A stretch of 64,000 nucleotides of DNA from positions 1,674,001-1,738,000 of the forward strand of contig NZ_CP101497.1 of NCBI RefSeq assembly GCF_024362325.1, written 5' to 3'. The position numbers and the translations under genes were made by a program. The notes beneath the pieces were generated by a model. The model made no database searches. It saw only the letters and a list, made by a program, of their open reading frames with translations, and was not told where the DNA came from. Of this stretch, positions 1 through 64,000 are shown one piece after another (position 1 is the stretch's first letter; every line of letters starts with the position of its first letter). This stretch comes from Microcella humidisoli. GTDB taxonomy: Bacteria > Actinomycetota > Actinomycetes > Actinomycetales > Microbacteriaceae.

Positions 1-76
1 GGCGGTGCTCGGCGGCGGGTCGTTCCTCATCGCCGCCCTCGTCATGCACCTGGGCCTGAAGAGGGGCCGGGCGTGA
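1..76 (+). CDS. C-terminal end of a membrane protein (partial)
   Basis: Only the last 24 codons and the stop are in the window; the frame starts with the codon at position 2. The visible residues form a hydrophobic stretch (GGSFLIAALVMHLGL) followed by a basic KRGRA tail, as expected for a final transmembrane helix with a cytoplasmic end. The TGA stop overlaps the GTG start of the next gene, so it is co-transcribed with the regulator and ABC exporter genes downstream. Function unknown; it could be a permease or accessory membrane subunit. Confidence 0.6.
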   Translation, partial: AVLGGGSFLIAALVMHLGLKRGRA

Positions 77-369
77 CCGAGCTCGACCCGGTCATCCACG
101 CCGCCGCCCGCCTGCGCATCTCGGCGACGCTCGCGAGCCTCGAGGAGGGCGACCGCATCACCTTCCCGCGGCTGCAGGAGCTGCTCGACATGACCGCCGG
201 CAACCTCTCGACCCACCTGCGCAAGCTCGAAGACGCCGAGTACGTCGTCGTCGAGAAGACCCACCAGGGCCGCACCCCCACGACCTTCGTCAGCCTCACC
301 CGCCGCGGACGGCGTGCGTTCGAGGACTACACCGAGACCCTTCGACACCTGCTGGGAGAGAAGCCATGA
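73..369 (+). CDS. Winged-helix transcriptional regulator (MarR/ArsR-like, 98 aa)
   Basis: Small protein that is almost entirely one winged helix-turn-helix domain. The recognition-helix region reads DMTAGNLSTHLRKLEDAEY (about residues 38-56), followed by a wing (VVEKTHQGRTPTTFVSLT) and a short C-terminal helix. This matches the family of small regulators commonly encoded just ahead of ABC exporters. The GTG start at 73 overlaps the upstream stop and has a GAGGGG ribosome-binding site 5' of it. The stop overlaps the next start by 4 nt. It probably controls the transporter operon it sits in; the ligand is unknown. Confidence 0.82.
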   Translation: MTELDPVIHAAARLRISATLASLEEGDRITFPRLQELLDMTAGNLSTHLRKLEDAEYVVVEKTHQGRTPTTFVSLTRRGRRAFEDYTETLRHLLGEKP

Positions 370-1271
370 CCGCGACCGCGCATACGACCTTCGCGCGCCT
401 CGAGAACGCGACCCGCCGCTTCGGCGAGACCGTCGCGCTCGACGATGTCAGCCTGACGATCGGCGGCGGCGAGCTCGTCGGACTGCTCGGCCCCAACGGA
501 GCCGGCAAGTCGACGCTGCTGAGCCTGCTGCAGGGCCGACGCCGTCCGTCGTCGGGCACCGTCGAGCTTTTCGGCGGCAGCCCCACCGACCCGCGCCGCC
601 GGGCCCGCCTCGGCAGCACGCCGCAAGAGACGGCCCTGCCCGACACCCTGCGGGTCTCGGAGGTCGTCGACCTCGTGGCCGCGCATTTCCCTGACCGCGT
701 GCCGACGGATGCTCTCGCCGACGAGTTCGGGTTTTCCGACCTGCTCCGCCGCCAGTGCGGCGCCCTCTCGGGCGGCCAGAAGCGCCGCATCGCGGTCGCC
801 CTCGCCTTCGTCGGGCGCCCGCAGCTCGTGCTGCTCGACGAACCCACGACGGGGCTCGACGTCGATGCGCGGCACGGCCTCTGGCAGGGCATCCGCCGTC
901 ACCACGCCGAGGGCACGACGATCGTCGTCACGAGCCACTACCTCGAGGAGATCGAGGCGCTCGCTGAGCGCGTCATCGTGATCGACAACGGCGTCGTGCT
1001 CGCCGACGACACCCTCGCCGCCGTGCGCGATCGGGTCGACTCGGCCGTGATCGAGCTGGCAACAGACCGACCCGATGCGGTGCGCGCCCTGCCCGGCGTG
1101 GTGCGCAGCGAGGTCGGCGGTGAGCGGATACGTCTCACGGTCGACGACGCGGATGCGTTCGTGCGCTCGCTCGTGCGCGCCGAGGTGCCGTTCTCGGGCC
1201 TCACCGTGCGCGGGGCATCCCTCGAAGAAGCCTTCCTCGCCCTCACGCTGACCGATCGGAGCGCCGCATGA
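366..1271 (+). CDS. ABC transporter ATP-binding protein
   Basis: ATPase subunit of an ABC-2 type exporter, acting at the inner face of the membrane (301 aa). Visible motifs: Walker A GPNGAGKST at residues 42-50, signature LSGGQ at 134-138, Walker B LVLLDEP at 154-160 with D158/E159, and a switch histidine in VVTSHYLEE. The region after about residue 220 is the usual C-terminal extension of drug or antibiotic exporter ATPases (DrrA/CcmA-like). Starts at an ATGA overlap with the regulator gene and ends at an ATGA overlap with the permease gene, so the three are translationally coupled. Substrate cannot be read from the sequence. Confidence 0.93.
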   Translation: MTATAHTTFARLENATRRFGETVALDDVSLTIGGGELVGLLGPNGAGKSTLLSLLQGRRRPSSGTVELFGGSPTDPRRRARLGSTPQETALPDTLRVSEVVDLVAAHFPDRVPTDALADEFGFSDLLRRQCGALSGGQKRRIAVALAFVGRPQLVLLDEPTTGLDVDARHGLWQGIRRHHAEGTTIVVTSHYLEEIEALAERVIVIDNGVVLADDTLAAVRDRVDSAVIELATDRPDAVRALPGVVRSEVGGERIRLTVDDADAFVRSLVRAEVPFSGLTVRGASLEEAFLALTLTDRSAA

Positions 1272-2065
1272 CCATCACGACCCCCGACATCTCGGCCGTC
1301 GCGCCGCGCACAGTGCCGATGCTTCCGCTGTATGCGATGCACGTGCGCATGCTCGTGATCGAGACGCTGCGCGTGCCGATCGCCGTCATCGGCACGATGG
1401 TGTTCCCCGCGCTCAGCCTGCTCTTCTTCGTCGTGCCCAACCGCGGCGTGGCCGACGACCCGGTCTTCGCGACGCAGGCCGTGGCATCGCTCGCGGTCTT
1501 CGCCGTCATGGTGAGCGCCCTCTTCAACCTGGGTCTCACGATCGCCGAGAACCGCGAGAAGCCGTGGGATCCCTACCTGCGCAGCCTGCCCCTGCCCGCC
1601 GCGGTGCGCATCAGCGCGCAGATCACGGCGACCGCGGTGTTCAGCTTCCTCTCGATCGTGCCCGTGCTGATCGTCGGTGCGCTCGCGACCGAGGCGTCGG
1701 TCTCCGCTGTCGGTCTCGTCGCGGGGCTCGTGGTTCTGGCGCTCACGAGCATCCCGTTCCTGCTGCTCGGGGCGTCGATCGGCTACGCGTTCTCGTCGAA
1801 GGCGGCGATCGCGATCATCCAGGTCGGCATGTTCGGCTTCGCCTTCGGAGGTGGGCTGTTCTTCCCGCCGCAGTTCTTCCCCGACTGGCTCGAGACGCTC
1901 TCGCGGTTCTTCCCGTCGCGGCACGCCCGTGAGCTCACGCTCGCCGCCGTCGAGGGAACAACCCCCGAACTGTGGATGCTCGCCGGCGCCCTCGCCTGGA
2001 CCCTCGCCACCGCGGCCCTCGCCCTCTGGCTCTACCGCCGCGACGAGGGCCGCCGCTACCGCTGA
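1268..2065 (+). CDS. ABC-2 type transporter permease
   Basis: Membrane partner of the ATPase encoded immediately upstream (265 aa). About six hydrophobic segments can be seen: roughly residues 37-57, 74-94, 115-135, 143-165, 172-195 and 235-255. The amphipathic stretch around residues 97-110 (ENREKPWDPYLRSLPLP) and the FFPPQFFP loop are typical of ABC-2 permeases that form a homodimeric exporter channel. It is the last gene of the operon; about 150 bp of non-coding sequence follow before the next gene. Confidence 0.88.
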   Translation: MTITTPDISAVAPRTVPMLPLYAMHVRMLVIETLRVPIAVIGTMVFPALSLLFFVVPNRGVADDPVFATQAVASLAVFAVMVSALFNLGLTIAENREKPWDPYLRSLPLPAAVRISAQITATAVFSFLSIVPVLIVGALATEASVSAVGLVAGLVVLALTSIPFLLLGASIGYAFSSKAAIAIIQVGMFGFAFGGGLFFPPQFFPDWLETLSRFFPSRHARELTLAAVEGTTPELWMLAGALAWTLATAALALWLYRRDEGRRYR

Positions 2066-2153
2066 GCCGCGGGGCGCTCTGCTGACATCGATGCGGAGTG
2101 CCCGCCCGCCCCTTCTCGTCAGCACCGAGCTCCCTCCTCCGCCCGTCTCCCGG

Positions 2154-2195
2154 GAGCGGTATTCCCGCTCGGGCAATGTGCCGCTCGCGGCACAT
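2154..2195. promoter_or_regulatory. Two adjacent inverted repeats ahead of the ArsR-like gene
   Basis: First repeat: GAGCGG (2154-2159) and CCGCTC (2165-2170). Second repeat: ATGTGCCGC (2176-2184) and GCGGCACAT (2187-2195), a perfect 9-bp palindrome with a 2-bp centre. The second ends 23 bp before the ATG at 2219, where an autoregulator operator would lie. Either could instead form a terminator for the ABC operon ending at 2065, but no T-tract follows. Confidence 0.45.
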
Positions 2196-2218
2196 GCCGC
2201 GGCGGGCACACTCGCGGA

Positions 2219-2623
2219 ATGGAAACCCTCTTCCTCCTTGCCCATCCGCTGCGCTGGCGGCTCATCGAGGTGCTCGCGAGCGGCGAGCACTCGGCCGGCC
2301 AACTCGCCGACGCCTTGCAGAGCGAGCGCGGCGTCGGTCGCGAGGCCATCTCGAAGCACCTGAACCGGCTCGCCCGCGCGGGCCTCGTGACGACACGCAT
2401 CGACATGAACGCTCGCATCTACCGGCTGAGTCCGCGAGTGATCGGAGCGCTCGCCGTCCTCGTCGAGCGCCTGGTCAGCCTTCGCGAACCGGCCCGGTAC
2501 GACGACCTCGACCTCGACGGTCGCGACCTCGACATCGGAGTGGAGAGAGCGCCGAGCGGGAAGGAAGAGGACGAGGAGGGGTGTTGGTGTATACGAAAGT
2601 CTCGTGAAATCGGCGCTGTGTAG
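2219..2623 (+). CDS. ArsR-like winged-helix regulator (134 aa)
   Basis: DNA-binding protein. Residues 1-75 form an ArsR-type winged HTH: LAHPLRWRLIEVLASGEHSA, then GREAISKHLNRLARAGLV (recognition helix) and a short wing ending IYRLSP. After residue 90 the chain is acidic and then Cys-containing (GCWCIRK) with no family I recognise, so the C-terminus may be a sensing tail or unconserved read-through. No obvious partner gene; it stands alone between the ABC operon and the prp regulator, with a palindrome just upstream suggesting autoregulation. Confidence 0.75.
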   Translation: METLFLLAHPLRWRLIEVLASGEHSAGQLADALQSERGVGREAISKHLNRLARAGLVTTRIDMNARIYRLSPRVIGALAVLVERLVSLREPARYDDLDLDGRDLDIGVERAPSGKEEDEEGCWCIRKSREIGAV

Positions 2624-2636
2624 CGCTCAAGTCGCT

Positions 2637-2650
2637 CAATGTATACATTG
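2637..2650. promoter_or_regulatory. 14-bp palindrome and -10 region of the prp regulator
   Basis: CAATGTATACATTG is a perfect palindrome. Its core TATACAT (2642-2648) is a good -10 box placed about 7 nt before the ATG at 2656, so the transcript is probably leaderless and the palindrome covers the promoter. A second GTATAC core lies near 2588-2593 inside the end of the preceding gene. GTATAC-cored palindromes are typical of GntR/FCD operators, so autorepression is likely. Confidence 0.6.
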
Positions 2651-2655
2651 GGGGC

Positions 2656-3387
2656 ATGGCGATCGAGAGCGCGGCGCGTGCGGGCGTTCCCGCTGGGCTG
2701 CGCACGGCTGCTGACCGCGCGTTCGACGCCCTGCGCGTTGCGATCGTCGAGGGCGAGCTCACGCCGGGCGCCCCGCTGACCGAGGTCGAGCAGGCGACGC
2801 GACTCGGAGTCAGCCGCACCCCCGTGCGCGAGGCCTTCGCCCGCCTCATCGCCGCCGGGCTCGCCACCGAGCGCGGACCCCGCACCCTCGTCGTGAGCGA
2901 GATCGAGCCCGACGACGTCACCGCCCTCTTCGAACTGCGCACTGCCCTCGACGAGCAGGCCGCGCGCCTCGCCGCCCGCCGGGCGAGCACCGACGAGAGC
3001 AGCGCACGTTTTGCCGAGCTCGCCGCCCGCTTCGCCGCCGTCGACGCCGCGAGCCTGAGCGCCGACGACCCGCAGCGCCACGACTACTACGCCCTCGTCG
3101 CCGAGTTCGACGCCGCCCTCGACGACAGTCTGAGCGACAGCCCCTACCTCGCCTCCGCGATCGCGAGCACGCGCGTGCACCTCGCCCGCGTGCGCCGCCT
3201 CGCCCGCGACGACGACGACCGCCTCGCCTGCAGCGCCGCCGAGCACGCCGCCATCGCCCGCGCCATCGCCGACGGCGACCCCGAGCGCGCAGCCGCCGCG
3301 ACTCGGCTGCACCTGCACGAAGCCCTCACGAGCATCCACGCCCACCTGCCGCGTAGCGGCGACGACCAGACGAAAGAGCGACCATGA
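2656..3387 (+). CDS. GntR-family (FCD) transcriptional regulator of the prp operon
   Basis: 243-aa regulator. Residues 14-80 are a GntR winged HTH ([20 protein letters not shown] is the recognition segment); residues 90-230 form an all-helical FCD effector-binding domain ([18 protein letters not shown], later [14 protein letters not shown] and a final HLHEAL). The FCD domain normally binds a small organic acid, often through a metal; here a methylcitrate-pathway intermediate is plausible. The stop overlaps the prpD start by 4 nt, so regulator and enzymes form one operon. The ATG has no clear ribosome-binding site, consistent with leaderless translation. Confidence 0.88.
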
Positions 3388-4895
3388 CGACCACCCACAC
3401 CGTGCGCACCTACAAGAGCAGCGAACCCCTCGCCGCCGCCGACCAACTCGCCGGCAAGCTCGCCGCGCTCGCCGCCGAGCAGGACCGTCCGCTCGACGAG
3501 GCGGCCGTCGACATGGTCATCAACCGCGTCATCGACAACGCCGCCGTCGCCGTCGCGAGCCTCGACCGGGCCCCCGTGATCAGCGCGCGCGGGCAGGCCG
3601 AAGCGCACCCCTACCGCCCCGGCGCGACCGTGTTCGGCACGCCCGCCGACACGCGCTACAGCCCCGAGTGGGCCGCCTGGGCCAACGGGGTCGCCGTGCG
3701 CGAGCTCGACTACCACGACACCTTCCTCGCCGCTGACTACTCGCACCCCGGCGACAACATCCCGCCGATCCTCGCCGTCGCCCAGCACACCGGCGCCGAC
3801 GGAGCGCAGCTTCTCAAGGGCCTGCTGACCGGCTACGAGATCCAGATCGACCTCGTGCGCGCCATCTGCCTGCACGAGCACAAGATCGACCACGTCGCCC
3901 ACCTCGGCCCGAGCGCCGCGGCCGGCATCGGCACGCTGCTGCGGCTGCCGACGGAGACGATCTTCCAGGCCATCGGCCAGGCCCTGCACACCACGACCGC
4001 CACACGGCAGTCGCGCAAGGGCGAGATCTCGACCTGGAAGGCGCACGCCCCCGCCTTCGCCGGCAAGATGGCGATCGAAGCCGTCGACCGGGCGATCCGC
4101 GGCCAGACGAGCCCGAGCCCCATTTATGAAGGCGAAGACGGCTTCATCGCGTGGCTGCTGAGCGGGCCGGATGCTCGCTACGAGGTTCCGCTGCCCGACA
4201 GCGGTGAACCGCTCACGGGCATCCTCGACAGCTACACGAAAGAGCACTCTGCCGAATACCAAGCCCAGGCCTGGATCGACCTCGCGCGTCGCCTCGGCAC
4301 CGAGCGCCCCGAGCTGCGTGACCCCGCGAACATCGCGAAGATCGTGTTGCACACGAGCCACCACACCCACTACGTGATCGGCTCGGGCGCGAACGACCCG
4401 CAGAAGTACGACCCCACGGCGAGCCGCGAGACGCTCGACCACTCGGTGCCGTACATCGTCGCGGTCGCCCTGCAGGACGGCGGCTGGCACCACGTCGACT
4501 CCTATGCCCCCGAGCGCGCGACCCGCCCCGACACGGTTGAGCTGTGGCAGAAGATCACGACGACCGAAGACGCCGAGTGGACCCGCCGCTACCACTCCCT
4601 CGACCTGAGCGAGAAGGCCTTCGGCGGCCGCATCGAGATCGAGCTGACGAACGGCGAGCGCGTGGTCGACGAGATCGCCGTGGCCGACGCGCACCCGCTG
4701 GGCGCGCGGCCCTTCGGTCGGGCCGAGTACGTGGGCAAGTTCCGGATGCTGGCGCAGGGCATCCTGAGCCCCGACGAGATCGACCGCTTCCTCTCGGTCG
4801 CCCAGCGCCTGCCCGAGCTGAGCCCCGCCGAGCTCGGCGGCCTCACCGTGACCCCGATGCACCCCGTGCCCGCCGCCCCGAAGGGACTCTTCTGA
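3384..4895 (+). CDS. prpD: 2-methylcitrate dehydratase (MmgE/PrpD family)
   Basis: Dehydrates 2-methylcitrate to 2-methyl-cis-aconitate in the methylcitrate cycle that oxidises propionyl-CoA; cytoplasmic. The 503-aa length is normal for PrpD. The family-typical active-site region [14 protein letters not shown] lies at about residues 112-125, with [19 protein letters not shown] near 227-245 and [18 protein letters not shown] near 280-297. It sits between its GntR regulator and prpB with 4-nt and 1-nt overlaps, which supports PrpD rather than another MmgE-family member. Confidence 0.92.
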
Positions 4896-5791
4896 TGCTC
4901 TCCACCTCCACCACGCCGAGCCAGCGCCGTCAGGCGTTCCGCGCGGGGCTTGCGAGCGGGCGCCTGCAGGTCTTCCCGGGCGCGTTCACGCCGCTCAGCA
5001 TCCGCCTCATCGAAGACAAGGGCTTCGACGGCGCCTACATCTCGGGTGCCGTCATGGCCGCCGAGCTCGGACTGCCCGACATCGGCCTCACGACGCTCAG
5101 CGAGGTCGCGCACCGCGCCCACCAGATCAGCCGCATGAGCGACCTGCCGACGCTCGTCGACGCCGACACCGGATTCGGCGAACCCATGAACGTCGCCCGC
5201 ACGGTGCACGAGCTCGAAGACGCGGGCGTCGCGGGCCTGCACCTCGAAGACCAGGTCAACCCCAAGCGCTGCGGGCACCTCGACGGCAAGGCCGTCGTCG
5301 ATCTCGACACGGCGGTCAAGCGCATCCGCGCGGCCGTCGATGCCCGCCGCGACCCCGACCTCGTGATCATGGCGCGCACCGACATCCGCGGGGTGGAGGG
5401 CATGGACGCCGCGATCGACCGCGCCAAGGCGCTCGAAGCGGCCGGTGCCGACGCGATCTTCCCGGAGGCGATGGGCACGCTCGCGGAGTTCGAGCAGATG
5501 CGGAAGGCCGTGAGCGTGCCGATCCTCGCCAACATGACCGAGTTCGGCAAGAGCGAGCTCTTCACGCATCAGCAGCTCGCCGACGTGGGCGTGAACCTGG
5601 TGATCCACCCCGTCTCGCTGCTGCGCATCGCGTTCGGCGCGATCGAGCGCGCGCTCGACACGCTGCAATCCACCGGAACCCTCGACGGCGAGGTCGCGGG
5701 CATGCAGACTCGAGGCAGGCTCTACGAACTGCTCGACTACGAGGCGTACAACGCCTTCGACGCGGGCATCTATACCTATAACGGCCGCTGA
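4895..5791 (+). CDS. prpB: Methylisocitrate lyase
   Basis: Cleaves 2-methylisocitrate to pyruvate and succinate, the last step of the methylcitrate cycle. The 298-aa protein is an ICL/PEP-mutase TIM barrel: VDADTGFGEP (Mg2+ binding, about residues 89-98), HLEDQ near 115, and the catalytic-loop signature KRCGH at 124-128 with catalytic Cys126. I placed the start at the ATG at 4895, which shares one base with the prpD stop; longer readings run back into prpD out of frame and lack family similarity. Confidence 0.93.
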   Translation: MLSTSTTPSQRRQAFRAGLASGRLQVFPGAFTPLSIRLIEDKGFDGAYISGAVMAAELGLPDIGLTTLSEVAHRAHQISRMSDLPTLVDADTGFGEPMNVARTVHELEDAGVAGLHLEDQVNPKRCGHLDGKAVVDLDTAVKRIRAAVDARRDPDLVIMARTDIRGVEGMDAAIDRAKALEAAGADAIFPEAMGTLAEFEQMRKAVSVPILANMTEFGKSELFTHQQLADVGVNLVIHPVSLLRIAFGAIERALDTLQSTGTLDGEVAGMQTRGRLYELLDYEAYNAFDAGIYTYNGR

Positions 5792-5808
5792 CCCACAAGG
5801 AGACCGAC

Positions 5809-6939
5809 ATGCTCGACGACATCAAGAAGGGCCTGGCCGGCGTCGTCGTCGACGTCACGGCGATCTCGAAGGTCAACCCCGACACGAACTCGCTGCTCTA
5901 CCGCGGGTACCCCGTGCAGCAGCTCGCGGAGCGGTGCACGGCCGAAGAGGTCGCCTACCTGCTGTGGCACGGCGAGCTGCCGAGCCCGACCCAGCTGGCG
6001 GAGTTCGAGACGCTCGAGCGCTCGCTGCGGCACCTCGACCCGACGGTGAAGCAGGCGATGGATGCGCTGCCGCTGAGCGCGCATCCCATGGATGTCGTGC
6101 GCACCGCCGTGAGCGTGCTCGGCGCGCTCGACGAGTCGCTCACGATCGACAGCACGTGGATCGATGGTGACCTCACCCTCGAGCGCAGCATCCGGATGTG
6201 GGCGCAGCTGCCGTCGATCGTCGCCTACGCGCAGCGCCGCCTGCGCGAGCAGGAGCTCGTCGAGCCCCGCGACGACCTCGGCTATTCGGCGAACTTCCTG
6301 CACATGACGTTCGGCGAGGTGCCCGAGCTCGTCGTCGTGAGCGCGTTCGACGTGTCGATGATCCTGTACGCCGAGCACTCCTTCAACGCCTCGACGTTCA
6401 CGGCGCGCGTCATCGCTTCGACGCTCAGCGACGTCTACTCGGCCGTCACGGGCGCGATCGGCGCCCTCAAGGGCCCCCTGCACGGTGGGGCGAACGAGGC
6501 CGTCATGCACACCTTCCGCGAGGTCGGCTCGGCGCAGTACGCCGAGAGCTGGCTGGCGGAGTCGCTCGCCGCCAAGCGCAAGGTCATGGGCTTCGGCCAC
6601 CGGGTCTACAAGAACGGCGACTCGCGCGTGCCGACCATGAAGGCCGCGCTCGAGACGCTCGTGGCGCACTACGAGCGGCCCGAGGTGCTCGACCTCTACG
6701 ACGCGCTCGAGAAGGCGATGGACGAGGCGAAGGGCATCAAGCCGAACCTCGACTACCCCTCGGGGCCGGCCTACGACCTCATGGGCTTCGACACCGAGCT
6801 CTTCACGCCGCTGTTCATCGCCGCGCGCGTCACCGGGTGGACGGCGCACGTGCGCGAGCAGCTCGCGGCGAACGCGCTCATCCGCCCGCTGAGCCTCTAC
6901 ACCGGCCCCGATGAGCGATCGGTGCCGAGCGCCGTCTGA
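5809..6939 (+). CDS. prpC: 2-methylcitrate synthase (citrate synthase family)
   Basis: Condenses propionyl-CoA with oxaloacetate to give 2-methylcitrate. 376 aa, the length of the short (type I) citrate synthase/PrpC group. Seen: LYRGYPVQQLAE near the N-terminus, GPLHGGANEAVM and MGFGHRVYKNGDSRVP (substrate and CoA binding histidines and arginine), and FIAARVTGWTAHVREQL near the end. AAGGAGACC lies just before the ATG. The operon position gives the PrpC call; sequence alone cannot exclude dual citrate synthase activity. A short triplicated sequence begins at its last codons. Confidence 0.9.
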   Translation: MLDDIKKGLAGVVVDVTAISKVNPDTNSLLYRGYPVQQLAERCTAEEVAYLLWHGELPSPTQLAEFETLERSLRHLDPTVKQAMDALPLSAHPMDVVRTAVSVLGALDESLTIDSTWIDGDLTLERSIRMWAQLPSIVAYAQRRLREQELVEPRDDLGYSANFLHMTFGEVPELVVVSAFDVSMILYAEHSFNASTFTARVIASTLSDVYSAVTGAIGALKGPLHGGANEAVMHTFREVGSAQYAESWLAESLAAKRKVMGFGHRVYKNGDSRVPTMKAALETLVAHYERPEVLDLYDALEKAMDEAKGIKPNLDYPSGPAYDLMGFDTELFTPLFIAARVTGWTAHVREQLAANALIRPLSLYTGPDERSVPSAV

Positions 6940-6978
6940 GAGGAAGCGCCGTCTGAAGGGGAGCGCCGTCTGAGAGGG
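6927..6978 (+). repeat. Three tandem copies of a 17-18 bp unit overlapping the end of prpC
   Basis: Units at 6927-6944, 6945-6961 and 6962-6978 share AGCGCCGTCTGA followed by a purine-rich AGAGGG-type tail. The first copy contains the last prpC codons and its TGA; the others are downstream duplicates, each with a stop and a Shine-Dalgarno-like purine run. Probably a local replication-slippage duplication. Confidence 0.75.
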
Positions 6979-7009
6979 AGCGTCAAGGCAGATGGGGGAG
7001 ACTGGCAGG

Positions 7010-7852
7010 ATGACTGACGCGATTCCCACCCCGCACATCACGCTCAACGACGGCCACCGCATCCCGCAGTTCGGGCTCGGCGTGTGGCAGATCGACGACG
7101 ATGAAGCGCACCGTGTGGTCGCCGAGGCCCTCGAGGTCGGCTACCGCCACATCGACACGGCGCGCGTCTACAAGAACGAGGCGGGTGTCGGCCGGGCGAT
7201 CGCCGAGTCGGGCATTCCGCGCGACGAGCTCTTCATCACGACCAAGCTGTGGAACAGCGACCAGGGCCGTGACACCGTGCGCGCCGCGGCCGAGGCGAGC
7301 CTCGAACGGCTCGGGCTCGAGCAGGTCGACCTGTACCTGATCCACTGGCCGTCGCCGAAGTACGGCAAGCACGTCGAGTCGTGGGAGGCCGTGATCGAGC
7401 TGCGCGACGCCGGGCTTGCCCGCTCGATCGGCGTCTCGAACTTCATGCAGACCCACCTCGACGACCTCGCGGCGGCGACTGAGGTCGTGCCCGCGGTCAA
7501 CCAGGTCGAGCTGCACCCCGCGTTCCAGCAGCGCGACCTGCGGGCGTTCCACGAGGCGCGGGGCATCCACACCGAGTCGTGGAGCCCGCTCGGCAGCGGC
7601 AACTACGACCTCGCCGAGCTACCCGGCTTCGCCGAGATCGCCGCGCGCCACGGCAAGAGCGTGCAGCAGATCGCCATCCGGTGGCACCTGCAGGAGGGCC
7701 TGATCGTCTTCCCGAAGACGGTGCGCCGCGAGCGCATGCTCGAGAACGCGGCGGTCTTCGACTTCGAGCTCTCGGCCGACGAGATGGCGACGATCGCGGC
7801 GTGCGACCGCGACCAGCGCGTCGGCGCGCACCCCCTCAACACCGACTTCTAG
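7010..7852 (+). CDS. Aldo/keto reductase
   Basis: NADPH-dependent carbonyl reductase, cytoplasmic (TIM barrel). From the ATG at 7010 the protein is 280 aa with the full AKR tetrad: Asp49 in GYRHIDTA, Tyr54 in RVYKNE, Lys79 in TTKLW and His112 in LYLIHWP. The NADP-binding end is FPKTVRRERMLENAAVFDF. This start has GGGGGAG at 6994-7000 with 9-nt spacing; an in-frame ATG at 6992 would add six residues and lie inside that site. Closest in style to 2,5-diketo-D-gluconate reductase-like enzymes; the true substrate is unknown and no pathway partner is adjacent. Confidence 0.9.
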   Translation: MTDAIPTPHITLNDGHRIPQFGLGVWQIDDDEAHRVVAEALEVGYRHIDTARVYKNEAGVGRAIAESGIPRDELFITTKLWNSDQGRDTVRAAAEASLERLGLEQVDLYLIHWPSPKYGKHVESWEAVIELRDAGLARSIGVSNFMQTHLDDLAAATEVVPAVNQVELHPAFQQRDLRAFHEARGIHTESWSPLGSGNYDLAELPGFAEIAARHGKSVQQIAIRWHLQEGLIVFPKTVRRERMLENAAVFDFELSADEMATIAACDRDQRVGAHPLNTDF

Positions 7853-7858
7853 GTCGGC

Positions 7859-8218
7859 ATGGCATCCGCTGGCGTGGTCGTGCGGCGCTGCACGCCTGAC
7901 GATGCTGCGGCGATGACTGACCCGGCTGAGCTCAAGAGCCTCTCGGTCGACGCGTCGGCACGAGGCCGCGGAGTGGGGTCAGCCATCATCGCTGCGGCCG
8001 AGAAAGTGGTGGAAGAGCGCGCCGACCTCGCGACCGGGCGCGCGCGACGCCTGGTGGTGGGCGTCGTGTTCGACAACCCGAGGGCCGCTGCGCTCTACGA
8101 ACGACTCGGTTTCGTGCGGACGGGAGTCGTCAGCACGACAACCTACGAGTACGTCGACGACGAGGGTGCGACGCGTACGGCCACCGAGACCGATGAAGAG
8201 CTCGTCAAGGTTTGGTGA
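7859..8218 (+). CDS. Shortened GNAT acetyltransferase, probably internally deleted
   Basis: 119 aa, against about 150-170 for ordinary GNAT proteins. The N-terminus (VVVRRCTPDDAAAM) matches the first strand and helix of the fold, but it is followed at once by LKSLSVDASARGRGVGSAII, the acetyl-CoA loop (motif A) normally reached some 45-55 residues later. The rest (VVFDNPRAAALYERLGFV, motif B) is normal. The beta2-beta4 region that shapes the acceptor pocket is therefore missing without breaking the frame. Likely a decaying gene or in-frame deletion product; it also borders a remnant-rich gap. It starts 6 nt after the aldo/keto reductase stop. Confidence 0.6.
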   Translation: MASAGVVVRRCTPDDAAAMTDPAELKSLSVDASARGRGVGSAIIAAAEKVVEERADLATGRARRLVVGVVFDNPRAAALYERLGFVRTGVVSTTTYEYVDDEGATRTATETDEELVKVW

Positions 8219-8223
8219 TCAAT

Positions 8224-8249
8224 CGGACTGCTCCATGCGGACTGCTCCA
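8224..8249 (+). repeat. 12-bp direct repeat
   Basis: CGGACTGCTCCA occurs at 8224-8235 and again at 8238-8249 with a 2-bp spacer. It could be a slippage product or a footprint of a past insertion. Confidence 0.6.
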
Positions 8250-8263
8250 CGGTGCGCGCACTA

Positions 8264-8314
8264 CAACGGACGCGGAACTTCATGAATCTGCATCATGAAG
8301 TTCCGAATCCGTTG
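8264..8314. repeat. 51-bp near-perfect inverted repeat
   Basis: Outer arms CAACGGA (8264-8270) and TCCGTTG (8308-8314) flank a 2x2 mismatch, then perfect 13-bp arms at 8273-8285 and 8293-8305 with a 7-nt loop. In total 20 of 22 arm positions pair. It is AT-richer than its surroundings and lies between convergent genes, so it can act as a bidirectional terminator, but there is no T-tract. The two-part arm structure also resembles dispersed palindromic repeat elements. Confidence 0.75.
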
Positions 8315-8441
8315 AAGTCGCCGCGAGGGAGTGGTCGGGGTCCGACGACCCGTGGGTCAACACGCTCATCGTCGTCGGCACAGTCAGCGCCGTGGGCGTC
8401 GCCCCTCGAGGTGAGCGGCCAGGGGGGAGTGTTGGCTCGGG

Positions 8442-9281
8442 CTAGAGGGTGATCTCGGTTCGGGCGCCGAGCGGCGTGGCGGCGAGCAGCGCTCCGCCCG
8501 CGGGCGACTCGAGCCCCGCGAACTCGCGCTCGAGGGCGTCGCGGCCCTCGCTGAAGTGCGTCCACTGGTCCACGTGCAGCCCGACCACGCGGCGCGCGCT
8601 GAGCACGAGGGCGGCGGCGCGGGCGTCCGCCGCCGTGAGGGTGAGGGCGGCGTCGATCGCCGGAACGCGGGCGGCGCCCGCGAACAGCACCGCGGCATCC
8701 ACCGTGCCGTATCGGGCGACGATCGTCTCGACGACCGAGACCTCTGAGTTGTCGCCCGAGACGTAGACGGTCGGGTGCCCGGGGGCGGTGAGCAGGAACC
8801 CGCAGACTGGCCCGAGCCGTTCGGCCCATTCGGCAGGGCCGTGCTGGGCGGGCAGGGCGTGCAGTCGAGCGCCCGCGGGCGCCAGCGAGGCGACGACCGT
8901 GCCGACCATGAGCGCGTCGTCGAGCGCGATCCCCTCGTCGTCGGCGAGCCCGATGACGCGAGCGGTACCGCCGCGGGTTCCGAGGTCTTCAGCCCCGGCG
9001 GGCGTCGTGACGACGAGCGGCAGGGTCAGCGCGAGGTTGCGGCCCTGGTGATCGAGGTTGTCCTCGTGGTGGTGGTGCGAGACGAGGGCGGCGTCGATGC
9101 GCCCGAGCTCATCGACGGCGACAGCGGGGCCGTCGGTCTTCTCGAGGTCGTCGTCATCGGGCCCGTAGCGCTGGGGCTCGTCGAAGGTGGGGTCGAGCAG
9201 CAGCCGCAGGCCCGCCCACTCCAGCAGGGCGGTGGGGCCGCCGACGACCGTGACGGCGATGGATGCTGCGCTCGAGCTCAT
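8442..9281 (-). CDS. MBL-fold metallohydrolase (UlaG-like)
   Basis: 279-aa metallo-beta-lactamase-fold protein. The metal-binding motif SHHHHEDNLDH lies at about residues 69-79, preceded by LLLDPTFDEP (strand with the DPT motif seen in UlaG-like enzymes) and followed by YVSGDNSE (third metal ligand) and a late histidine in VVGLHVDQWTHF. This group contains hydrolases and oxidoreductases with unknown small-molecule substrates. Monocistronic, convergent with the GNAT fragment, and 9 bp from the start-side end of the next gene. Confidence 0.85.
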   Translation of the reverse strand: MSSSAASIAVTVVGGPTALLEWAGLRLLLDPTFDEPQRYGPDDDDLEKTDGPAVAVDELGRIDAALVSHHHHEDNLDHQGRNLALTLPLVVTTPAGAEDLGTRGGTARVIGLADDEGIALDDALMVGTVVASLAPAGARLHALPAQHGPAEWAERLGPVCGFLLTAPGHPTVYVSGDNSEVSVVETIVARYGTVDAAVLFAGAARVPAIDAALTLTAADARAAALVLSARRVVGLHVDQWTHFSEGRDALEREFAGLESPAGGALLAATPLGARTEITL

Positions 9282-9290
9282 GCTGCGACC

Positions 9291-10142
9291 CTAGCCGCGG
9301 TCGGGAAACCCGTGGGGCAGCGCCGCGAGAGTGGGCTGCAACTCATCGAGCCGCGCCCGCTCGAGCCGCAGCGCCGTCGCCTCACGGCTTCGGCGCAGCG
9401 CGGCGACGGCCGCGAGGAACAGTTCGGGGTCGCCCGCCGGCACCGGCGAGACGAAGAGCGCCGCCTCGATCGCGAGGTCGCGCGCGATGCGCTCGCGCGT
9501 CGCGGGAGTGTGCCCGCCCGCCTGGCGCAGGAACTGGGCGATACGGCGAGCGAGTGCGTCGGGCAGCCGAGCGACGTCGGCGGTCGAGGCCCACTCGGTG
9601 AGCTCGACAGGAACCCCGTAGACGGGAGCGTTCACCGTGCCCACGCGCTCGTACTGGCTGTAGGTGCCGGCGAGTAGATCGCCGAGCCGCTTCGCGCGCG
9701 TGTTGAGCATCGCCACGACGACGGCGAGCCCGCCGAAGGTGAACACGATCTCGACGACGCCGACGAACGAGCGGATGACGGCGTGACGGAACGCGATGGC
9801 ACCGCCGTCGTCGCGCACGATGCGGTCGCCGAGCGCGAGGCGCCCGAGCGACTTGCCCTGCGCCGCCGTCTCCACGACGGCCGGCAGCAGCACGAGCCCC
9901 ACGACGATGCAGGCGATGACGATCGCCGTGCCGAGCTCTTCCGGCACCCCGATCGAGAAGGCCACCGAGAGCGAGAGCCACACGAGCAGCCCCGTCACGA
10001 TCGAGTAGAGCAGGTAGTCGATGATGCCGCCCGCCATGCGCAGCACGACGCTCGTCGGCCGCAGCTCAAGGGCCACGGCTTCGCCCGTCAGCAGCTCGCG
10101 CTCGGCGTCGTACTCGCTCGCGGCGTTCTGCGGGCTCGACAT
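9291..10142 (-). CDS. RDD-family membrane protein
   Basis: 283 aa. After about 25 residues come hydrophobic segments of an RDD domain: GGIIDYLLYSIVTGLLVWLS (with the arginine/aspartate pattern), VIACIVVGLVLLPAVVE, then the conserved GKSLGRLALGDRIVRDDGG loop and a third helix. The C-terminal 110 residues are soluble and helical with no named domain. RDD proteins are poorly characterised; some have been linked to ion transport. Divergent from the SpoIIM-family gene with only 16 bp between the start codons, so the two are probably co-regulated. In actinobacteria RDD and SpoIIM genes often lie by a MoxR-DUF58 operon, as here. Confidence 0.88.
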   Translation of the reverse strand: MSSPQNAASEYDAERELLTGEAVALELRPTSVVLRMAGGIIDYLLYSIVTGLLVWLSLSVAFSIGVPEELGTAIVIACIVVGLVLLPAVVETAAQGKSLGRLALGDRIVRDDGGAIAFRHAVIRSFVGVVEIVFTFGGLAVVVAMLNTRAKRLGDLLAGTYSQYERVGTVNAPVYGVPVELTEWASTADVARLPDALARRIAQFLRQAGGHTPATRERIARDLAIEAALFVSPVPAGDPELFLAAVAALRRSREATALRLERARLDELQPTLAALPHGFPDRG

Positions 10143-10158
10143 GCCATCATCTAAACAG

Positions 10159-11154
10159 ATGGATCTCGACGCCTACTCAACAGCCCACGCCGCCGAATGG
10201 GATCGGCTGCGTGAACTCGCGCGCCGTCGGCGCTTCGCCGGCCGCGACGCCGACGAGCTCATCGAGCACTACCAGGCGGGTGCCACCCAGCTCTCGGCGA
10301 TCACGACGAGTGCCGGCCAGGTTCCGCAAGCGGCCTCGCTCAGCGTGCTGCTGTCGCGCGCGCGGCTGCGGTTCACGGGGGCGACGGCCGAGCCGCTCGC
10401 CCAGCTGGCCCGCTTCGCGACGCGCGAGGTGCCGGCGGCGCTGTACCGCATCCGGTATCTGACGCTCGTCGTGGCCGGACTCTTCGCCGTCATCGCGACC
10501 CTCTACGCCGTGTGGGTGGCCTCGAACCCCGCCGTCATCGCCGCGTTGGGCGACTACGAGGATCTGCGCCGCTACGCGGAGGAAGACTTCGTCGGCTACT
10601 ACAGCGCGTCGAGCGAAGCCGTCTTCGGCCTGCAGGTGTTCAGCAACAACGCCTGGATCGCCGCACAGTCAGTGGCCTTCGGCATCACGGGCGTCTACGT
10701 GCCGTTCATCGTGTTCCAGAACGCGCAGAACCTCGGGCTGAGCGCGGGCATCATGACCGAGTTCGACCGCCTCGACGTGTTCTTCCTCAACATCCTGCCG
10801 CACGGCCAGCTCGAGATCTACGCGATCTTCGTGGCCGCGGCGGGCGGGCTCATGATCTTCTGGTCGTGGGTGTCGCCCGGTCCGCGCACACGCCTGCAGG
10901 CGCTCGCGGAGGACGGCCGCTCGCTGTTCTCGATCATCGGCGGCCTCGTTGCGGCGCTGCTCGTGAGCGGCATCATCGAGGGCTACGTGACGCGGCAGGA
11001 GTGGCCCGACGTCATCCGCATCGGTATCGGCACGGTCGCGCTCGTCGCCTTCCTGCTCTACCAGTGGATGCTCGGGGGCCGAGCCTTCCGCGACGGAGAG
11101 ACGGGCGACCTCGACCCGATCAGCCGCGGCGCCCGGGTCGTCGTCGGCGACTGA
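10159..11154 (+). CDS. SpoIIM/DUF95-family integral membrane protein
   Basis: 331 aa from the ATG at 10159 (MDLDAYSTAHAAEWDRL). The first 95 residues are helical and charged; then come about five membrane segments (roughly residues 103-122, 170-195, 200-220, 225-245, 260-320). Charge-patterned loops such as FSNNAWIAAQSVAFGITG and ILPHGQLEIYAIFVAAAGG match the stage II sporulation protein M family, which in non-sporulating actinobacteria is associated with MoxR/DUF58 clusters. The start has a -10-like TCTAAA just upstream and no ribosome-binding site, so translation is probably leaderless. Earlier in-frame starts lie inside the divergent RDD gene. Confidence 0.85.
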   Translation: MDLDAYSTAHAAEWDRLRELARRRRFAGRDADELIEHYQAGATQLSAITTSAGQVPQAASLSVLLSRARLRFTGATAEPLAQLARFATREVPAALYRIRYLTLVVAGLFAVIATLYAVWVASNPAVIAALGDYEDLRRYAEEDFVGYYSASSEAVFGLQVFSNNAWIAAQSVAFGITGVYVPFIVFQNAQNLGLSAGIMTEFDRLDVFFLNILPHGQLEIYAIFVAAAGGLMIFWSWVSPGPRTRLQALAEDGRSLFSIIGGLVAALLVSGIIEGYVTRQEWPDVIRIGIGTVALVAFLLYQWMLGGRAFRDGETGDLDPISRGARVVVGD

Positions 11155-11156
11155 GC

Positions 11157-11186
11157 CGGCGGGGCGGTTCCGCTGCCTTGCCGCCG
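11157..11186. terminator. Possible bidirectional terminator
   Basis: CGGCGG (11157-11162) and CCGCCG (11181-11186) can pair around an inner GCGG-TT-CCGC hairpin, in the 40-bp gap between convergent genes. No T-tract, so weak. Confidence 0.35.
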
Positions 11187-11194
11187 CGCGGTCG

Positions 11195-13057
11195 TCAGGC
11201 CCTGCGGCGCGTGGTTCGGGCCATGATCACGACGATGGCGACGATACCGAGCACGACGGCCGCGATTCCTGCCCACAGCCAGGGCGAGACGCCCGCTGCG
11301 GCCGCAGGCTCGTCCGCGACGAGCGTGACGGGCACACTGACCTCGATCGGTTCGATCGTGTCGGGCACGGGAATGCCGACATTCTCGTCGGGCTCGAGGA
11401 CGACGCGCACAATGAGGTCGTAATCCCCGGGCTCCACGCCCTCCGGCAAGGAACCGGAGAGCGTGACATCGCCGTCGCCAGTGAGTTCTTGCTGGTCGAT
11501 GAGAATCTCGCCCTCATTGAGGACGGTACGAGCGTTCCTACCGGAGGCGTCCGCGAAAGGAGCAATTGAGTTTGCGAGGCCCTGGTTGAACGGGTCTTCG
11601 TCCGTAGTGGGGGGGCGGTAGTCGGCGAAAAGGAAGACGACCTGCGCTCGCCAGGGCATGTCGCTCCAGGTAGGGGGGCGAGGTCCGGTCAGGCCTGTGG
11701 AGGGGTCGATCACGTTGACGTCTGTCAAGCCGTCGGGAAACATCCGACTCAACGCCAGCCGCATGTTCAGATCGGGCAACTGGTTGATGGGAACCGCGTA
11801 GCGGTACGTAAGACCGCGATCATCGACTGCCTCAAACAAGCCCTGCACATTCGTGACCAGGATGTCTTGCAAGATGTCGCGCGCGGGCGAGTCAGTAGCG
11901 AGCGCGGTCGACACCTCGATCAGCTGCCCCGGCAGATCCGTGATGATCGTCGTGGGCACCGCGGGGGGCGCGATGTTCAGGTTCGGGAGCGTCACGAACG
12001 ACGGCGGCGAGATGATGAGGTTCGGCGGGGGGATGACGATCACCGACTGCACGGTCAGAGCGATCGACTCGGACGTGCTCGAGGAGGCGTTGCCCCGGGC
12101 ATCCGCGTGCACGATTGACAGCGTGTACGAACCGACGGGCAATCCTGTTGCGGTGCACGACCAGGTGCCCCCGACGCTCACGGTCAGCGGCCCGCAGACG
12201 GTTGTTGCGCCTGCCGTGACGCGCACGGTGCCCGATGCCTCAGCCGTGCCCGCGAGCACGAACGCCCCCGGCCCCACCGTGAGGGTTGAACCTGCCGGCG
12301 TCGTGAACGTGGCGGGCACGGTCGGTCCGGTCGTGTCGAGGGTGTAGGTGGTCGTCGCGGCGAGCGACGTGCCACTCACACCCCCCGCCGTGCGGGTCTG
12401 CGTGACGGCCAGGTCGAGCGGGCCGTCCAGTGCTCCGGCGACCGAGATGGAGCACGTCCACGTTCCCGCCATCGCGACGGTGGCGATGCAGACCTCGTCT
12501 CCTTCGACGGTCAGCCGAACGGTCGCACTCGTCGTTCCGGCGAGCGGCGTGACGGTTCCCGAGATGGTCGGCGACGTGCTCGAGCTCACCACGCCCGTCG
12601 AGGCCGAGTCGAAGGCGGGGGGCGAGAGCGCGACGATCGTGCGGCTGATGGTTTCAGCGGGGAGCGAGAGTCCGCCCACGTCTTCCATCCGCTGCGCGCC
12701 GACGGTTCCGACGAACGACCCAAGGGTCACGTCGCAGCTCCAGGCGCCGTTGACCACCGTGGTCGAGCACGGGTACCCGAAGGCGAACGTGCCGGCATCG
12801 ATGGTCTCGATGCGCACGGTTGCGCCATCCGGACCGGTGCCCGTCAGTGTCGTGACGGTGGCTCCGCTGGCGGAGTACTGCACGACGCCCGAGGTCGCGG
12901 GCGCCGGATCGTCGAACGTGAACGGGGTGTCGACCGCCGCGATCGCCGCGGTCGGAAACACGAGTGCGGAGGCGATGATCGCAACCGCCGAGACGGTGGC
13001 GATGCGGCGAACGGGTCGGCGCACGCGCGCGCCTGAATTCGGGTGATGCGTCGGCAT
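11195..13057 (-). CDS. Secreted, membrane-anchored surface protein with Ig-like repeats
   Basis: 620 aa. Signal peptide: basic start ending RRPVRRI, then a hydrophobic core and an Ala-rich cleavage region before VDTPFTF. Three Ig-like repeats follow, each with a cysteine pair in the pattern C-x9-11-W-S/T-C (YPC...GAWSC, EVC...GTWTC, VCG...GTWSC), which suggests one disulfide per repeat. A Pro-rich bridge (about residues 300-325) leads to a second folded region of some 250 residues I cannot name. One transmembrane helix and the basic tail ARTTRRRA end the protein; no LPXTG/LAXTG motif precedes it, so it is held by the helix. Function unknown; adhesion or envelope structure is a guess. Confidence 0.75.
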   Translation of the reverse strand: MPTHHPNSGARVRRPVRRIATVSAVAIIASALVFPTAAIAAVDTPFTFDDPAPATSGVVQYSASGATVTTLTGTGPDGATVRIETIDAGTFAFGYPCSTTVVNGAWSCDVTLGSFVGTVGAQRMEDVGGLSLPAETISRTIVALSPPAFDSASTGVVSSSTSPTISGTVTPLAGTTSATVRLTVEGDEVCIATVAMAGTWTCSISVAGALDGPLDLAVTQTRTAGGVSGTSLAATTTYTLDTTGPTVPATFTTPAGSTLTVGPGAFVLAGTAEASGTVRVTAGATTVCGPLTVSVGGTWSCTATGLPVGSYTLSIVHADARGNASSSTSESIALTVQSVIVIPPPNLIISPPSFVTLPNLNIAPPAVPTTIITDLPGQLIEVSTALATDSPARDILQDILVTNVQGLFEAVDDRGLTYRYAVPINQLPDLNMRLALSRMFPDGLTDVNVIDPSTGLTGPRPPTWSDMPWRAQVVFLFADYRPPTTDEDPFNQGLANSIAPFADASGRNARTVLNEGEILIDQQELTGDGDVTLSGSLPEGVEPGDYDLIVRVVLEPDENVGIPVPDTIEPIEVSVPVTLVADEPAAAAGVSPWLWAGIAAVVLGIVAIVVIMARTTRRRA

Positions 13058-13197
13058 GAGCACTCTCTCGGGCGCAGGGGCACCATGGAGTGCCGGGGGT
13101 TTATGGCGCCAGACTAACCCGAGTTGAGGCTGTTTGGACTGCAAATGGGCCGCGAGATCTGCCGACGCCGTTGACCCCCTCGCGCCGAGTCGCGCGA

Positions 13198-14535
13198 CTA
13201 CAGCCGTCCGGCCGCCTTGTAGGCGAGGTACCGATCGGCGACCGCGGGCGGCAGGTCGAGCGGCGCCGCGCTGACGACATCGCCGCCCAACCGGCGCACG
13301 GCGGCCGCGACGCGCTCGGCGTCGAGCAGGGCACGCTCGGCCGCGGCGGCCCGGTAGACCGACGCCCGAGTGTCGCGCTCGCCGGCCGCGTCGAGCAGCG
13401 CGGGGTCGGTCACCGCGGCGACGAGCACGAGGTGCCGGGTTGTGAGCTGCGGCAGCATCGCCAGCAGACTGCGTGTCGCGCCGGGCGACTCGAGCGGCAC
13501 GCACAGCACGACGAGCGAGCGCTGCGCCGTCATCGACCGCACGAGCCCGGGCACGGCCGTGTAGTCGGTCTCGATGAGCGCGGGGTCGATCGGCGCCATG
13601 GTCTCGACGAGCTTCGCGAGCAGGTCGGCACCGCGGGCTCCCTGCACACGGCCCCGCACGCGCCGGTCGAACACGGCGACGTCGACGCGGTCGCCCGCGC
13701 GGTCGGCGAGGGCGCTCAGCAGCAGGGTCGACTCGAAGGCAGTATCGAGCCGTGTCTCGTCGGCGATGCGGGCGGCGGCGGTGCGCCCCGAGTCGACGAT
13801 GACGACGACGTGCCGGTCGCGCTCGGGCCGCCACGTGCGCACCATGAGCGTCTGCCCGGGCGCGCCGCCGGGTCCGGGCCCGCCCGAGCGTCGCGCCGTC
13901 GCGCGCCAGTCGATCGATCGCACGTCGTCGCCGCGCACGTACTCGCGCAGGCTGTCGAACTCGGTGCCCTGGCCGCGCACCATGACGCTCGTGCGGCCGT
14001 CGAGCTCGCGCAAGCGCGCGAGCCGCGAGGGCAGGTGCTTGCGCGCGGCGAACTCGGGCAGCACCGTGATGGCCCCGGGCACGCGGATGCTCGCCTGCCG
14101 CTCGGCGAGCCGCAGCGGTCCTCGGGCGCGCACCGTGACGAGCGCCGTGCGGCGCTCGCCCCGGCGCCACGGCGTGAGCTCGGTGACGATCGCCCGGCGT
14201 TCGCCGGGCGGCACGAGCAGCCGCTGCCGGGTCGGGGCCGCACCGGCCGAGGGCTCCCACGCATCGCGGATCATGCCGCGCATCATTCGCCGCGAGGGGT
14301 TGGTGACCAGCAGCGTCGCGGTCGCGGTCTCGGTCAGCCGCACCCGGGCATCCGTCTGGCGCTGCAGGCGCAGCGCGCGCGGCGACGCCGCGAGCGCGAG
14401 GTCGAGGCCCGCGAGCACGACGCACAGCACGAGCCAGCCGAGCAGCACGAGCCCGGCGGGCGCGACCGGCGACAGCGCGACGACGGGCACGACGCCGAGG
14501 GCGACGAGCAGCACGAACCACCCGGTGAGGGCCAT
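13198..14535 (-). CDS. DUF58 domain-containing protein
   Basis: 445 aa. Two N-terminal membrane helices (about residues 4-24 and 28-48), a beta-rich middle part (LTETATATLLVTNPSRR), then the DUF58 core with the hallmark REYVRGDDVRSIDWRATARR at about residues 200-220. A von Willebrand A-like region follows (VVVIVDSGRTAAARI, with a D-x-S-type metal site). DUF58 proteins pair with MoxR AAA+ ATPases, thought to act as chaperones in maturing envelope or metal-dependent complexes. It is 16 nt downstream of moxR in the same operon. The start is the ATG at 14535; its ribosome-binding site is weak. Confidence 0.9.
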   Translation of the reverse strand: MALTGWFVLLVALGVVPVVALSPVAPAGLVLLGWLVLCVVLAGLDLALAASPRALRLQRQTDARVRLTETATATLLVTNPSRRMMRGMIRDAWEPSAGAAPTRQRLLVPPGERRAIVTELTPWRRGERRTALVTVRARGPLRLAERQASIRVPGAITVLPEFAARKHLPSRLARLRELDGRTSVMVRGQGTEFDSLREYVRGDDVRSIDWRATARRSGGPGPGGAPGQTLMVRTWRPERDRHVVVIVDSGRTAAARIADETRLDTAFESTLLLSALADRAGDRVDVAVFDRRVRGRVQGARGADLLAKLVETMAPIDPALIETDYTAVPGLVRSMTAQRSLVVLCVPLESPGATRSLLAMLPQLTTRHLVLVAAVTDPALLDAAGERDTRASVYRAAAAERALLDAERVAAAVRRLGGDVVSAAPLDLPPAVADRYLAYKAAGRL

Positions 14536-14551
14536 GGCTAGCGCCCGATCA

Positions 14552-15504
<953 letters not shown>

Positions 15505-15508
<4 letters not shown>

Positions 15509-16749
15509 GCGTCCATTCTTCCGGTCGGAGCGGGGTCGGTGGCGGTACTGAGGTCGTCGAGCCCGACGCGGCGCGCGATGTGCGACTCGAGCTCGAGCAG
15601 GCCGTCGCTGAGCTCGATGAGCTCGCGGTCGCTCGACGGCTCGCGGTCGATGAGCAGGGCGCGCAGGGCGGCCGGATCGCGGCCCGTGATGGCGGCGACG
15701 GCCGTCACGATGTCGTCGACCCCGGCCCCGCGGCCGAGCGCGAGCCCCGCGGCGATGCGGCGCAGCGTGCCGACCCGCAGCGCGTCGATGGCGCGCAGTC
15801 GCGAGCCCTCGCGCGCGTAGAGGCGGGCGCGACCCTCCATGGTCTCGGTCGTCTTCACGACGACGGGCAGGTTCTCGACGACGACGGGGCCGAAGCGGCG
15901 ACCGCGCCAGAACGCGGCGGCGAGCCCGACGAGCACCGCGAGCCAGGCGACGGGGTTCACCCAGTCGGGCGTCAACTCGCCGATCGTCGGCGCCGACAGA
16001 TCGGCCGGCGTGGGCTGGTACCAGACGAGGGTCGGATGCTCGCCGAGCAGTCCGAGGGCGAGCGCGGCGTTGCCGGCCAGCGTGATGTCGCCGTTCTGCA
16101 GCACGCTGCCCGCCCCGAGCACGCTCACCTGCCGCCCCTCGACGTCGAGCCGCACGAGGCCCGCGCCCGTCTCCCCGGCGTCGAAGCAGACCTCGCCGTC
16201 GATCGTGCTGTAGCCGATGCCGGTCGCGCGCACGCTTCCCGCCCGCTCGGCGGCCGGCACCGTGCACCCCGCGGCGAGCTCGAGCGGGTCGCCGCTGTCG
16301 CTGAGCGGCGCTGCGGTGAGGGCATCGATGCGCAGGGCATCCAGTGCCGTCTGGGTCGGCTCGGCGATGACGAGGTGGTCGGCGACGCCCAGCAGGAGCG
16401 GCCACTGCTCGTCGCCGAGGATCTCGCGGGTGTCGCCGACGAACAGCGTCGTGCCCTCTCCGTCGAGCGCGGCGAGCGCCTCGTCGAGCCGGCCGACGGT
16501 CACGACCTCGACGCCGGCGTCCCGCAGCACCTCGAGCACCGCGCGCGAGCCCGCGGGGGCCGTCTCGTCGGCGCCCCAGCGCTGCGGCTCGCGCGAGGCG
16601 CCGCTGAGCGCGACCGTCACGCCCCCGAGCACGAGCAGGCCGGCGATCGCGACCGCCCAGTAGAGCGATCGCCGCACGGCGCGCCGCACCGTGGGCGTCG
16701 TGATGACGCTCGACAGCTCGGCGTTGAGGTCGGTCGTGGGTGCGCTCAT
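15505..16749 (-). CDS. DUF4350 domain-containing membrane protein
   Basis: 414 aa. A transmembrane helix at about residues 33-52 (WAVAIAGLLVLGGVTVALSG) is followed by a DUF4350 domain. It resembles a class I amidotransferase/Rossmann-like fold without the catalytic residues (GSRAVLEVLRDAGVEV, LFVGDTREILGD). A second helix is at about 268-285 (WVNPVAWLAVLVGLAAAFW) and a helical cytoplasmic tail closes the chain. Usual neighbour of DUF4129 and MoxR genes, as here, with 4-nt overlaps on both sides. Specific function unknown. Confidence 0.88.
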
Positions 16750-17402
16750 CGGGGGGCCGTGACCATGGCGTCGAGCTCGTCGTGCAGCGGCGAGGGGGCG
16801 GCGTCGAGCGTCTCATCGAGCGCGCGCACGGCCGCGTAGTGCTCGGCCGTCCCCGGCCGGCCGAGGTAGCGCACCCCGTCGAATCGGTCGGCGGCGGCCT
16901 CCAGCGCCCCCGCGTGCTCGGGAAACCGGCGGCCGGCGGCCCGCGCGAAGCCGTGCGCCGTCATGCCCGGCAGCGCCGAGACGAGCGTGCGCTCGTCGAG
17001 CGCCCGCGCAATGGCACGGAATCGCTCGGCGATCGCACGATCGAAATCGCCGGCGCCCGCGGCCCGCTCGGCATCGCGCCGCAGCTCGCGCGCCGAGCGG
17101 CGGTCGCGCTCGCCGAACAGCTCGGCGTCGTGTCGGCTGCGGGCGCGCCAGCGCGGCAGCCCGTACACGAGCAGCGCGGCCCCGATCGCGGCCGCGATGA
17201 GCACCGCACCGATGACGAGCGCGAGCGCGGGCGGTCCGCCGCCCTCACCGAGTGAGAGCGATCCGAACCAGTCGAGCACGGCCTGCGAGAGAAGGTCGAA
17301 CCAGGTCGGCTGGCTCTCGGCGTAGGCCGGGTCGCTGAGCTCGTCGAGCAGCAGCTCGCGAGCATCCGGAGCATCGGGCTCGACCGGCACGCCTCGGATC
17401 AC
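16746..17402 (-). CDS. DUF4129 domain-containing membrane protein
   Basis: 218 aa, GTG start overlapping the preceding gene's stop by 4 nt. One transmembrane helix at about residues 62-84 (LALVIGAVLIAAAIGAALLV). The rest is a helical cytoplasmic domain in which RAIAERFRAIARALDERTLVSALPGMTA is the typical DUF4129 core. DUF4129 is sometimes found fused to transglutaminase-like proteins in the same kind of MoxR cluster; here it stands alone. Function unknown beyond membership of this membrane complex. Confidence 0.85.
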   Translation of the reverse strand: MIRGVPVEPDAPDARELLLDELSDPAYAESQPTWFDLLSQAVLDWFGSLSLGEGGGPPALALVIGAVLIAAAIGAALLVYGLPRWRARSRHDAELFGERDRRSARELRRDAERAAGAGDFDRAIAERFRAIARALDERTLVSALPGMTAHGFARAAGRRFPEHAGALEAAADRFDGVRYLGRPGTAEHYAAVRALDETLDAAPSPLHDELDAMVTAPR

Positions 17403-18547
17403 GGCGCGCGACGGTAGGGGTCATCGGCCGCCGCGCCGCTCGCGCGCACCTCGACGAAGCGCTGCAGCTCGAGATCGAGCCCCTCGGTGCGCATGCGTCG
17501 GTCGATGTAGAGCAGCGAGGCGGCCGAGGTCGTCAGCACGGCGCCGATCGCGCCGACGACCGCGGTGATGGCGATGACGATGACGTTGAGCACGAGGAAC
17601 AGGGTCAGATCGGTCTCGAGCTGGCCGGCGGGGTTGACGAGCGGTGCCGCGAACGTCGCCGCGAACTGGAACGGCGTCGTCACGACGCTCGCCGCGACGT
17701 TGACCATCACCGAGACGAGAAGCAGAGTGCCCAGGATGCGCCAGAAGGCGCCGCGAACGAGGCCCCACGAGCGGCGCACGGCAGTCAGGATCGGGAGGCG
17801 CTCGATCATGATGCCCGCGGGGACGAAGGCGAGCATCGTCGAGATCCAGACGCTCACGACGATGAGGCCGAGCACGCCGACGATCAGCACGATCACCCCG
17901 CCCGCGATCGCGAGCGGGTCGCCAAGCGCGAAGAAGCCGATACTGATGCCGGCCAGAACCGAGAAGGCGATGACGACCGCAACACCGACGAGGGCCGTCC
18001 AGCCGATGAGCGGCCACCAGCGACCGCGTCCCCGGTCGAGCAGCTGGCGCAGCGTCAGCTTCTCACCGAGCGTCGCGCGCGACACTTCGAGCGAGATGAC
18101 CCCCTGCAGCAGGGCTTGCGCGACGATCGAGATGCCGACGGCGAGCAGCGTCGCCACGAGCGTGAGGGCGAGCGTGCCCACGATGATCGTCTCGGAGTCG
18201 GCGAAGCTCGCGCGCGAGGCGCGGTCGATGCCCGAGACGACGATGACCGTGGTGATGCCCGTCGAGAGGAACACGACGAGGGCGTTGAGCAGCAGGGCTG
18301 CGCCGAACGTGGGGCGCGGATTGCGCCGCAGCACCTGGAAGCTCGCGCCCAGCACGGTGCCGAACTCGAGGGGGCGCAGGGGGATGAGCCCGGGCTTCGG
18401 CGGCGGCGTCCATCCGCCCGCGCCCGGGGTGGGCGCGGCGGCGGGGCTCGCGTCGCCCGCGGGGCCGTAGGGGCCCGGGCTCACGGGCGCGGGCCCAGAT
18501 GCCGCGGAGGGGTCTCCGGGTGAGGCCCAAGAGGTGGAGTCGCTCAC
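17399..18547 (-). CDS. Multi-pass membrane protein (GPDPase-membrane-domain-like)
   Basis: 382 aa from the GTG at 18547, which has AAGGG 7 nt upstream; an in-frame GTG at 18598 would add 17 residues but has no good site. The N-terminal 60 residues are Pro/Gly/Ala-rich and low-complexity. Then LIPLRPLEFGTVLGASFQVLRRNPRPTFG precedes about six hydrophobic segments. This pattern matches the membrane domain linked to glycerophosphodiester phosphodiesterases (PF10110-like) without any catalytic domain. First gene of the MoxR operon, divergent from mtrA with about 90 bp between, a region that must hold both promoters. Confidence 0.75.
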   Translation of the reverse strand: MSDSTSWASPGDPSAASGPAPVSPGPYGPAGDASPAAAPTPGAGGWTPPPKPGLIPLRPLEFGTVLGASFQVLRRNPRPTFGAALLLNALVVFLSTGITTVIVVSGIDRASRASFADSETIIVGTLALTLVATLLAVGISIVAQALLQGVISLEVSRATLGEKLTLRQLLDRGRGRWWPLIGWTALVGVAVVIAFSVLAGISIGFFALGDPLAIAGGVIVLIVGVLGLIVVSVWISTMLAFVPAGIMIERLPILTAVRRSWGLVRGAFWRILGTLLLVSVMVNVAASVVTTPFQFAATFAAPLVNPAGQLETDLTLFLVLNVIVIAITAVVGAIGAVLTTSAASLLYIDRRMRTEGLDLELQRFVEVRASGAAADDPYRRAP

Positions 18548-18640
18548 GTGCTGGCCCTTCGTCGTCGCCTGAGGTCTGCTCGGAACGTATGGTGTCACAC
18601 TCGTCTAGGCTGGGGCCAAACACGAACCGGAGGTCGCCCG

Positions 18641-19321
<681 letters not shown>

Positions 19322-19340
19322 GGGCGAGTCGGCCCAGCCC

Positions 19341-20960
19341 ATGCCTCCGTACACCTGGCGCAGCCTCGTGCAACGGGCGCGCCAGCTCTGGCGTGGCTCG
19401 CTGCAGCTGCGCACGGTGGCCATCACGGTCTTCTTCTCGACCATCGCGGTGACGATCATCAGCGGCTACATGTCGATCAGCATCGCCACCAACCTCTACG
19501 ACGCGCGCAAGAGCCAAGCCATCGCCGAGGCGCGGCAAGCCACGGTGACGACGCAAGATCTTTTCGACAGCTCGGTGACACCGAATGGCACGATCGACGT
19601 CGAGGCGGTGAACCAGACAGCGGTCACCACCATCCGGAGCGTGGCGTCGAGCCCTGGCGGCACACAGTTCGCGATTCTTCGTACACCGGGCCAGACCACG
19701 GCAGTGACGATGACGCCCCGAAGCACGGGCGGACTCGACATCAGCGTGATCACGCCAGAATTGCGCGACCAGGTCGCACAAGACGACGGCCTTCTGTACA
19801 CCCAGGCGGTGTCGCTCGACGGCGAGGACGCCCTCGACCCGGGCCTCGTCGTCGGCAGCGTGTTCGAGGTGCCGACCGCCGGGCAGTACGAGCTGTACCT
19901 GGTGTACAACGTGCGCGACGTGCAGCAGACCCTCGACTTCGTGCAGCAGACCCTCGTCATCGGCTCGCTGCTGCTCGTTGCCACCATCGGTCTCGTCACC
20001 TTCCTCGTCACGCGGCTGGCCATCAACCCCGTGCGGGTCGCTGCCGAGACGGCCGAGAAGCTGGCTGACGGCCAGCTCGAAGAGCGCATCCCGGTCAGGG
20101 GAGAAGACGTCATCGCGACCCTCGGCCGCTCGTTCAACCGCATGGCCGACAGCCTGCAGCGGCAGATCACCCAGCTCGCCGCCCTCTCGCGCGTGCAGCA
20201 GCGTTTCGTGAGCGACGTGAGCCACGAGCTGCGCACGCCGCTCACGACCATCCGCCTCGCGGGCGACGTGCTGTACGAGCAGCGCGACCAGTTCAACCCG
20301 ACGACCGCCCGCACGGCGGAGTTGCTGCACGCGCAGGTCGACCGCTTCGAGGTCATGCTCGCCGATCTGCTCGAGATGAGCCGCTACGACGCCGGCGCCG
20401 TCGAGATCGACACCGAGCCGACCAACCTCGTGCGCCTCGTCGAAGAGTCGCTCGAGGCGATCCGCCCGATCGCCGAGGAGCGCGGCAGCGAGCTGCGGCT
20501 CGTCGCCCCCGGCGGGTACTTCGAGGCCGAGGTCGATGCGCGGCGCATCCGCCGCATCCTGCAGAATCTGCTCGGCAATGCCGTCGACCACGGCGAGGGG
20601 CATCCGATCGTCGTCTACGTCGACAGCGACCGCGAGGCCGTCGCCATCGCCGTGCGCGATTACGGCGTGGGCATGGATGCTGCGCAGCTCGAGCGCGTCT
20701 TCGACCGGTTCTGGCGCGCCGACCCCTCCCGCCAGCGCACGACGGGGGGCACCGGTCTCGGCCTCGCGATCGCGACGGAAGACGCGCAGCTTCATGGCGG
20801 CAACATCGACGTGTGGTCGGTGCCCGGCGAGGGCACGTGCTTCCGCGTGACGTTGCCCCGTGAGCGCGGCGCGACGATCGACCACTCGCCCATCGAGCTT
20901 CCTCCGGTCGATCCGCTCGAGCCGGTGCTCGACAGCGGGGGAGGTGATGACGATGCGTGA
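19341..20960 (+). CDS. mtrB: MtrB sensor histidine kinase
   Basis: 539 aa, partner of MtrA. First transmembrane helix about residues 27-50, extracellular sensor domain about 51-205, second helix about 210-232, HAMP (RLAINPVRVAAETAEKLADG), HisKA with the phospho-acceptor His295 in SDVSHELRTPL, then a HATPase domain (N box LLGNAVDHGEG, G1 DYGVGMD, G2 GTGLGLAIA). The stretch encoding the sensor domain is visibly less GC-rich than the kinase part. It overlaps lpqB by 14 nt, so the three genes are one operon as in mycobacteria. Confidence 0.96.
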   Translation: MPPYTWRSLVQRARQLWRGSLQLRTVAITVFFSTIAVTIISGYMSISIATNLYDARKSQAIAEARQATVTTQDLFDSSVTPNGTIDVEAVNQTAVTTIRSVASSPGGTQFAILRTPGQTTAVTMTPRSTGGLDISVITPELRDQVAQDDGLLYTQAVSLDGEDALDPGLVVGSVFEVPTAGQYELYLVYNVRDVQQTLDFVQQTLVIGSLLLVATIGLVTFLVTRLAINPVRVAAETAEKLADGQLEERIPVRGEDVIATLGRSFNRMADSLQRQITQLAALSRVQQRFVSDVSHELRTPLTTIRLAGDVLYEQRDQFNPTTARTAELLHAQVDRFEVMLADLLEMSRYDAGAVEIDTEPTNLVRLVEESLEAIRPIAEERGSELRLVAPGGYFEAEVDARRIRRILQNLLGNAVDHGEGHPIVVYVDSDREAVAIAVRDYGVGMDAAQLERVFDRFWRADPSRQRTTGGTGLGLAIATEDAQLHGGNIDVWSVPGEGTCFRVTLPRERGATIDHSPIELPPVDPLEPVLDSGGGDDDA

Positions 20961-22653
20961 GCGCTCGCGTCACCTGCGCCGGCTGCTGCTCGCGCTCGCC
21001 GTCGTCCCCGCCCTGCTGCTGACCGGCTGCGTCTCGGTGCCGTTCTCGGGCGGCGTCGAGCTCGGCGGCGAGATCGACTCGGGCGTCGACGTGGACGTCG
21101 ACTTCTTGCCCTCCGGCCCCTCGGCGGGCGCGACGCAAGAAGAGATTCTGCGCGACTTCCTCGCGGCGACGACGGCGGCGCAGAACAACTACCGCATCGC
21201 CCGCTCGTACTTGGCCGACGACGTCGCCGACGCCTGGAACCCGTACGCGAGCACGCTCGTGCGCAGTCGCGAGGGATCCGTCGAGCGCACGAACGACACG
21301 ACCCTCACCTACAGTGTTCCGATCGTCGCCGCGGTCGACGAGGTCGGGCGCTACTCGGTCGCCGACGACGCCGCGACGCAGACGCTGCCGCCGTTCCGCT
21401 TCGTCGAGCAGGACGGCGAGTGGCGAATCGCCGAGCTCGGCGACGGCATCCTCATCTCGCAGCAGGCGTTCCCGAGCGCGTTCAGCCAGCACGCCCTCTT
21501 CTACTGGGACGCCGCCTTCCGCAATCTCGTGCCCGATCTGCGGTGGTTCCCCTCGCGGTCTGAGGTCGCGACGCGCATCGTGCGCGCCGTGCTCGAGCCG
21601 CCGACGAGCTGGCTCGGCCAGGGGGCGACGGTGTCGGCGATTCCCGAGGGCACCGCGCTGGCACTCGCCCCCGTCTCGGTGGCCGGAGGCATCGCGCAGA
21701 TCGACCTCACGAGCGAGGTGCTGTCGCTGAGCGACCGCGAGCGGCAGCGTCTTCGCCTGCAGCTCGCGGCGAGCCTGCGCGCGGTCAGCGGCGTCGTCGG
21801 CGTGCAGATCACCGTCGACCAGAACGCGGTCGCCATCCCCGAGTGGACCTCGGGCTCGCCCGACATCGTGCCGCAGGTCGACCCGCGCTTGCTGCTGGGC
21901 ACGGAGGACCAGTTCGGCTTCGCGACCGGCGGCGAGATCGAGCCCGTCGGCACGCTCAGCGCGCGCGTGCTCGAGCTGGGAGCGACGGCCGTCTCGCTCG
22001 CGCCCAGCCAGACGCTGGCCGCGGTGTTGACCCCCGATGGTGTCTTCGCCGTGCGCTCGGGCGACTCGCCCCCCGTGCTGCTCGACGCGCGCGAGCGGCT
22101 CGTCGCACCGAGCATCGACGGCTACCAGTTCGTGTGGTCGGCCCCGTCGAGCTCGTCGGCCGAGATTCGCGCGACCGAGCTCGACGGCACCGTGCACGTC
22201 GTCGAGGCCGCCCTGCCCGCCGACGCGCGCATCGTCTCCCTCGAGATCTCGCGCGATGACGCGCGCGTGCTGCTCATGCTCGACGGCGCAGGCGGACCGC
22301 GCCTCGTGCATGCCGCCGTCATCCGCGACGAAGCGTCGGGCGTGCCCGTGCGGCTCGGCGAGCTGCGCGATCTGCCGCTCAACGGCGACACGGCCGTCGA
22401 CGCCACCTGGGTCGACGAGGTGCGCGTCGCGTCGGTCACGCGCAGCGATGACCAGTCGCTCGTCGAGCTGCACGAGCTCGGAGGCCGCAGCCGGCCGCTC
22501 GGCCTCCCGCCGGGCCCGGTGCAGATCGTTGGCGGCAACTCCGGCGTCGATGGCATTCGCGTGCTCGGCGCCGATGGCATCGTCTTCGAGCCGCGCGGCT
22601 CGGGCTGGCAGAACGCGGGGCTGCGCGCCTCGTTCCTCGGCACGCAGCAGTAG
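20947..22653 (+). CDS. lpqB: LpqB lipoprotein, MtrB-associated
   Basis: 568-aa predicted lipoprotein. The N-terminus has basic residues (RERSRHLRR), a hydrophobic core and the lipobox LLTGC with lipidated Cys28. A GerMN domain (about residues 195-300, SWLGQGATVSAIPEGTAL and following) precedes a beta-propeller-like LpqB domain to the end. In mycobacteria LpqB interacts with the extracellular part of MtrB and modulates MtrA phosphorylation. I chose the ATG at 20947 inside the mtrB end because GGGGGAGG lies directly upstream; the ATG at 20953 is also possible. Confidence 0.94.
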   Translation: MTMRERSRHLRRLLLALAVVPALLLTGCVSVPFSGGVELGGEIDSGVDVDVDFLPSGPSAGATQEEILRDFLAATTAAQNNYRIARSYLADDVADAWNPYASTLVRSREGSVERTNDTTLTYSVPIVAAVDEVGRYSVADDAATQTLPPFRFVEQDGEWRIAELGDGILISQQAFPSAFSQHALFYWDAAFRNLVPDLRWFPSRSEVATRIVRAVLEPPTSWLGQGATVSAIPEGTALALAPVSVAGGIAQIDLTSEVLSLSDRERQRLRLQLAASLRAVSGVVGVQITVDQNAVAIPEWTSGSPDIVPQVDPRLLLGTEDQFGFATGGEIEPVGTLSARVLELGATAVSLAPSQTLAAVLTPDGVFAVRSGDSPPVLLDARERLVAPSIDGYQFVWSAPSSSSAEIRATELDGTVHVVEAALPADARIVSLEISRDDARVLLMLDGAGGPRLVHAAVIRDEASGVPVRLGELRDLPLNGDTAVDATWVDEVRVASVTRSDDQSLVELHELGGRSRPLGLPPGPVQIVGGNSGVDGIRVLGADGIVFEPRGSGWQNAGLRASFLGTQQ

Positions 22654-22716
22654 GCGCCGTCCCCAGTGCGGTCCGCTCGACCGCCATGGCCGGCGACCTC
22701 CTGCCAGAGTGCGCAC

Positions 22717-23448
22717 ATGGTCGACACCCGCTCCCTCATCGGCGCGGCGCTCGCCGAGGCCTGGGCGCTCATCGCCCCCGTCTACTGCGCGGGATGCGGT
22801 GCTCCCGACCGCGCGCTGTGCGCGGCGTGCGCTCCCGCGCTGCGATCGCGGCTCCGGTGCGCCCCCCTCGAGTCGTCCTCCCGCTCCGCGCTCCCGGTCG
22901 GGCCGCCCGTCCTCGCCCCGCTCACGGTCGTGGCCGCCCTGCCCTACGCGGGCGTGGTGCGCGCGACGCTGCTCGGCCTCAAGCACGAGGGCCGCACGGA
23001 GCTCGCACGCTCGCTCGCGGCCCCGCTGCGCGACGCCGTCACCGCGGCGTGGAGCGGCTCGGGCGCCGAGCTGCTCGTGCCGGTTCCCGGCTCACGCGCG
23101 GGCGCGGCACGACGAGGGTTCGCCCCCGTCGCGCTCATCGCCCGTCGAGCAGGGCTCGCGGTCGTGCCCGCGCTGCGTGCGGCGTCGAGCGCGAGCGAGC
23201 AGAAGGGGCTGAGCCTCGACGAGCGCCTCGCGATCGATGAGGGGCGCTGGCGCGCGTCGGACCGCGTGCAGGGCCGCCGCGTGCTGCTCGTCGACGACGT
23301 CGTGACGAGCGGTGCCACGCTGCGCGCGGCCGCGCGCGCCCTGCGCGCGGCTGGCGCCGAGGTCGCGGGCGCCGCTGCGATCGCCGCGACGCCGCGTCGA
23401 CGAGGCGTGTCGAGCATCCCCTGGAGATTCATGGCTGACGATGACTAA
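22717..23448 (+). CDS. ComF-family phosphoribosyltransferase-like protein
   Basis: 243 aa. Starts with a CxxC-x7-CxxC zinc ribbon (Cys24, 27, 35, 38 in YCAGCGAPDRALCAACA). It then has the ComF PRTase fold with the PRPP-binding signature VLLVDDVVTSGA at 189-200. ComF proteins are tied to DNA uptake in naturally competent bacteria, but in actinobacteria the gene is found between lpqB and hpf without other competence genes and its role is unclear. I took the ATG at 22717; an in-frame upstream start would add 17 residues without similarity. Confidence 0.88.
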   Translation: MVDTRSLIGAALAEAWALIAPVYCAGCGAPDRALCAACAPALRSRLRCAPLESSSRSALPVGPPVLAPLTVVAALPYAGVVRATLLGLKHEGRTELARSLAAPLRDAVTAAWSGSGAELLVPVPGSRAGAARRGFAPVALIARRAGLAVVPALRAASSASEQKGLSLDERLAIDEGRWRASDRVQGRRVLLVDDVVTSGATLRAAARALRAAGAEVAGAAAIAATPRRRGVSSIPWRFMADDD

Positions 23449-23455
23449 CGTCCCG

Positions 23456-23484
23456 GTGACAATGAGCCCGGCGAGGACTACCGT
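23456..23484 (+). promoter_or_regulatory. Candidate hpf promoter
   Basis: GTGACA (23456-23461) and TACCGT (23479-23484) with 17-bp spacing fit an actinobacterial housekeeping promoter, 66 bp ahead of the hpf start. The first bases lie just after the comF stop. Confidence 0.4.
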
Positions 23485-23549
23485 GAGGGAAAGGAGGCGT
23501 GACGATCGCCTGACCGACAGGCGACACGCTGACGGCTCAGGAGGTTGAC

Positions 23550-24230
23550 GTGGACATCACCATCACCGGACGCAACATCGGCATCACCGACCGGTTCCGC
23601 GACTACGCGACTGAGAAGGCCGAGAAGATCGAGCACCTCGCCGATCGTGCCCAGGTGCTGGAGATCAAGGTCTCTCGTCATCACGAGAAGGGCGGCGGCC
23701 GCGCCCCGGATGATCGCGTCGAGATGACGCTCATCGGCCCCGGCCCCGTCGTGCGGGCCGAATCGCCGGGCAGTGACAAGTACGTCGCGTTCGACCTCGC
23801 GATCGACAAGCTGCTCGAACGGCTGCGTCGGGCGAAAGACAAGCGCAAGGTGCACCGCGGCAATCACCGGCCGGTCTCGTTGCACGAGGCCTCGGCCGAT
23901 GGCTTCACCGCCCTCGACATCACGCCGGCCGATCCCGAGATCATCCAGAAGGTCGCGACGGGGGCGATCCCCGTGCAGGAGGCCGTGGAGGAGGCCGAAG
24001 AGATCTACTCGCCCGTCGTCGTGCGGCAGAAGGTGTTTCCGGCGGCCGCGATGACCGTCGACGAGGCGGTCGACCAGCTCGAACTCGTCGGGCACGACTT
24101 CTTCCTCTTCATCGATGCCGCCACCGACCGCCCGAGCGTCGTCTACCGGCGCCAGGGCTGGAACTACGGCGTCATCGGCCTCGAGGCCGAACAGCCGGTC
24201 GCGGCCGCCGCGGGGCGCCGCGGTCGCTGA
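23550..24230 (+). CDS. hpf: Ribosome hibernation promoting factor, long form
   Basis: 226-aa long HPF. The N-terminal domain (about residues 1-105; MDITITGRNIGITDRFRDYA) binds the decoding centre of the 30S subunit. A charged linker follows, and the C-terminal dimerisation domain (about 152-212; SPVVVRQKVFPAAAMTVDEA ... FIDAATDRPSVVYRR) joins two ribosomes into inactive 100S particles. CAGGAGGT upstream fixes the GTG start at 23550. It has its own likely promoter and a strong terminator hairpin. Its position between comF and secA is conserved in actinobacteria. Confidence 0.95.
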   Translation: MDITITGRNIGITDRFRDYATEKAEKIEHLADRAQVLEIKVSRHHEKGGGRAPDDRVEMTLIGPGPVVRAESPGSDKYVAFDLAIDKLLERLRRAKDKRKVHRGNHRPVSLHEASADGFTALDITPADPEIIQKVATGAIPVQEAVEEAEEIYSPVVVRQKVFPAAAMTVDEAVDQLELVGHDFFLFIDAATDRPSVVYRRQGWNYGVIGLEAEQPVAAAAGRRGR

Positions 24231-24237
24231 CGGATGC

Positions 24238-24266
24238 GGGGGCGTCGGTACCGCACCGACGCCCCC
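24238..24266 (+). terminator. hpf terminator hairpin
   Basis: Perfect 12-bp stem: GGGGGCGTCGGT (24238-24249) and ACCGACGCCCCC (24255-24266), 5-nt loop, beginning 7 nt after the hpf stop. No T-tract follows, as is common in high-GC actinobacteria. Confidence 0.75.
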
Positions 24267-24417
24267 GACCGGCTGTCCCGTGTGCCGACTCCGTCGCGCA
24301 CGGCCCCTGCATGGCCGCACTTGCTAGCATGAGCGAGCCGTGTTCTGCGGCGGTCTGCGGCGTGCCCAGACCCGGCCGCACGGCACCGTGTGCGACCCGA
24401 CGAGTGGAGTAACCGAA

Positions 24418-27285
<2,868 letters not shown>

Positions 27286-27291
27286 CCGCGC

Positions 27292-27311
27292 GAGCCCCGA
27301 TACGGGGTCTC
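27292..27311 (+). terminator. secA terminator hairpin
   Basis: GAGCCCCG (27292-27299) pairs with CGGGGTCTC (27303-27311) apart from one bulged T, giving a 3-nt loop, 7 nt after the secA stop. No T-tract. Confidence 0.55.
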
Positions 27312-27343
27312 CGCGCCACGCTGCCGTCCGAGAGTCGTCGTCG

Positions 27344-27381
27344 GTGGCATGAGTCGCCGAATGGTCGGGGACTCATGCCAC
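27344..27381. repeat. 38-bp inverted repeat downstream of secA
   Basis: GTGGCATGAGTC (27344-27355) and GACTCATGCCAC (27370-27381) are perfect 12-bp arms; inside them CCGA and TCGG pair around ATGG. It lies between the convergent secA and Rv3235-like genes. It can act as a bidirectional terminator or belong to a dispersed palindromic family; the AT-richer arm composition differs from local coding sequence. Confidence 0.7.
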
Positions 27382-27415
27382 GAACGCCGGCTCTCGATGA
27401 GTCGCCGGGGGCGGC

Positions 27416-27925
27416 TCAGAGCACGCTGATCGCGCTCGCGCGCCAGCGTCGGTCGAGGCCTTCGAGTCGGATGGCGACGGCACGGGCGCGCGCTCGACTC
27501 GTCACGATCACGACCGCCTCGACCACGCCATCGCGCGGCTCGGTCAGTCTCGGTGCCCCCACCGAGAAGGTCGGACGCACCGCCGGGGCACCGCGGGCTG
27601 CGCGAGCGCGAGCGCTGATCGAGGCCCGAGCGAGCAGGGTGCGGTACACGTCGTCGGTGACCCACCGCGCGACCTGCTCGAGCTCGCGCGCTCCGGCGAG
27701 AATCTCGATCACGCACCGCGTGAGGTTCTCGACGAGCGGCCGCGGATCGGGCAGATCGGCGGTCGAGGTGGGCTGGTAGTCGAAGTACTCCTCATGCGCG
27801 ATGCGCGCGAGCGAGCCCCGGCCGCGCGGGGGAGCGCCTGGGGCCCGACCGGAGACGGGGGCGGGCTGAGCGAGGGGAGACGCAGCAGCGCCGGACGAAG
27901 CAGCGGGGGACGAAGCGGCGATCAC
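27416..27925 (-). CDS. Rv3235-family protein
   Basis: 169 aa from the GTG at 27925, which has an AAGGAG site 7 nt upstream; longer readings cross low-complexity sequence. Residues 1-50 are Ala/Ser/Pro-rich and disordered. The conserved part (about 60-169) begins with DPRPLVENLTRCVIEILAGARELEQVARWV and ends in a beta-rich segment (VEAVVIVTSRARARAVAIRLEGLDRRWRAS). This matches a small actinobacterial family of unknown function named after M. tuberculosis Rv3235, which in that species lies in the same secA-whiB1 interval. Cytoplasmic, no catalytic motif seen. Confidence 0.75.
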   Translation of the reverse strand: MIAASSPAASSGAAASPLAQPAPVSGRAPGAPPRGRGSLARIAHEEYFDYQPTSTADLPDPRPLVENLTRCVIEILAGARELEQVARWVTDDVYRTLLARASISARARAARGAPAVRPTFSVGAPRLTEPRDGVVEAVVIVTSRARARAVAIRLEGLDRRWRASAISVL

Positions 27926-28086
27926 GGTCGGCTCCTTCCGAGGGGGAGGCCTCGTGGACGGGGTGTCGATGACGGTGGCCACGCGCGCACGGCGTTCGTG
28001 CACGCGGGTGTCGCGGCGGCCCCGCCCCCTCCCCGGACGGTAGACCGATTGGTGCACCCCAGCGGGGCAGCACCACTCAAGCAAAA

Positions 28087-28111
28087 GATTCCTCATTCGT
28101 AAAGAGGAATC
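28087..28111. promoter_or_regulatory. AT-rich inverted repeat in a divergent promoter region
   Basis: GATTCCTC (28087-28094) and GAGGAATC (28104-28111), 9 bp apart, in a GC-poor island (about 28080-28115) between the divergent Rv3235-like gene and the gene at 28168. Looks like a regulator binding site; the BldC-like protein encoded at 28796-29083 is one candidate. The remaining 27926-28167 stretch shows no gene. Confidence 0.45.
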
Positions 28112-28167
28112 CTCGAACTGTGGAGAACTCGGTCGGCGGCGTCGGGGGCCGTCGATACCGTCTCGGC

Positions 28168-28755
28168 ATGCGCTGGGATCACCTCTTCGACGACCTCGCC
28201 GGCCAGCTCGAACATGAGCTGCAGGCGGAGCAGGCCGACCTGCGTCACGAGGAGGAGCGGCTGCGCCTCGGTCGCCTCCCGCTGCGCGAGCGGCTCGTGG
28301 CTTTGCGAGACGCGGAGGATCCCGCGATGCACAGCATCCGGTGCCGACTGCGGTCGGGGGCCGTGCTGCGCCTCCGCATCCGCACGGTCGGGCGCGACTG
28401 GCTCGCGGGCGACATCGAGGAACCCCCGGGTCGCGATCAGGCGATCGTCCCGTTCCTGGCGGTCGATGCGCTGCTCGTGACGCCCGCGCAGGCGGCGCGA
28501 TCGCTCGAGCCCGTTGTTGAGCGCTCCGAGCTCGCCGCACGGCTCGGCATCGCCTTCCTGCTGCGCGATCTGTGCCGCCGACGCTCAATCGTCATGATCC
28601 GCACGCTCGCCGGCGACGTCACGGGCACGATCGACCGGGTCGGGCGCGATCATGTCGACCTGGCCGAGCACGATCGCGATGTGCCGCGCCGGTCGCAGCA
28701 CGTTCAGCAGGTGCGGGTCATCCCGACCGACCAGATCCTCCTCGTTCGCCTCTGA
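28168..28755 (+). CDS. Conserved actinobacterial protein, possibly two Sm-like barrels
   Basis: 195 aa from the ATG at 28168; upstream in-frame starts add unconserved residues. An acidic helical N-terminus (FDDLAGQLEHELQAEQADLRHEE) is followed by two segments with the same hydrophobic/glycine pattern. Segment one is CRLRSGAVLRLRIRTVGRDW and following (about residues 69-110); segment two is RTLAGDVTGTIDRVGRDHVD and following (about 150-195). Both fit an Sm/SH3-like small barrel (xGxxxxGxVxxVGxDxVxL). No catalytic motif, no membrane segment. Function unknown; RNA or protein binding would suit the fold if confirmed. Confidence 0.6.
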   Translation: MRWDHLFDDLAGQLEHELQAEQADLRHEEERLRLGRLPLRERLVALRDAEDPAMHSIRCRLRSGAVLRLRIRTVGRDWLAGDIEEPPGRDQAIVPFLAVDALLVTPAQAARSLEPVVERSELAARLGIAFLLRDLCRRRSIVMIRTLAGDVTGTIDRVGRDHVDLAEHDRDVPRRSQHVQQVRVIPTDQILLVRL

Positions 28756-28795
28756 GCGTTCTCCCGACGCGACCTGCTGCCGGGGCGGCATCCGC

Positions 28796-29083
28796 TCAGG
28801 CGCTGGGGCGGTGCGCTCGACGAGAACCGAACAGCTCGGTGACGTCGGCCTGCTGCGCTTCCTGCCACATGGCGAGCCGCCGAGCCTCGTCGTACTGCGT
28901 GGCGATGAACGACTCGAGGGCGCCCTGTTCGATGCGCCACTGTCCGAGCGATCCGAGTCGAAATGCGGGGAGCTCACCGGAGCGGATGAGCTCGAGAACC
29001 TCTGCGGCGGTGAGGCGAAGCACCTCGGCTACGTCGGTGAGGGTCAGCAGGTGACCCAGGGGGCTGCTCGCCGCATCCGTCAT
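28796..29083 (-). CDS. BldC-like / excisionase-family HTH protein
   Basis: 95 aa. Residues 12-63 are a MerR-type helix-turn-helix (LLTLTDVAEVLRLTAAEVLELI, then FRLGSLGQWRIEQGALESFI), the fold of BldC and of small excisionase-like DNA-binding proteins. A helical tail (residues 64-95) follows. In actinobacteria one such small protein is often encoded in the secA-whiB1 region. It is convergent with the preceding gene and divergent from the SAF-domain gene. A chromosomal transcription factor role is more likely than phage excision because no integrase is near. Confidence 0.78.
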   Translation of the reverse strand: MTDAASSPLGHLLTLTDVAEVLRLTAAEVLELIRSGELPAFRLGSLGQWRIEQGALESFIATQYDEARRLAMWQEAQQADVTELFGSRRAHRPSA

Positions 29084-29122
29084 GCCTCGATTATCGACCG
29101 CCCAGGCGGTGTCGACCCCGGA

Positions 29123-29131
29123 TGTGGATAA
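29123..29131. promoter_or_regulatory. Perfect DnaA box
   Basis: TGTGGATAA is the exact complement of the consensus DnaA box TTATCCACA. It lies in the 116-bp gap between the divergent HTH and SAF-domain genes. A single box can serve DnaA-dependent gene control; there is no cluster of boxes here and no origin. Confidence 0.5.
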
Positions 29132-29199
29132 CTGCTCCGGCAGATCCCGGGGAATCGTCAGGATCGGTCGCGTTCCGCTCCGCGAGACCTGGAGGAGAC

Positions 29200-29847
29200 A
29201 TGCACGACGCCTCGACCCCCACTGCGCCCGCCCCCGTGCGCGCTCGGCGGCGCCCGGACGCCCGGCTCCTCGTCGGCCTCGCGCTCGTGGCGGCGTCCAT
29301 CGCCGCGGTCGTCGGCATCGTGACCGCGGCCGACGAGGGTGAGGATGTGCTGGCGGCGCCCCGCCTGCTCACGGCGGGCCAGGTGCTCACGATCGACGAT
29401 CTCGAGGTGCGTCGGGTTGCCCTCGGCGTCGAGGGCCACGGCTACCTGCGTCCCGCCGACGTGCCCGAGGCCGGCATCGTCGTCACGCGCACCGTCGGTG
29501 CGGGCGAGCTCGTGCCGATCGCGGCCGTCGGCGATGTTCGCGGGCCGAGCGAGACCACGATCGTCGTCGCCCTGTCGACGGCGCTCGGCGCGACCGTGCG
29601 ACCCGGGGACGCGCTCGACCTCTGGTCGGCACCCGCGCTCGAGGCCGGTCGGTTCGGGGCGCCCGTCGTCATCGCCCCGGGCACCCTGCTCGTGCGCACG
29701 GTGGCGGCCGAGGGGATCGTGGCGGGAACCGAGGCGGGTCGCGTGGAGCTGCTCGTTCCCCGGCGGGATGTGGCGCGCATCCTGCACGCCCTGGCGAACG
29801 GCGACGCGCTCTCGGCCGTTCCCGCGTCGCTCGCGATCGGGGGCTGA
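29200..29847 (+). CDS. SAF-domain (CpaB/FlgA-like) membrane protein
   Basis: 215 aa, start at the ATG at 29200 preceded by GGAGGAG. One transmembrane helix at about residues 25-47 (LLVGLALVAASIAAVVGIVTA) puts the rest outside the membrane. A SAF domain follows (LLTAGQVLTIDDLEVRRVAL, then VTRTVGAGELVPIAAV), as in the pilus assembly protein CpaB/RcpC. The C-terminal part (PRRDVARILHALANGDALSAVP) resembles the CpaB tail. The next gene encodes a CpaE-like ATPase one base away. No pilin, CpaF ATPase or TadB/TadC genes are in view, so this pair is separated from a classical Flp pilus locus. Confidence 0.8.
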   Translation: MHDASTPTAPAPVRARRRPDARLLVGLALVAASIAAVVGIVTAADEGEDVLAAPRLLTAGQVLTIDDLEVRRVALGVEGHGYLRPADVPEAGIVVTRTVGAGELVPIAAVGDVRGPSETTIVVALSTALGATVRPGDALDLWSAPALEAGRFGAPVVIAPGTLLVRTVAAEGIVAGTEAGRVELLVPRRDVARILHALANGDALSAVPASLAIGG

Positions 29848-29848
29848 G

Positions 29849-31318
29849 GTGCTCGTCGCGATCGCCGTGCCGGGCATGGACGCGGATGCGGTGGAGCTCG
29901 CCGTGCTGCGTGCCGGGCACCGGGTCATCTGGCGTGCGCTGGATCAGGACGAAGTACTCGCGCAGCTCGCCCAGCGCGCACCCGACGCGATCTTGCTCGC
30001 CGACCATCCCGCGGTCGCCTCGGCCACGGTCGTCGGATCGTGCGACCTGCTCGGGGTGCGCAGCTGCCTCGTCGTCGGCGACGAGTCCCCGCTGTCGGTC
30101 GGCGCCCAGCGCCTCGGGCTGCACGACGTGCTGCACATGCGCGCAGACGGGTCGGTCGACGTGAGTCTGCTCGGCGAGCCGCCGCTCGGGCCGATGCCCG
30201 CGGGGCCGGAGCCGGCCTCGTCGACGTCGAACGCGTCGATGGCCCCGGATGCGTCGATGGCCCCGGACGCTGCGCCGGCGGGTGCCCGGACACCCAGTGC
30301 CCGGCCACCCAGCGCCCCGGCCCTCGATCCGCTCAGGTCGTTCGCAACTGCGATGCCGGCCGCGGCGACGTCGACCGATGCGTCACCACTGCCCGCTGCG
30401 TCACCACTGCCCGCTGCGTCACCTCTGACCGCTGCGTCGAGTCCGCGCGGTCCGCGCATCATCACGGTCTGGGGCCCCGCGGGCGCGCCGGGCCGCACGA
30501 CGATCGCGATCGGACTCGCCGCCGAGCTCGCCGCGCGGGGTGAGGCCGTGTGCCTCATCGACGCCGACACCTATGGCGGCACGATCGCTCCCGCCCTCGG
30601 CCTGCTCGACGAGTCGCCCGGCTTCGCAGCGGCGTGCCGGCTCGCCGGGGCAGATGCCCTCACGGCGAGCGAGCTCGACCGCGTCGCGCAGTCGGCGACG
30701 GCGGCGGGCGGCATGCCCTTCTCGGTGCTCACCGGGATCGGGCGCCCGCACCGGTGGCCCGAGCTCTCGGCATCGCGCGTGACCACCGTGCTGGAGCACT
30801 GCCGGCGCTGGCGGTCGGTCGTGGTCGTCGACGCGGGTTTCAACCTCGAGAGCGATGAAGAGCTCAGCAGCGACCTCCTCGCGCCCCGACGCAACGCCGC
30901 GACGATCGCCGCGCTGCGCGCGGCCGACGAGGTCGTCGCGGTCGGTGCGGCCGACCCGCTCGGACTCGCGCGGTTGCTGCGCACGCACGCCGACCTGCTC
31001 GAGACGATCGAGACCGCGCACGTGCGCATCGCGGTCAACCGCGTGCGGGCATCCGTGCTCGGCATCGACCCGCACGGGCAGGTGCGGCAGACGCTCGAGC
31101 GGTTCGCCGGCATCCGCGACGCCGTACTGATCGATGACGATCGGGATGCGGCCGACGCCGCCGTGCTCACGGCCCGCCCGGCACCGGCAGCCGCGCCCCG
31201 GTCGGCGCTGGCCCGCGGCATCGCCGAACTCGCCGACGCGCTCGGGTACGCGCGCGGGCCGGCGACGGGCGCCGGCCCGCGCTGGGCTCGGCGACTCGTG
31301 GCCGGCCGCGCGGGCTGA
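29849..31318 (+). CDS. CpaE-like MinD/ParA-family ATPase with altered P-loop
   Basis: 489 aa, GTG start one base after the upstream stop. Residues 1-100 form a small alpha/beta domain (VLVAIAVPGMDADAVELAVL), comparable to the receiver-like domain of CpaE. About 110-200 is an Ala/Pro/Ser-rich linker with internal repeats. The MinD-like ATPase domain begins near 203. Its P-loop reads GPAGAPGRTT (209-218): Arg216 replaces the invariant lysine, and the MinD signature lysine is also absent. Asp residues in CLIDADTYGG and VVVDAGF are kept. ATP hydrolysis may be weak or lost. Probably helps localise or assemble an envelope structure with the SAF protein. Confidence 0.78.
   Translation: MLVAIAVPGMDADAVELAVLRAGHRVIWRALDQDEVLAQLAQRAPDAILLADHPAVASATVVGSCDLLGVRSCLVVGDESPLSVGAQRLGLHDVLHMRADGSVDVSLLGEPPLGPMPAGPEPASSTSNASMAPDASMAPDAAPAGARTPSARPPSAPALDPLRSFATAMPAAATSTDASPLPAASPLPAASPLTAASSPRGPRIITVWGPAGAPGRTTIAIGLAAELAARGEAVCLIDADTYGGTIAPALGLLDESPGFAAACRLAGADALTASELDRVAQSATAAGGMPFSVLTGIGRPHRWPELSASRVTTVLEHCRRWRSVVVVDAGFNLESDEELSSDLLAPRRNAATIAALRAADEVVAVGAADPLGLARLLRTHADLLETIETAHVRIAVNRVRASVLGIDPHGQVRQTLERFAGIRDAVLIDDDRDAADAAVLTARPAPAAAPRSALARGIAELADALGYARGPATGAGPRWARRLVAGRAG
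30380..30433 (+). repeat. 18-bp tandem repeat in the linker of the CpaE-like gene
   Basis: Three copies (30380-30397, 30398-30415, 30416-30433) of GCGTCACCACTGCCCGCT, the third with two changes, encode an ASPLPA-type hexapeptide repeat. A similar GCGTCGATGGCCCCGGA duplication lies near 30233-30268. In-frame length variation is expected here. Confidence 0.85.
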
Positions 31319-31378
31319 CACCGCACCGGCTGAGACCGCGCGGGCTGCACGGCACCGCGCAGCGACTAGCCTGGAGCC

Positions 31379-32881
31379 GTGTCGACGCTCTCAGATCTGG
31401 TGCACGAGCACGGCGATGCCGACGAGGTCGACATCGAGTGGCTGCACCTGCTGCTCGCCGAAGGGCAGCTGATCGCCGACCTCGCCTTCGCCGACATCGT
31501 GCTGTGGGTTCCCACGCGCACGGGCAGCTTCATCGCCGTCGGCCACGCGCGCCCCAGCAGCTCGGCCACCCTGTTCTACCGCGACTTCGTGGGGCAGGAG
31601 GTCAAGCCCGAGTGGCGGCGTCAGGTGACGCAGGCCGCCGAGACGGCACAGATCGTCGACTCGTCGGCGCCCGACTGGTACGAGGAGACGCCGACGCGCG
31701 TGCGGGCTGTTCCCGTCATGCGGCGACCGGGGCGCGGCGGCAAGGGCGTGAGCGAGCATCCCATCGCCATCATCACGCGGCACACCAACCTCAGCGAGGC
31801 GCGCATGCCGAGCCGGCAAGAGCTCACCTTCAACGAGTGCGCCAACGACCTGTTCGCCATGATCGCCGCCGGCGACTTCCCCGACCTCGCCGCGCCGAGC
31901 GGTCCGCGCCGCGGCGCCCCGCGCGCGAGCGACGGCCTCATCCGGCTCGACCTCGACGGCATCGTCACCTTTGCGAGCCCCAACGGCCTGAGCGCTTTCA
32001 ACCGCATGGGCTTCGCAGGCGAGCTCGAAGGGCAATCGCTCGCCACGGTCACCACGAGCCTGCTCACCGGGCGCCCGCAGCAGGTCGACGAATCGCTGCC
32101 GCTCGTCGTCACCGGCCGCGCGCCGTGGCGCACCGACATCGAGTCGCGCGGGGTCACCGTGACGCTGCGCACGATCCCGCTGCTGCGCGACGGCCGGCGC
32201 ATCGGCGCCATCATCCTCGTGCGCGACGTCACCGAGGTGCGGCACCAGGAGCGCGAGCTCATCACGAAAGACGCGACGATCCGCGAGATTCACCACCGGG
32301 TGAAGAACAACCTGCAGACGGTCGCGTCGCTGCTGCGCATCCAGGCTCGTCGATCGCACGCCGACGCGACACGGGATGCTCTGACGCAAGCCATGCGCCG
32401 CGTGGCCGCGATCGCCGTCGTGCACGACACCCTCAGCGAAGGCCTCAACCAGAACGTCGACTTCGACGTGGTGTTCTCGCGCGTGCTCATGCTCATCGCC
32501 GAAGTGGCGTCGAGCCACAACACGGTCGTGCGGCCGACGTCGACCGGCAGCTTCGGCATCCTGCCGAGCGAGTACGCCACGCCGCTCGCGCTCGCACTCA
32601 CCGAGCTCGTCACCAACGCGGTCGAGCACGGCCTGGAGGGCCGGCCCGACGGCGAGGTCGAGATCATCGCCTCGCGCACGGAGACCGCGCTCTCGGTGAA
32701 GGTGCGCGACAACGGCGGCGGCATGCCCGAAGGCAAAGTGGGCTCGGGTCTCGGCACTCAGATCGTGCGCACCCTCATTCAGGGCGAGCTCGGCGGCACG
32801 ATCGACTGGCACACGCTCGAGGGCGAGGGCACCGAAGTGACGATCGACGTGCCGCTGCACTACCTCAAGCGCCGCGCATGA
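31379..32881 (+). CDS. pdtaS: PdtaS-type sensor histidine kinase
   Basis: 500 aa, cytosolic, no membrane helix. The N-terminal sensor region (about residues 1-145) is the GAF-like domain of actinobacterial histidine kinases; a PAS domain follows (about 165-285, RLDLDGIVTFASPNG). The dimerisation box EIHHRVKNNLQTVASLLR carries the phospho-acceptor at His305/His306 (HisKA_2 type), and the ATPase domain has TELVTNAVEHG, VRDNGGGMPEG and GSGLGTQIVRTL. Length and neighbour (whiB1) match M. tuberculosis PdtaS (Rv3220c), which phosphorylates the RNA-binding antiterminator PdtaR, encoded elsewhere. A TAGCCT -10-like box at 31367-31372, 6 nt before the GTG, suggests a leaderless message. Confidence 0.92.
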   Translation: MSTLSDLVHEHGDADEVDIEWLHLLLAEGQLIADLAFADIVLWVPTRTGSFIAVGHARPSSSATLFYRDFVGQEVKPEWRRQVTQAAETAQIVDSSAPDWYEETPTRVRAVPVMRRPGRGGKGVSEHPIAIITRHTNLSEARMPSRQELTFNECANDLFAMIAAGDFPDLAAPSGPRRGAPRASDGLIRLDLDGIVTFASPNGLSAFNRMGFAGELEGQSLATVTTSLLTGRPQQVDESLPLVVTGRAPWRTDIESRGVTVTLRTIPLLRDGRRIGAIILVRDVTEVRHQERELITKDATIREIHHRVKNNLQTVASLLRIQARRSHADATRDALTQAMRRVAAIAVVHDTLSEGLNQNVDFDVVFSRVLMLIAEVASSHNTVVRPTSTGSFGILPSEYATPLALALTELVTNAVEHGLEGRPDGEVEIIASRTETALSVKVRDNGGGMPEGKVGSGLGTQIVRTLIQGELGGTIDWHTLEGEGTEVTIDVPLHYLKRRA

Positions 32882-32883
32882 CG

Positions 32884-32925
32884 ACGCCCCGGCGTCGCAT
32901 CACAGCGGATGCAGCGCCGGGGCGT
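32884..32925. terminator. Bidirectional terminator between pdtaS and whiB1
   Basis: Perfect 11-bp arms ACGCCCCGGCG (32884-32894) and CGCCGGGGCGT (32915-32925), with an inner 5-bp stem GCATC/GATGC (32897-32901, 32908-32912), in the 60-bp gap between convergent genes. Confidence 0.75.
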
Positions 32926-32941
32926 GCTGTCGAGTGGAGCG

Positions 32942-33190
32942 CTAGGAGGCGCGGCGGGCGCGGGCGGCGCGGCGCTTCAGGGCGCGGCGCTCGTCTTCGC
33001 TGAGGCCGCCCCAGACGCCCGAGTCCTGGTTCGTCTCGAGGGCGTACTGCAGGCAGGTCTCGGTCACCGAGCAGCGGCCGCAGACAGCCTTCGCTTTCTC
33101 GATCTGGTCGACCGCGGGGCCGGTGTTGCCGACCGGGAAGAACAGCTCGGGGTCAGCGGTGAGGCAGGCTGCTTTGTCGCGCCAATCCAT
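32942..33190 (-). CDS. whiB1: WhiB1 iron-sulfur transcription factor
   Basis: 82 aa. The four cysteines that hold the [4Fe-4S] cluster are at 9, 37, 40 and 46, exactly the M. tuberculosis WhiB1 positions. GVWGG at about 58-62 is the turn that contacts sigma factor region 4, and the basic tail RRALKRRAARARRAS binds DNA. In mycobacteria WhiB1 is essential and NO-responsive. The start at MDWRDKAAC has AAGGAG 9 nt upstream; an upstream in-frame extension to 33310 would add 40 residues unlike any WhiB. A consensus promoter (33336-33364) gives it a leader of about 140 nt. Confidence 0.96.
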   Translation of the reverse strand: MDWRDKAACLTADPELFFPVGNTGPAVDQIEKAKAVCGRCSVTETCLQYALETNQDSGVWGGLSEDERRALKRRAARARRAS

Positions 33191-33335
33191 GGGGAAGTGC
33201 TCCTTTGTGTGGGTCAGGTAGCACGCGCCGAAGGTTGACAGACGCGCTACATCGTCGGTGCTCGCACCAACGATTTCGGTGAGAGAGAAGGTTCTGGGAA
33301 CGTCGCCCACCGCTCTGTAGGCGTCACATCAACCT

Positions 33336-33364
33336 CGTATAGGTTCCCATAGGCTGGTTGTCAA
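33336..33364 (-). promoter_or_regulatory. Consensus promoter of whiB1
   Basis: On the minus strand, TTGACA (33364-33359) and TATACG (33341-33336) are separated by exactly 17 bp, close to the ideal housekeeping promoter. Transcription would start near 33329, leaving a leader of roughly 140 nt before the whiB1 ATG at 33190. No gene is visible in the leader (33191-33330). Confidence 0.75.
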
Positions 33365-33383
33365 ATCAATAGGTACGCATGGG

Positions 33384-33785
33384 ATGGTTCGCATGGAAGA
33401 CACCCGACGTTCGCCTCTCGTCACCCTGCTTGTCATCCTGCTCGCGGGCCAGACGGCGCTCATCGTCGGCATCACGGGCTTTCTCGTGATCGAGCTGCTG
33501 CTCGCCGAGGCGCAGTTCCCGCCGACGGCGATCGCGCTCATCGTGCTCGTGCTGCTCGTCGCCGTGTGGCTCGTCGCCATGACCGTGGGCGTGCATCGCG
33601 GCCGCGCCTGGACGCGGGGGAGCGTGCTGACCTACCAGTTCCTGCAGCTCGCGATCGGCGTCGGCAGCGTGCAGGGCTTCATCCCGCGCCCCGACATCGG
33701 CTGGTGGGTGATCGCGACGGCCGTGCTCGGCCTCGTGCTCATCCTCAGCACGCCCGTCACGCGGTACCTCGACGCGCGCGACTAA
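33384..33785 (+). CDS. Small four-helix membrane protein
   Basis: 133 aa, with about four hydrophobic helices (roughly residues 12-36, 46-66, 80-98 and 105-124) and short loops. The pattern (LLAGQTALIVGITGFLVIELL, MTVGVHRGRAWTRGSVLTYQF, GWWVIATAVLGLVLILSTPV) is that of a conserved actinobacterial membrane protein of unknown function. It is divergent from whiB1. An internal ATG at 33393 is an equally possible start; neither has a clear ribosome-binding site. Confidence 0.72.
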   Translation: MVRMEDTRRSPLVTLLVILLAGQTALIVGITGFLVIELLLAEAQFPPTAIALIVLVLLVAVWLVAMTVGVHRGRAWTRGSVLTYQFLQLAIGVGSVQGFIPRPDIGWWVIATAVLGLVLILSTPVTRYLDARD

Positions 33786-33808
33786 GCTGCGCGACGCTCG
33801 CGGGGACG

Positions 33809-34282
33809 CTAGTCGAGGCCGAGCTTCTTGCGCAGGCTCGCGACGTGGCCCGTCGCCTTGACGTTGTAGAGCGCGTGCTCGAGCGTGCCGTCCTCGCCGA
33901 TGACGAAGGTCGAGCGGATGACTCCCATGACCGTCTTGCCGTACATCGACTTCTCGCCGTAGGTGCCGTACGCATTGTGCACCGTGAGCTCGGGGTCGCT
34001 GAGCAGCGGGAAGGGGAGGTGCTCCTCGGCGGCGAACTTCTGCAAGGCATCCGGAGCATCTTTCGACACGCCCAGCACGACGTAGCCGGCCGCCTGCAGC
34101 GAGGCCAGGTTGTCGCGGAAGTCGCACGCCTGGGTCGTGCAGCCGGGGGTGCTCGCGGCGGGGTAGAAGTACAGCACGACCTTCTTGCCGGCGTAGTCGG
34201 CGAGCGAGACGTGCGCGCCGTCCTTGTCGGGGAGGGTGAACGCGGGGGCCGGGGCTCCGGCTTCGAGGCGGGTCGCTGCCAT
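33809..34282 (-). CDS. bcp: Thioredoxin-dependent thiol peroxidase (Bcp/PrxQ)
   Basis: 157 aa, reduces H2O2 and organic peroxides with thioredoxin as electron donor; cytoplasmic. Peroxidatic Cys48 in PAASTPGCTT and resolving Cys53 in the same helix (QACDF) mark the atypical 2-Cys PrxQ type. GVSKDAPDALQKFAAE and SMYGKTVMGVIRSTFVI complete the family pattern. The start at 34282 has AGGAGG just upstream (minus strand), excluding a longer reading to 34426. Monocistronic. Confidence 0.94.
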   Translation of the reverse strand: MAATRLEAGAPAPAFTLPDKDGAHVSLADYAGKKVVLYFYPAASTPGCTTQACDFRDNLASLQAAGYVVLGVSKDAPDALQKFAAEEHLPFPLLSDPELTVHNAYGTYGEKSMYGKTVMGVIRSTFVIGEDGTLEHALYNVKATGHVASLRKKLGLD

Positions 34283-34422
34283 GGGATGCTCCTCCTGGTC
34301 GTGTCGTGTGCTCGACCTGCACAGTGTATGAAGATCCGTCTCGCAACGGCTGAGCGATCGCCGAGTGGAGACCGTGGTCGCGCGGGTGGTAGTGTTTCCT
34401 CTCGGCCCGCTCGTCGGGCTGC

Positions 34423-34495
<73 letters not shown>

Positions 34496-34500
34496 CGAAC

Positions 34501-34532
34501 GGCCCCGTTGCTCTCGCCAGCGCGGGGCCTTT
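34501..34532 (+). terminator. tRNA-Lys terminator
   Basis: GGCCCCG (34501-34507) and CGGGGCC (34523-34529) form a 7-bp stem followed by TTT, starting 6 nt after the tRNA: an intrinsic terminator. The following stretch to 34670 contains no gene. Confidence 0.7.
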
Positions 34533-34670
34533 CGCATCTCCGGGCGACCGGCGATCGATCGGGACCAAAGTCACGAATCCTCGTGAACCAGGTGCGCAAC
34601 GGCGTTCGCGCCCGCAGACTGGGGCGGCGCCGCAGTGGCGCGCCACCCCTCGCGAGCGGAGCCACCACCC

Positions 34671-36284
34671 GTGTTCGAGCAAGATATCGCCCCCGTGTTC
34701 GGATCGCTCGCCCTCTCGGCGATCGCCGCCGCGCTGCCCCTCGTGCTGCTGTTCGTGCTGCTCGGGGTGTTCAAGGTTCGGGCGCCGTTCGCCGCTCTCG
34801 CCGCGCTCGGGCTCTCGATCGTGCTCGCGATCGTCGGGTGGAACATGCCGCCGGTGCAGGCACTCAGCGCCGCCGGCGCGGGAGTGTTCTACGGGCTCTT
34901 CCCGATCCTCTGGATTCTCGTCAACGCTCTCTGGGTCTACCGCCTCACCACGGTGACGCCGTGGTTCGAGGTGTTCGGCCGCACGATCCGATCGGTGAGC
35001 GACGATCTGCGCATCCTGTCGATCCTCATCGCGTTCTGCTTCGGGGCGCTGCTCGAATCGCTCGCGGGCTTCGGGGCCCCGGTCGCGATCTCGGCGGCGA
35101 TGCTGCTCGCGGCGGGCATGGCGCCGCTCAAGGCCGCGCTCGTCTCGCTGCTCGCCAATACGGCGCCCGTCGCGTTCGGGGCGCTCGCCGCACCCGTCAT
35201 CGCGCTCGCGGGCGTGACGGGGTTGCCGCTGCAGGATCTCGCCTCGATGGCGGGCCGCCAGACGCCGTTCATGGCCCTGCTCGTGCCGCTCATCCTCGTC
35301 TTCCTCGTGGATGGCCGCCGCGGCCTGAAGCAGACGTGGCCGGTTGCTCTGGTCGCGGGTTTCGTGTTCGGCCTCGCGCAGTTCATCACGTCGAACTACT
35401 TCGCCGTCGAGCTCACCGACGTCGTCGCCGCGGTCGCGACGATCGCGGCCGTGCTGCTCATGCTGCGGGTGTGGCAGCCGGCCGAGCTCGTGGGCATCTC
35501 GGGCGCCGTGTCGACGGACTCGGTCGCGGTGCAGCGCCCGCCGGCCCGCGAGGTGCTCATGTCGGTGGCGCCGTACCTCATCATCATGGCCGTCTTCTCG
35601 CTCGCGCAGATTCCCGCCCTCAAGCAGGGGCTCGCCGCGCTCAGCCTGACGTTCGCCTGGCCGGGGCTCGATGTCGTCACGGCGGCGGGGGTGCCGGCCG
35701 GAGCGCAGCAGTTCCACCTCGACACGCTCGGGGCCACCGGCACCCTGCTGCTGATCTCGGGGCTCATCACCGCGGCGGTCTACCGCATAGTGCCTCGCAC
35801 GGGCGTCGCCGCCTACGGCGCCACGCTGCACCAGTTGCGCTGGACGATCGTCACCGTCACGGCCGTGCTCGGCCTGTCGTTCGTCATGAACCTCTCGGGC
35901 CAAGCGACCTCGCTCGGCGTCGCGCTCGCCTCCGCGGGCGGATTCTTCGTCGTGCTGTCGCCCATCATCGGGTGGATCGGCGTGGCGCTCACGGGGTCGG
36001 ACACCTCGTCGAACGTGCTCTTCGGCCCCGTGCAGGTGGCGGCCGCCGAGCAGGTGGGCTTGCCGCCCGTGCTCATGGCCGCGGCGAACTCCTCGGCGGG
36101 CGTGCTCGGCAAGATGCTCTCGGTGCAGAACCTGGCCGTGGCCGCGGCCGCGGTCGGCATGGTCGGCTCGGAAGGAACGCTGCTGCGCAAGCTGCTGCCC
36201 TGGAGCATCGGCCTGCTCGCGCTCATCACCGTGCTGATCGTGCTGCAGTCGATCCCCGCCGCGCTCGGCTGGATGGTGCCCTGA
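34671..36284 (+). CDS. L-lactate permease family transporter
   Basis: 537-aa inner-membrane protein with about 12-14 hydrophobic segments. ALLESLAGFGAPVAISAAML (about residues 127-147) is the hallmark of the LctP/LldP family, and GSDTSSNVLFGPVQVAAAEQ near residue 443 is the second conserved loop. These proteins take up L-lactate (also glycolate) with protons. I chose the GTG at 34671: GGAG lies at 34658-34661 with 9-nt spacing. The GTG at 34635 would add 12 residues without a site. No lactate dehydrogenase (lldEFG, lldD) is adjacent. Confidence 0.88.
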   Translation: MFEQDIAPVFGSLALSAIAAALPLVLLFVLLGVFKVRAPFAALAALGLSIVLAIVGWNMPPVQALSAAGAGVFYGLFPILWILVNALWVYRLTTVTPWFEVFGRTIRSVSDDLRILSILIAFCFGALLESLAGFGAPVAISAAMLLAAGMAPLKAALVSLLANTAPVAFGALAAPVIALAGVTGLPLQDLASMAGRQTPFMALLVPLILVFLVDGRRGLKQTWPVALVAGFVFGLAQFITSNYFAVELTDVVAAVATIAAVLLMLRVWQPAELVGISGAVSTDSVAVQRPPAREVLMSVAPYLIIMAVFSLAQIPALKQGLAALSLTFAWPGLDVVTAAGVPAGAQQFHLDTLGATGTLLLISGLITAAVYRIVPRTGVAAYGATLHQLRWTIVTVTAVLGLSFVMNLSGQATSLGVALASAGGFFVVLSPIIGWIGVALTGSDTSSNVLFGPVQVAAAEQVGLPPVLMAAANSSAGVLGKMLSVQNLAVAAAAVGMVGSEGTLLRKLLPWSIGLLALITVLIVLQSIPAALGWMVP

Positions 36285-36312
36285 CCCCGCCGCGGGGCGG
36301 CAGGATGGTGCC

Positions 36313-36920
36313 GTGAGCATCGACACCTGGCTGATCTTTCTGGTCGCGGCCATCGGCCTCTCGTTCACCCCCGGGCCGAACGGGCTGCTGGCGCTGACCC
36401 ACGGGGCGATCTACGGCGTGCGCCGCACGGTCTTCACGGTGCTCGGCGGGGCGCTCGGCTTCTTGATCGTGATCGCCGTGTCGATGTTCGGCATCGGCGC
36501 CCTGCTGCTCGTCGCGCCCGATGTGCTCACGGTGCTCAAGTGGGTGGGCGGCGCCTACCTGGTGTTCCTCGGCGTGCAGGTGTGGCGGGCTCCCGCCATT
36601 GCCGTGGCGGCGAGCGGCGACCGCCCGACCGCCTCCGGCTGGTCGCTGTTCCAGCAGGGACTCCTCGCCGCCGTGACGAATCCCAAGGGCATCCTGTTCT
36701 TCGTCGCCTTCCTGCCGCAGTTCATCGACCCGCAGCGCGATCTGGGCGTGCAATTCATCATCATGGCGAGCACGTTCATCGTCATCGAGATCGTGTTCGA
36801 GCTCGTCGTGGCGGCGCTGTCGCAGTCGCTGCAGCCGTTGCTCGCCCGCGCCGGCCGCTGGTTCAACCGCGCGACCGGCGGTCTCTTCATCCTGATCGGC
36901 GTGCTGCTGCCCTGGCAGCT

Positions 36921-36924
<4 letters not shown>
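36313..36924 (+). CDS. LysE/RhtB-family exporter
   Basis: 203 aa with six hydrophobic helices. The N-terminal [23 protein letters not shown] carries the TPGPN signature of the LysE/RhtB amino-acid efflux family; [21 protein letters not shown] is the second conserved block. Members export lysine, threonine, homoserine or related metabolites; the substrate is not readable from sequence. It starts with GTG 28 nt after the lactate permease and ends overlapping the convergent ppsA stop by 4 nt. A small GC hairpin (36285-36297) lies in the gap. Confidence 0.88.
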
Positions 36925-39304
<2,380 letters not shown>

Positions 39305-39308
<4 letters not shown>

Positions 39309-40165
39309 GGCAGTGCTCCTTCCGGCGCGCTCGCAGCGCGCCTGCGCAGGGTGGTGGTGATGACGGCCGCCATCTCTTCCACAGAACGGTCGGTCGAGTC
39401 GAGGTGCGGGATGCCGTGGCGCCGGTAGAGGCGCTCGGCCCAGCGCACTTCGCGCGTGCACTGGGCGAGCGATGCGTAGGGGGAACCCGGTCGGCGGGCC
39501 TCGCGCACCTGGCTGAGCCGCTGCGGGTTGGCGGTGAGCCCGAACAGGCGGTCGACGTGCGGCCGCAGCGGCTCGGGGAGCTGCTCGGCGGAACCGCTCC
39601 CGGCCGCCAGGTCGTCGTCGGTCAGCGGGTAGTTGGCGACGACGACACCGTGCTGCAGGGCGAGGTACATCGAGGTGGGGGTCTTGCCGCAGCGCGACGG
39701 AGCGATGAGCACGACCTGCGCCCGGTCGAGCGCGCGCAGGCTCTGGCCGTCATCGTGCTCGATGGCGTACTCGATGGCCCACATGCGCTCGTGGTAGCGG
39801 TCGAGGTCGCCGAGGCTGTGCACGGTGCCGCGGCCGGGCTGCGCGCTCGCGCCGAGCGCGGCCTCGACCTCGCGCAGGTGCCCGCCGAGCAGGTCGACGA
39901 CGATCGCGGGGGCGGCGGCGACGGTCTGGCGCACGGCGAGGTCGCGGATGGTGGTGAACACGAGCGGGGGAGCGCCGGTGGGGGTCGCGGCGATCGTGGC
40001 AACGGCCTCGGCCGCCGCGACGGCGTCGTCGACGAACGGAATCGTGTGCCGCGCGAGCGGCACGCCGGGAAAGCTCACGAGCAGTGCGTTGCCGAGCGTC
40101 TCGGCGGTGATGGCGGTGCCGTCGGAGACGAAGAACACCGCGCGCGGGGCGGATGCTGCGCTCAT
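39305..40165 (-). CDS. ppsR: PEP synthase regulatory kinase/phosphorylase (DUF299)
   Basis: 286 aa. Bifunctional serine/threonine kinase (ADP-dependent) and Pi-dependent phosphorylase that switches PEP synthase off and on. N-terminus [19 protein letters not shown] is the family signature; the P-loop-like [17 protein letters not shown] is at about residues 155-172; [22 protein letters not shown] lies in the C-terminal conserved part. The ATG at 40165 has GGGAGG upstream (minus strand). First gene of a two-gene operon with ppsA. Target is probably PpsA rather than PPDK because of the overlap. Confidence 0.94.
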
Positions 40166-40276
40166 GCGACCCCCTCCCCGAGCGCCCCGGCGCCCGCGCT
40201 GGGGCACCCCCAGGGTAGGCCTCGCAGGGCCGCGCGCCCAGGGGTCTTTGGTCATGCATCGTGCCCCGCACGACGA

Positions 40277-40310
40277 CGCCCCGCGGTCGACCAAGGTCGA
40301 CCGCGGGGCG
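40277..40310 (-). terminator. Strong hairpin after the LAMTG surface-protein gene
   Basis: Perfect 16-bp arms CGCCCCGCGGTCGACC (40277-40292) and GGTCGACCGCGGGGCG (40295-40310) with a 2-nt centre, 16 bp beyond the stop of the gene at 40326-42020. It separates that gene from ppsR. No other feature is visible in 40166-40325. Confidence 0.72.
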
Positions 40311-40325
40311 CGGGGATGAAGCGCG

Positions 40326-42020
40326 TTACCGCACGTACACCGTGCTGAACGGCCCGCGACGGCGCCGCTCGAGCTCGACCGCCGCCGCGCCCGTGAGCGT
40401 GAGCAGCAGCGCGAGGCCGATGAGGCCGGCGTTCTCGGCGGGACCGGTCATGGCGAGCGCGGGCTGCGGCCCGTCCATCGAGAGGTAGAGCAGCGTGCCG
40501 TCCGTCCCGACCGTGATGTAGGCCACTTCGGTCAGTCGTCCGGAGGGCCCCTGCCCGGTGAGCGTGATCGTGTGCGCTCCCGGCGTGATGTTCTGCGGCA
40601 GCGGAACAACCTGCACGAACCGACCGTCCAGGTCGGTCACGCCCTCGGTCACCGTCACGGGCGTCGAGCGCAGCACGAGGTCGTAGGCGGACTCGGGCTC
40701 GAGACCGCCACCCGAGACCTGCACATCGCTGCCCGGAAGGTAGTCGCCCACGCCCGCGGCGAGGGAGAGGTCGATGCCGGGGCTCGAGAAGACGGGCGCC
40801 TGCACGATGTTGTCGATGTACATGTAGGCACCCGCGGCGCCGCCCCAGCTCTTGTCGTAGCTGCCGGAGACGAAGACGAAGCGGTAGGTGCCGGCGGACG
40901 GGATGGCGACCGAGGTCGTCGTCCAGTCCTGCACCTCGCCGGTCGCGTCGATGACCTCGGTCTGCGCGCACGTGCTCGTGTTGAGCAGGTAGCCGAACAC
41001 GTGGAAGTCGTCGCTGTCGTCGACCGCCTTCCAGTCGAGGCTGATCTGCCGACCGGCCGCCACGGTGAACGGTGCGCTGACGATCGCCGGCCCGTGGATG
41101 ACGTAGCCGTCGTAGTCGCCCCCGAGATCGCTGTACAGCTCGAGGACCTTGCCCGCGCGACCCACGTCGGCGCCGTCGACGATCGAGATCTCGTACGACT
41201 CCTCGTCGAGACCCGCGTAGGCGGGCGTGTCACCGCGCAGGGTCGGGTCGGGGATGGCGCTCTCCGCTACGTCGAAGGCGTTCGACTGGTCGCTGCTCCA
41301 ATCCCACTCCGCGAGGTAGCTGTAGAGGGCCTCGACCGGGCTGACCGGCGCAGGCTCGTTCTCGGGAGCCGGGTCGCTCGGCGCGGGCTCGCCGGGCGCG
41401 GGCTCGGAAGGAGCGGGGTCAGCCGGGGTCGGCTCGCTGGGCGTCGGATCGCTGGGCGTCGGCTCAGACGGCTCCGGGTCGACCGGCGTCGTCTCCTCCG
41501 GCTGCGGTGCCGGTTCGGTCTCGGGGGCCGGCTCGGTCTCCGGGCCGGGTTCGCCCTCGCCGGGGTCGGGCACGCTCGAGAACGAGAAGTCGGGCTCGCC
41601 GACGGGCGCCATCGCCACCTCGAGCAGGTAGTAGCCGTCCCAGTCGTTCCAGACGAGGCGGTCGCCGAGGATCGTGATCGGGTCGCCGGTGAAGGCGTCG
41701 TGCACGTAGTAGTGGTCCGAGTCGAGATCGGGCACGTTCGCGTAGGTGCGATCCCACACGGCCTCGGCCTCGTCGGCGTATTCGCGCAGGTTGGTGTAGT
41801 CGGAGGTGTCGACGGTCGTGCAGCCACCGAGCGACGTCACGCCGAGGTCGATGGCCTGGTTGACCGTCGTCCATCCCGTGATGCTCGTGGAGCCGATCGC
41901 GTCGGCCTCGAACCCTCCGTTGGTGATGGTCGAACTCGCTGCGTTCGCGGTGAAAGCGGGGCCGACCGCGAGGGCGGTGCCGATGGTGAGCGCGATCGCC
42001 GCGCGGGATCTCTTGTTCAT
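40326..42020 (-). CDS. Secreted surface protein with LAMTG sortase-E-type anchor
   Basis: 564 aa. Signal peptide: MNKRSRAAIALTIGTALAV then an AxA-type end (TANA). An NGGFE-type beta domain starts at about residue 31 (ITNGGFEADAIG) and is interrupted by an acidic Pro/Thr/Ser linker of about 75 residues (PEP/SDP/TPS repeats). A jelly-roll-like part follows (GYVIHGPAIVSAPFTVAAG, TYRFVFVSGSYDKSWGGAAG), then an Ig-like segment with LPQNITPGAHTITLTGQG. The C-terminus has LAMTG at 522-526, a hydrophobic helix and ELERRRR: a class E (LAXTG) sorting signal. Probably covalently attached to peptidoglycan. Role unknown; carbohydrate binding is possible. Confidence 0.78.
   Translation of the reverse strand: MNKRSRAAIALTIGTALAVGPAFTANAASSTITNGGFEADAIGSTSITGWTTVNQAIDLGVTSLGGCTTVDTSDYTNLREYADEAEAVWDRTYANVPDLDSDHYYVHDAFTGDPITILGDRLVWNDWDGYYLLEVAMAPVGEPDFSFSSVPDPGEGEPGPETEPAPETEPAPQPEETTPVDPEPSEPTPSDPTPSEPTPADPAPSEPAPGEPAPSDPAPENEPAPVSPVEALYSYLAEWDWSSDQSNAFDVAESAIPDPTLRGDTPAYAGLDEESYEISIVDGADVGRAGKVLELYSDLGGDYDGYVIHGPAIVSAPFTVAAGRQISLDWKAVDDSDDFHVFGYLLNTSTCAQTEVIDATGEVQDWTTTSVAIPSAGTYRFVFVSGSYDKSWGGAAGAYMYIDNIVQAPVFSSPGIDLSLAAGVGDYLPGSDVQVSGGGLEPESAYDLVLRSTPVTVTEGVTDLDGRFVQVVPLPQNITPGAHTITLTGQGPSGRLTEVAYITVGTDGTLLYLSMDGPQPALAMTGPAENAGLIGLALLLTLTGAAAVELERRRRGPFSTVYVR
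41340..41570 (-). repeat. Degenerate repeat encoding a Pro/Glu/Ser/Asp linker
   Basis: Short imperfect repeats of about 12-18 bp encode alternating PEP, SEPTPSDPTP and PAPETEP units within the LAMTG surface protein. Typical wall-spanning spacer; length is likely to vary between strains. Confidence 0.8.
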
Positions 42021-42138
42021 GGGGTGGACTCCTCACGAGTGATGGTGAACCGGATTCGCCGATACACGCACAGTGTGCTCTCGTGAGCGCGCCCGCGATA
42101 GGGACGTTGGTCACCCAAAACGGGGGATAGTCCCGATT

Positions 42139-42159
42139 CATGTTCGCTTCGCGAACATG
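42139..42159 (-). terminator. Hairpin after the small membrane protein gene
   Basis: CATGTTCGC (42139-42147) and GCGAACATG (42151-42159), perfect 9-bp stem with a TTC loop, 12 bp beyond the stop at 42172. The rest of the 42021-42171 gap has the upstream region of the surface protein and no gene. Confidence 0.6.
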
Positions 42160-42171
42160 CGGGCGAGGGCC

Positions 42172-42369
42172 CTAGTCGTCGAGTTCGAGCGGGTCGTTCG
42201 CCCGGTTCTCCTCGATCACGGTGCCCACGGCGACGGCGACGCTGATGCCCCAGCTGACCCACATGAGGGCGAGCCGCCAGTCGCGCGGGCCGGTGCGGGT
42301 CGCGTTGATGACGCCGACGGCCGAGAACGCGGCGCCGATGACGGCTCCGTTGAAGATGTACCTGCGCAT
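42172..42369 (-). CDS. Small two-helix membrane protein
   Basis: 65 aa from the ATG at 42369, which has AGGAGG 4 nt upstream; an earlier in-frame start at 42393 would cover that site. Two hydrophobic helices (about residues 5-25 and 33-53) flank a short basic loop (NATRTGPRDWRLA), and the tail is acidic (ENRANDPLELDD). No recognised family. Common type of small actinobacterial envelope protein; divergent from the TetR gene. Confidence 0.65.
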   Translation of the reverse strand: MRRYIFNGAVIGAAFSAVGVINATRTGPRDWRLALMWVSWGISVAVAVGTVIEENRANDPLELDD

Positions 42370-42466
42370 GCGGCCTCCTAGGTTCTGCTCCACGCTAGCG
42401 GCTGGGGCCCGGGCGAGGGGCGGCTTGACACGGAGTCTGTGACCATGCCCAGAGCATCCTTCGAAA

Positions 42467-42502
42467 CTGACCGACTGGTCAGAGGGCTGGCCGATCGGTC
42501 AG
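42467..42502. promoter_or_regulatory. Tandem TetR-type operators, 20 bp apart
   Basis: CTGACC-GACT-GGTCAG (42467-42482) and CTGGCC-GATC-GGTCAG (42487-42502) are two copies of one inverted repeat in exactly 20-bp register, so two dimers would bind the same DNA face. They end 12 bp before the TetR ATG and overlap the expected promoter (TAGCGT at 42503-42508 looks like the -10). Strong case for autoregulation of the whole operon. Confidence 0.75.
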
Positions 42503-42514
42503 TAGCGTGGAGGC

Positions 42515-43072
42515 ATGTCCCTCCATGACCAGCTTCGCGCTGTCGCGCTCGCCGAGTTCGCGGCCGCCGGATACGCGGCGACCTCGCTGCAGCGCATCGC
42601 CGATCTCGCGGGGACCTCGAAAGCGAGCGTGCTCTACCACTTCGCCTCGAAGGAGCAGCTGCTCGCCGAGATCGTGAGCCCCGCGCTCGACGACCTCGAG
42701 CAGCTCATCACGCCCCTCGACGACCACGGTGGACTGCGGCGCGCCGACTTCGTCGAGCGCTTCGTCGACCTGCTGCTACTGCATCGCCAGGTCGTGCCCC
42801 TCGTCATCAATCAGGGGGCGACGCTCGACGACGTGCCCGTCATGCACCGGGCGACCGAACTCATGCGCCGCGTGGCCGAGCTGTTCCGGCTCGCGAGCGG
42901 CTCCACGATCGAGAAGCTGCGCTTCGGCGTGGCGTTCGGCGGTGTCGCCTACACGCTGGCGGCCGCCGAACGACTGGGACTCAACGGCGAGATCCCGATC
43001 GACGAGGTGCGCTCTGCACTGCTCGAGATCCTGCACGACCTGCTCGTGCCCGCCGACTCCCGAACCCCCTAA
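42515..43072 (+). CDS. TetR-family repressor
   Basis: 185 aa. The N-terminal HTH reads FAAAGYAATSLQRIADLAGTSKASVLYHFASKEQLL (residues 12-48), the classic TetR pattern; the C-terminal helices form the ligand-binding and dimer domain. It is 10 nt upstream of the MMPL transporter gene and preceded by two operator-like repeats. It likely represses itself, the MMPL transporter and the YhgE/Pip gene until an envelope-active compound or exported substrate is bound. Ligand unknown. Confidence 0.9.
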   Translation: MSLHDQLRAVALAEFAAAGYAATSLQRIADLAGTSKASVLYHFASKEQLLAEIVSPALDDLEQLITPLDDHGGLRRADFVERFVDLLLLHRQVVPLVINQGATLDDVPVMHRATELMRRVAELFRLASGSTIEKLRFGVAFGGVAYTLAAAERLGLNGEIPIDEVRSALLEILHDLLVPADSRTP

Positions 43073-43082
43073 GGACGCCCCG

Positions 43083-45944
43083 ATGGCCACGCTCCTCTAC
43101 CGGCTCGGCCGGTTCTCCTACCGCCGCGCCCGCCTCGTCATCGTCGCCTGGCTCGTGGTGTTCGCCGCGACGATCGGCGGCGGCCTCGCGCTCGGCGGGC
43201 AGACCGACGAGACCTTCAGCATCCCCGGCACCGAGTCGCAGGTCGCGCTCGACCAGCTCAACGCGCTCTTCCCGGCCGTCTCGGGGGCGAGCGCGCAAGC
43301 CGTGGTCGTCGCGCCCGAGGGTGCAGCGGTGACGGATGCCGGCATTCGCGACCAGATCGACACCCTCGAGCGCGCCCTCATCGGCGTCGACGGCGTCGAC
43401 TCGGTGCTCGGTCCGTTCGACGAGTTCGCCGACGGCCAGGTGAGCGACGACGAGGCCGTGGCGATCGTGCGCGTGCAGCTCGACGGCGCGTCGTCCGACA
43501 TCTCGGAGGAGACGATCGCGGCGCTCGTCGCGACGGCCGAGACGGTCGACGTGCGCGTCGAATTCGCCGGGCAGGTGTTCCAAGACACGACGGTCGGCCT
43601 CACGGTCAGTGAGGTGCTCGGCGTGCTGTTCGCCGGCGCCGTGCTCATCATCACCTTCGGCTCGCTGCGCGCGGCGTGGATGCCCCTCGCGACCGCGCTC
43701 ATCGGCGTCGGCATCGTCGTCGGCGCCATCCTCGGGCTCGCGGCGTTCCTGCCGGTCTCGAGTTCGGCGCCCCTGCTCGCCGTCATGATCGGCCTCGCCG
43801 TTGGTATCGACTACGCGCTCTTCATCCTGTCGCGGCATCGCGGTCAGCTCGCCCGGGGAATGGACCCGGCCGAGTCGGCGGCCGTCGCGGTCGGCACGGC
43901 GGGCAGCGCTGTCGTATTCGCGGGAGCGACCGTCATCATCGCGCTGCTCGGTCTGCTCGTGGTCGGCGTGCCGTTCCTCTCGGTCATGGGCGTCGGCGCG
44001 GCCTTCGCGGTGCTCATCGCCATCGCCGCCGCGGTCACCCTGCTGCCCGCCCTGCTCGGCGTCGCCGGCGCGAAGCTCGTGCCGCGCGAGGGCTCGCGAG
44101 CCTGGAAGCGCGCCCACCCCGACGCCACGACGGCGCCGACCATGGGCCGGAGGTGGGTGCGCGGCGTCATGAAGCGCCCCGTGCTCACGAGCATCTCGGT
44201 CGTGGCCGTGCTCGGCGTGCTCTCGATCCCGGCCTTCTCGCTCGATCTCAACCTGCCCGACGGCGGCAGCGAGCCCGCCGGCTCGACGCAGCGCGAGGCC
44301 TACGACATCATCGCCGACGCCTTCGGGCCCGGCACGGCTGGCCCTCTGCTCGTGACGCTCGACATCACGCAGACGACCGACATCCTCGACGACCTCGCGG
44401 CGATCCGGGGCGAGCTCGAGCAGGTCGACGGGGTCGCGAGCGTGAGCCCCGGCATCCCGTCGCCGGGCCTCGAGACCGCGATCTTCCAGGTGGCGCCCGA
44501 GACGGCGCCCGACGACCCGGCGACCAAGCTCGTCGTCGCCGACCTGCGCGCGGCCGGCGACGCCATCGAGGAGGAGTTCGGCACGCCGCTCGCCGTGACG
44601 GGCGTCACCGCGGTCGGCATCGACATCTCGACGCGGCTGACCAACGCGCTCGTCCCCTTCGGCCTCGTCGTCGTGGGACTGTCGGTCGTGCTGCTCATGG
44701 CGGTGTTCCGCTCGGTGCTCGTGCCCGTCAAGGCGGCACTGGGCTTCCTGCTCTCGGTCGGCAGCGCGATGGGCGTCACCGTCGCGGTCTTCCAGTGGGG
44801 ATGGGGCGCCGAGCTGCTGCACGCCGAGCCCGGCCCCATCCTCAGCTTCATGCCCATCATCCTCATGGCCGTGCTGTTCGGGCTCGCCATGGACTACGAG
44901 GTCTTCCTCGTCTCGGGCATGCGCGAGGAGTTCGTGCGCACGGGCGAGCCGCGCCGCTCGATCGAAGACGGCTTCGCGAACGGCGCGCGCGTCGTCACGG
45001 CCGCGGCGCTCATCATGTTCTTCGTCTTCGCGGCCTTCGTGCCGGAGGGATCGGGCCTCATCAAGCCCATCGCCCTGAGCCTCGCGGTCGGCATCGCGAT
45101 CGACGCCTTCGTCGTGCGCATGACGCTCGGCCCCGCGCTCATGGCGCTCTTCGGGCGCGCGGCCTGGTGGTTCCCGCGCGCGCTCGACCGCACCCTGCCC
45201 GACCTCGACGTCGAAGGCGAGAAGCTGCGCCATCACCGCGACCACCGCGCGTGGGCGGCCGAGCAGGGCGACGCCGTCATCGTGGCCGATCGCCTCGGTT
45301 TCGAGGGCACGGATGCGCAGCTCACGCTCGTCGCCGGCCCCGGCACGCGCGTGGACCTGGTCGGCGAGGGCGCGACCCGCCGGCTCGCGGGTGCGACGCT
45401 CGCCGGCTACCTGCCGCCGCGCTCGGGCCGCGCGGTCGTCGCCGATGCCGTGCTCCCCTCCGAAGCCGGACGCGCCTCGCGCCGCGTGACGCTCGTCGAC
45501 GTGAGCGGCGACCGGCTCGCGCCGACCGTGACGATCGCCGCGCTCGTGAGCGAGCGCATCGCGCTCGCGGCCGGCTACCCGCGCGGCCTGCGCCGAACCC
45601 GGCGCTGGATCGCCCGCCTCACGACCGCGCTCGCCTCCCTCGGCGTCGAGCCGCTCGGTGTCGCCGACCCCGAGACGGCCGTCGCGGCGCTCGACCCCCG
45701 CCGTCGCGCGCTCGTGCTCGCCGCGGTCGCCACGCTCGACGCGACCCCCGTGATCGTGCTCGACCATCGCGATGACGCCTTGACCGGCGACGACATCGCC
45801 CTGCTCGACGCGCTCGTGCAGCGCCTCGCCCCCGCTCCCGTCGTGCGGGTGTGGGGCCGCGAGCCCGGCAGCCCGGCCGCGGACGGCGCGCTGACCGTCG
45901 ACCTCGACTCCGCATCCACCCTCATCGAAAGGAGCGGCGCATGA
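43083..45944 (+). CDS. MMPL/RND transporter fused to an apparently inactive ABC ATPase-like domain
   Basis: 953 aa. Residues 1-700 form an MMPL transporter: helix 1 at 19-40, an extracellular domain at about 45-165, helices 2-6 at about 175-345, a second extracellular domain, and helices 7-12 to about 695. GLAVGIDYALFILSRHR and LFGLAMDYEVFLVSGMREE are the proton-relay Asp motifs. The C-terminal 240 residues look like an ABC nucleotide-binding domain that has lost catalysis. VDLVGEGATRR (about 757-767) sits where Walker A should be, then AGYLPPRSGRAVVAD. LDPRRRALVLAA replaces the LSGGQ helix, and PVIVLDHRDD (889-898) is Walker B with His895 for the catalytic Glu. ATGA overlap with the YhgE gene. 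The MMPL part is certain; the ABC resemblance is my inference. Confidence 0.85.
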   Translation: MATLLYRLGRFSYRRARLVIVAWLVVFAATIGGGLALGGQTDETFSIPGTESQVALDQLNALFPAVSGASAQAVVVAPEGAAVTDAGIRDQIDTLERALIGVDGVDSVLGPFDEFADGQVSDDEAVAIVRVQLDGASSDISEETIAALVATAETVDVRVEFAGQVFQDTTVGLTVSEVLGVLFAGAVLIITFGSLRAAWMPLATALIGVGIVVGAILGLAAFLPVSSSAPLLAVMIGLAVGIDYALFILSRHRGQLARGMDPAESAAVAVGTAGSAVVFAGATVIIALLGLLVVGVPFLSVMGVGAAFAVLIAIAAAVTLLPALLGVAGAKLVPREGSRAWKRAHPDATTAPTMGRRWVRGVMKRPVLTSISVVAVLGVLSIPAFSLDLNLPDGGSEPAGSTQREAYDIIADAFGPGTAGPLLVTLDITQTTDILDDLAAIRGELEQVDGVASVSPGIPSPGLETAIFQVAPETAPDDPATKLVVADLRAAGDAIEEEFGTPLAVTGVTAVGIDISTRLTNALVPFGLVVVGLSVVLLMAVFRSVLVPVKAALGFLLSVGSAMGVTVAVFQWGWGAELLHAEPGPILSFMPIILMAVLFGLAMDYEVFLVSGMREEFVRTGEPRRSIEDGFANGARVVTAAALIMFFVFAAFVPEGSGLIKPIALSLAVGIAIDAFVVRMTLGPALMALFGRAAWWFPRALDRTLPDLDVEGEKLRHHRDHRAWAAEQGDAVIVADRLGFEGTDAQLTLVAGPGTRVDLVGEGATRRLAGATLAGYLPPRSGRAVVADAVLPSEAGRASRRVTLVDVSGDRLAPTVTIAALVSERIALAAGYPRGLRRTRRWIARLTTALASLGVEPLGVADPETAVAALDPRRRALVLAAVATLDATPVIVLDHRDDALTGDDIALLDALVQRLAPAPVVRVWGREPGSPAADGALTVDLDSASTLIERSGA

Positions 45945-47818
45945 CCGCCGCCTCGCCCCTCGCCCCCGCGCCGGTTACTCCGACGCCGCTCGCCCATCGC
46001 GGGCGACTGCGCCGCTGGCTCACCATGGTCGCCGCCGTCGCCGTGCCCCTCGCCCTCGTCGGCATCGCGCTCGCCGCGGTCGGCAGCGAGTCGAGCGCGC
46101 TCGAGCGCATCCCCGCCGCCGTCGTCAACGACGACGAGCTGCTCACGACGACCACCGCCGACGGCGAGGAGCAGATCGTGTTCGCGGGCCGCCAGCTCGT
46201 GACCGAGCTCACCGGTGGCGACGGCACCGGGTTCGACTGGCGCGTGACGGGCGCCGACGAGGCCGCCGCGGCACTCGAGCGCGGCGAGGTCTACGCGGTG
46301 CTCACGATCCCCACCGACTTCTCGGCCTCCCTGCTGACGATCGGCACTCCCGACCCCGTGCAGGCGCAGCTCGAGATCGAGACCGACGACGCGCACAGCT
46401 ACCTCGCGGGCTCGGTCGTGCAGGCCGTCGGCAGCGGACTCGCCCAGCAGTTCGGCGCCGCCATCACGGCCCAGTACCTCGACGGACTGACGACGGGCCT
46501 CGGCGAGCTCGGTGCGGCCCTCGGCGAGGCCGCCGACGGCGCGACGCAGCTCGGCGACGGCGCGAGCGAGCTCAGCGCGGGTCTCGGCGAGCTGAGCGCC
46601 GGCGCGAGCGCCTCGGCGAGCGGTGCGCGCGCGCTCTCGGCAGGGGTGGGCGAGTACACGGGGGGCGTCAGCAGCCTCTCGAGCGGTCTCGGCGAGCTGC
46701 GGGCCGGAGCCCGCCAGCTCGATCCCCTGCAGCAGGCCGCGGCGAGCATCCCGTCGAGCGCGGGCGCCCTCGCGGGCGACCTCGCCGCGCTCGCCCCCGC
46801 GATCGCGGCCTCGAACCTCAGCCCGGCTGACCAGCAGGCGCTCCTCGACGCCATCACCGACGCGCAAGTGCTTGCGGGAACAGCCTCCGCCGTGATTCCG
46901 CCGCTCAATGGCGGACTCGACGGCATCCAGTCGGGCATCGCGCAGAGCGCGAGCGGAGCGGCGGCCCTCGCCGCCGGCGGGCCCGCGCTGCGCTCGGGCG
47001 CGGCCGACCTCGCCGGGGGGCTCGGCGCGCTCGCGGGCGGCACCTCGGAGATCACCTCGGGCGCCGAGTCGCTCGCCTCGGGCGTCGACGAGCTCGCCTC
47101 GGGGCTCTCCTCCGGTGCGGGACAGGTGCCCGAGGCGGGCGACAGCAGCGTGGCGAGCGAGCCTGTCGTCGTCGAGTCGACGCGCGTCAACGCCGTCGAC
47201 GGCGTCGGATCGGTCATCGCCGAGACGCTCGTGCCCATCGGGCTCTGGATCGGCGCGCTCGCGACCTTCCTCGCGCTGCGGCCGGCGGCGCGCGGCGTCA
47301 TCGGCACCTCGGCGGCGGGCGGCATCATCGTGCGTCGGGCCGTCGGCCGGGCATCCCTCATCGCGCTGGCCCAGGCCGCCCTCGTGACCGTGCTCGTGCA
47401 TGCCGTGAGCGGCATCGACCTCGCGCTGCTGCCCGCGACGCTCGCGCTCACGAGCATCATCGCGCTCGCGTTCACGGCGCTGCACGCGGCGCTCACGCTC
47501 ACGCTCGGGCGGGCCGGGCTTGTCGTCTCGCTGCTGCTGCTCGCCGTGCAGATCGTCGCGACGGGTGGCCTCATCCCGATCGCGGCGCTCGCCGACCCGT
47601 TCCCCGCGCTGAGCGCGGTGCTGCCGCTCACCTACGCCGTCGACGGCATGCAGGCGCTCTTCGCCGGGGGAGACCCCGCGCGCATCGTCGCGGCCGTCGC
47701 CGCCATGGCCCTGCTCGGCGGGGTGTCGCTGCTCGTCGCGCGCCTCGCGGCGGGGCGCGCCCGCCGACGGGATGCCCTCGCCGCGTTCGCCCCGACCCTC
47801 GCGACCGCCGCGGTGTGA
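45941..47818 (+). CDS. YhgE/Pip-family membrane protein
   Basis: 625 aa. An N-terminal helix (about residues 25-46) is followed by an extracellular domain (SALERIPAAVVNDDELLTTT), then a long stretch of LGELxxGAxxL-type repeats (about 185-420) with heptad-like spacing. The end has about six membrane helices of the ABC-2 fold (LVPIGLWIGALATFLALRPA to the last helix near 600). The family includes phage infection protein Pip and YhgE/EsaA-like exporters. It begins at an ATGA overlap with AAGGAG upstream, so it is coupled to the MMPL-ABC-like fusion. An ABC-2 type membrane protein with no separate ATPase gene nearby is notable. Confidence 0.87.
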   Translation: MTAASPLAPAPVTPTPLAHRGRLRRWLTMVAAVAVPLALVGIALAAVGSESSALERIPAAVVNDDELLTTTTADGEEQIVFAGRQLVTELTGGDGTGFDWRVTGADEAAAALERGEVYAVLTIPTDFSASLLTIGTPDPVQAQLEIETDDAHSYLAGSVVQAVGSGLAQQFGAAITAQYLDGLTTGLGELGAALGEAADGATQLGDGASELSAGLGELSAGASASASGARALSAGVGEYTGGVSSLSSGLGELRAGARQLDPLQQAAASIPSSAGALAGDLAALAPAIAASNLSPADQQALLDAITDAQVLAGTASAVIPPLNGGLDGIQSGIAQSASGAAALAAGGPALRSGAADLAGGLGALAGGTSEITSGAESLASGVDELASGLSSGAGQVPEAGDSSVASEPVVVESTRVNAVDGVGSVIAETLVPIGLWIGALATFLALRPAARGVIGTSAAGGIIVRRAVGRASLIALAQAALVTVLVHAVSGIDLALLPATLALTSIIALAFTALHAALTLTLGRAGLVVSLLLLAVQIVATGGLIPIAALADPFPALSAVLPLTYAVDGMQALFAGGDPARIVAAVAAMALLGGVSLLVARLAAGRARRRDALAAFAPTLATAAV

Positions 47819-47820
47819 GG

Positions 47821-47849
47821 TGCGGGATGCTCCGGCCGAGCATCCCGCA
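47821..47849 (+). terminator. Terminator of the MMPL-YhgE operon
   Basis: TGCGGGATGCTC (47821-47832) pairs perfectly with GAGCATCCCGCA (47838-47849), 5-nt loop, directly after the YhgE stop. Confidence 0.75.
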
Positions 47850-47896
47850 TCGCCGCCCCGGCACCGCGCTCACCGCCCCCACGCAGCAGCGCGGGC

Positions 47897-47915
47897 CGCG
47901 GGCTCGAAGCCCGCG
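47897..47915. terminator. Second hairpin between convergent operons
   Basis: CGCGGGCT (47897-47904) and AGCCCGCG (47908-47915) around a CGA loop, 29 bp beyond the stop of the convergent permease gene at 47944. Likely ends transcription from that side. Confidence 0.6.
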
Positions 47916-47943
47916 ACCCGCGCCGGTCAGTGCTCGCCGAGCA

Positions 47944-49458
47944 TCACTCCTTGGTGAGCTCGTGGGTTCCGCCGCTCATGGCGTACTCCTCTTCGGGAGA
48001 CAGCACGAGCTGCTTGCGGTAGTGCAGCCCGAAGCCGAGCAGGATCAGCACGTAGACGATGATGATCGCCACGATGGCCGCCTGGAAGGCCGGGTTGATG
48101 AGCAGGCCCACGAAGACCAGAGCGGCGATCGCGGCGGCGCTGTAGGCGCCGAACGTGCCCCACGGGCTCTTGTAGGGGCGGTTGGCGTCGGGGAACTTCC
48201 GGCGCAGGATGAGGAACGACACCATCTGCAGGAAGTACGCGACGACCGCGCCCCACACCGCGATGTTGAGGATGATCGCTCCGGCCACCGCGCCGAGGCC
48301 CTCCGGGTCGGCCCGACCGAGCAGGTCGAGCACGACGATCGCGACGAAGCCGACGACCGCTCCCACGGTGAGCGCGACCCACGGGGTCTTGTTCTTGCCG
48401 GTGAGCGACAGGAACTTCGGGTAGTAGCCGGCCCGCGACAGGGAGTACATGTTCCGCCCGTAGGCGAACATGATGCCGTGCAGCGAGGCCAGCAGGCCGA
48501 TGAGGGCGAAGATCGCGAGCAGCGCCGCGAGCTCGTCGCCGACGATGGCCCGGAAGCCGTCGAGCAGCGGCTCGAGCGAGACGCCCGTCGCTTCGGCCCC
48601 GAGCACGCCCGTGTTGAGGAACAGCACGAGCACACCGGTGACGATGAGCGTTCCGCGGGCGATGACGCCGGCCCGGGGGATGTCCTTCTCCGGCGTGTGC
48701 GACTCCTCCGCCGCGAGCGGCAGCTCCTCGATGCCGAGGAAGAACCACATCGCGAACGGCAGGGCGAACAGGATGGCGAGCCAGCCCTCCGGCAGGAACG
48801 TCGACGATCCGGCGACGTCGGGGTTCGGCGCCATGTCCCACAGCTTGTCGAACGAGAAGAGTCCCGAGGCGAGCGCCATGACCGAGAACACCAGGATGAT
48901 GCCGATGGCGATGATCGAGACGACGATGGCGAAGCGGAACGAGATGTGCGCACCCGCGGCGTTGAGGGCGACGAACGCGACGTAGAGCACGATCCACCAG
49001 ATCCACATGTTGCCTGACTCGGCGAGCGAGAAGTTCAGCAGCCCGCTCGTCACGCCGTCGAGGTACTGGGCGGAGAAGAACACGACGACGGCCGTGGTCG
49101 CGACGTACTCGATGGTCTCCGCGGCACCGGTGATGAGGCCTCCCCACGGTCCCATCGCCGATCGACCGAACGAGTAGGCGCCGCCCGTGTGGGGCATGGC
49201 CGCCGACATCTCGCTGATCGAGAAGGTCAGGCCGTAGTACATGACGACGAGCACGACGAAGGCGATGAGCATGCCGCCGAAGCCCGCGAAGTCGATGCCG
49301 AAGTTCCAGCCCGAGAAGTCGCCGGAGATGACCGCGGCGACGGCGAGGCCCCAGAGGCCCCAGACGCCTGCCGATCGGCGCAGCCCGCGCTTCTCGAAGT
49401 ACGTGTCGTCGACGCTGGTGTACGTGACACCGCCCGTCGCTTTCGTTGTTTCCGCCAT
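47944..49458 (-). CDS. APC-family permease, ethanolamine permease-like
   Basis: 504 aa, about 12 hydrophobic helices. GWNFGIDFAGFGGMLIAFVV, MSAAMPHTGGAYSFGRSAMG and FFLGIEELPLAAEESHTPEK match the ethanolamine permease (Eat) branch of the amino acid/polyamine/organocation superfamily. AGGAGG precedes the ATG. Divergent from a cluster encoding a GlnA-like ligase, a glutamine amidotransferase-type hydrolase and an aldehyde dehydrogenase, so the substrate is likely ethanolamine or a short amine destined for gamma-glutamylation. The acidic N- and C-termini lie in the cytoplasm. Confidence 0.85.
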   Translation of the reverse strand: MAETTKATGGVTYTSVDDTYFEKRGLRRSAGVWGLWGLAVAAVISGDFSGWNFGIDFAGFGGMLIAFVVLVVMYYGLTFSISEMSAAMPHTGGAYSFGRSAMGPWGGLITGAAETIEYVATTAVVVFFSAQYLDGVTSGLLNFSLAESGNMWIWWIVLYVAFVALNAAGAHISFRFAIVVSIIAIGIILVFSVMALASGLFSFDKLWDMAPNPDVAGSSTFLPEGWLAILFALPFAMWFFLGIEELPLAAEESHTPEKDIPRAGVIARGTLIVTGVLVLFLNTGVLGAEATGVSLEPLLDGFRAIVGDELAALLAIFALIGLLASLHGIMFAYGRNMYSLSRAGYYPKFLSLTGKNKTPWVALTVGAVVGFVAIVVLDLLGRADPEGLGAVAGAIILNIAVWGAVVAYFLQMVSFLILRRKFPDANRPYKSPWGTFGAYSAAAIAALVFVGLLINPAFQAAIVAIIIVYVLILLGFGLHYRKQLVLSPEEEYAMSGGTHELTKE

Positions 49459-49558
49459 TCAGTCCTCCTGGGGGGTGGTGGGGATGGGTCGGCACGCGGG
49501 CGACGACGCCGCGTCGCGCCTTGGCACACGAGCATGGCCGCAAAGGTCGGAGTTGTCC

Positions 49559-49623
49559 ACCATTAGAAACGAAAAGTTCAGTCGTGTTCGCAATGCACCG
49601 CGGGCCGCTGTGGTACTAATGGT
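49559..49623. promoter_or_regulatory. Inverted repeat in the divergent permease/ligase control region
   Basis: ACCATTAG (49559-49566) and CTAATGGT (49616-49623) are perfect inverted 8-mers 49 bp apart; each overlaps a TAAT-type -10 candidate facing its own gene. The interval is AT-rich for this genome. Candidate binding sites for the FadR-type regulator encoded at 53950-54720. Confidence 0.45.
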
Positions 49624-49648
49624 CGACACTCGAGCCAAGGGAGGCCCC

Positions 49649-51028
49649 ATGTCTGCAGCGCCGTCGACGGTCCGCTCCGGAAACCTGACGATCGCCGAGC
49701 TCGAGCAGCTCATCGATGCGGGTGAGATCGACACCGTCATCGTCGCCTTCGCCGACATGCAGGGCCGACTCGTCGGCAAGCGCGTCTCCGCACGGCTGTT
49801 CCGCGAGGAGGTCGCCGCGCACGGCGCCGAGTGCTGCAACTACCTGCTCGCGGTCGACGTCGAGATGAATACGGTTGCGGGATACGCGCTCTCGTCGTGG
49901 GAGACCGGCTACGGCGACATGGTCATGCAGCCCGACCTGGGCACCCTGCGGCGCATCCCGTGGCTGCCCGGCACCGCGCTCGTCATCGCCGACCTGCTGC
50001 GCATGGACGGCGACGCTGTGGCGCCCAGCCCGCGCCAGATCCTGCAGCACCAGATCGACCGGCTCGCCGAGCACGGACTCGTGCCCTACGTCGGCACCGA
50101 GCTCGAGTTCATCGTCTTCGACGAGACCTACCGCCAGGCCTGGGCGAAGGGCTACGACAACCTCACGCCCGCGAGCGACTACAACATCGACTACGCCCTG
50201 CTCGCCTCGACGCGCATGGAGCCGCTGCTGCGCGATATTCGCAACGGCATGGATGGCGCGGGGATGTACTGCGAGGGCGTCAAGGGCGAGTGCAACCTCG
50301 GTCAGCAGGAGATCGCGTTCCGCTACGCCCACGCGCTCGCGACGTGCGACAACCACGTCATCTACAAGAACGGGGCGAAAGAGATCGCCGACGCCCATGG
50401 CAAGGCGCTCACCTTCATGGCCAAGTTCAACGAGCGCGAGGGCAACAGCTGCCACATCCACCTCAGCGTGCGCGGCACCGACGGCTCGGCCGTCATGGCG
50501 GGCGACGGCGCGCACGGCTTCTCGCCGCTCATGGAGCACTGGCTCGCCGGCCAGCTCGCCGCCATGCGCGAGCTCAGCCTGTTCTTCGCGCCGACCATCA
50601 ACTCGTACAAGCGCTACGTGCCCGGCAGCTTCGCCCCGACGGGTATCGCCTGGGGCTTCGACAACCGCACGTGCGCACTGCGCGTGGTCGGGAAGGGCCA
50701 CAGCCTGCGCATCGAGAACCGCGTGCCGGGCGGCGACGTCAACCCCTACCTCGCCACGGCCGCGATCATCGCGGCGGGCCTGCACGGCATCGAGAACCAG
50801 CTGACGCTGCCCGAGATCTTCGAGGGCAACGCCTACGCGGCCGACCTGCCGCGCGTGCCCTCGACCCTGCGCGATGCGGCCGAGCTCTTCGCGGGCTCCG
50901 AGCTCGCGCGCGCCGCCTTCGGCGACGAGGTCATGGCGCACTACCTCAACATGGCGTCTGTCGAGCTGTCGGCCTTCGACGCGGCGATCACCGATTGGGA
51001 GCGCATCCGTGGCTTCGAACGGTTCTGA
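49649..51028 (+). CDS. Glutamine synthetase-like gamma-glutamylamide ligase
   Basis: 459 aa. GS fold with beta-grasp N-terminus (IDTVIVAFADMQGRLVGKRV), GTELEFIVFDET and GECNLGQQEIAF (metal and glutamate binding), NSCHIHLSV (ATP/metal) and SYKRYVPGSFAPTGIAWGFDNR (glutamate site). Shorter Asp/Tyr loops and the cluster context separate it from housekeeping GlnA. It resembles Streptomyces GlnA3/GlnA4, which glutamylate polyamines and ethanolamine. The start at 49649 has GGGAGG upstream. Expected role: ATP-dependent gamma-glutamylation of the amine brought in by the divergent permease. Overlaps the next gene by 20 nt. Confidence 0.85.
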   Translation: MSAAPSTVRSGNLTIAELEQLIDAGEIDTVIVAFADMQGRLVGKRVSARLFREEVAAHGAECCNYLLAVDVEMNTVAGYALSSWETGYGDMVMQPDLGTLRRIPWLPGTALVIADLLRMDGDAVAPSPRQILQHQIDRLAEHGLVPYVGTELEFIVFDETYRQAWAKGYDNLTPASDYNIDYALLASTRMEPLLRDIRNGMDGAGMYCEGVKGECNLGQQEIAFRYAHALATCDNHVIYKNGAKEIADAHGKALTFMAKFNEREGNSCHIHLSVRGTDGSAVMAGDGAHGFSPLMEHWLAGQLAAMRELSLFFAPTINSYKRYVPGSFAPTGIAWGFDNRTCALRVVGKGHSLRIENRVPGGDVNPYLATAAIIAAGLHGIENQLTLPEIFEGNAYAADLPRVPSTLRDAAELFAGSELARAAFGDEVMAHYLNMASVELSAFDAAITDWERIRGFERF

Positions 51029-51782
51029 CGCCGGTGCGGGTGCCGCGCCCCGCCCGGTCATCGGACTCACCACCTATCTCGAGCAGACGCAGTGCGGGGT
51101 GTGGGATGTTCCCGCCGCGTTCCTGCCGAAGGTCTACTTCGACGCCGTCGCGCGCGGGGGCGGGCTCGCCGTGCTGATTCCGCCGCAACCGATCGACGCG
51201 GCCGGCGCCGACGCTATCCTCGACGGCCTCGATGGGCTCATCATCACGGGCGGCAAGGACGTCGACTCGCGGCGGTACGGTCAGGAACCGCATCCGACGA
51301 ACGACACCCCCCGCCTCGATCGCGACGCGCTCGAAGACGCCCTGCTCGCGCGGGCGATCGCGCGCGACCTGCCCTTCCTCGGCATCTGCCGCGGCATGCA
51401 GGTGCTCAACACGGCGCTCGGCGGCAGCCTCATCCAGCACCTGCCCGATGCCATCGGGTCGACGCGCTACAACGCGGGCGGGGGCGTCTTCACGCCCAAC
51501 CCGGCCATCACGGTGCCGGGCACCCGCACGGCCGAGCTGCTCGGCGACCGCGTGACCGTGCAGAGCTATCACCACCAGGCGCTCGACGCGGTGGCGCCGG
51601 GGCTCACGGTGAGCGCGCGGGGCGATGACGGCGTCATTCAGGCCGTTGACGTGGACGCGATGACCTTCGGCATTGCGGTGCAGTGGCACCCGGAGGAGAC
51701 GGCGGCCGAGGACGCGCGCCTCTTCGCGGGCCTCGTCGAGGCCGCTCACGAGTACCGCCAGAACCGGAAGGCCCGCGCATGA
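51009..51782 (+). CDS. Gamma-glutamyl hydrolase, PuuD-like (class I amidotransferase fold)
   Basis: 257 aa from the GTG at 51009, with GGGAG 7 nt upstream; earlier starts lie inside the ligase gene. Catalytic triad visible: Cys127 in GICRGMQVLN, His227 and Glu229 in VQWHPEE. DGLIITGGKDVDSRRYG is the typical PuuD oxyanion loop. In the polyamine pathway this enzyme removes glutamate from gamma-glutamyl-GABA at the end. Here it would free the oxidised amine-derived acid. ATGA overlap with the aldehyde dehydrogenase gene. Confidence 0.9.
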   Translation: MASNGSDAGAGAAPRPVIGLTTYLEQTQCGVWDVPAAFLPKVYFDAVARGGGLAVLIPPQPIDAAGADAILDGLDGLIITGGKDVDSRRYGQEPHPTNDTPRLDRDALEDALLARAIARDLPFLGICRGMQVLNTALGGSLIQHLPDAIGSTRYNAGGGVFTPNPAITVPGTRTAELLGDRVTVQSYHHQALDAVAPGLTVSARGDDGVIQAVDVDAMTFGIAVQWHPEETAAEDARLFAGLVEAAHEYRQNRKARA

Positions 51783-53137
51783 GCGAGACCACCCTCATCA
51801 ACCCGGCCGACGAGACCGTCATCGGAACGGTGCGGCACACGACCCTCGAGGGGGTCGACGCGGCCGTCGCGCGCGCCGTCATCGCGCAGCGCGCCTGGGC
51901 GGCCCTCGCGCCCGTCGATCGGGCTCGCGCGCTGCGCCGCTTCGCCGCGACCGTCGATGCGCACATCGAGGAGCTCGCGCAGCTCGAGGTGCGCAATTCG
52001 GGCCACCCCATCGGCGCCGCCCGCTGGGAGGCGGGCAACGTGCGCGACGTGCTCGACTACTACAGCGGCGCGCCCGAACGGCTCATCGGCCAGCAGATCC
52101 CCGTCGCGGGCGGCCTCGACGTCACCTTCCACGAACCGCTGGGCGTCGTGGGCGTCATCGTGCCGTGGAACTTCCCCATGCCGATCGCGGGCTGGGGCTT
52201 CGCGCCGGCGCTCGCCGCGGGCAACGCCGTGCTGCTGAAGCCCGCCGACTGGACCCCGCTCACGGCGATCCGCCTCGGCGAGCTCGCCCTCGAGTCGGGG
52301 CTGCCCGAGCATCTCTTCCAGGTGCTGCCGGGCCGCGGCTCGGTCGTCGGCGATCGGTTCGTCACGCACGAGCAGGTGCGCAAGGTCGTCTTCACCGGGT
52401 CCACCGAAGTCGGGAAGCACGTCATGGCGGGATGCGCGGCGCAGGTGAAGCCCGTCACGCTCGAGCTCGGCGGCAAGAGCGCGAACATCGTCTTCGCCGA
52501 CGCCGATCTCGAGGCCGCGGCATCCGGCGCCCCCGGTTCGGTCTTCGACAACGCGGGCCAGGACTGCTGCGCGCGTTCGCGCCTGCTCGTGCAGCGCAGC
52601 GTGCTCGACCGCTTCCTCGAACTGCTCGAGCCCGCCGTGCAGGGGTTCCGCGTCGGCGATCCGAACGACGAGGCGACCGAGATGGGGCCCCTCGTCTCGA
52701 AGGGCCACTTCGAGAACGTCGCGGCGTTCCTCAACGACGACGTCGCGGTCGCCTTCCGCGGCACGGCGCCCGAAGGCCCCGGCTACTGGATGGCGCCCAC
52801 CGTGCTGCTGCCCTCTCGCACCGACCGCGTCGCGACGGAGGAGATCTTCGGTCCCGTCGTCTCGGTGCTGCCCTTCGACGACGAGGCCGACGCGATCGCC
52901 CTCGCGAACGACTCGATCTTCGGCCTGTCGGGTTCGATCTGGACGCGCGACCTCGGCCGCGGCATCCGCGTCGCCCGCGGGGTCGAGAGCGGTGCGCTCA
53001 GCGTCAACTCGCACTCCTCCGTGCGGTACGCGACCCCCTTCGGCGGGTTCAAGCAGAGCGGGCTCGGGCGCGAGCTCGGTCCGGATGCTCCGCTCGCCTT
53101 CACCGAGACCAAGAACGTCTTCTTCTCCCACAGCTAA
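51779..53137 (+). CDS. Aldehyde dehydrogenase (NAD(P)+-dependent, PuuC/BetB-like)
   Basis: 452 aa. Start at the ATG of the ATGA overlap (MSETTLINPADETVIG). General base Glu229 in LELGGKSANIV; nucleophile Cys263 in GQDCCARSRLLV; cofactor loop GSTEVGKHVM; VPWNFPMPIAGW is the usual N-terminal oxyanion segment. In gamma-glutamylated amine catabolism this enzyme oxidises the gamma-glutamyl aldehyde. Substrate assignment comes from context: the neighbours are the ligase and hydrolase of that route. Confidence 0.92.
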   Translation: MSETTLINPADETVIGTVRHTTLEGVDAAVARAVIAQRAWAALAPVDRARALRRFAATVDAHIEELAQLEVRNSGHPIGAARWEAGNVRDVLDYYSGAPERLIGQQIPVAGGLDVTFHEPLGVVGVIVPWNFPMPIAGWGFAPALAAGNAVLLKPADWTPLTAIRLGELALESGLPEHLFQVLPGRGSVVGDRFVTHEQVRKVVFTGSTEVGKHVMAGCAAQVKPVTLELGGKSANIVFADADLEAAASGAPGSVFDNAGQDCCARSRLLVQRSVLDRFLELLEPAVQGFRVGDPNDEATEMGPLVSKGHFENVAAFLNDDVAVAFRGTAPEGPGYWMAPTVLLPSRTDRVATEEIFGPVVSVLPFDDEADAIALANDSIFGLSGSIWTRDLGRGIRVARGVESGALSVNSHSSVRYATPFGGFKQSGLGRELGPDAPLAFTETKNVFFSHS

Positions 53138-53150
53138 GGAGTTCACCACC

Positions 53151-53939
53151 ATGACCATCACTCCCATCGACCTGACCCAGCGCCTGAAGGGCAAAGTCGC
53201 CGTCATCACGGGCGGCGCGAGCGGCATCGGGCTCGCGACCGCGCGCCGCTTCGCTGCCGAAGGCGCCATCGTCGTCATCGGCGACATGAATCCCGAATCG
53301 GGCGAGGCCGCCGCCGCCGCGGTCGGCGGACTGTTCGTGAAGGTCAACGTGACCGATGAGGCCGAGGTCAACCACCTCTTCGACACCGCGCAGGCCACCT
53401 ACGGCTCGCTCGACATCGCCTTCAACAACGCCGGCATCTCGCCGCCCGACGACGACTCGATCGAGACGACCGAGCTGCCCGCCTGGGACAGGGTGCAGGA
53501 GGTCAACCTCAAGAGCGTGTACCTGTGCTCGCGCGCGGCGCTGCGCCACATGGTCGCGCAGCAGTCGGGCTCGATCATCAACACCGCCTCGTTCGTCGCC
53601 GTCATGGGCAGCGCGACGAGCCAGATCTCCTACACCGCGAGCAAGGGCGGCGTGCTCGCCATGACGCGCGAGCTCGGCGTGCAGTTCGCGCGCCAGGGAA
53701 TCCGCGTCAACGCTCTGTGCCCGGGCCCGGTGAACACGCCGCTGCTGCAGGAGCTCTTCGCGAAAGACCCCGAGCGCGCGCAGCGCCGCCTCGTGCACAT
53801 TCCGAAGGGCCGGTTCGCCGAGGCGGAGGAGCTCGCCGCGGCGGTCGCCTTCCTCGCGAGCGACGACGCCTCGTTCATCACCGCCTCGACGTTCCTCGTC
53901 GACGGCGGCATCAGCGGCGCCTACGTCACGCCCCTGTAG
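53151..53939 (+). CDS. Short-chain dehydrogenase/reductase
   Basis: 262 aa, classical SDR. Cofactor motif TGGASGIGLATARRF (near residue 23), NNAG at about 91, catalytic Tyr161 and Lys165 in SYTASKGG, and a terminal LVDGGISGAYVTPL. ATG at 53151 with AAGGAG upstream. Annotated relatives are often called 3-oxoacyl-ACP reductase, but in this operon it more likely oxidises the gamma-glutamylated alcohol of ethanolamine to the aldehyde used by the dehydrogenase. That step assignment is inference. Confidence 0.88.
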   Translation: MTITPIDLTQRLKGKVAVITGGASGIGLATARRFAAEGAIVVIGDMNPESGEAAAAAVGGLFVKVNVTDEAEVNHLFDTAQATYGSLDIAFNNAGISPPDDDSIETTELPAWDRVQEVNLKSVYLCSRAALRHMVAQQSGSIINTASFVAVMGSATSQISYTASKGGVLAMTRELGVQFARQGIRVNALCPGPVNTPLLQELFAKDPERAQRRLVHIPKGRFAEAEELAAAVAFLASDDASFITASTFLVDGGISGAYVTPL

Positions 53940-53949
53940 GGTCGCGGTC

Positions 53950-54720
53950 ATGGCGGGGGACGGCGCGGGCGCGGAGCGACTCGTCGAGCCCGCGGGCGCG
54001 CCTGAGCCGCTCGAGTCGCTCGCGCACGAGGCGCTCTCGCGCCCCGTGCGCGGCGGCAACGCGTTCGAGGAGACCCTCGCGCGCCTCCTGCAGCTCATCC
54101 GACTGGGCCTCGTCGGGCCGGGGGAGGCCCTCGCGCCCGAGCGCGAGCTCGCCGCACGGTTCGAAGTCAGCCGTGACACCGTGCGCGAGGCCATCCGCTC
54201 GCTCGCCGAGGCGGGCTACCTCGAGTCTCGGCGCGGCCGCTACGGGGGCACGTTCGTCTGCGATCCGCTGCCCGTCGCGGGCGGCGACCCCGCTCCGCCG
54301 GTGACGCCCGCCGAGCTCGACGACATCCTCACCCTGCGTGCCGTGCTCGAAGTGGGGGCCGCGCGTGCCGCTGCCGCTCGCACGCTCACGGCGGCCGAGC
54401 GGGAGTCGCTCGGCGCGCGGCTGCACGAGCTCGCGGCCGCCGACCCCGCCGACTACCGGCGGCTCGACTCGCGCCTGCACTTGACGATCGCCGAGCTCTC
54501 GGGCAGCCCGAGCCTCGTCTCGCTCGTCGCCGAGAATCGCATGAGCGTCAACCGGCTGCTCGACCGCATCCCCCTGCTCGCGCCCAACATCGCCCACTCC
54601 GACCAGCAGCACGAGCAGATCGTGTGGGCGGTGCTCATCGGCGATGCCGACCGGGCGGCGACCGCGATGGCCGAGCACCTCGAGGGCTCGCAGTCGCTGC
54701 TGCGCGCCTTCCTCAGCTGA
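53950..54720 (+). CDS. FadR-type GntR/FCD regulator of the amine cluster
   Basis: 256 aa. GntR winged HTH at about residues 37-105 (ERELAARFEVSRDTVREAIRSLAEAGYLESRRGR), FCD domain from about 115 (LDDILTLRAVLEVGAARAAA) with the histidine-bearing helix (DSRLHLTIAELSGSPSLVSL). Starts 10 nt after the SDR stop, in the same operon. Probably the local repressor, acting at the divergent region near 49560-49620. Its last 8 bp overlap the convergent isomerase gene. Confidence 0.88.
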   Translation: MAGDGAGAERLVEPAGAPEPLESLAHEALSRPVRGGNAFEETLARLLQLIRLGLVGPGEALAPERELAARFEVSRDTVREAIRSLAEAGYLESRRGRYGGTFVCDPLPVAGGDPAPPVTPAELDDILTLRAVLEVGAARAAAARTLTAAERESLGARLHELAAADPADYRRLDSRLHLTIAELSGSPSLVSLVAENRMSVNRLLDRIPLLAPNIAHSDQQHEQIVWAVLIGDADRAATAMAEHLEGSQSLLRAFLS

Positions 54721-55555
54721 GCGCACCCGCCCCGTCGGCGGGGGAGGCGGCCGCACCCGGGCCCGTCACGGTGCTGTGCCGCCGCGCGAACTCCAGCGTC
54801 TCGCGCAACCAGGCGAGCCGCCGCGCGTCGTCGCTGCCGCACGCGCGCGAGTTGATCTCGGCGATGATTGCGCCGTCGAAGCCGCGCTGGGCGAGCAGCG
54901 CGAGCACTTCGGCGACCGGCTGCGCGCCGCGCCCCGGCACGAGGTGCTCGTCGAGCACGCGCGCGTTGGGCTCGGTGCTCGAGCCGTCGCACAGGTGCAC
55001 ATGCCGCAGCCGGTCGCCCCACTGCCGCGCGAGGTCGAGCGCGCTCACACCGGCGAGGGCGGCGTGCGAGAAGTCGAGTGTCAGGGCCGCGATGTCGAGG
55101 GCGCCCGGATCCCAGTGCGGGGCATAGGGGTGCCGGTCGCGGCCCCGCACCGTGAGCGGGAACATGTTCTCGGCGGCGATCGTCACGCCCGAGGCCGCCT
55201 GCAGCTCGCGCAGCGTCTCGACGAAACCGGCGGCCGTGCGGCGCTGCCAGCGGTACGGCGGGTGCACGACGACCGTGGTCGCTCCGACCTCGCGCGCGAG
55301 GGCCAGGCTGCGCTCGAGCTTCACGCGCGGGTTGCGGCCGAACACGAAGGTGCTGAAGAACAGCACGGGGGCGTGGATGCTGAGCACGGGCATCCCGAAC
55401 CGCTCGCTCAGCGCGCTGATGACGCGGGGGTCGTGCGTGTCGCGGTCGCTCGTGATCATTACTTCGACGCCGTCGAAGCCGGCCTCGGCTGCCAGTCGGA
55501 ACGCGTCGTGCAGACGCCGCGGCAGAACGCTCGTGGTGCCCATGCCGATGCTCAT
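54713..55555 (-). CDS. Xylose isomerase-like TIM-barrel protein (sugar phosphate isomerase/epimerase family)
   Basis: 280 aa from the ATG at 55555. AEAGFDGVEVMI near the start, VVVHPPYRWQ, IAAENMFPLTVRGRD (metal-binding Glu), LTLDFSHAAL (Asp/His ligands), DRLRHVHLCDGSS and GAIIAEINSRACGS (Glu ligand) form the metal centre of the AP endonuclease 2/xylose isomerase-like family. Substrate unknown. Longer readings towards 55750 lack similarity. Convergent with the amine-cluster regulator. Confidence 0.85.
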   Translation of the reverse strand: MSIGMGTTSVLPRRLHDAFRLAAEAGFDGVEVMITSDRDTHDPRVISALSERFGMPVLSIHAPVLFFSTFVFGRNPRVKLERSLALAREVGATTVVVHPPYRWQRRTAAGFVETLRELQAASGVTIAAENMFPLTVRGRDRHPYAPHWDPGALDIAALTLDFSHAALAGVSALDLARQWGDRLRHVHLCDGSSTEPNARVLDEHLVPGRGAQPVAEVLALLAQRGFDGAIIAEINSRACGSDDARRLAWLRETLEFARRHSTVTGPGAAASPADGAGALS

Positions 55556-55734
55556 CACATCGCCACTGTACGGCGGCGGTGCCCGCCGACCACGGAGGGT
55601 CGGGTGAACGCCGCGTGACGATCGGTCGAACCCCGGGGCGACGGGACGGGGCCGAGGGGCCGAGCGGAGGGCCCGGCGGAAAGGCCGGACGATGCTGAGA
55701 ACGCTCTGAGACTCGGCTGATACCGTGGTCGGTG

Positions 55735-55775
55735 CCGGACAGCCCCGCACCGAACGATCACCCCCGGACAGCCCC
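55735..55775 (+). repeat. 12-bp direct repeat upstream of otsA
   Basis: CCGGACAGCCCC at 55735-55746 and 55764-55775, 29 bp apart, in the otsA leader. The region 55556-55794 otherwise shows no gene; TACCGT at 55721-55726 is a possible -10 box. Could be an activator half-site pair or chance in GC-rich DNA. Confidence 0.4.
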
Positions 55776-55794
55776 CCGGAGACGAGCGAGCGAC

Positions 55795-57225
55795 ATGACC
55801 GACCTCCCGCACTACGACTTCGTCGTGGTCTCGAACCGACTTCCCGTCGACCGCGTCATCGACGCCGACGGCACGGAGCGCTGGCAGCGCTCGCCGGGCG
55901 GACTCGTGACGGCGCTCGAGCCCGTCATGCGCGCCTCCCACGGCGCCTGGGTCGGGTGGGCCGGCCAGCCCGACCTCGACCTCGCGCCCTTCGACTCCGA
56001 CGATGCGACGCTCGTGCCGGTGCCGCTGAGCCCGCTCGAGATCGAGTACTACTACGAGGGCTTCAGCAACGACACCCTGTGGCCGCTCTACCACGACGTC
56101 ATCGCGTCGCCGAGCTTCCACCGCGAGTGGTGGGAGGCCTACGTCGAGGTCAATCAGCGCTTCGCCGACGCGAGCGCGCGCGTCGCCGCACCCGGGGCGA
56201 CCGTCTGGGTGCAGGACTACCAGTTGCAGCTCGTGCCCCGCATGCTGCGCGAGCAGCGGCCCGATCTCACGATCGGGTTCTTCAACCACATCCCCTTCCC
56301 GCCGTACGGCATCTACGCGCAGCTGCCGTGGCGCAAGCAGGTGATCGAAGGCCTGCTCGGTGCCGACGTCATCGGGTTCCAGCGCGTCGCCGACGCCGGC
56401 AACTTCTCGCGCGCCGTTCGCCGGCTGTTCGGCTATGCCACGCGCACTCCCGAGATCCGCGTCCCCGACGGGCTCGGCGGGCATCGCTCGGTCATCGCGA
56501 AGGCGTTCCCCATCTCGATCGACGTCGAGAGCTTCGAGCAGATCGCGCGGCGGCCCGAGGTGCAGCAGCGTGCTCAGCAGATCCGTGACGATCTCGGCAA
56601 CCCGTCGACGATCATGCTCGGGGTCGACCGCCTCGACTACACGAAGGGCATCCGTCACCGCCTGAAGGCCTTCGGCGAACTGCTGGGAGACGGCACGCTC
56701 GCGGTGGGAGACGCCGTGCTCGTGCAAGTCGCGAGCCCGAGCCGCGAGCGCGTGGCGGCCTACATGCAGCTGCGCGACGAGATCGAGCTGACCGTCGGGC
56801 GGCTCAACGGTCAGTACGCCACGATCAGCCACAGCGCCGTCGCGTACCTGCACCACGGCTACCCGCGCGAAGAGATGGTGGCGCTCTACCTCGCCGCCGA
56901 CGTCATGCTCGTCACCGCGCTGCGCGACGGCATGAACCTCGTGGCGAAGGAGTACGTGGCCTGCCAGCTCGATGAAGACGGCGTGCTCGTGCTGAGCGAG
57001 TTCGCCGGCGCGGCCGACGAGCTCAAGAACGCGCTGCTCGTCAACCCGCACGACATCGACGGCCTGAAGGAGGCGATCGTCGCGGCGGTGCGCATGCCGC
57101 AGCGGGAACGCACGACCCGGATGCGGGCGCTGCGCCGCCGGGTGCGCGACAACGACGTCGCCCGCTGGTCGGCGACGTTCCTCGACACGCTGCGGCACGC
57201 GAACCACCACTCGGACGCGCGATGA
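55795..57225 (+). CDS. otsA: Trehalose-6-phosphate synthase
   Basis: 476-aa GT20 glycosyltransferase; joins a nucleotide-glucose donor and glucose 6-phosphate to trehalose 6-phosphate. N-terminal [11 protein letters not shown] and [12 protein letters not shown] (donor loop), [15 protein letters not shown] and FFNHIPFPP, then [18 protein letters not shown] (phosphate and G6P binding) and [16 protein letters not shown]. The start at 55795 gives the normal length. The last 4 nt overlap otsB. Provides the osmolyte trehalose and precursors for glycolipids. Confidence 0.96.
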
Positions 57226-58007
57226 CGCAGCAGGTGGCGCTCGACCCCCTGCTGCTCGCGGCGCTCGACTCGTTCGCGGCGCGGGAGCGGGTGCTCGTGG
57301 CGCTCGACTTCGACGGCACGCTCGCGCCCGAGGTCGACGACCCCGAGCTCGCCCGGGCCCTCCCCGCGGCGCTCGAGGCGATGCTGGGGCTGCGGCAGCT
57401 CCCCGGCACGACCGTCGCGCTCGTCTCGGGGCGCTCGCTCGCGAGCCTCGCCGCCGTCGGGGGCCTGCCCGACGATGCGCCGCTCGTCGGCTCGCACGGT
57501 CTCGAGGTGCGGTTCGCGGCGGGGGATGCCCGGCCGGCCGTCGATGACGCCGACCGCGCGCGCGTCCGCGCCCTACGATCGCGGCTGCAGCCGCTCGTCG
57601 CCGCGACCGAGGGGGCGTGGATCGAGGACAAGCCCGCGGGGTTCGCGGTTCATACGCGCCTCGTCGACCCGGCCGCCGCATCCGCGCTCGCCACGGAGGT
57701 GCGCGCGCTCGCGCGTGACGCCGATGCGGCGCTCACCGTGCGCGATGGCAAGAACGTCGTCGAGTTCTCGGTGCGCGACGCCACCAAGGGCGACGGCCTG
57801 CGCGCCCTCCGCGCGCGGTTCGCCCCCGACGCCGTGCTGTTCGCGGGTGACGACGTGACCGATGAAGACGCCCTTGCCGTGCTCGAGCCCGGCGACGTCG
57901 GCATCAAGGTCGGCCCCGCCCCCTCGGTTGCCGCGCATCGCGTCGACGGCCCCGAGGCGATGGCGCGTGTGCTGCAGCACCTGGCGAGTCGGCGGTCCGC
58001 TTGCTGA
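57222..58007 (+). CDS. otsB: Trehalose-6-phosphate phosphatase
   Basis: 261-aa HAD phosphatase that converts trehalose 6-phosphate to trehalose. The HAD nucleophile motif is [10 protein letters not shown] with Asp29 and Asp31; [16 protein letters not shown] is the second motif, [12 protein letters not shown] holds the conserved Lys, and [13 protein letters not shown] the last acidic pair. Shorter than mycobacterial OtsB2 because it lacks their long N-terminal extension. Overlaps otsA by 4 nt (ATGA). Confidence 0.95.
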
Positions 58008-58011
58008 GAGT

Positions 58012-58036
58012 CGAGCGCGACAGCGCTCGGTAGACT
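58012..58036 (+). promoter_or_regulatory. Palindrome and -10 box ahead of the mrp operon
   Basis: CGAGCGC (58012-58018) and GCGCTCG (58023-58029) flank a GACA centre; TAGACT, a good -10 box, follows at 58031-58036. The palindrome would cover the promoter spacer, so it may be an operator; alternatively it is the otsB terminator hairpin. The leader to 58105 shows no gene. Confidence 0.45.
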
Positions 58037-58105
58037 GGGGGCATCCGGCGATCGCGCCGTGACGCCCTACCCCCTTGCCGAACCGCCGACACCGAGGGAG
58101 GACGC

Positions 58106-61087
58106 ATGCTCATCGTCCTGATGGTGTTCGGGGCGGCCGCGATCGCCCTGCTGCCGCTCGCACGGCCGCTCGGCGCCCGGGTGTTCTGGGTCGCGGCCCT
58201 CGTGCCGCTCGGCGCCTTCGTGCACACCCTGCTGCAGGCGCCCGCCGTGCTCTCGCAGGATGCCGCGCGGGTGCCGGTCGAGCGCCTCACCTGGATCGCC
58301 CAGCTCGACCTCACCCTCGACGTGCGCATGGACACGCTGTCGTGGGTGCTCGCCCTCGTCGTCACGGGCGTCGGCAGCCTCGTGCTGCTCTACTGCGCCG
58401 GCTACTTCCGCGACGACGAGCCGGGGCTCGGGCGGTTCGCGGCCGTGCTGCTGGCGTTCGCCGGCGCGATGTACGGGCTCGTGATCGCCGACGACGTGTA
58501 CCTGCTGTTCGTGCTGTGGGAGGCCACGAGCGTCTTCTCGTACCTGCTCATCGGCCACTACACGCATCGGCGGGCCAGTCGCGGCGCGGCCCTGCAGGCG
58601 CTCGTCACGACGACCCTCGGCGGACTCGTCATGCTCGTCGGCCTCGTGCTGCTCGCCGTGCAGGCGGGTACCTCGAGTCTCACGGCGATCCTCGCCGAGC
58701 TGCCCGCGGGGCCGCTCACGACGACGGCGATCATGCTCGTGCTCGTCGGCGCGCTCTCGAAGTCGGCGATCGTGCCGCTGCACTTCTGGCTGCCCGGCGC
58801 GATGGCCGCCCCCACTCCCGTGAGCGCCTACCTGCACGCCGCCGCGATGGTCAAGGCGGGCATCTATCTGATCCTGCGCCTCGCGCCCGCGGGGGTCGAC
58901 GTGCCCGGATGGCGTGAGGTGCTCATCGTGCTCGGCCTCGTCACGCTGCTGCTGGGTGGCTGGGCGGCCCTCAAGCAGACCGACCTGAAGCTGCTGCTCG
59001 CCTACGGCACGGTCAGTCAGCTCGGGCTGCTCGTCGTCGTGGCGGGCTTCGGCACGCGCGATACCGCGCTCGCCGCGCTCGCGCTGCTGCTGGCGCACGC
59101 CCTGTTCAAGTCGGCGCTGTTCCTCGTCGTCGGCATCATCGACCATGAGGCCGGCACGCGCGACCTGCGCAAGCTGTCGGGTCTCGGGCGGCGATCGCCC
59201 TGGCTCGCGGCGATCGCAGCGGTCGTGCTCGCCTCGATGGCGGGGTTGCCGCCGGTCTTCGGCTTCGTCGCGAAAGAGACCGTGCTGTACGCGCTGCTGG
59301 CCGCGGCGACCGGGCAGACGGGGGAGGCACCGCTCGACCCCGCGGCACAGGTCTGGGCCGCCGTCGCGCTCGTCGGCGTCGTCGTGGGGTCGGTGCTCAC
59401 GGTCGCGTACAGCATCCGCTTCTTCTGGGGCGCCTTCGCGCGCAAGCAGGGCGTCGACGACGTCACGGCGCTCGCCGTCGTGAGCCGCCGGTTCCTGCTC
59501 GCCCCCGCGGTGCTCGCGGTCGCCAGCCTCCTGCTCGGGCCGCTCGCCGGTGTCGTCGACGCCGGGCTCGCCGGCTACCCGGCGCTCTTCCCCTACCCCG
59601 GTGAGGTCGCGTACCACCTCGCGCTCTGGCACGGCCTCACCCCCGAGCTCGGCCTCTCGGCCCTCGCCATCGGCCTCGGCGCGCTGCTGTTCGCCGCCCG
59701 CGCCCCCGTCGCGCGGCTGCAGGGACGGCTCGCGAGCGAGTACACGGCCTCGGAGGCCTATTGGGATGCGATGGGAGCCGTCGACCGGCTCGCCGTGCGC
59801 GTCACGAGCCTCACGCAGCGCGGTTCGCTGCCGTTCTACCTCGGCGTGATCCTCGTCGTCTTCGTCGCCGTCACGACGGCGGGGCTGCTGCTCGGCGACA
59901 GCTGGCCGAGCGAGCTGCGGCTGTGGGACCACCCCGCGCAGCTCGCGATCGGCGTCGTCATGATCATCGCCGCGATCGCCGCAACCCAGGCGCAGAAGCG
60001 CTTCGCGGCCCTCGTCGTCGTCGGGGTCACGGGCTTCGGCATGTCGGCGATCTTCGCGCTGCAGGGCGCGCCCGATCTCGCCCTCACGCAGATTCTCGTC
60101 GAGGTCGTCACGCTCATCGCCTTCGTGCTCGTGCTGCGGCGGCTGCCGGCCCGCCTCGGCGACAAGCACGGCAGCAGCCACCGCCTGCTGCGCGCCGGAA
60201 TCGGCATCGGCGTCGGGCTCGTCATGGCGCTCGTGGCGCTCATCGTCGCGGGCTCGCGCATCGAGCAGCCCATCTCGCTCGCGTGGCCCGAACTCGCCTA
60301 CGAGATCGGTCACGGCCGCAACACCGTCAACGTCGCGCTCGTCGACCTGCGCGGCTGGGACACCATGGGCGAGCTCGCCGTCGTCATCGCCGCGGCCACG
60401 GGGGTCGCGAGCCTGCTGTTCCTGCGCAGTCGCGGCGACTCCCCGCCCCGACTCGGGCGGGCGGCCGTCAAGCGGCGCATCTCGGCCCGCCTCGACCGCG
60501 TACGCGAGCAGGGGGAGCAGGGCGAGCTGCGCAACGCGTGGATCCTCGCGGGCCCATCGCTCGACCCGCGGCACCGCTCGATCCTGCTCGAGGTCGTCGT
60601 GCGGCTCACCTTCCACGCCATCATCGTCATCTCGCTTTACCTGCTGTTCGCCGGCCACAACCTGCCCGGCGGCGGCTTCGTGGGCGGGCTCGTCGCGGGC
60701 CTCGCCCTCGTCGCTCGCTATCTGGCGGGCGGCCGCTACGAGCTCGGGGCCGCCTTGCCGGTGGGCGCGGGCGCCGTGCTCGGCACCGGTCTGATCATCG
60801 CCGCCGGCACGGCGCTCGTCCCCGTGCTGCTCGGGGCGCCGCCGCTCACCTCGACCTACTGGGAGGGCGAGGTGTGGCTGCTCGGCGAGATCGAGTTCGT
60901 CACCTCGACGATCTTCGACATCGGCGTCTACCTCGTCGTCGTCGGCCTCGTGCTCGACGTGCTGCGCAGCCTCGGCGGCGAGGTCGATCGCCAAGGCGGC
61001 GACGAGCTCGCGCCGGCGGGGCGCTCGGGCGCCGCATCCGGATCGCTCATCATGGAGCCCAGTGCGCCCGCGGGAGGTGCCCGATGA
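58106..61087 (+). CDS. mrpA: Mrp Na+/H+ antiporter subunit A (fused A/B)
   Basis: 993 aa with more than 20 helices. Residues 1-500 are the complex I NuoL-like proton channel (LLFVLWEATSVFSYLLIG, LHFWLPGAMAAPTPVSAYLH, MVKAGIYLILR with the key Lys). The part after about 620 has the MrpA-specific C-terminal region (GFGMSAIFALQGAPDLALTQ), and 830-960 is an MnhB-like domain (LLFAGHNLPGGGFVGGLVAG), so subunits A and B are one chain. GGGAGG precedes the ATG. Large subunit of a complex exporting Na+ in exchange for H+ for pH and salt tolerance. The separate mrpB gene is absent, as expected for the fused type. Confidence 0.95.
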   Translation: MLIVLMVFGAAAIALLPLARPLGARVFWVAALVPLGAFVHTLLQAPAVLSQDAARVPVERLTWIAQLDLTLDVRMDTLSWVLALVVTGVGSLVLLYCAGYFRDDEPGLGRFAAVLLAFAGAMYGLVIADDVYLLFVLWEATSVFSYLLIGHYTHRRASRGAALQALVTTTLGGLVMLVGLVLLAVQAGTSSLTAILAELPAGPLTTTAIMLVLVGALSKSAIVPLHFWLPGAMAAPTPVSAYLHAAAMVKAGIYLILRLAPAGVDVPGWREVLIVLGLVTLLLGGWAALKQTDLKLLLAYGTVSQLGLLVVVAGFGTRDTALAALALLLAHALFKSALFLVVGIIDHEAGTRDLRKLSGLGRRSPWLAAIAAVVLASMAGLPPVFGFVAKETVLYALLAAATGQTGEAPLDPAAQVWAAVALVGVVVGSVLTVAYSIRFFWGAFARKQGVDDVTALAVVSRRFLLAPAVLAVASLLLGPLAGVVDAGLAGYPALFPYPGEVAYHLALWHGLTPELGLSALAIGLGALLFAARAPVARLQGRLASEYTASEAYWDAMGAVDRLAVRVTSLTQRGSLPFYLGVILVVFVAVTTAGLLLGDSWPSELRLWDHPAQLAIGVVMIIAAIAATQAQKRFAALVVVGVTGFGMSAIFALQGAPDLALTQILVEVVTLIAFVLVLRRLPARLGDKHGSSHRLLRAGIGIGVGLVMALVALIVAGSRIEQPISLAWPELAYEIGHGRNTVNVALVDLRGWDTMGELAVVIAAATGVASLLFLRSRGDSPPRLGRAAVKRRISARLDRVREQGEQGELRNAWILAGPSLDPRHRSILLEVVVRLTFHAIIVISLYLLFAGHNLPGGGFVGGLVAGLALVARYLAGGRYELGAALPVGAGAVLGTGLIIAAGTALVPVLLGAPPLTSTYWEGEVWLLGEIEFVTSTIFDIGVYLVVVGLVLDVLRSLGGEVDRQGGDELAPAGRSGAASGSLIMEPSAPAGGAR

Positions 61088-61512
61088 CCGTCTCGCTCGT
61101 GCTCGTCATCGTCATGGCCGCGCTCATCGCGTGCGGCGTCTACCTGCTGCTCGAACGCAGCCTCACGCGCGTCGTGCTCGGGTTCTTGCTCATCGGCAAC
61201 GGTGTGAACCTGCTCATCCTCATCATGGGCGGCCCGTCGGGCTTCGCACCCATCTACGACGAGAGCCTCGACCCGAGCCAGTACAACGACCCGCTGCCGC
61301 AGGCGCTCATCCTCACGGCCATCGTCATCACCTTCGCGGTCTCCGCCTTCCTGCTCGCGCTCATCTACCGCTCGTGGCGGCTGGCCAACGCCGACGACGT
61401 CTCGGACGACGCCGACGACATCGCGCTGCGCGAAGGCGCGCTCACGATGCCGATGGAGGAGGTCTCCCCCGACGAGGGCGACACCGACTTCCCCGTGGAG
61501 GTCAGCCGATGA
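61084..61512 (+). CDS. mrpC: Mrp antiporter subunit C
   Basis: 142 aa, NuoK-like with three helices (about residues 3-20, 27-47 and 78-100). LLERSLTRVVLGFLLIGNGVNLLIL and PLPQALILTAIVITFAVSAF are the family signatures; an acidic C-terminal tail (ADDVSDDADD and following) is longer than usual. ATGA overlaps at both ends couple it to mrpA and mrpD. Confidence 0.94.
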   Translation: MTVSLVLVIVMAALIACGVYLLLERSLTRVVLGFLLIGNGVNLLILIMGGPSGFAPIYDESLDPSQYNDPLPQALILTAIVITFAVSAFLLALIYRSWRLANADDVSDDADDIALREGALTMPMEEVSPDEGDTDFPVEVSR

Positions 61513-63089
61513 TGGCTGCGCTCGTCTCGCTCGTCGTGCTCGTGCCGCTGCTCGCGGCGGCGCTCACGCTCGTGCTCGGCCGCCGCGCCCGTCCCCAGCG
61601 CATCGTGGCGGCGCTCGCCCTCGTGATCGTGCTCGGCATGAGCGTCGCCCTGCTCGTGGGCGTCGACGCGGGGGGCGCGATCGTCGTCGAGGCGGGCAAC
61701 TGGCCCGCGCCGTTCGGCATCGTGCTCGTCGTCGACCGGCTCTCGGCGCTCATGCTCGTCGTCTCGTCGCTCGTGCTGCTCGCGGTGCTGATCTTCTCGA
61801 TCGGGCAGGGCCTGGCCGACGGTGACGATGAGACGCCCGTCTCGATCTACTACCCGACCTACCTCATCCTCACCACGGGGGTCATGGTGGCCTTCGTCGC
61901 GGGCGACCTGTTCAACCTCTACGTGGGCTTCGAGATCCTGCTCGTCGCGAGCTACGTGCTCATCACGCTCGGCGGCACGCAGTCGCGCATCCGCGCCGGT
62001 GTCACCTACGTCATCGTGAGCCTGCTCTCGTCGATCCTCTTCCTCGCCTCGATCGGCATGGTCTACGGCGCCCTCGGAACCGTGAACCTCGCCCAGGTGG
62101 CCGAGCGGGTGCAAGACCTCCCGGTCGACGTGCAGATCCTGCTGCACGTCATGCTGCTCGTCGCCTTCGGCATCAAGGCGGCCGTCTTCCCGCTCTCGTT
62201 CTGGCTGCCCGACAGCTACCCCTCGGCACCCGCCCCGGTCACGGCGGCCTTCGCCGGCCTGCTCACCAAGATCGGCGTCTACGCGATCATCCGCGTCGAG
62301 ACCGTCATCTTCCCGACCCCCGAGCTCAACCCGGCGCTCATGGTGCTCGCGCTGCTGACCATGGTGGTCGGCGCGCTCGGCGCCGTCGCGCAAGCCGACA
62401 TCAAGCGAATCCTGTCGTTCACGCTCGTGAGCCACATCGGCTACATGATCCTCGGCGTCGCCCTCGGCACGGTGGCGGGCACGGCCGCGGCGATCTACTA
62501 CATCGTGCATCACATCGTCGTGCAGACCACCCTCTTCCTCGCCGCGGGGCTCGTCGAACGCGAGGCCGGCAGCACGTCGATCACGCGTATCGGCGGACTG
62601 CTCGCGAGCGCCCCCCTCGTCGCCGTGCTGTTCTTCGTCCCCGCGCTGAGCCTCGGGGGCATCCCGCCGTTCTCGGGCTTCATCGGCAAGCTGGGCCTCT
62701 TCCAGGCCACGGCGGTGCAGGGGGATGCGCTTGCCTACGTGCTCATCGGCGCCGGAGCGCTCGTCTCGCTGCTGACTCTCTACGCCCTCGTGCGCGTCTG
62801 GAACCTCGCGTTCTGGCGGCCCGCGGGCGATGTGGAGGGCGACGAGACTCGACTGCTGCGCGCGGTCGAAGAGGCCCCCGATGACGAGGGAGCGCGCTCG
62901 GAGACCCGCGCGACCCCGCGTCTCATGACGCTCAGCACAGCGGGCATGGTCATCGTGGGCCTCGCCCTGACGGTCTTCGCGGGGCCGCTCTATGGCGTCG
63001 CCGACCGGGCCGCCCAGAACCTCGACGGCTCGGCCGACTACATCGAGCTCGTGCTGCCCGGCGCGACGACGGGGGAGGAGCTGCCGTGA
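61509..63089 (+). CDS. mrpD: Mrp antiporter subunit D
   Basis: 526 aa, NuoN/NuoM-like channel subunit with about 14 helices. FNLYVGFEILLVASYVLITLGG carries the glutamate of helix 5, FGIKAAVFPLSFWLPDSYPS the lysine of helix 7, and VAQADIKRILSFTLVSHIGYMILG the lysine of the broken helix. A soluble insertion (WRPAGDVEGDETRLLRAVEE) precedes the last helix. Start at the first ATG of the overlap with mrpC; overlaps mrpE by 4 nt. Confidence 0.95.
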   Translation: MMAALVSLVVLVPLLAAALTLVLGRRARPQRIVAALALVIVLGMSVALLVGVDAGGAIVVEAGNWPAPFGIVLVVDRLSALMLVVSSLVLLAVLIFSIGQGLADGDDETPVSIYYPTYLILTTGVMVAFVAGDLFNLYVGFEILLVASYVLITLGGTQSRIRAGVTYVIVSLLSSILFLASIGMVYGALGTVNLAQVAERVQDLPVDVQILLHVMLLVAFGIKAAVFPLSFWLPDSYPSAPAPVTAAFAGLLTKIGVYAIIRVETVIFPTPELNPALMVLALLTMVVGALGAVAQADIKRILSFTLVSHIGYMILGVALGTVAGTAAAIYYIVHHIVVQTTLFLAAGLVEREAGSTSITRIGGLLASAPLVAVLFFVPALSLGGIPPFSGFIGKLGLFQATAVQGDALAYVLIGAGALVSLLTLYALVRVWNLAFWRPAGDVEGDETRLLRAVEEAPDDEGARSETRATPRLMTLSTAGMVIVGLALTVFAGPLYGVADRAAQNLDGSADYIELVLPGATTGEELP

Positions 63090-63640
63090 GCGAACCCTCG
63101 ACCACCGCCGCGCGCGCCCGTGTCACGGTGCGGCAGCAGCTGCCGCTGCTCGCCGCGCTCGTGGCGCTGTGGATGATGCTGTGGGGCTCGATGACGCCCC
63201 TCACGATCCTGTCGGGCATCGTCGTCGCGCTGATCGTCACGCGCGCCTTCTACCTGCCGGCCGTCGAGCTCTCGGGCCGCTTCAACCCCTTCTGGTTCGC
63301 CGTCTTCGTCGCACGCGTGCTCGCCGAGATGGTCGTCGCCTCGTTCCAGGTCGCGCTGCTCGCGATCGGGCCGCGCGCGCGTCACCGCAGCGCGCTCGTG
63401 AAGGTCGATCTCACGACGCGGTCCGACTTCATCCTCACGGGCACGGCGCTCGCCGTCTCGCTCGTGCCGGGCTCGGTCGTCGTCGAGGTCGATCGCGCGA
63501 GCACGGTGCTCTACGTGCACTCGCTCTCGGTGCGCACCGATGCCGACGTCGAGAAGGCCCGCGCGCACGTGCTCGGCCTCGAGCGCGACCTGCTGCGTGC
63601 GTGGGGTTCGCGCGCCGAGTGGGAGGCGGTGCGGCCATGA
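63086..63640 (+). CDS. mrpE: Mrp antiporter subunit E
   Basis: 184 aa. Two or three N-terminal helices (LLAALVALWMMLWGSM, LTILSGIVVALIVTRAF, FWFAVFVARVLAEMVVAS) followed by a cytoplasmic domain (KVDLTTRSDFILTGTALAVS; GSVVVEVDRASTVLYVHSL), the normal MrpE layout. ATGA overlaps on both sides. Confidence 0.93.
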   Translation: MSEPSTTAARARVTVRQQLPLLAALVALWMMLWGSMTPLTILSGIVVALIVTRAFYLPAVELSGRFNPFWFAVFVARVLAEMVVASFQVALLAIGPRARHRSALVKVDLTTRSDFILTGTALAVSLVPGSVVVEVDRASTVLYVHSLSVRTDADVEKARAHVLGLERDLLRAWGSRAEWEAVRP

Positions 63641-63957
63641 CCATCGCCTACCTCGTCGCGGGGGCGATCGCCGCCGTCGCGGTGCTCATCGTGCTGGTGC
63701 GCCTCATCACCGGGCCCACGCTCATCGACCGGCTCATCGCGAGCGACGTCATGCTCACGACCCTCATCCTCGTCATCGGGGCCGAGATGGTCATCTCGGG
63801 GCACACGCGGTCGATCCCGCTCATGGTCGTGCTCGCCGCCACGGCCATCCTCGGCAGCGTCGCGGTCGCACGCTTCATCACGCGCACGACCACCGAGTCG
63901 GGAACCGGATCGCCCGACGGCGCCGTGCAGGGGGAGGACGACGATGCTCGACGCTGA
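63637..63957 (+). CDS. mrpF: Mrp antiporter subunit F
   Basis: 106 aa, three helices (about residues 3-22, 34-53, 60-78). VRLITGPTLIDRLIASDVM is the MrpF signature with the conserved Asp; the acidic tail (SPDGAVQGEDDDARR) is cytoplasmic. ATGA overlap with mrpE and a 14-nt overlap with mrpG. Confidence 0.93.
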   Translation: MTIAYLVAGAIAAVAVLIVLVRLITGPTLIDRLIASDVMLTTLILVIGAEMVISGHTRSIPLMVVLAATAILGSVAVARFITRTTTESGTGSPDGAVQGEDDDARR

Positions 63958-64000
63958 ACCCTGGAACGGCATCCTCGACATCATCGCCGCCGGCCTCCTG
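63944..64000 (+). CDS. mrpG: Mrp antiporter subunit G (partial, start only)
   Basis: The first 19 codons (MLDAEPWNGILDIIAAGLL) are present before the window ends. GGGGGAGG upstream (63929-63936) and the operon position after mrpF give the assignment; the visible residues fit the start of the first MrpG helix. Confidence 0.75.
   Translation, partial: MLDAEPWNGILDIIAAGLL

Follow-up and report, generated by a model that had tools for sequence, protein, structure and literature searches.

An MMPL transporter with a C-terminal degenerate ABC nucleotide-binding domain, encoded directly before a YhgE/Pip gene in Microcella humidisoli, as part of a possible hybrid exporter

The window, a stretch of 64,000 nucleotides from the genome of Microcella humidisoli, contains three consecutive genes on the forward strand that encode a TetR-family regulator, an MMPL transporter extended by a C-terminal domain, and a YhgE/Pip protein. 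The open reading frames (ORFs) bear out this gene set, which a preliminary description of the DNA had listed.

42515..43072, + strand: TetR-family regulator (185 aa; PF00440, E=7.7e-14)
43083..45944, + strand: MMPL transporter with C-terminal ABC-NBD-like domain (953 aa; PF03176, E=7.1e-83)
45941..45944, + strand: ATGA in which the yhgE start overlaps the stop of the MMPL fusion by 4 nt (ORF calls)
45941..47818, + strand: YhgE/Pip protein (625 aa; putative ABC-2-type membrane ends, heptad-repeat middle)

On the minus strand at 40326-42020 of the window lies a gene whose 564-aa product has a signal-like N-terminus, a repeat stretch rich in Pro and Glu and, near the C-terminus, a hydrophobic stretch followed by an Arg tail; the protein has no Pfam match at E≤0.001 and by eye resembles a wall-anchored surface protein. 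Between 47944 and 51028, an amino-acid permease gene (minus strand, PF00324/PF13520) diverges from a glutamine-synthetase-like gene (PF00120), and this pair probably serves ordinary amine or amino-acid use.

MMPL is the sole Pfam family found in the 953-aa fusion gene, with PF03176 matching above its cut-off in two stretches (278.7 bits). MMPL proteins are proton-driven via Asp-Tyr pairs, and their C termini are cytoplasmic. Two such pairs are kept in the window protein, and we take them to be the MMPL proton relay, a role described in work on MmpL3. In PF03176 and both pairs the protein is like MmpL3 and other MMPL (RND) transporters, but it differs from them in its added ABC-NBD-like tail, which follows the MMPL core after a linker helix.

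43809..43814, + strand: first Asp-Tyr pair, D243-Y244 (D and Y in 49/49 aligned fusions)
44892..44897, + strand: second Asp-Tyr pair, D604-Y605 (D and Y in 49/49 aligned fusions)
45225..45260, + strand: linker helix, residues 715-726, from MMPL core to NBD-like domain (helix in the model; L1, H4, W10 and A11 invariant in alignment A3)
45267..45926, + strand: degenerate ABC nucleotide-binding domain, about residues 729-948 (profile matches and predicted structure)

Searched alone as a single sequence, residues 715-953 gave no Pfam match at E≤10, no NCBIfam match at E≤1 and no PDB match, and the NBD call made by eye in the preliminary description was therefore not trivial. This null result does not equal absence of homology, because a family profile detects it. 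Built from 34 fusion tails, the profile matched ABC ATPases in the PDB (best EcfA1, E=1.4e-9), with 98 sequences reaching E≤0.01, of which those listed (60) are all ABC proteins. Profile-profile comparison of the tails with 22 canonical NBDs returned a probability of 97.9% (E=4.2e-13), against 0.6% for TetR and 0.3% for the MMPL core as controls. A canonical-ABC HMM gave at least 10 bits to 13 of the 34 tails (window tail, 12.4), a level reached by 0/1020 shuffles and 0/37 MMPL cores; these shuffles and controls reject chance or artefact as the source of the match. Structure prediction returned a confident ABC NBD fold. The tail is thus, by prediction, an ABC NBD fold, and the earlier reading of residues 715-953 has survived both results that could have overturned it, a different fold or the lack of a profile match to ABC ATPases. 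A search with the tail alignment alone found MMPL fragments and ABC proteins, 8 in all, which is not enough to build a tree.

Catalytic positions were compared in a joint alignment of 110 sequences that includes the 22 canonical NBD controls; the motif groups exclude L105 and L113, canonical ABC proteins that were used as controls, and alignment A2 omits the near-copies L002 and L004, the partial L005 and the short L065. The Walker A, signature and Walker B positions that had been proposed from the window alone coincide with those motifs in the joint alignment.

45363..45386, + strand: Walker A position, GEGATRRL in place of GxxGxGKS/T (joint alignment)
45690..45713, + strand: signature position, LDPRRRAL in place of an LSGGQ-type motif (joint alignment)
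45747..45776, + strand: Walker B position, PVIVLDHRDD, with D894 kept and His replacing the catalytic Glu (joint alignment)
45849..45869, + strand: H-loop position, VWGREPG, without His (joint alignment)

Among full-length Microbacteriaceae tails, the Walker A Lys and the Walker B catalytic Glu are each found in 0/35 (22/22 in canonical controls) and the H-loop His in 0/35 (21/22 in controls), while Ser/Thr follows the Walker A Lys column in a single tail (1/35). No Ser-Gly-Gly signature occurs among the sequences listed from the joint alignment. The alignment thus supports a tail that has lost its catalytic motifs and an NBD that is putatively dead, as the preliminary description's “dead-looking” had it. 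An active ATPase with unusual chemistry would agree with the fold and with nothing more; with Lys, Glu and His all absent in 35/35 full-length tails of the subfamily, and the signature missing from the listed sequences, we find this scarcely credible. The old P-loop has become conserved anew in Microbacteriaceae fusions, with R766 in 35/36, R767 in 31/36 and T772 in 33/36.

The tail profile matched at E≤1e-20 in 124/299 Microbacteriaceae genomes, representing 41/85 genera (stand-alone matches included), with genomes scored on their best candidates (up to 9 in this family scan, up to 6 in the class-wide tail scan and up to 7 in the YhgE scan described below). With open-frame length as a proxy for fusion, most of the 134 listed family matches (112) sit in frames of at least 900 aa, one of which contains a read-through stop; a further 6 sit in frames of 542-713 aa, and the other 16 in frames shorter than 400 aa. 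In a sample of the phylum, 15/246 genomes match at E≤1e-12; four of these 15 are outside the class, with scores of 49-53 bits, and may hold ordinary ABC proteins.

Fusion loci were examined with their flanks in 48 cases (L001-L004, L036-L067, L076-L081 and L107-L112). The preliminary description had raised the question of whether the fusion occurs with or without a YhgE neighbor; yhgE directly follows the fusion at all 48. The fusion stop codon lies inside an NTGA, a potential overlapping start, at 40/48, and a TetR-like ORF (>15 bits) is present on the same strand at 36/48, on the opposite strand at 8, with none found at 4. At another locus, L073, no ORF matched. Tails are reduced to about 130-150 aa in the YhgE-adjoining MMPL fusions L107-L111, three of them in Microbacteriaceae (domain extents for short tails drop matches below 40 bits), and the tail of L065 is also shortened.

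Comparisons of the window gene with its five closest relatives (L005, L001-L004) gave dN/dS values of 0.15-0.33 for the domain, and those with L001-L004 gave 0.08-0.19 for the MMPL core; in close pairs the tail is constrained, though less than the pump. Because of these low values, together with the Arg-Arg motif newly conserved at the former P-loop, we consider tail function to be retained. Against the more distant L036 and L037, the domain values rise to 0.71 and 0.77 (MMPL core, 0.30 and 0.33); the domain evolves fast, and we do not accept these two pairs as proof of constraint. They would suit a tail that no longer has a function, is left over from an ancestral MMPL-ABC fusion and is being lost, as would the lost catalytic motifs and the shortened tails of L107-L111 and L065. 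Such a vestige is nevertheless very unlikely in view of the strong profile match across 124/299 genomes and 41/85 genera (stand-alone included), the purifying selection in the five close pairs, the confidently predicted fold and the newly conserved motif.

The tail also has stand-alone relatives. We ran the tail profile over 394 genomes of the class, searched for the YhgE C-terminal domain as well, and combined the two scans. The combination draws on the 150 matches listed for the tail and the 150 listed for YhgE, and all counts from it are lower bounds. Among listed tail matches of at least 55 bits, 84/88 have a same-strand yhgE no more than 3 kb downstream, compared with 4/62 among those of 41-55 bits, the 55-bit line having been chosen after the loci were inspected. 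As to the four exceptions, G258 does have a YhgE gene (L109, identified by hand), the G606 match (L105) proves to be a canonical ABC ATPase whose motifs are intact, and the remaining two are one match each in G670 and G465. The difference in adjacency (84/88 vs. 4/62) indicates that the tail belongs to an NBD-like partner family of actinobacterial YhgE/Pip proteins. Viewed from the YhgE side, 88/150 listed matches have a listed tail match upstream. Among 20 loci fetched from the other 62, the tail profile finds an NBD-like ORF beside yhgE in 14 (16.8-67 bits) and none in 6; YhgE can thus dispense with such a partner. Two loci (L131:2246-7005 and L132:3021-8461) carry two tandem YhgE-like genes, with an NBD-like ORF not found, and perhaps encode a heterodimeric YhgE pair.

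Most of the strong class-wide tail matches are in frames of about 230-500 aa, and the fetched stretches of about 9-16 kb around stand-alone relatives (L082-L104, L106) hold no MMPL match. This bears on whether the tail might serve MMPL alone, in folding, oligomerization or regulation, with YhgE merely co-transcribed. The tail is indeed fused to MMPL and not to YhgE, but its relatives stand beside yhgE where MMPL is missing from the fetched stretches, so the shared partner is YhgE, and a role confined to the pump appears rather improbable.

A quick tree of 105 sequences joined the 41 full-length fused domains to the 42 stand-alone ones and separated both from the 22 canonical NBDs (SH-aLRT 100; no bootstrap; the five short tails L107-L111 excluded). 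Because 20 of the 22 controls are from the same genome as the window, and degenerate sequences may be drawn to one another, we claim no deeper placement. The fusions form two separate groups in the tree, yet a single clade of full-length fusions is not rejected (p-AU 0.183). The best NCBIfam model is NodI for one stand-alone relative (L072), DrrA for a second (L085) and, weakly, another ABC model for a third (L090); all five that were scanned (L072, L085, L089, L090, L102) exceed the Pfam ABC_tran cut-off. Judged by its profile kinship above the generic ABC level and by its gene lying directly before yhgE, the window tail falls, at the level of sequence, within what we define here as the YhgE-partner NBD-like family. 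We read the tail as a transplanted, putatively dead YhgE-partner NBD, and this origin is a new point.

Motif loss in the wider family is graded. Six full-length fusions from two other families (L076-L081) retain a GxxGxGKT P-loop while carrying Asp at the Walker B Glu position (6/6) and Gln at the H-loop His position (6/6); in L078 and L080, the two that were scanned, one ORF passes both the MMPL and the ABC_tran Pfam cut-offs. In the sampled stand-alone YhgE partners, the Walker A column holds Lys in 4/42 and Arg in 29/42, and the catalytic Glu is present in 0/42. Given that stand-alone partners and P-loop fusions alike are without the Glu, catalysis seems to have been lost before, or independently of, fusion to MMPL. 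The YhgE-adjacent stand-alone proteins probably do not hydrolyze ATP despite their ABC_tran matches. The domain might instead bind a nucleotide or another phosphate-bearing ligand without hydrolysis and so gate the pump and YhgE. Consistent with such gating are the intact P-loops of the six fusions, with Asp for Glu and Gln at the H-loop throughout, the Arg or Lys at the Walker A Lys position of stand-alone partners, and the conserved Arg pair in the window's subfamily. Full-length Microbacteriaceae tails, with Lys in 0/35 and Ser/Thr at the next position in 1/35, argue against it, and we hold it unlikely while giving it some weight.

The protein encoded downstream is a member of YhgE/Pip by curated NCBIfam cut-offs (TIGR03061, 112.3 bits, cut-off 96.15; TIGR03062, 127.5 bits, cut-off 102.2); it contains TIGR03057 repeats and also exceeds the Pfam cut-offs of PF12698 (E=5.6e-16) and PF01061. 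Its structure model, made from 6 sequences only, is poor (pLDDT 49.4). One report describes the YhgE/PIP domain as being without a known function (PMC4999554), and YhgE/Pip, MmpL4 and ABC genes are given as separate recombination hotspots in another (PMC12584985). In the open-licence PubMed Central papers searched, we found no description of YhgE/Pip with an NBD-like partner or of an NBD-bearing MMPL, which is weak evidence of absence.

Taking these observations together, we favor, with some reserve, a hybrid exporter encoded by the operon, in which a proton-driven MMPL pump would be docked to YhgE via the dead NBD. Since stand-alone relatives are encoded beside YhgE/Pip in other actinobacteria, the tail probably joins pump and YhgE. 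NBDs hold ABC permeases from the cytoplasmic side. The dead NBD, presumably itself cytoplasmic, could hold YhgE in the same way without hydrolyzing ATP, and the energy would come from the MMPL part, whose proton relay is intact. YhgE, which has a long repeat region, might then pass a hydrophobic substrate (a lipid, a sterol-like compound or a drug) outward, the TetR protein would sense that substrate, and the fusion would bind the pump to what was once a separate partner of YhgE, at 1:1. Speaking against this reading are the YhgE loci without an NBD-like ORF, the fast evolution of the domain in the two more distant pairs, and a strong tail match in no more than 124/299 family genomes. The tie between the pump and an ABC-2-like partner had been put forward in the preliminary description; it gains from the stand-alone relatives that adjoin yhgE, while physical docking is still something that we infer.

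ATPases of the DrrA/NodI kind serve ABC-2-type membrane proteins. They share the fold of the tail and differ from it in that the window tail is without catalytic motifs, is fused to MMPL and has YhgE/Pip as the partner gene. A closer parallel comes from mycobacteria, where, according to PMC11539658, PDIM export depends on both MmpL7 and DrrABC. In that account DrrABC is a true ABC exporter; MmpL7 has no proton relay and is proposed, without direct evidence, to act as a scaffold for DrrABC. As presented there (PMC11539658), an RND/MMPL protein and an ABC exporter work on one lipid, which is the likeness to our locus. In the mycobacterial system, however, the ABC side is live and MmpL7 has lost its relay, whereas our locus combines a dead, fused NBD with an MMPL protein that keeps the relay, and has YhgE where the permease would be. 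The operon may therefore represent an exporter class that is a mirror image of MmpL7-DrrABC: a proton-driven RND/MMPL pump would power or gate an ABC-2-fold YhgE/Pip protein through a dead NBD whose origin is a broader family of pseudo-ATPases partnering YhgE in actinobacteria, with graded P-loop loss in living fusions. This we advance tentatively, as slightly short of an even prospect.

By convention, RND/MMPL pumps and ABC transporters belong to two classes, each with an energy source of its own. In the conserved fusion described here, an MMPL pump carries a now dead ABC-type NBD whose partner, to judge by genome context, is YhgE/Pip. For YhgE/Pip, a domain without known function according to PMC4999554, this names a specific partner and offers a way to test how it is energized. 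The NBD-like family is also flagged as one in which several members exceed the ABC_tran cut-off and yet are probably non-hydrolyzing.

A lead on a hydrophobic substrate may come from Saccharopolyspora hirsuta, in which cholesterol induces 28 genes; in Table 2 of PMC9782250, these include a YhgE/Pip gene (F1721_04135, 3.82-fold) and an MMPL gene (F1721_04140, 3.33-fold), and the two have successive locus tags.
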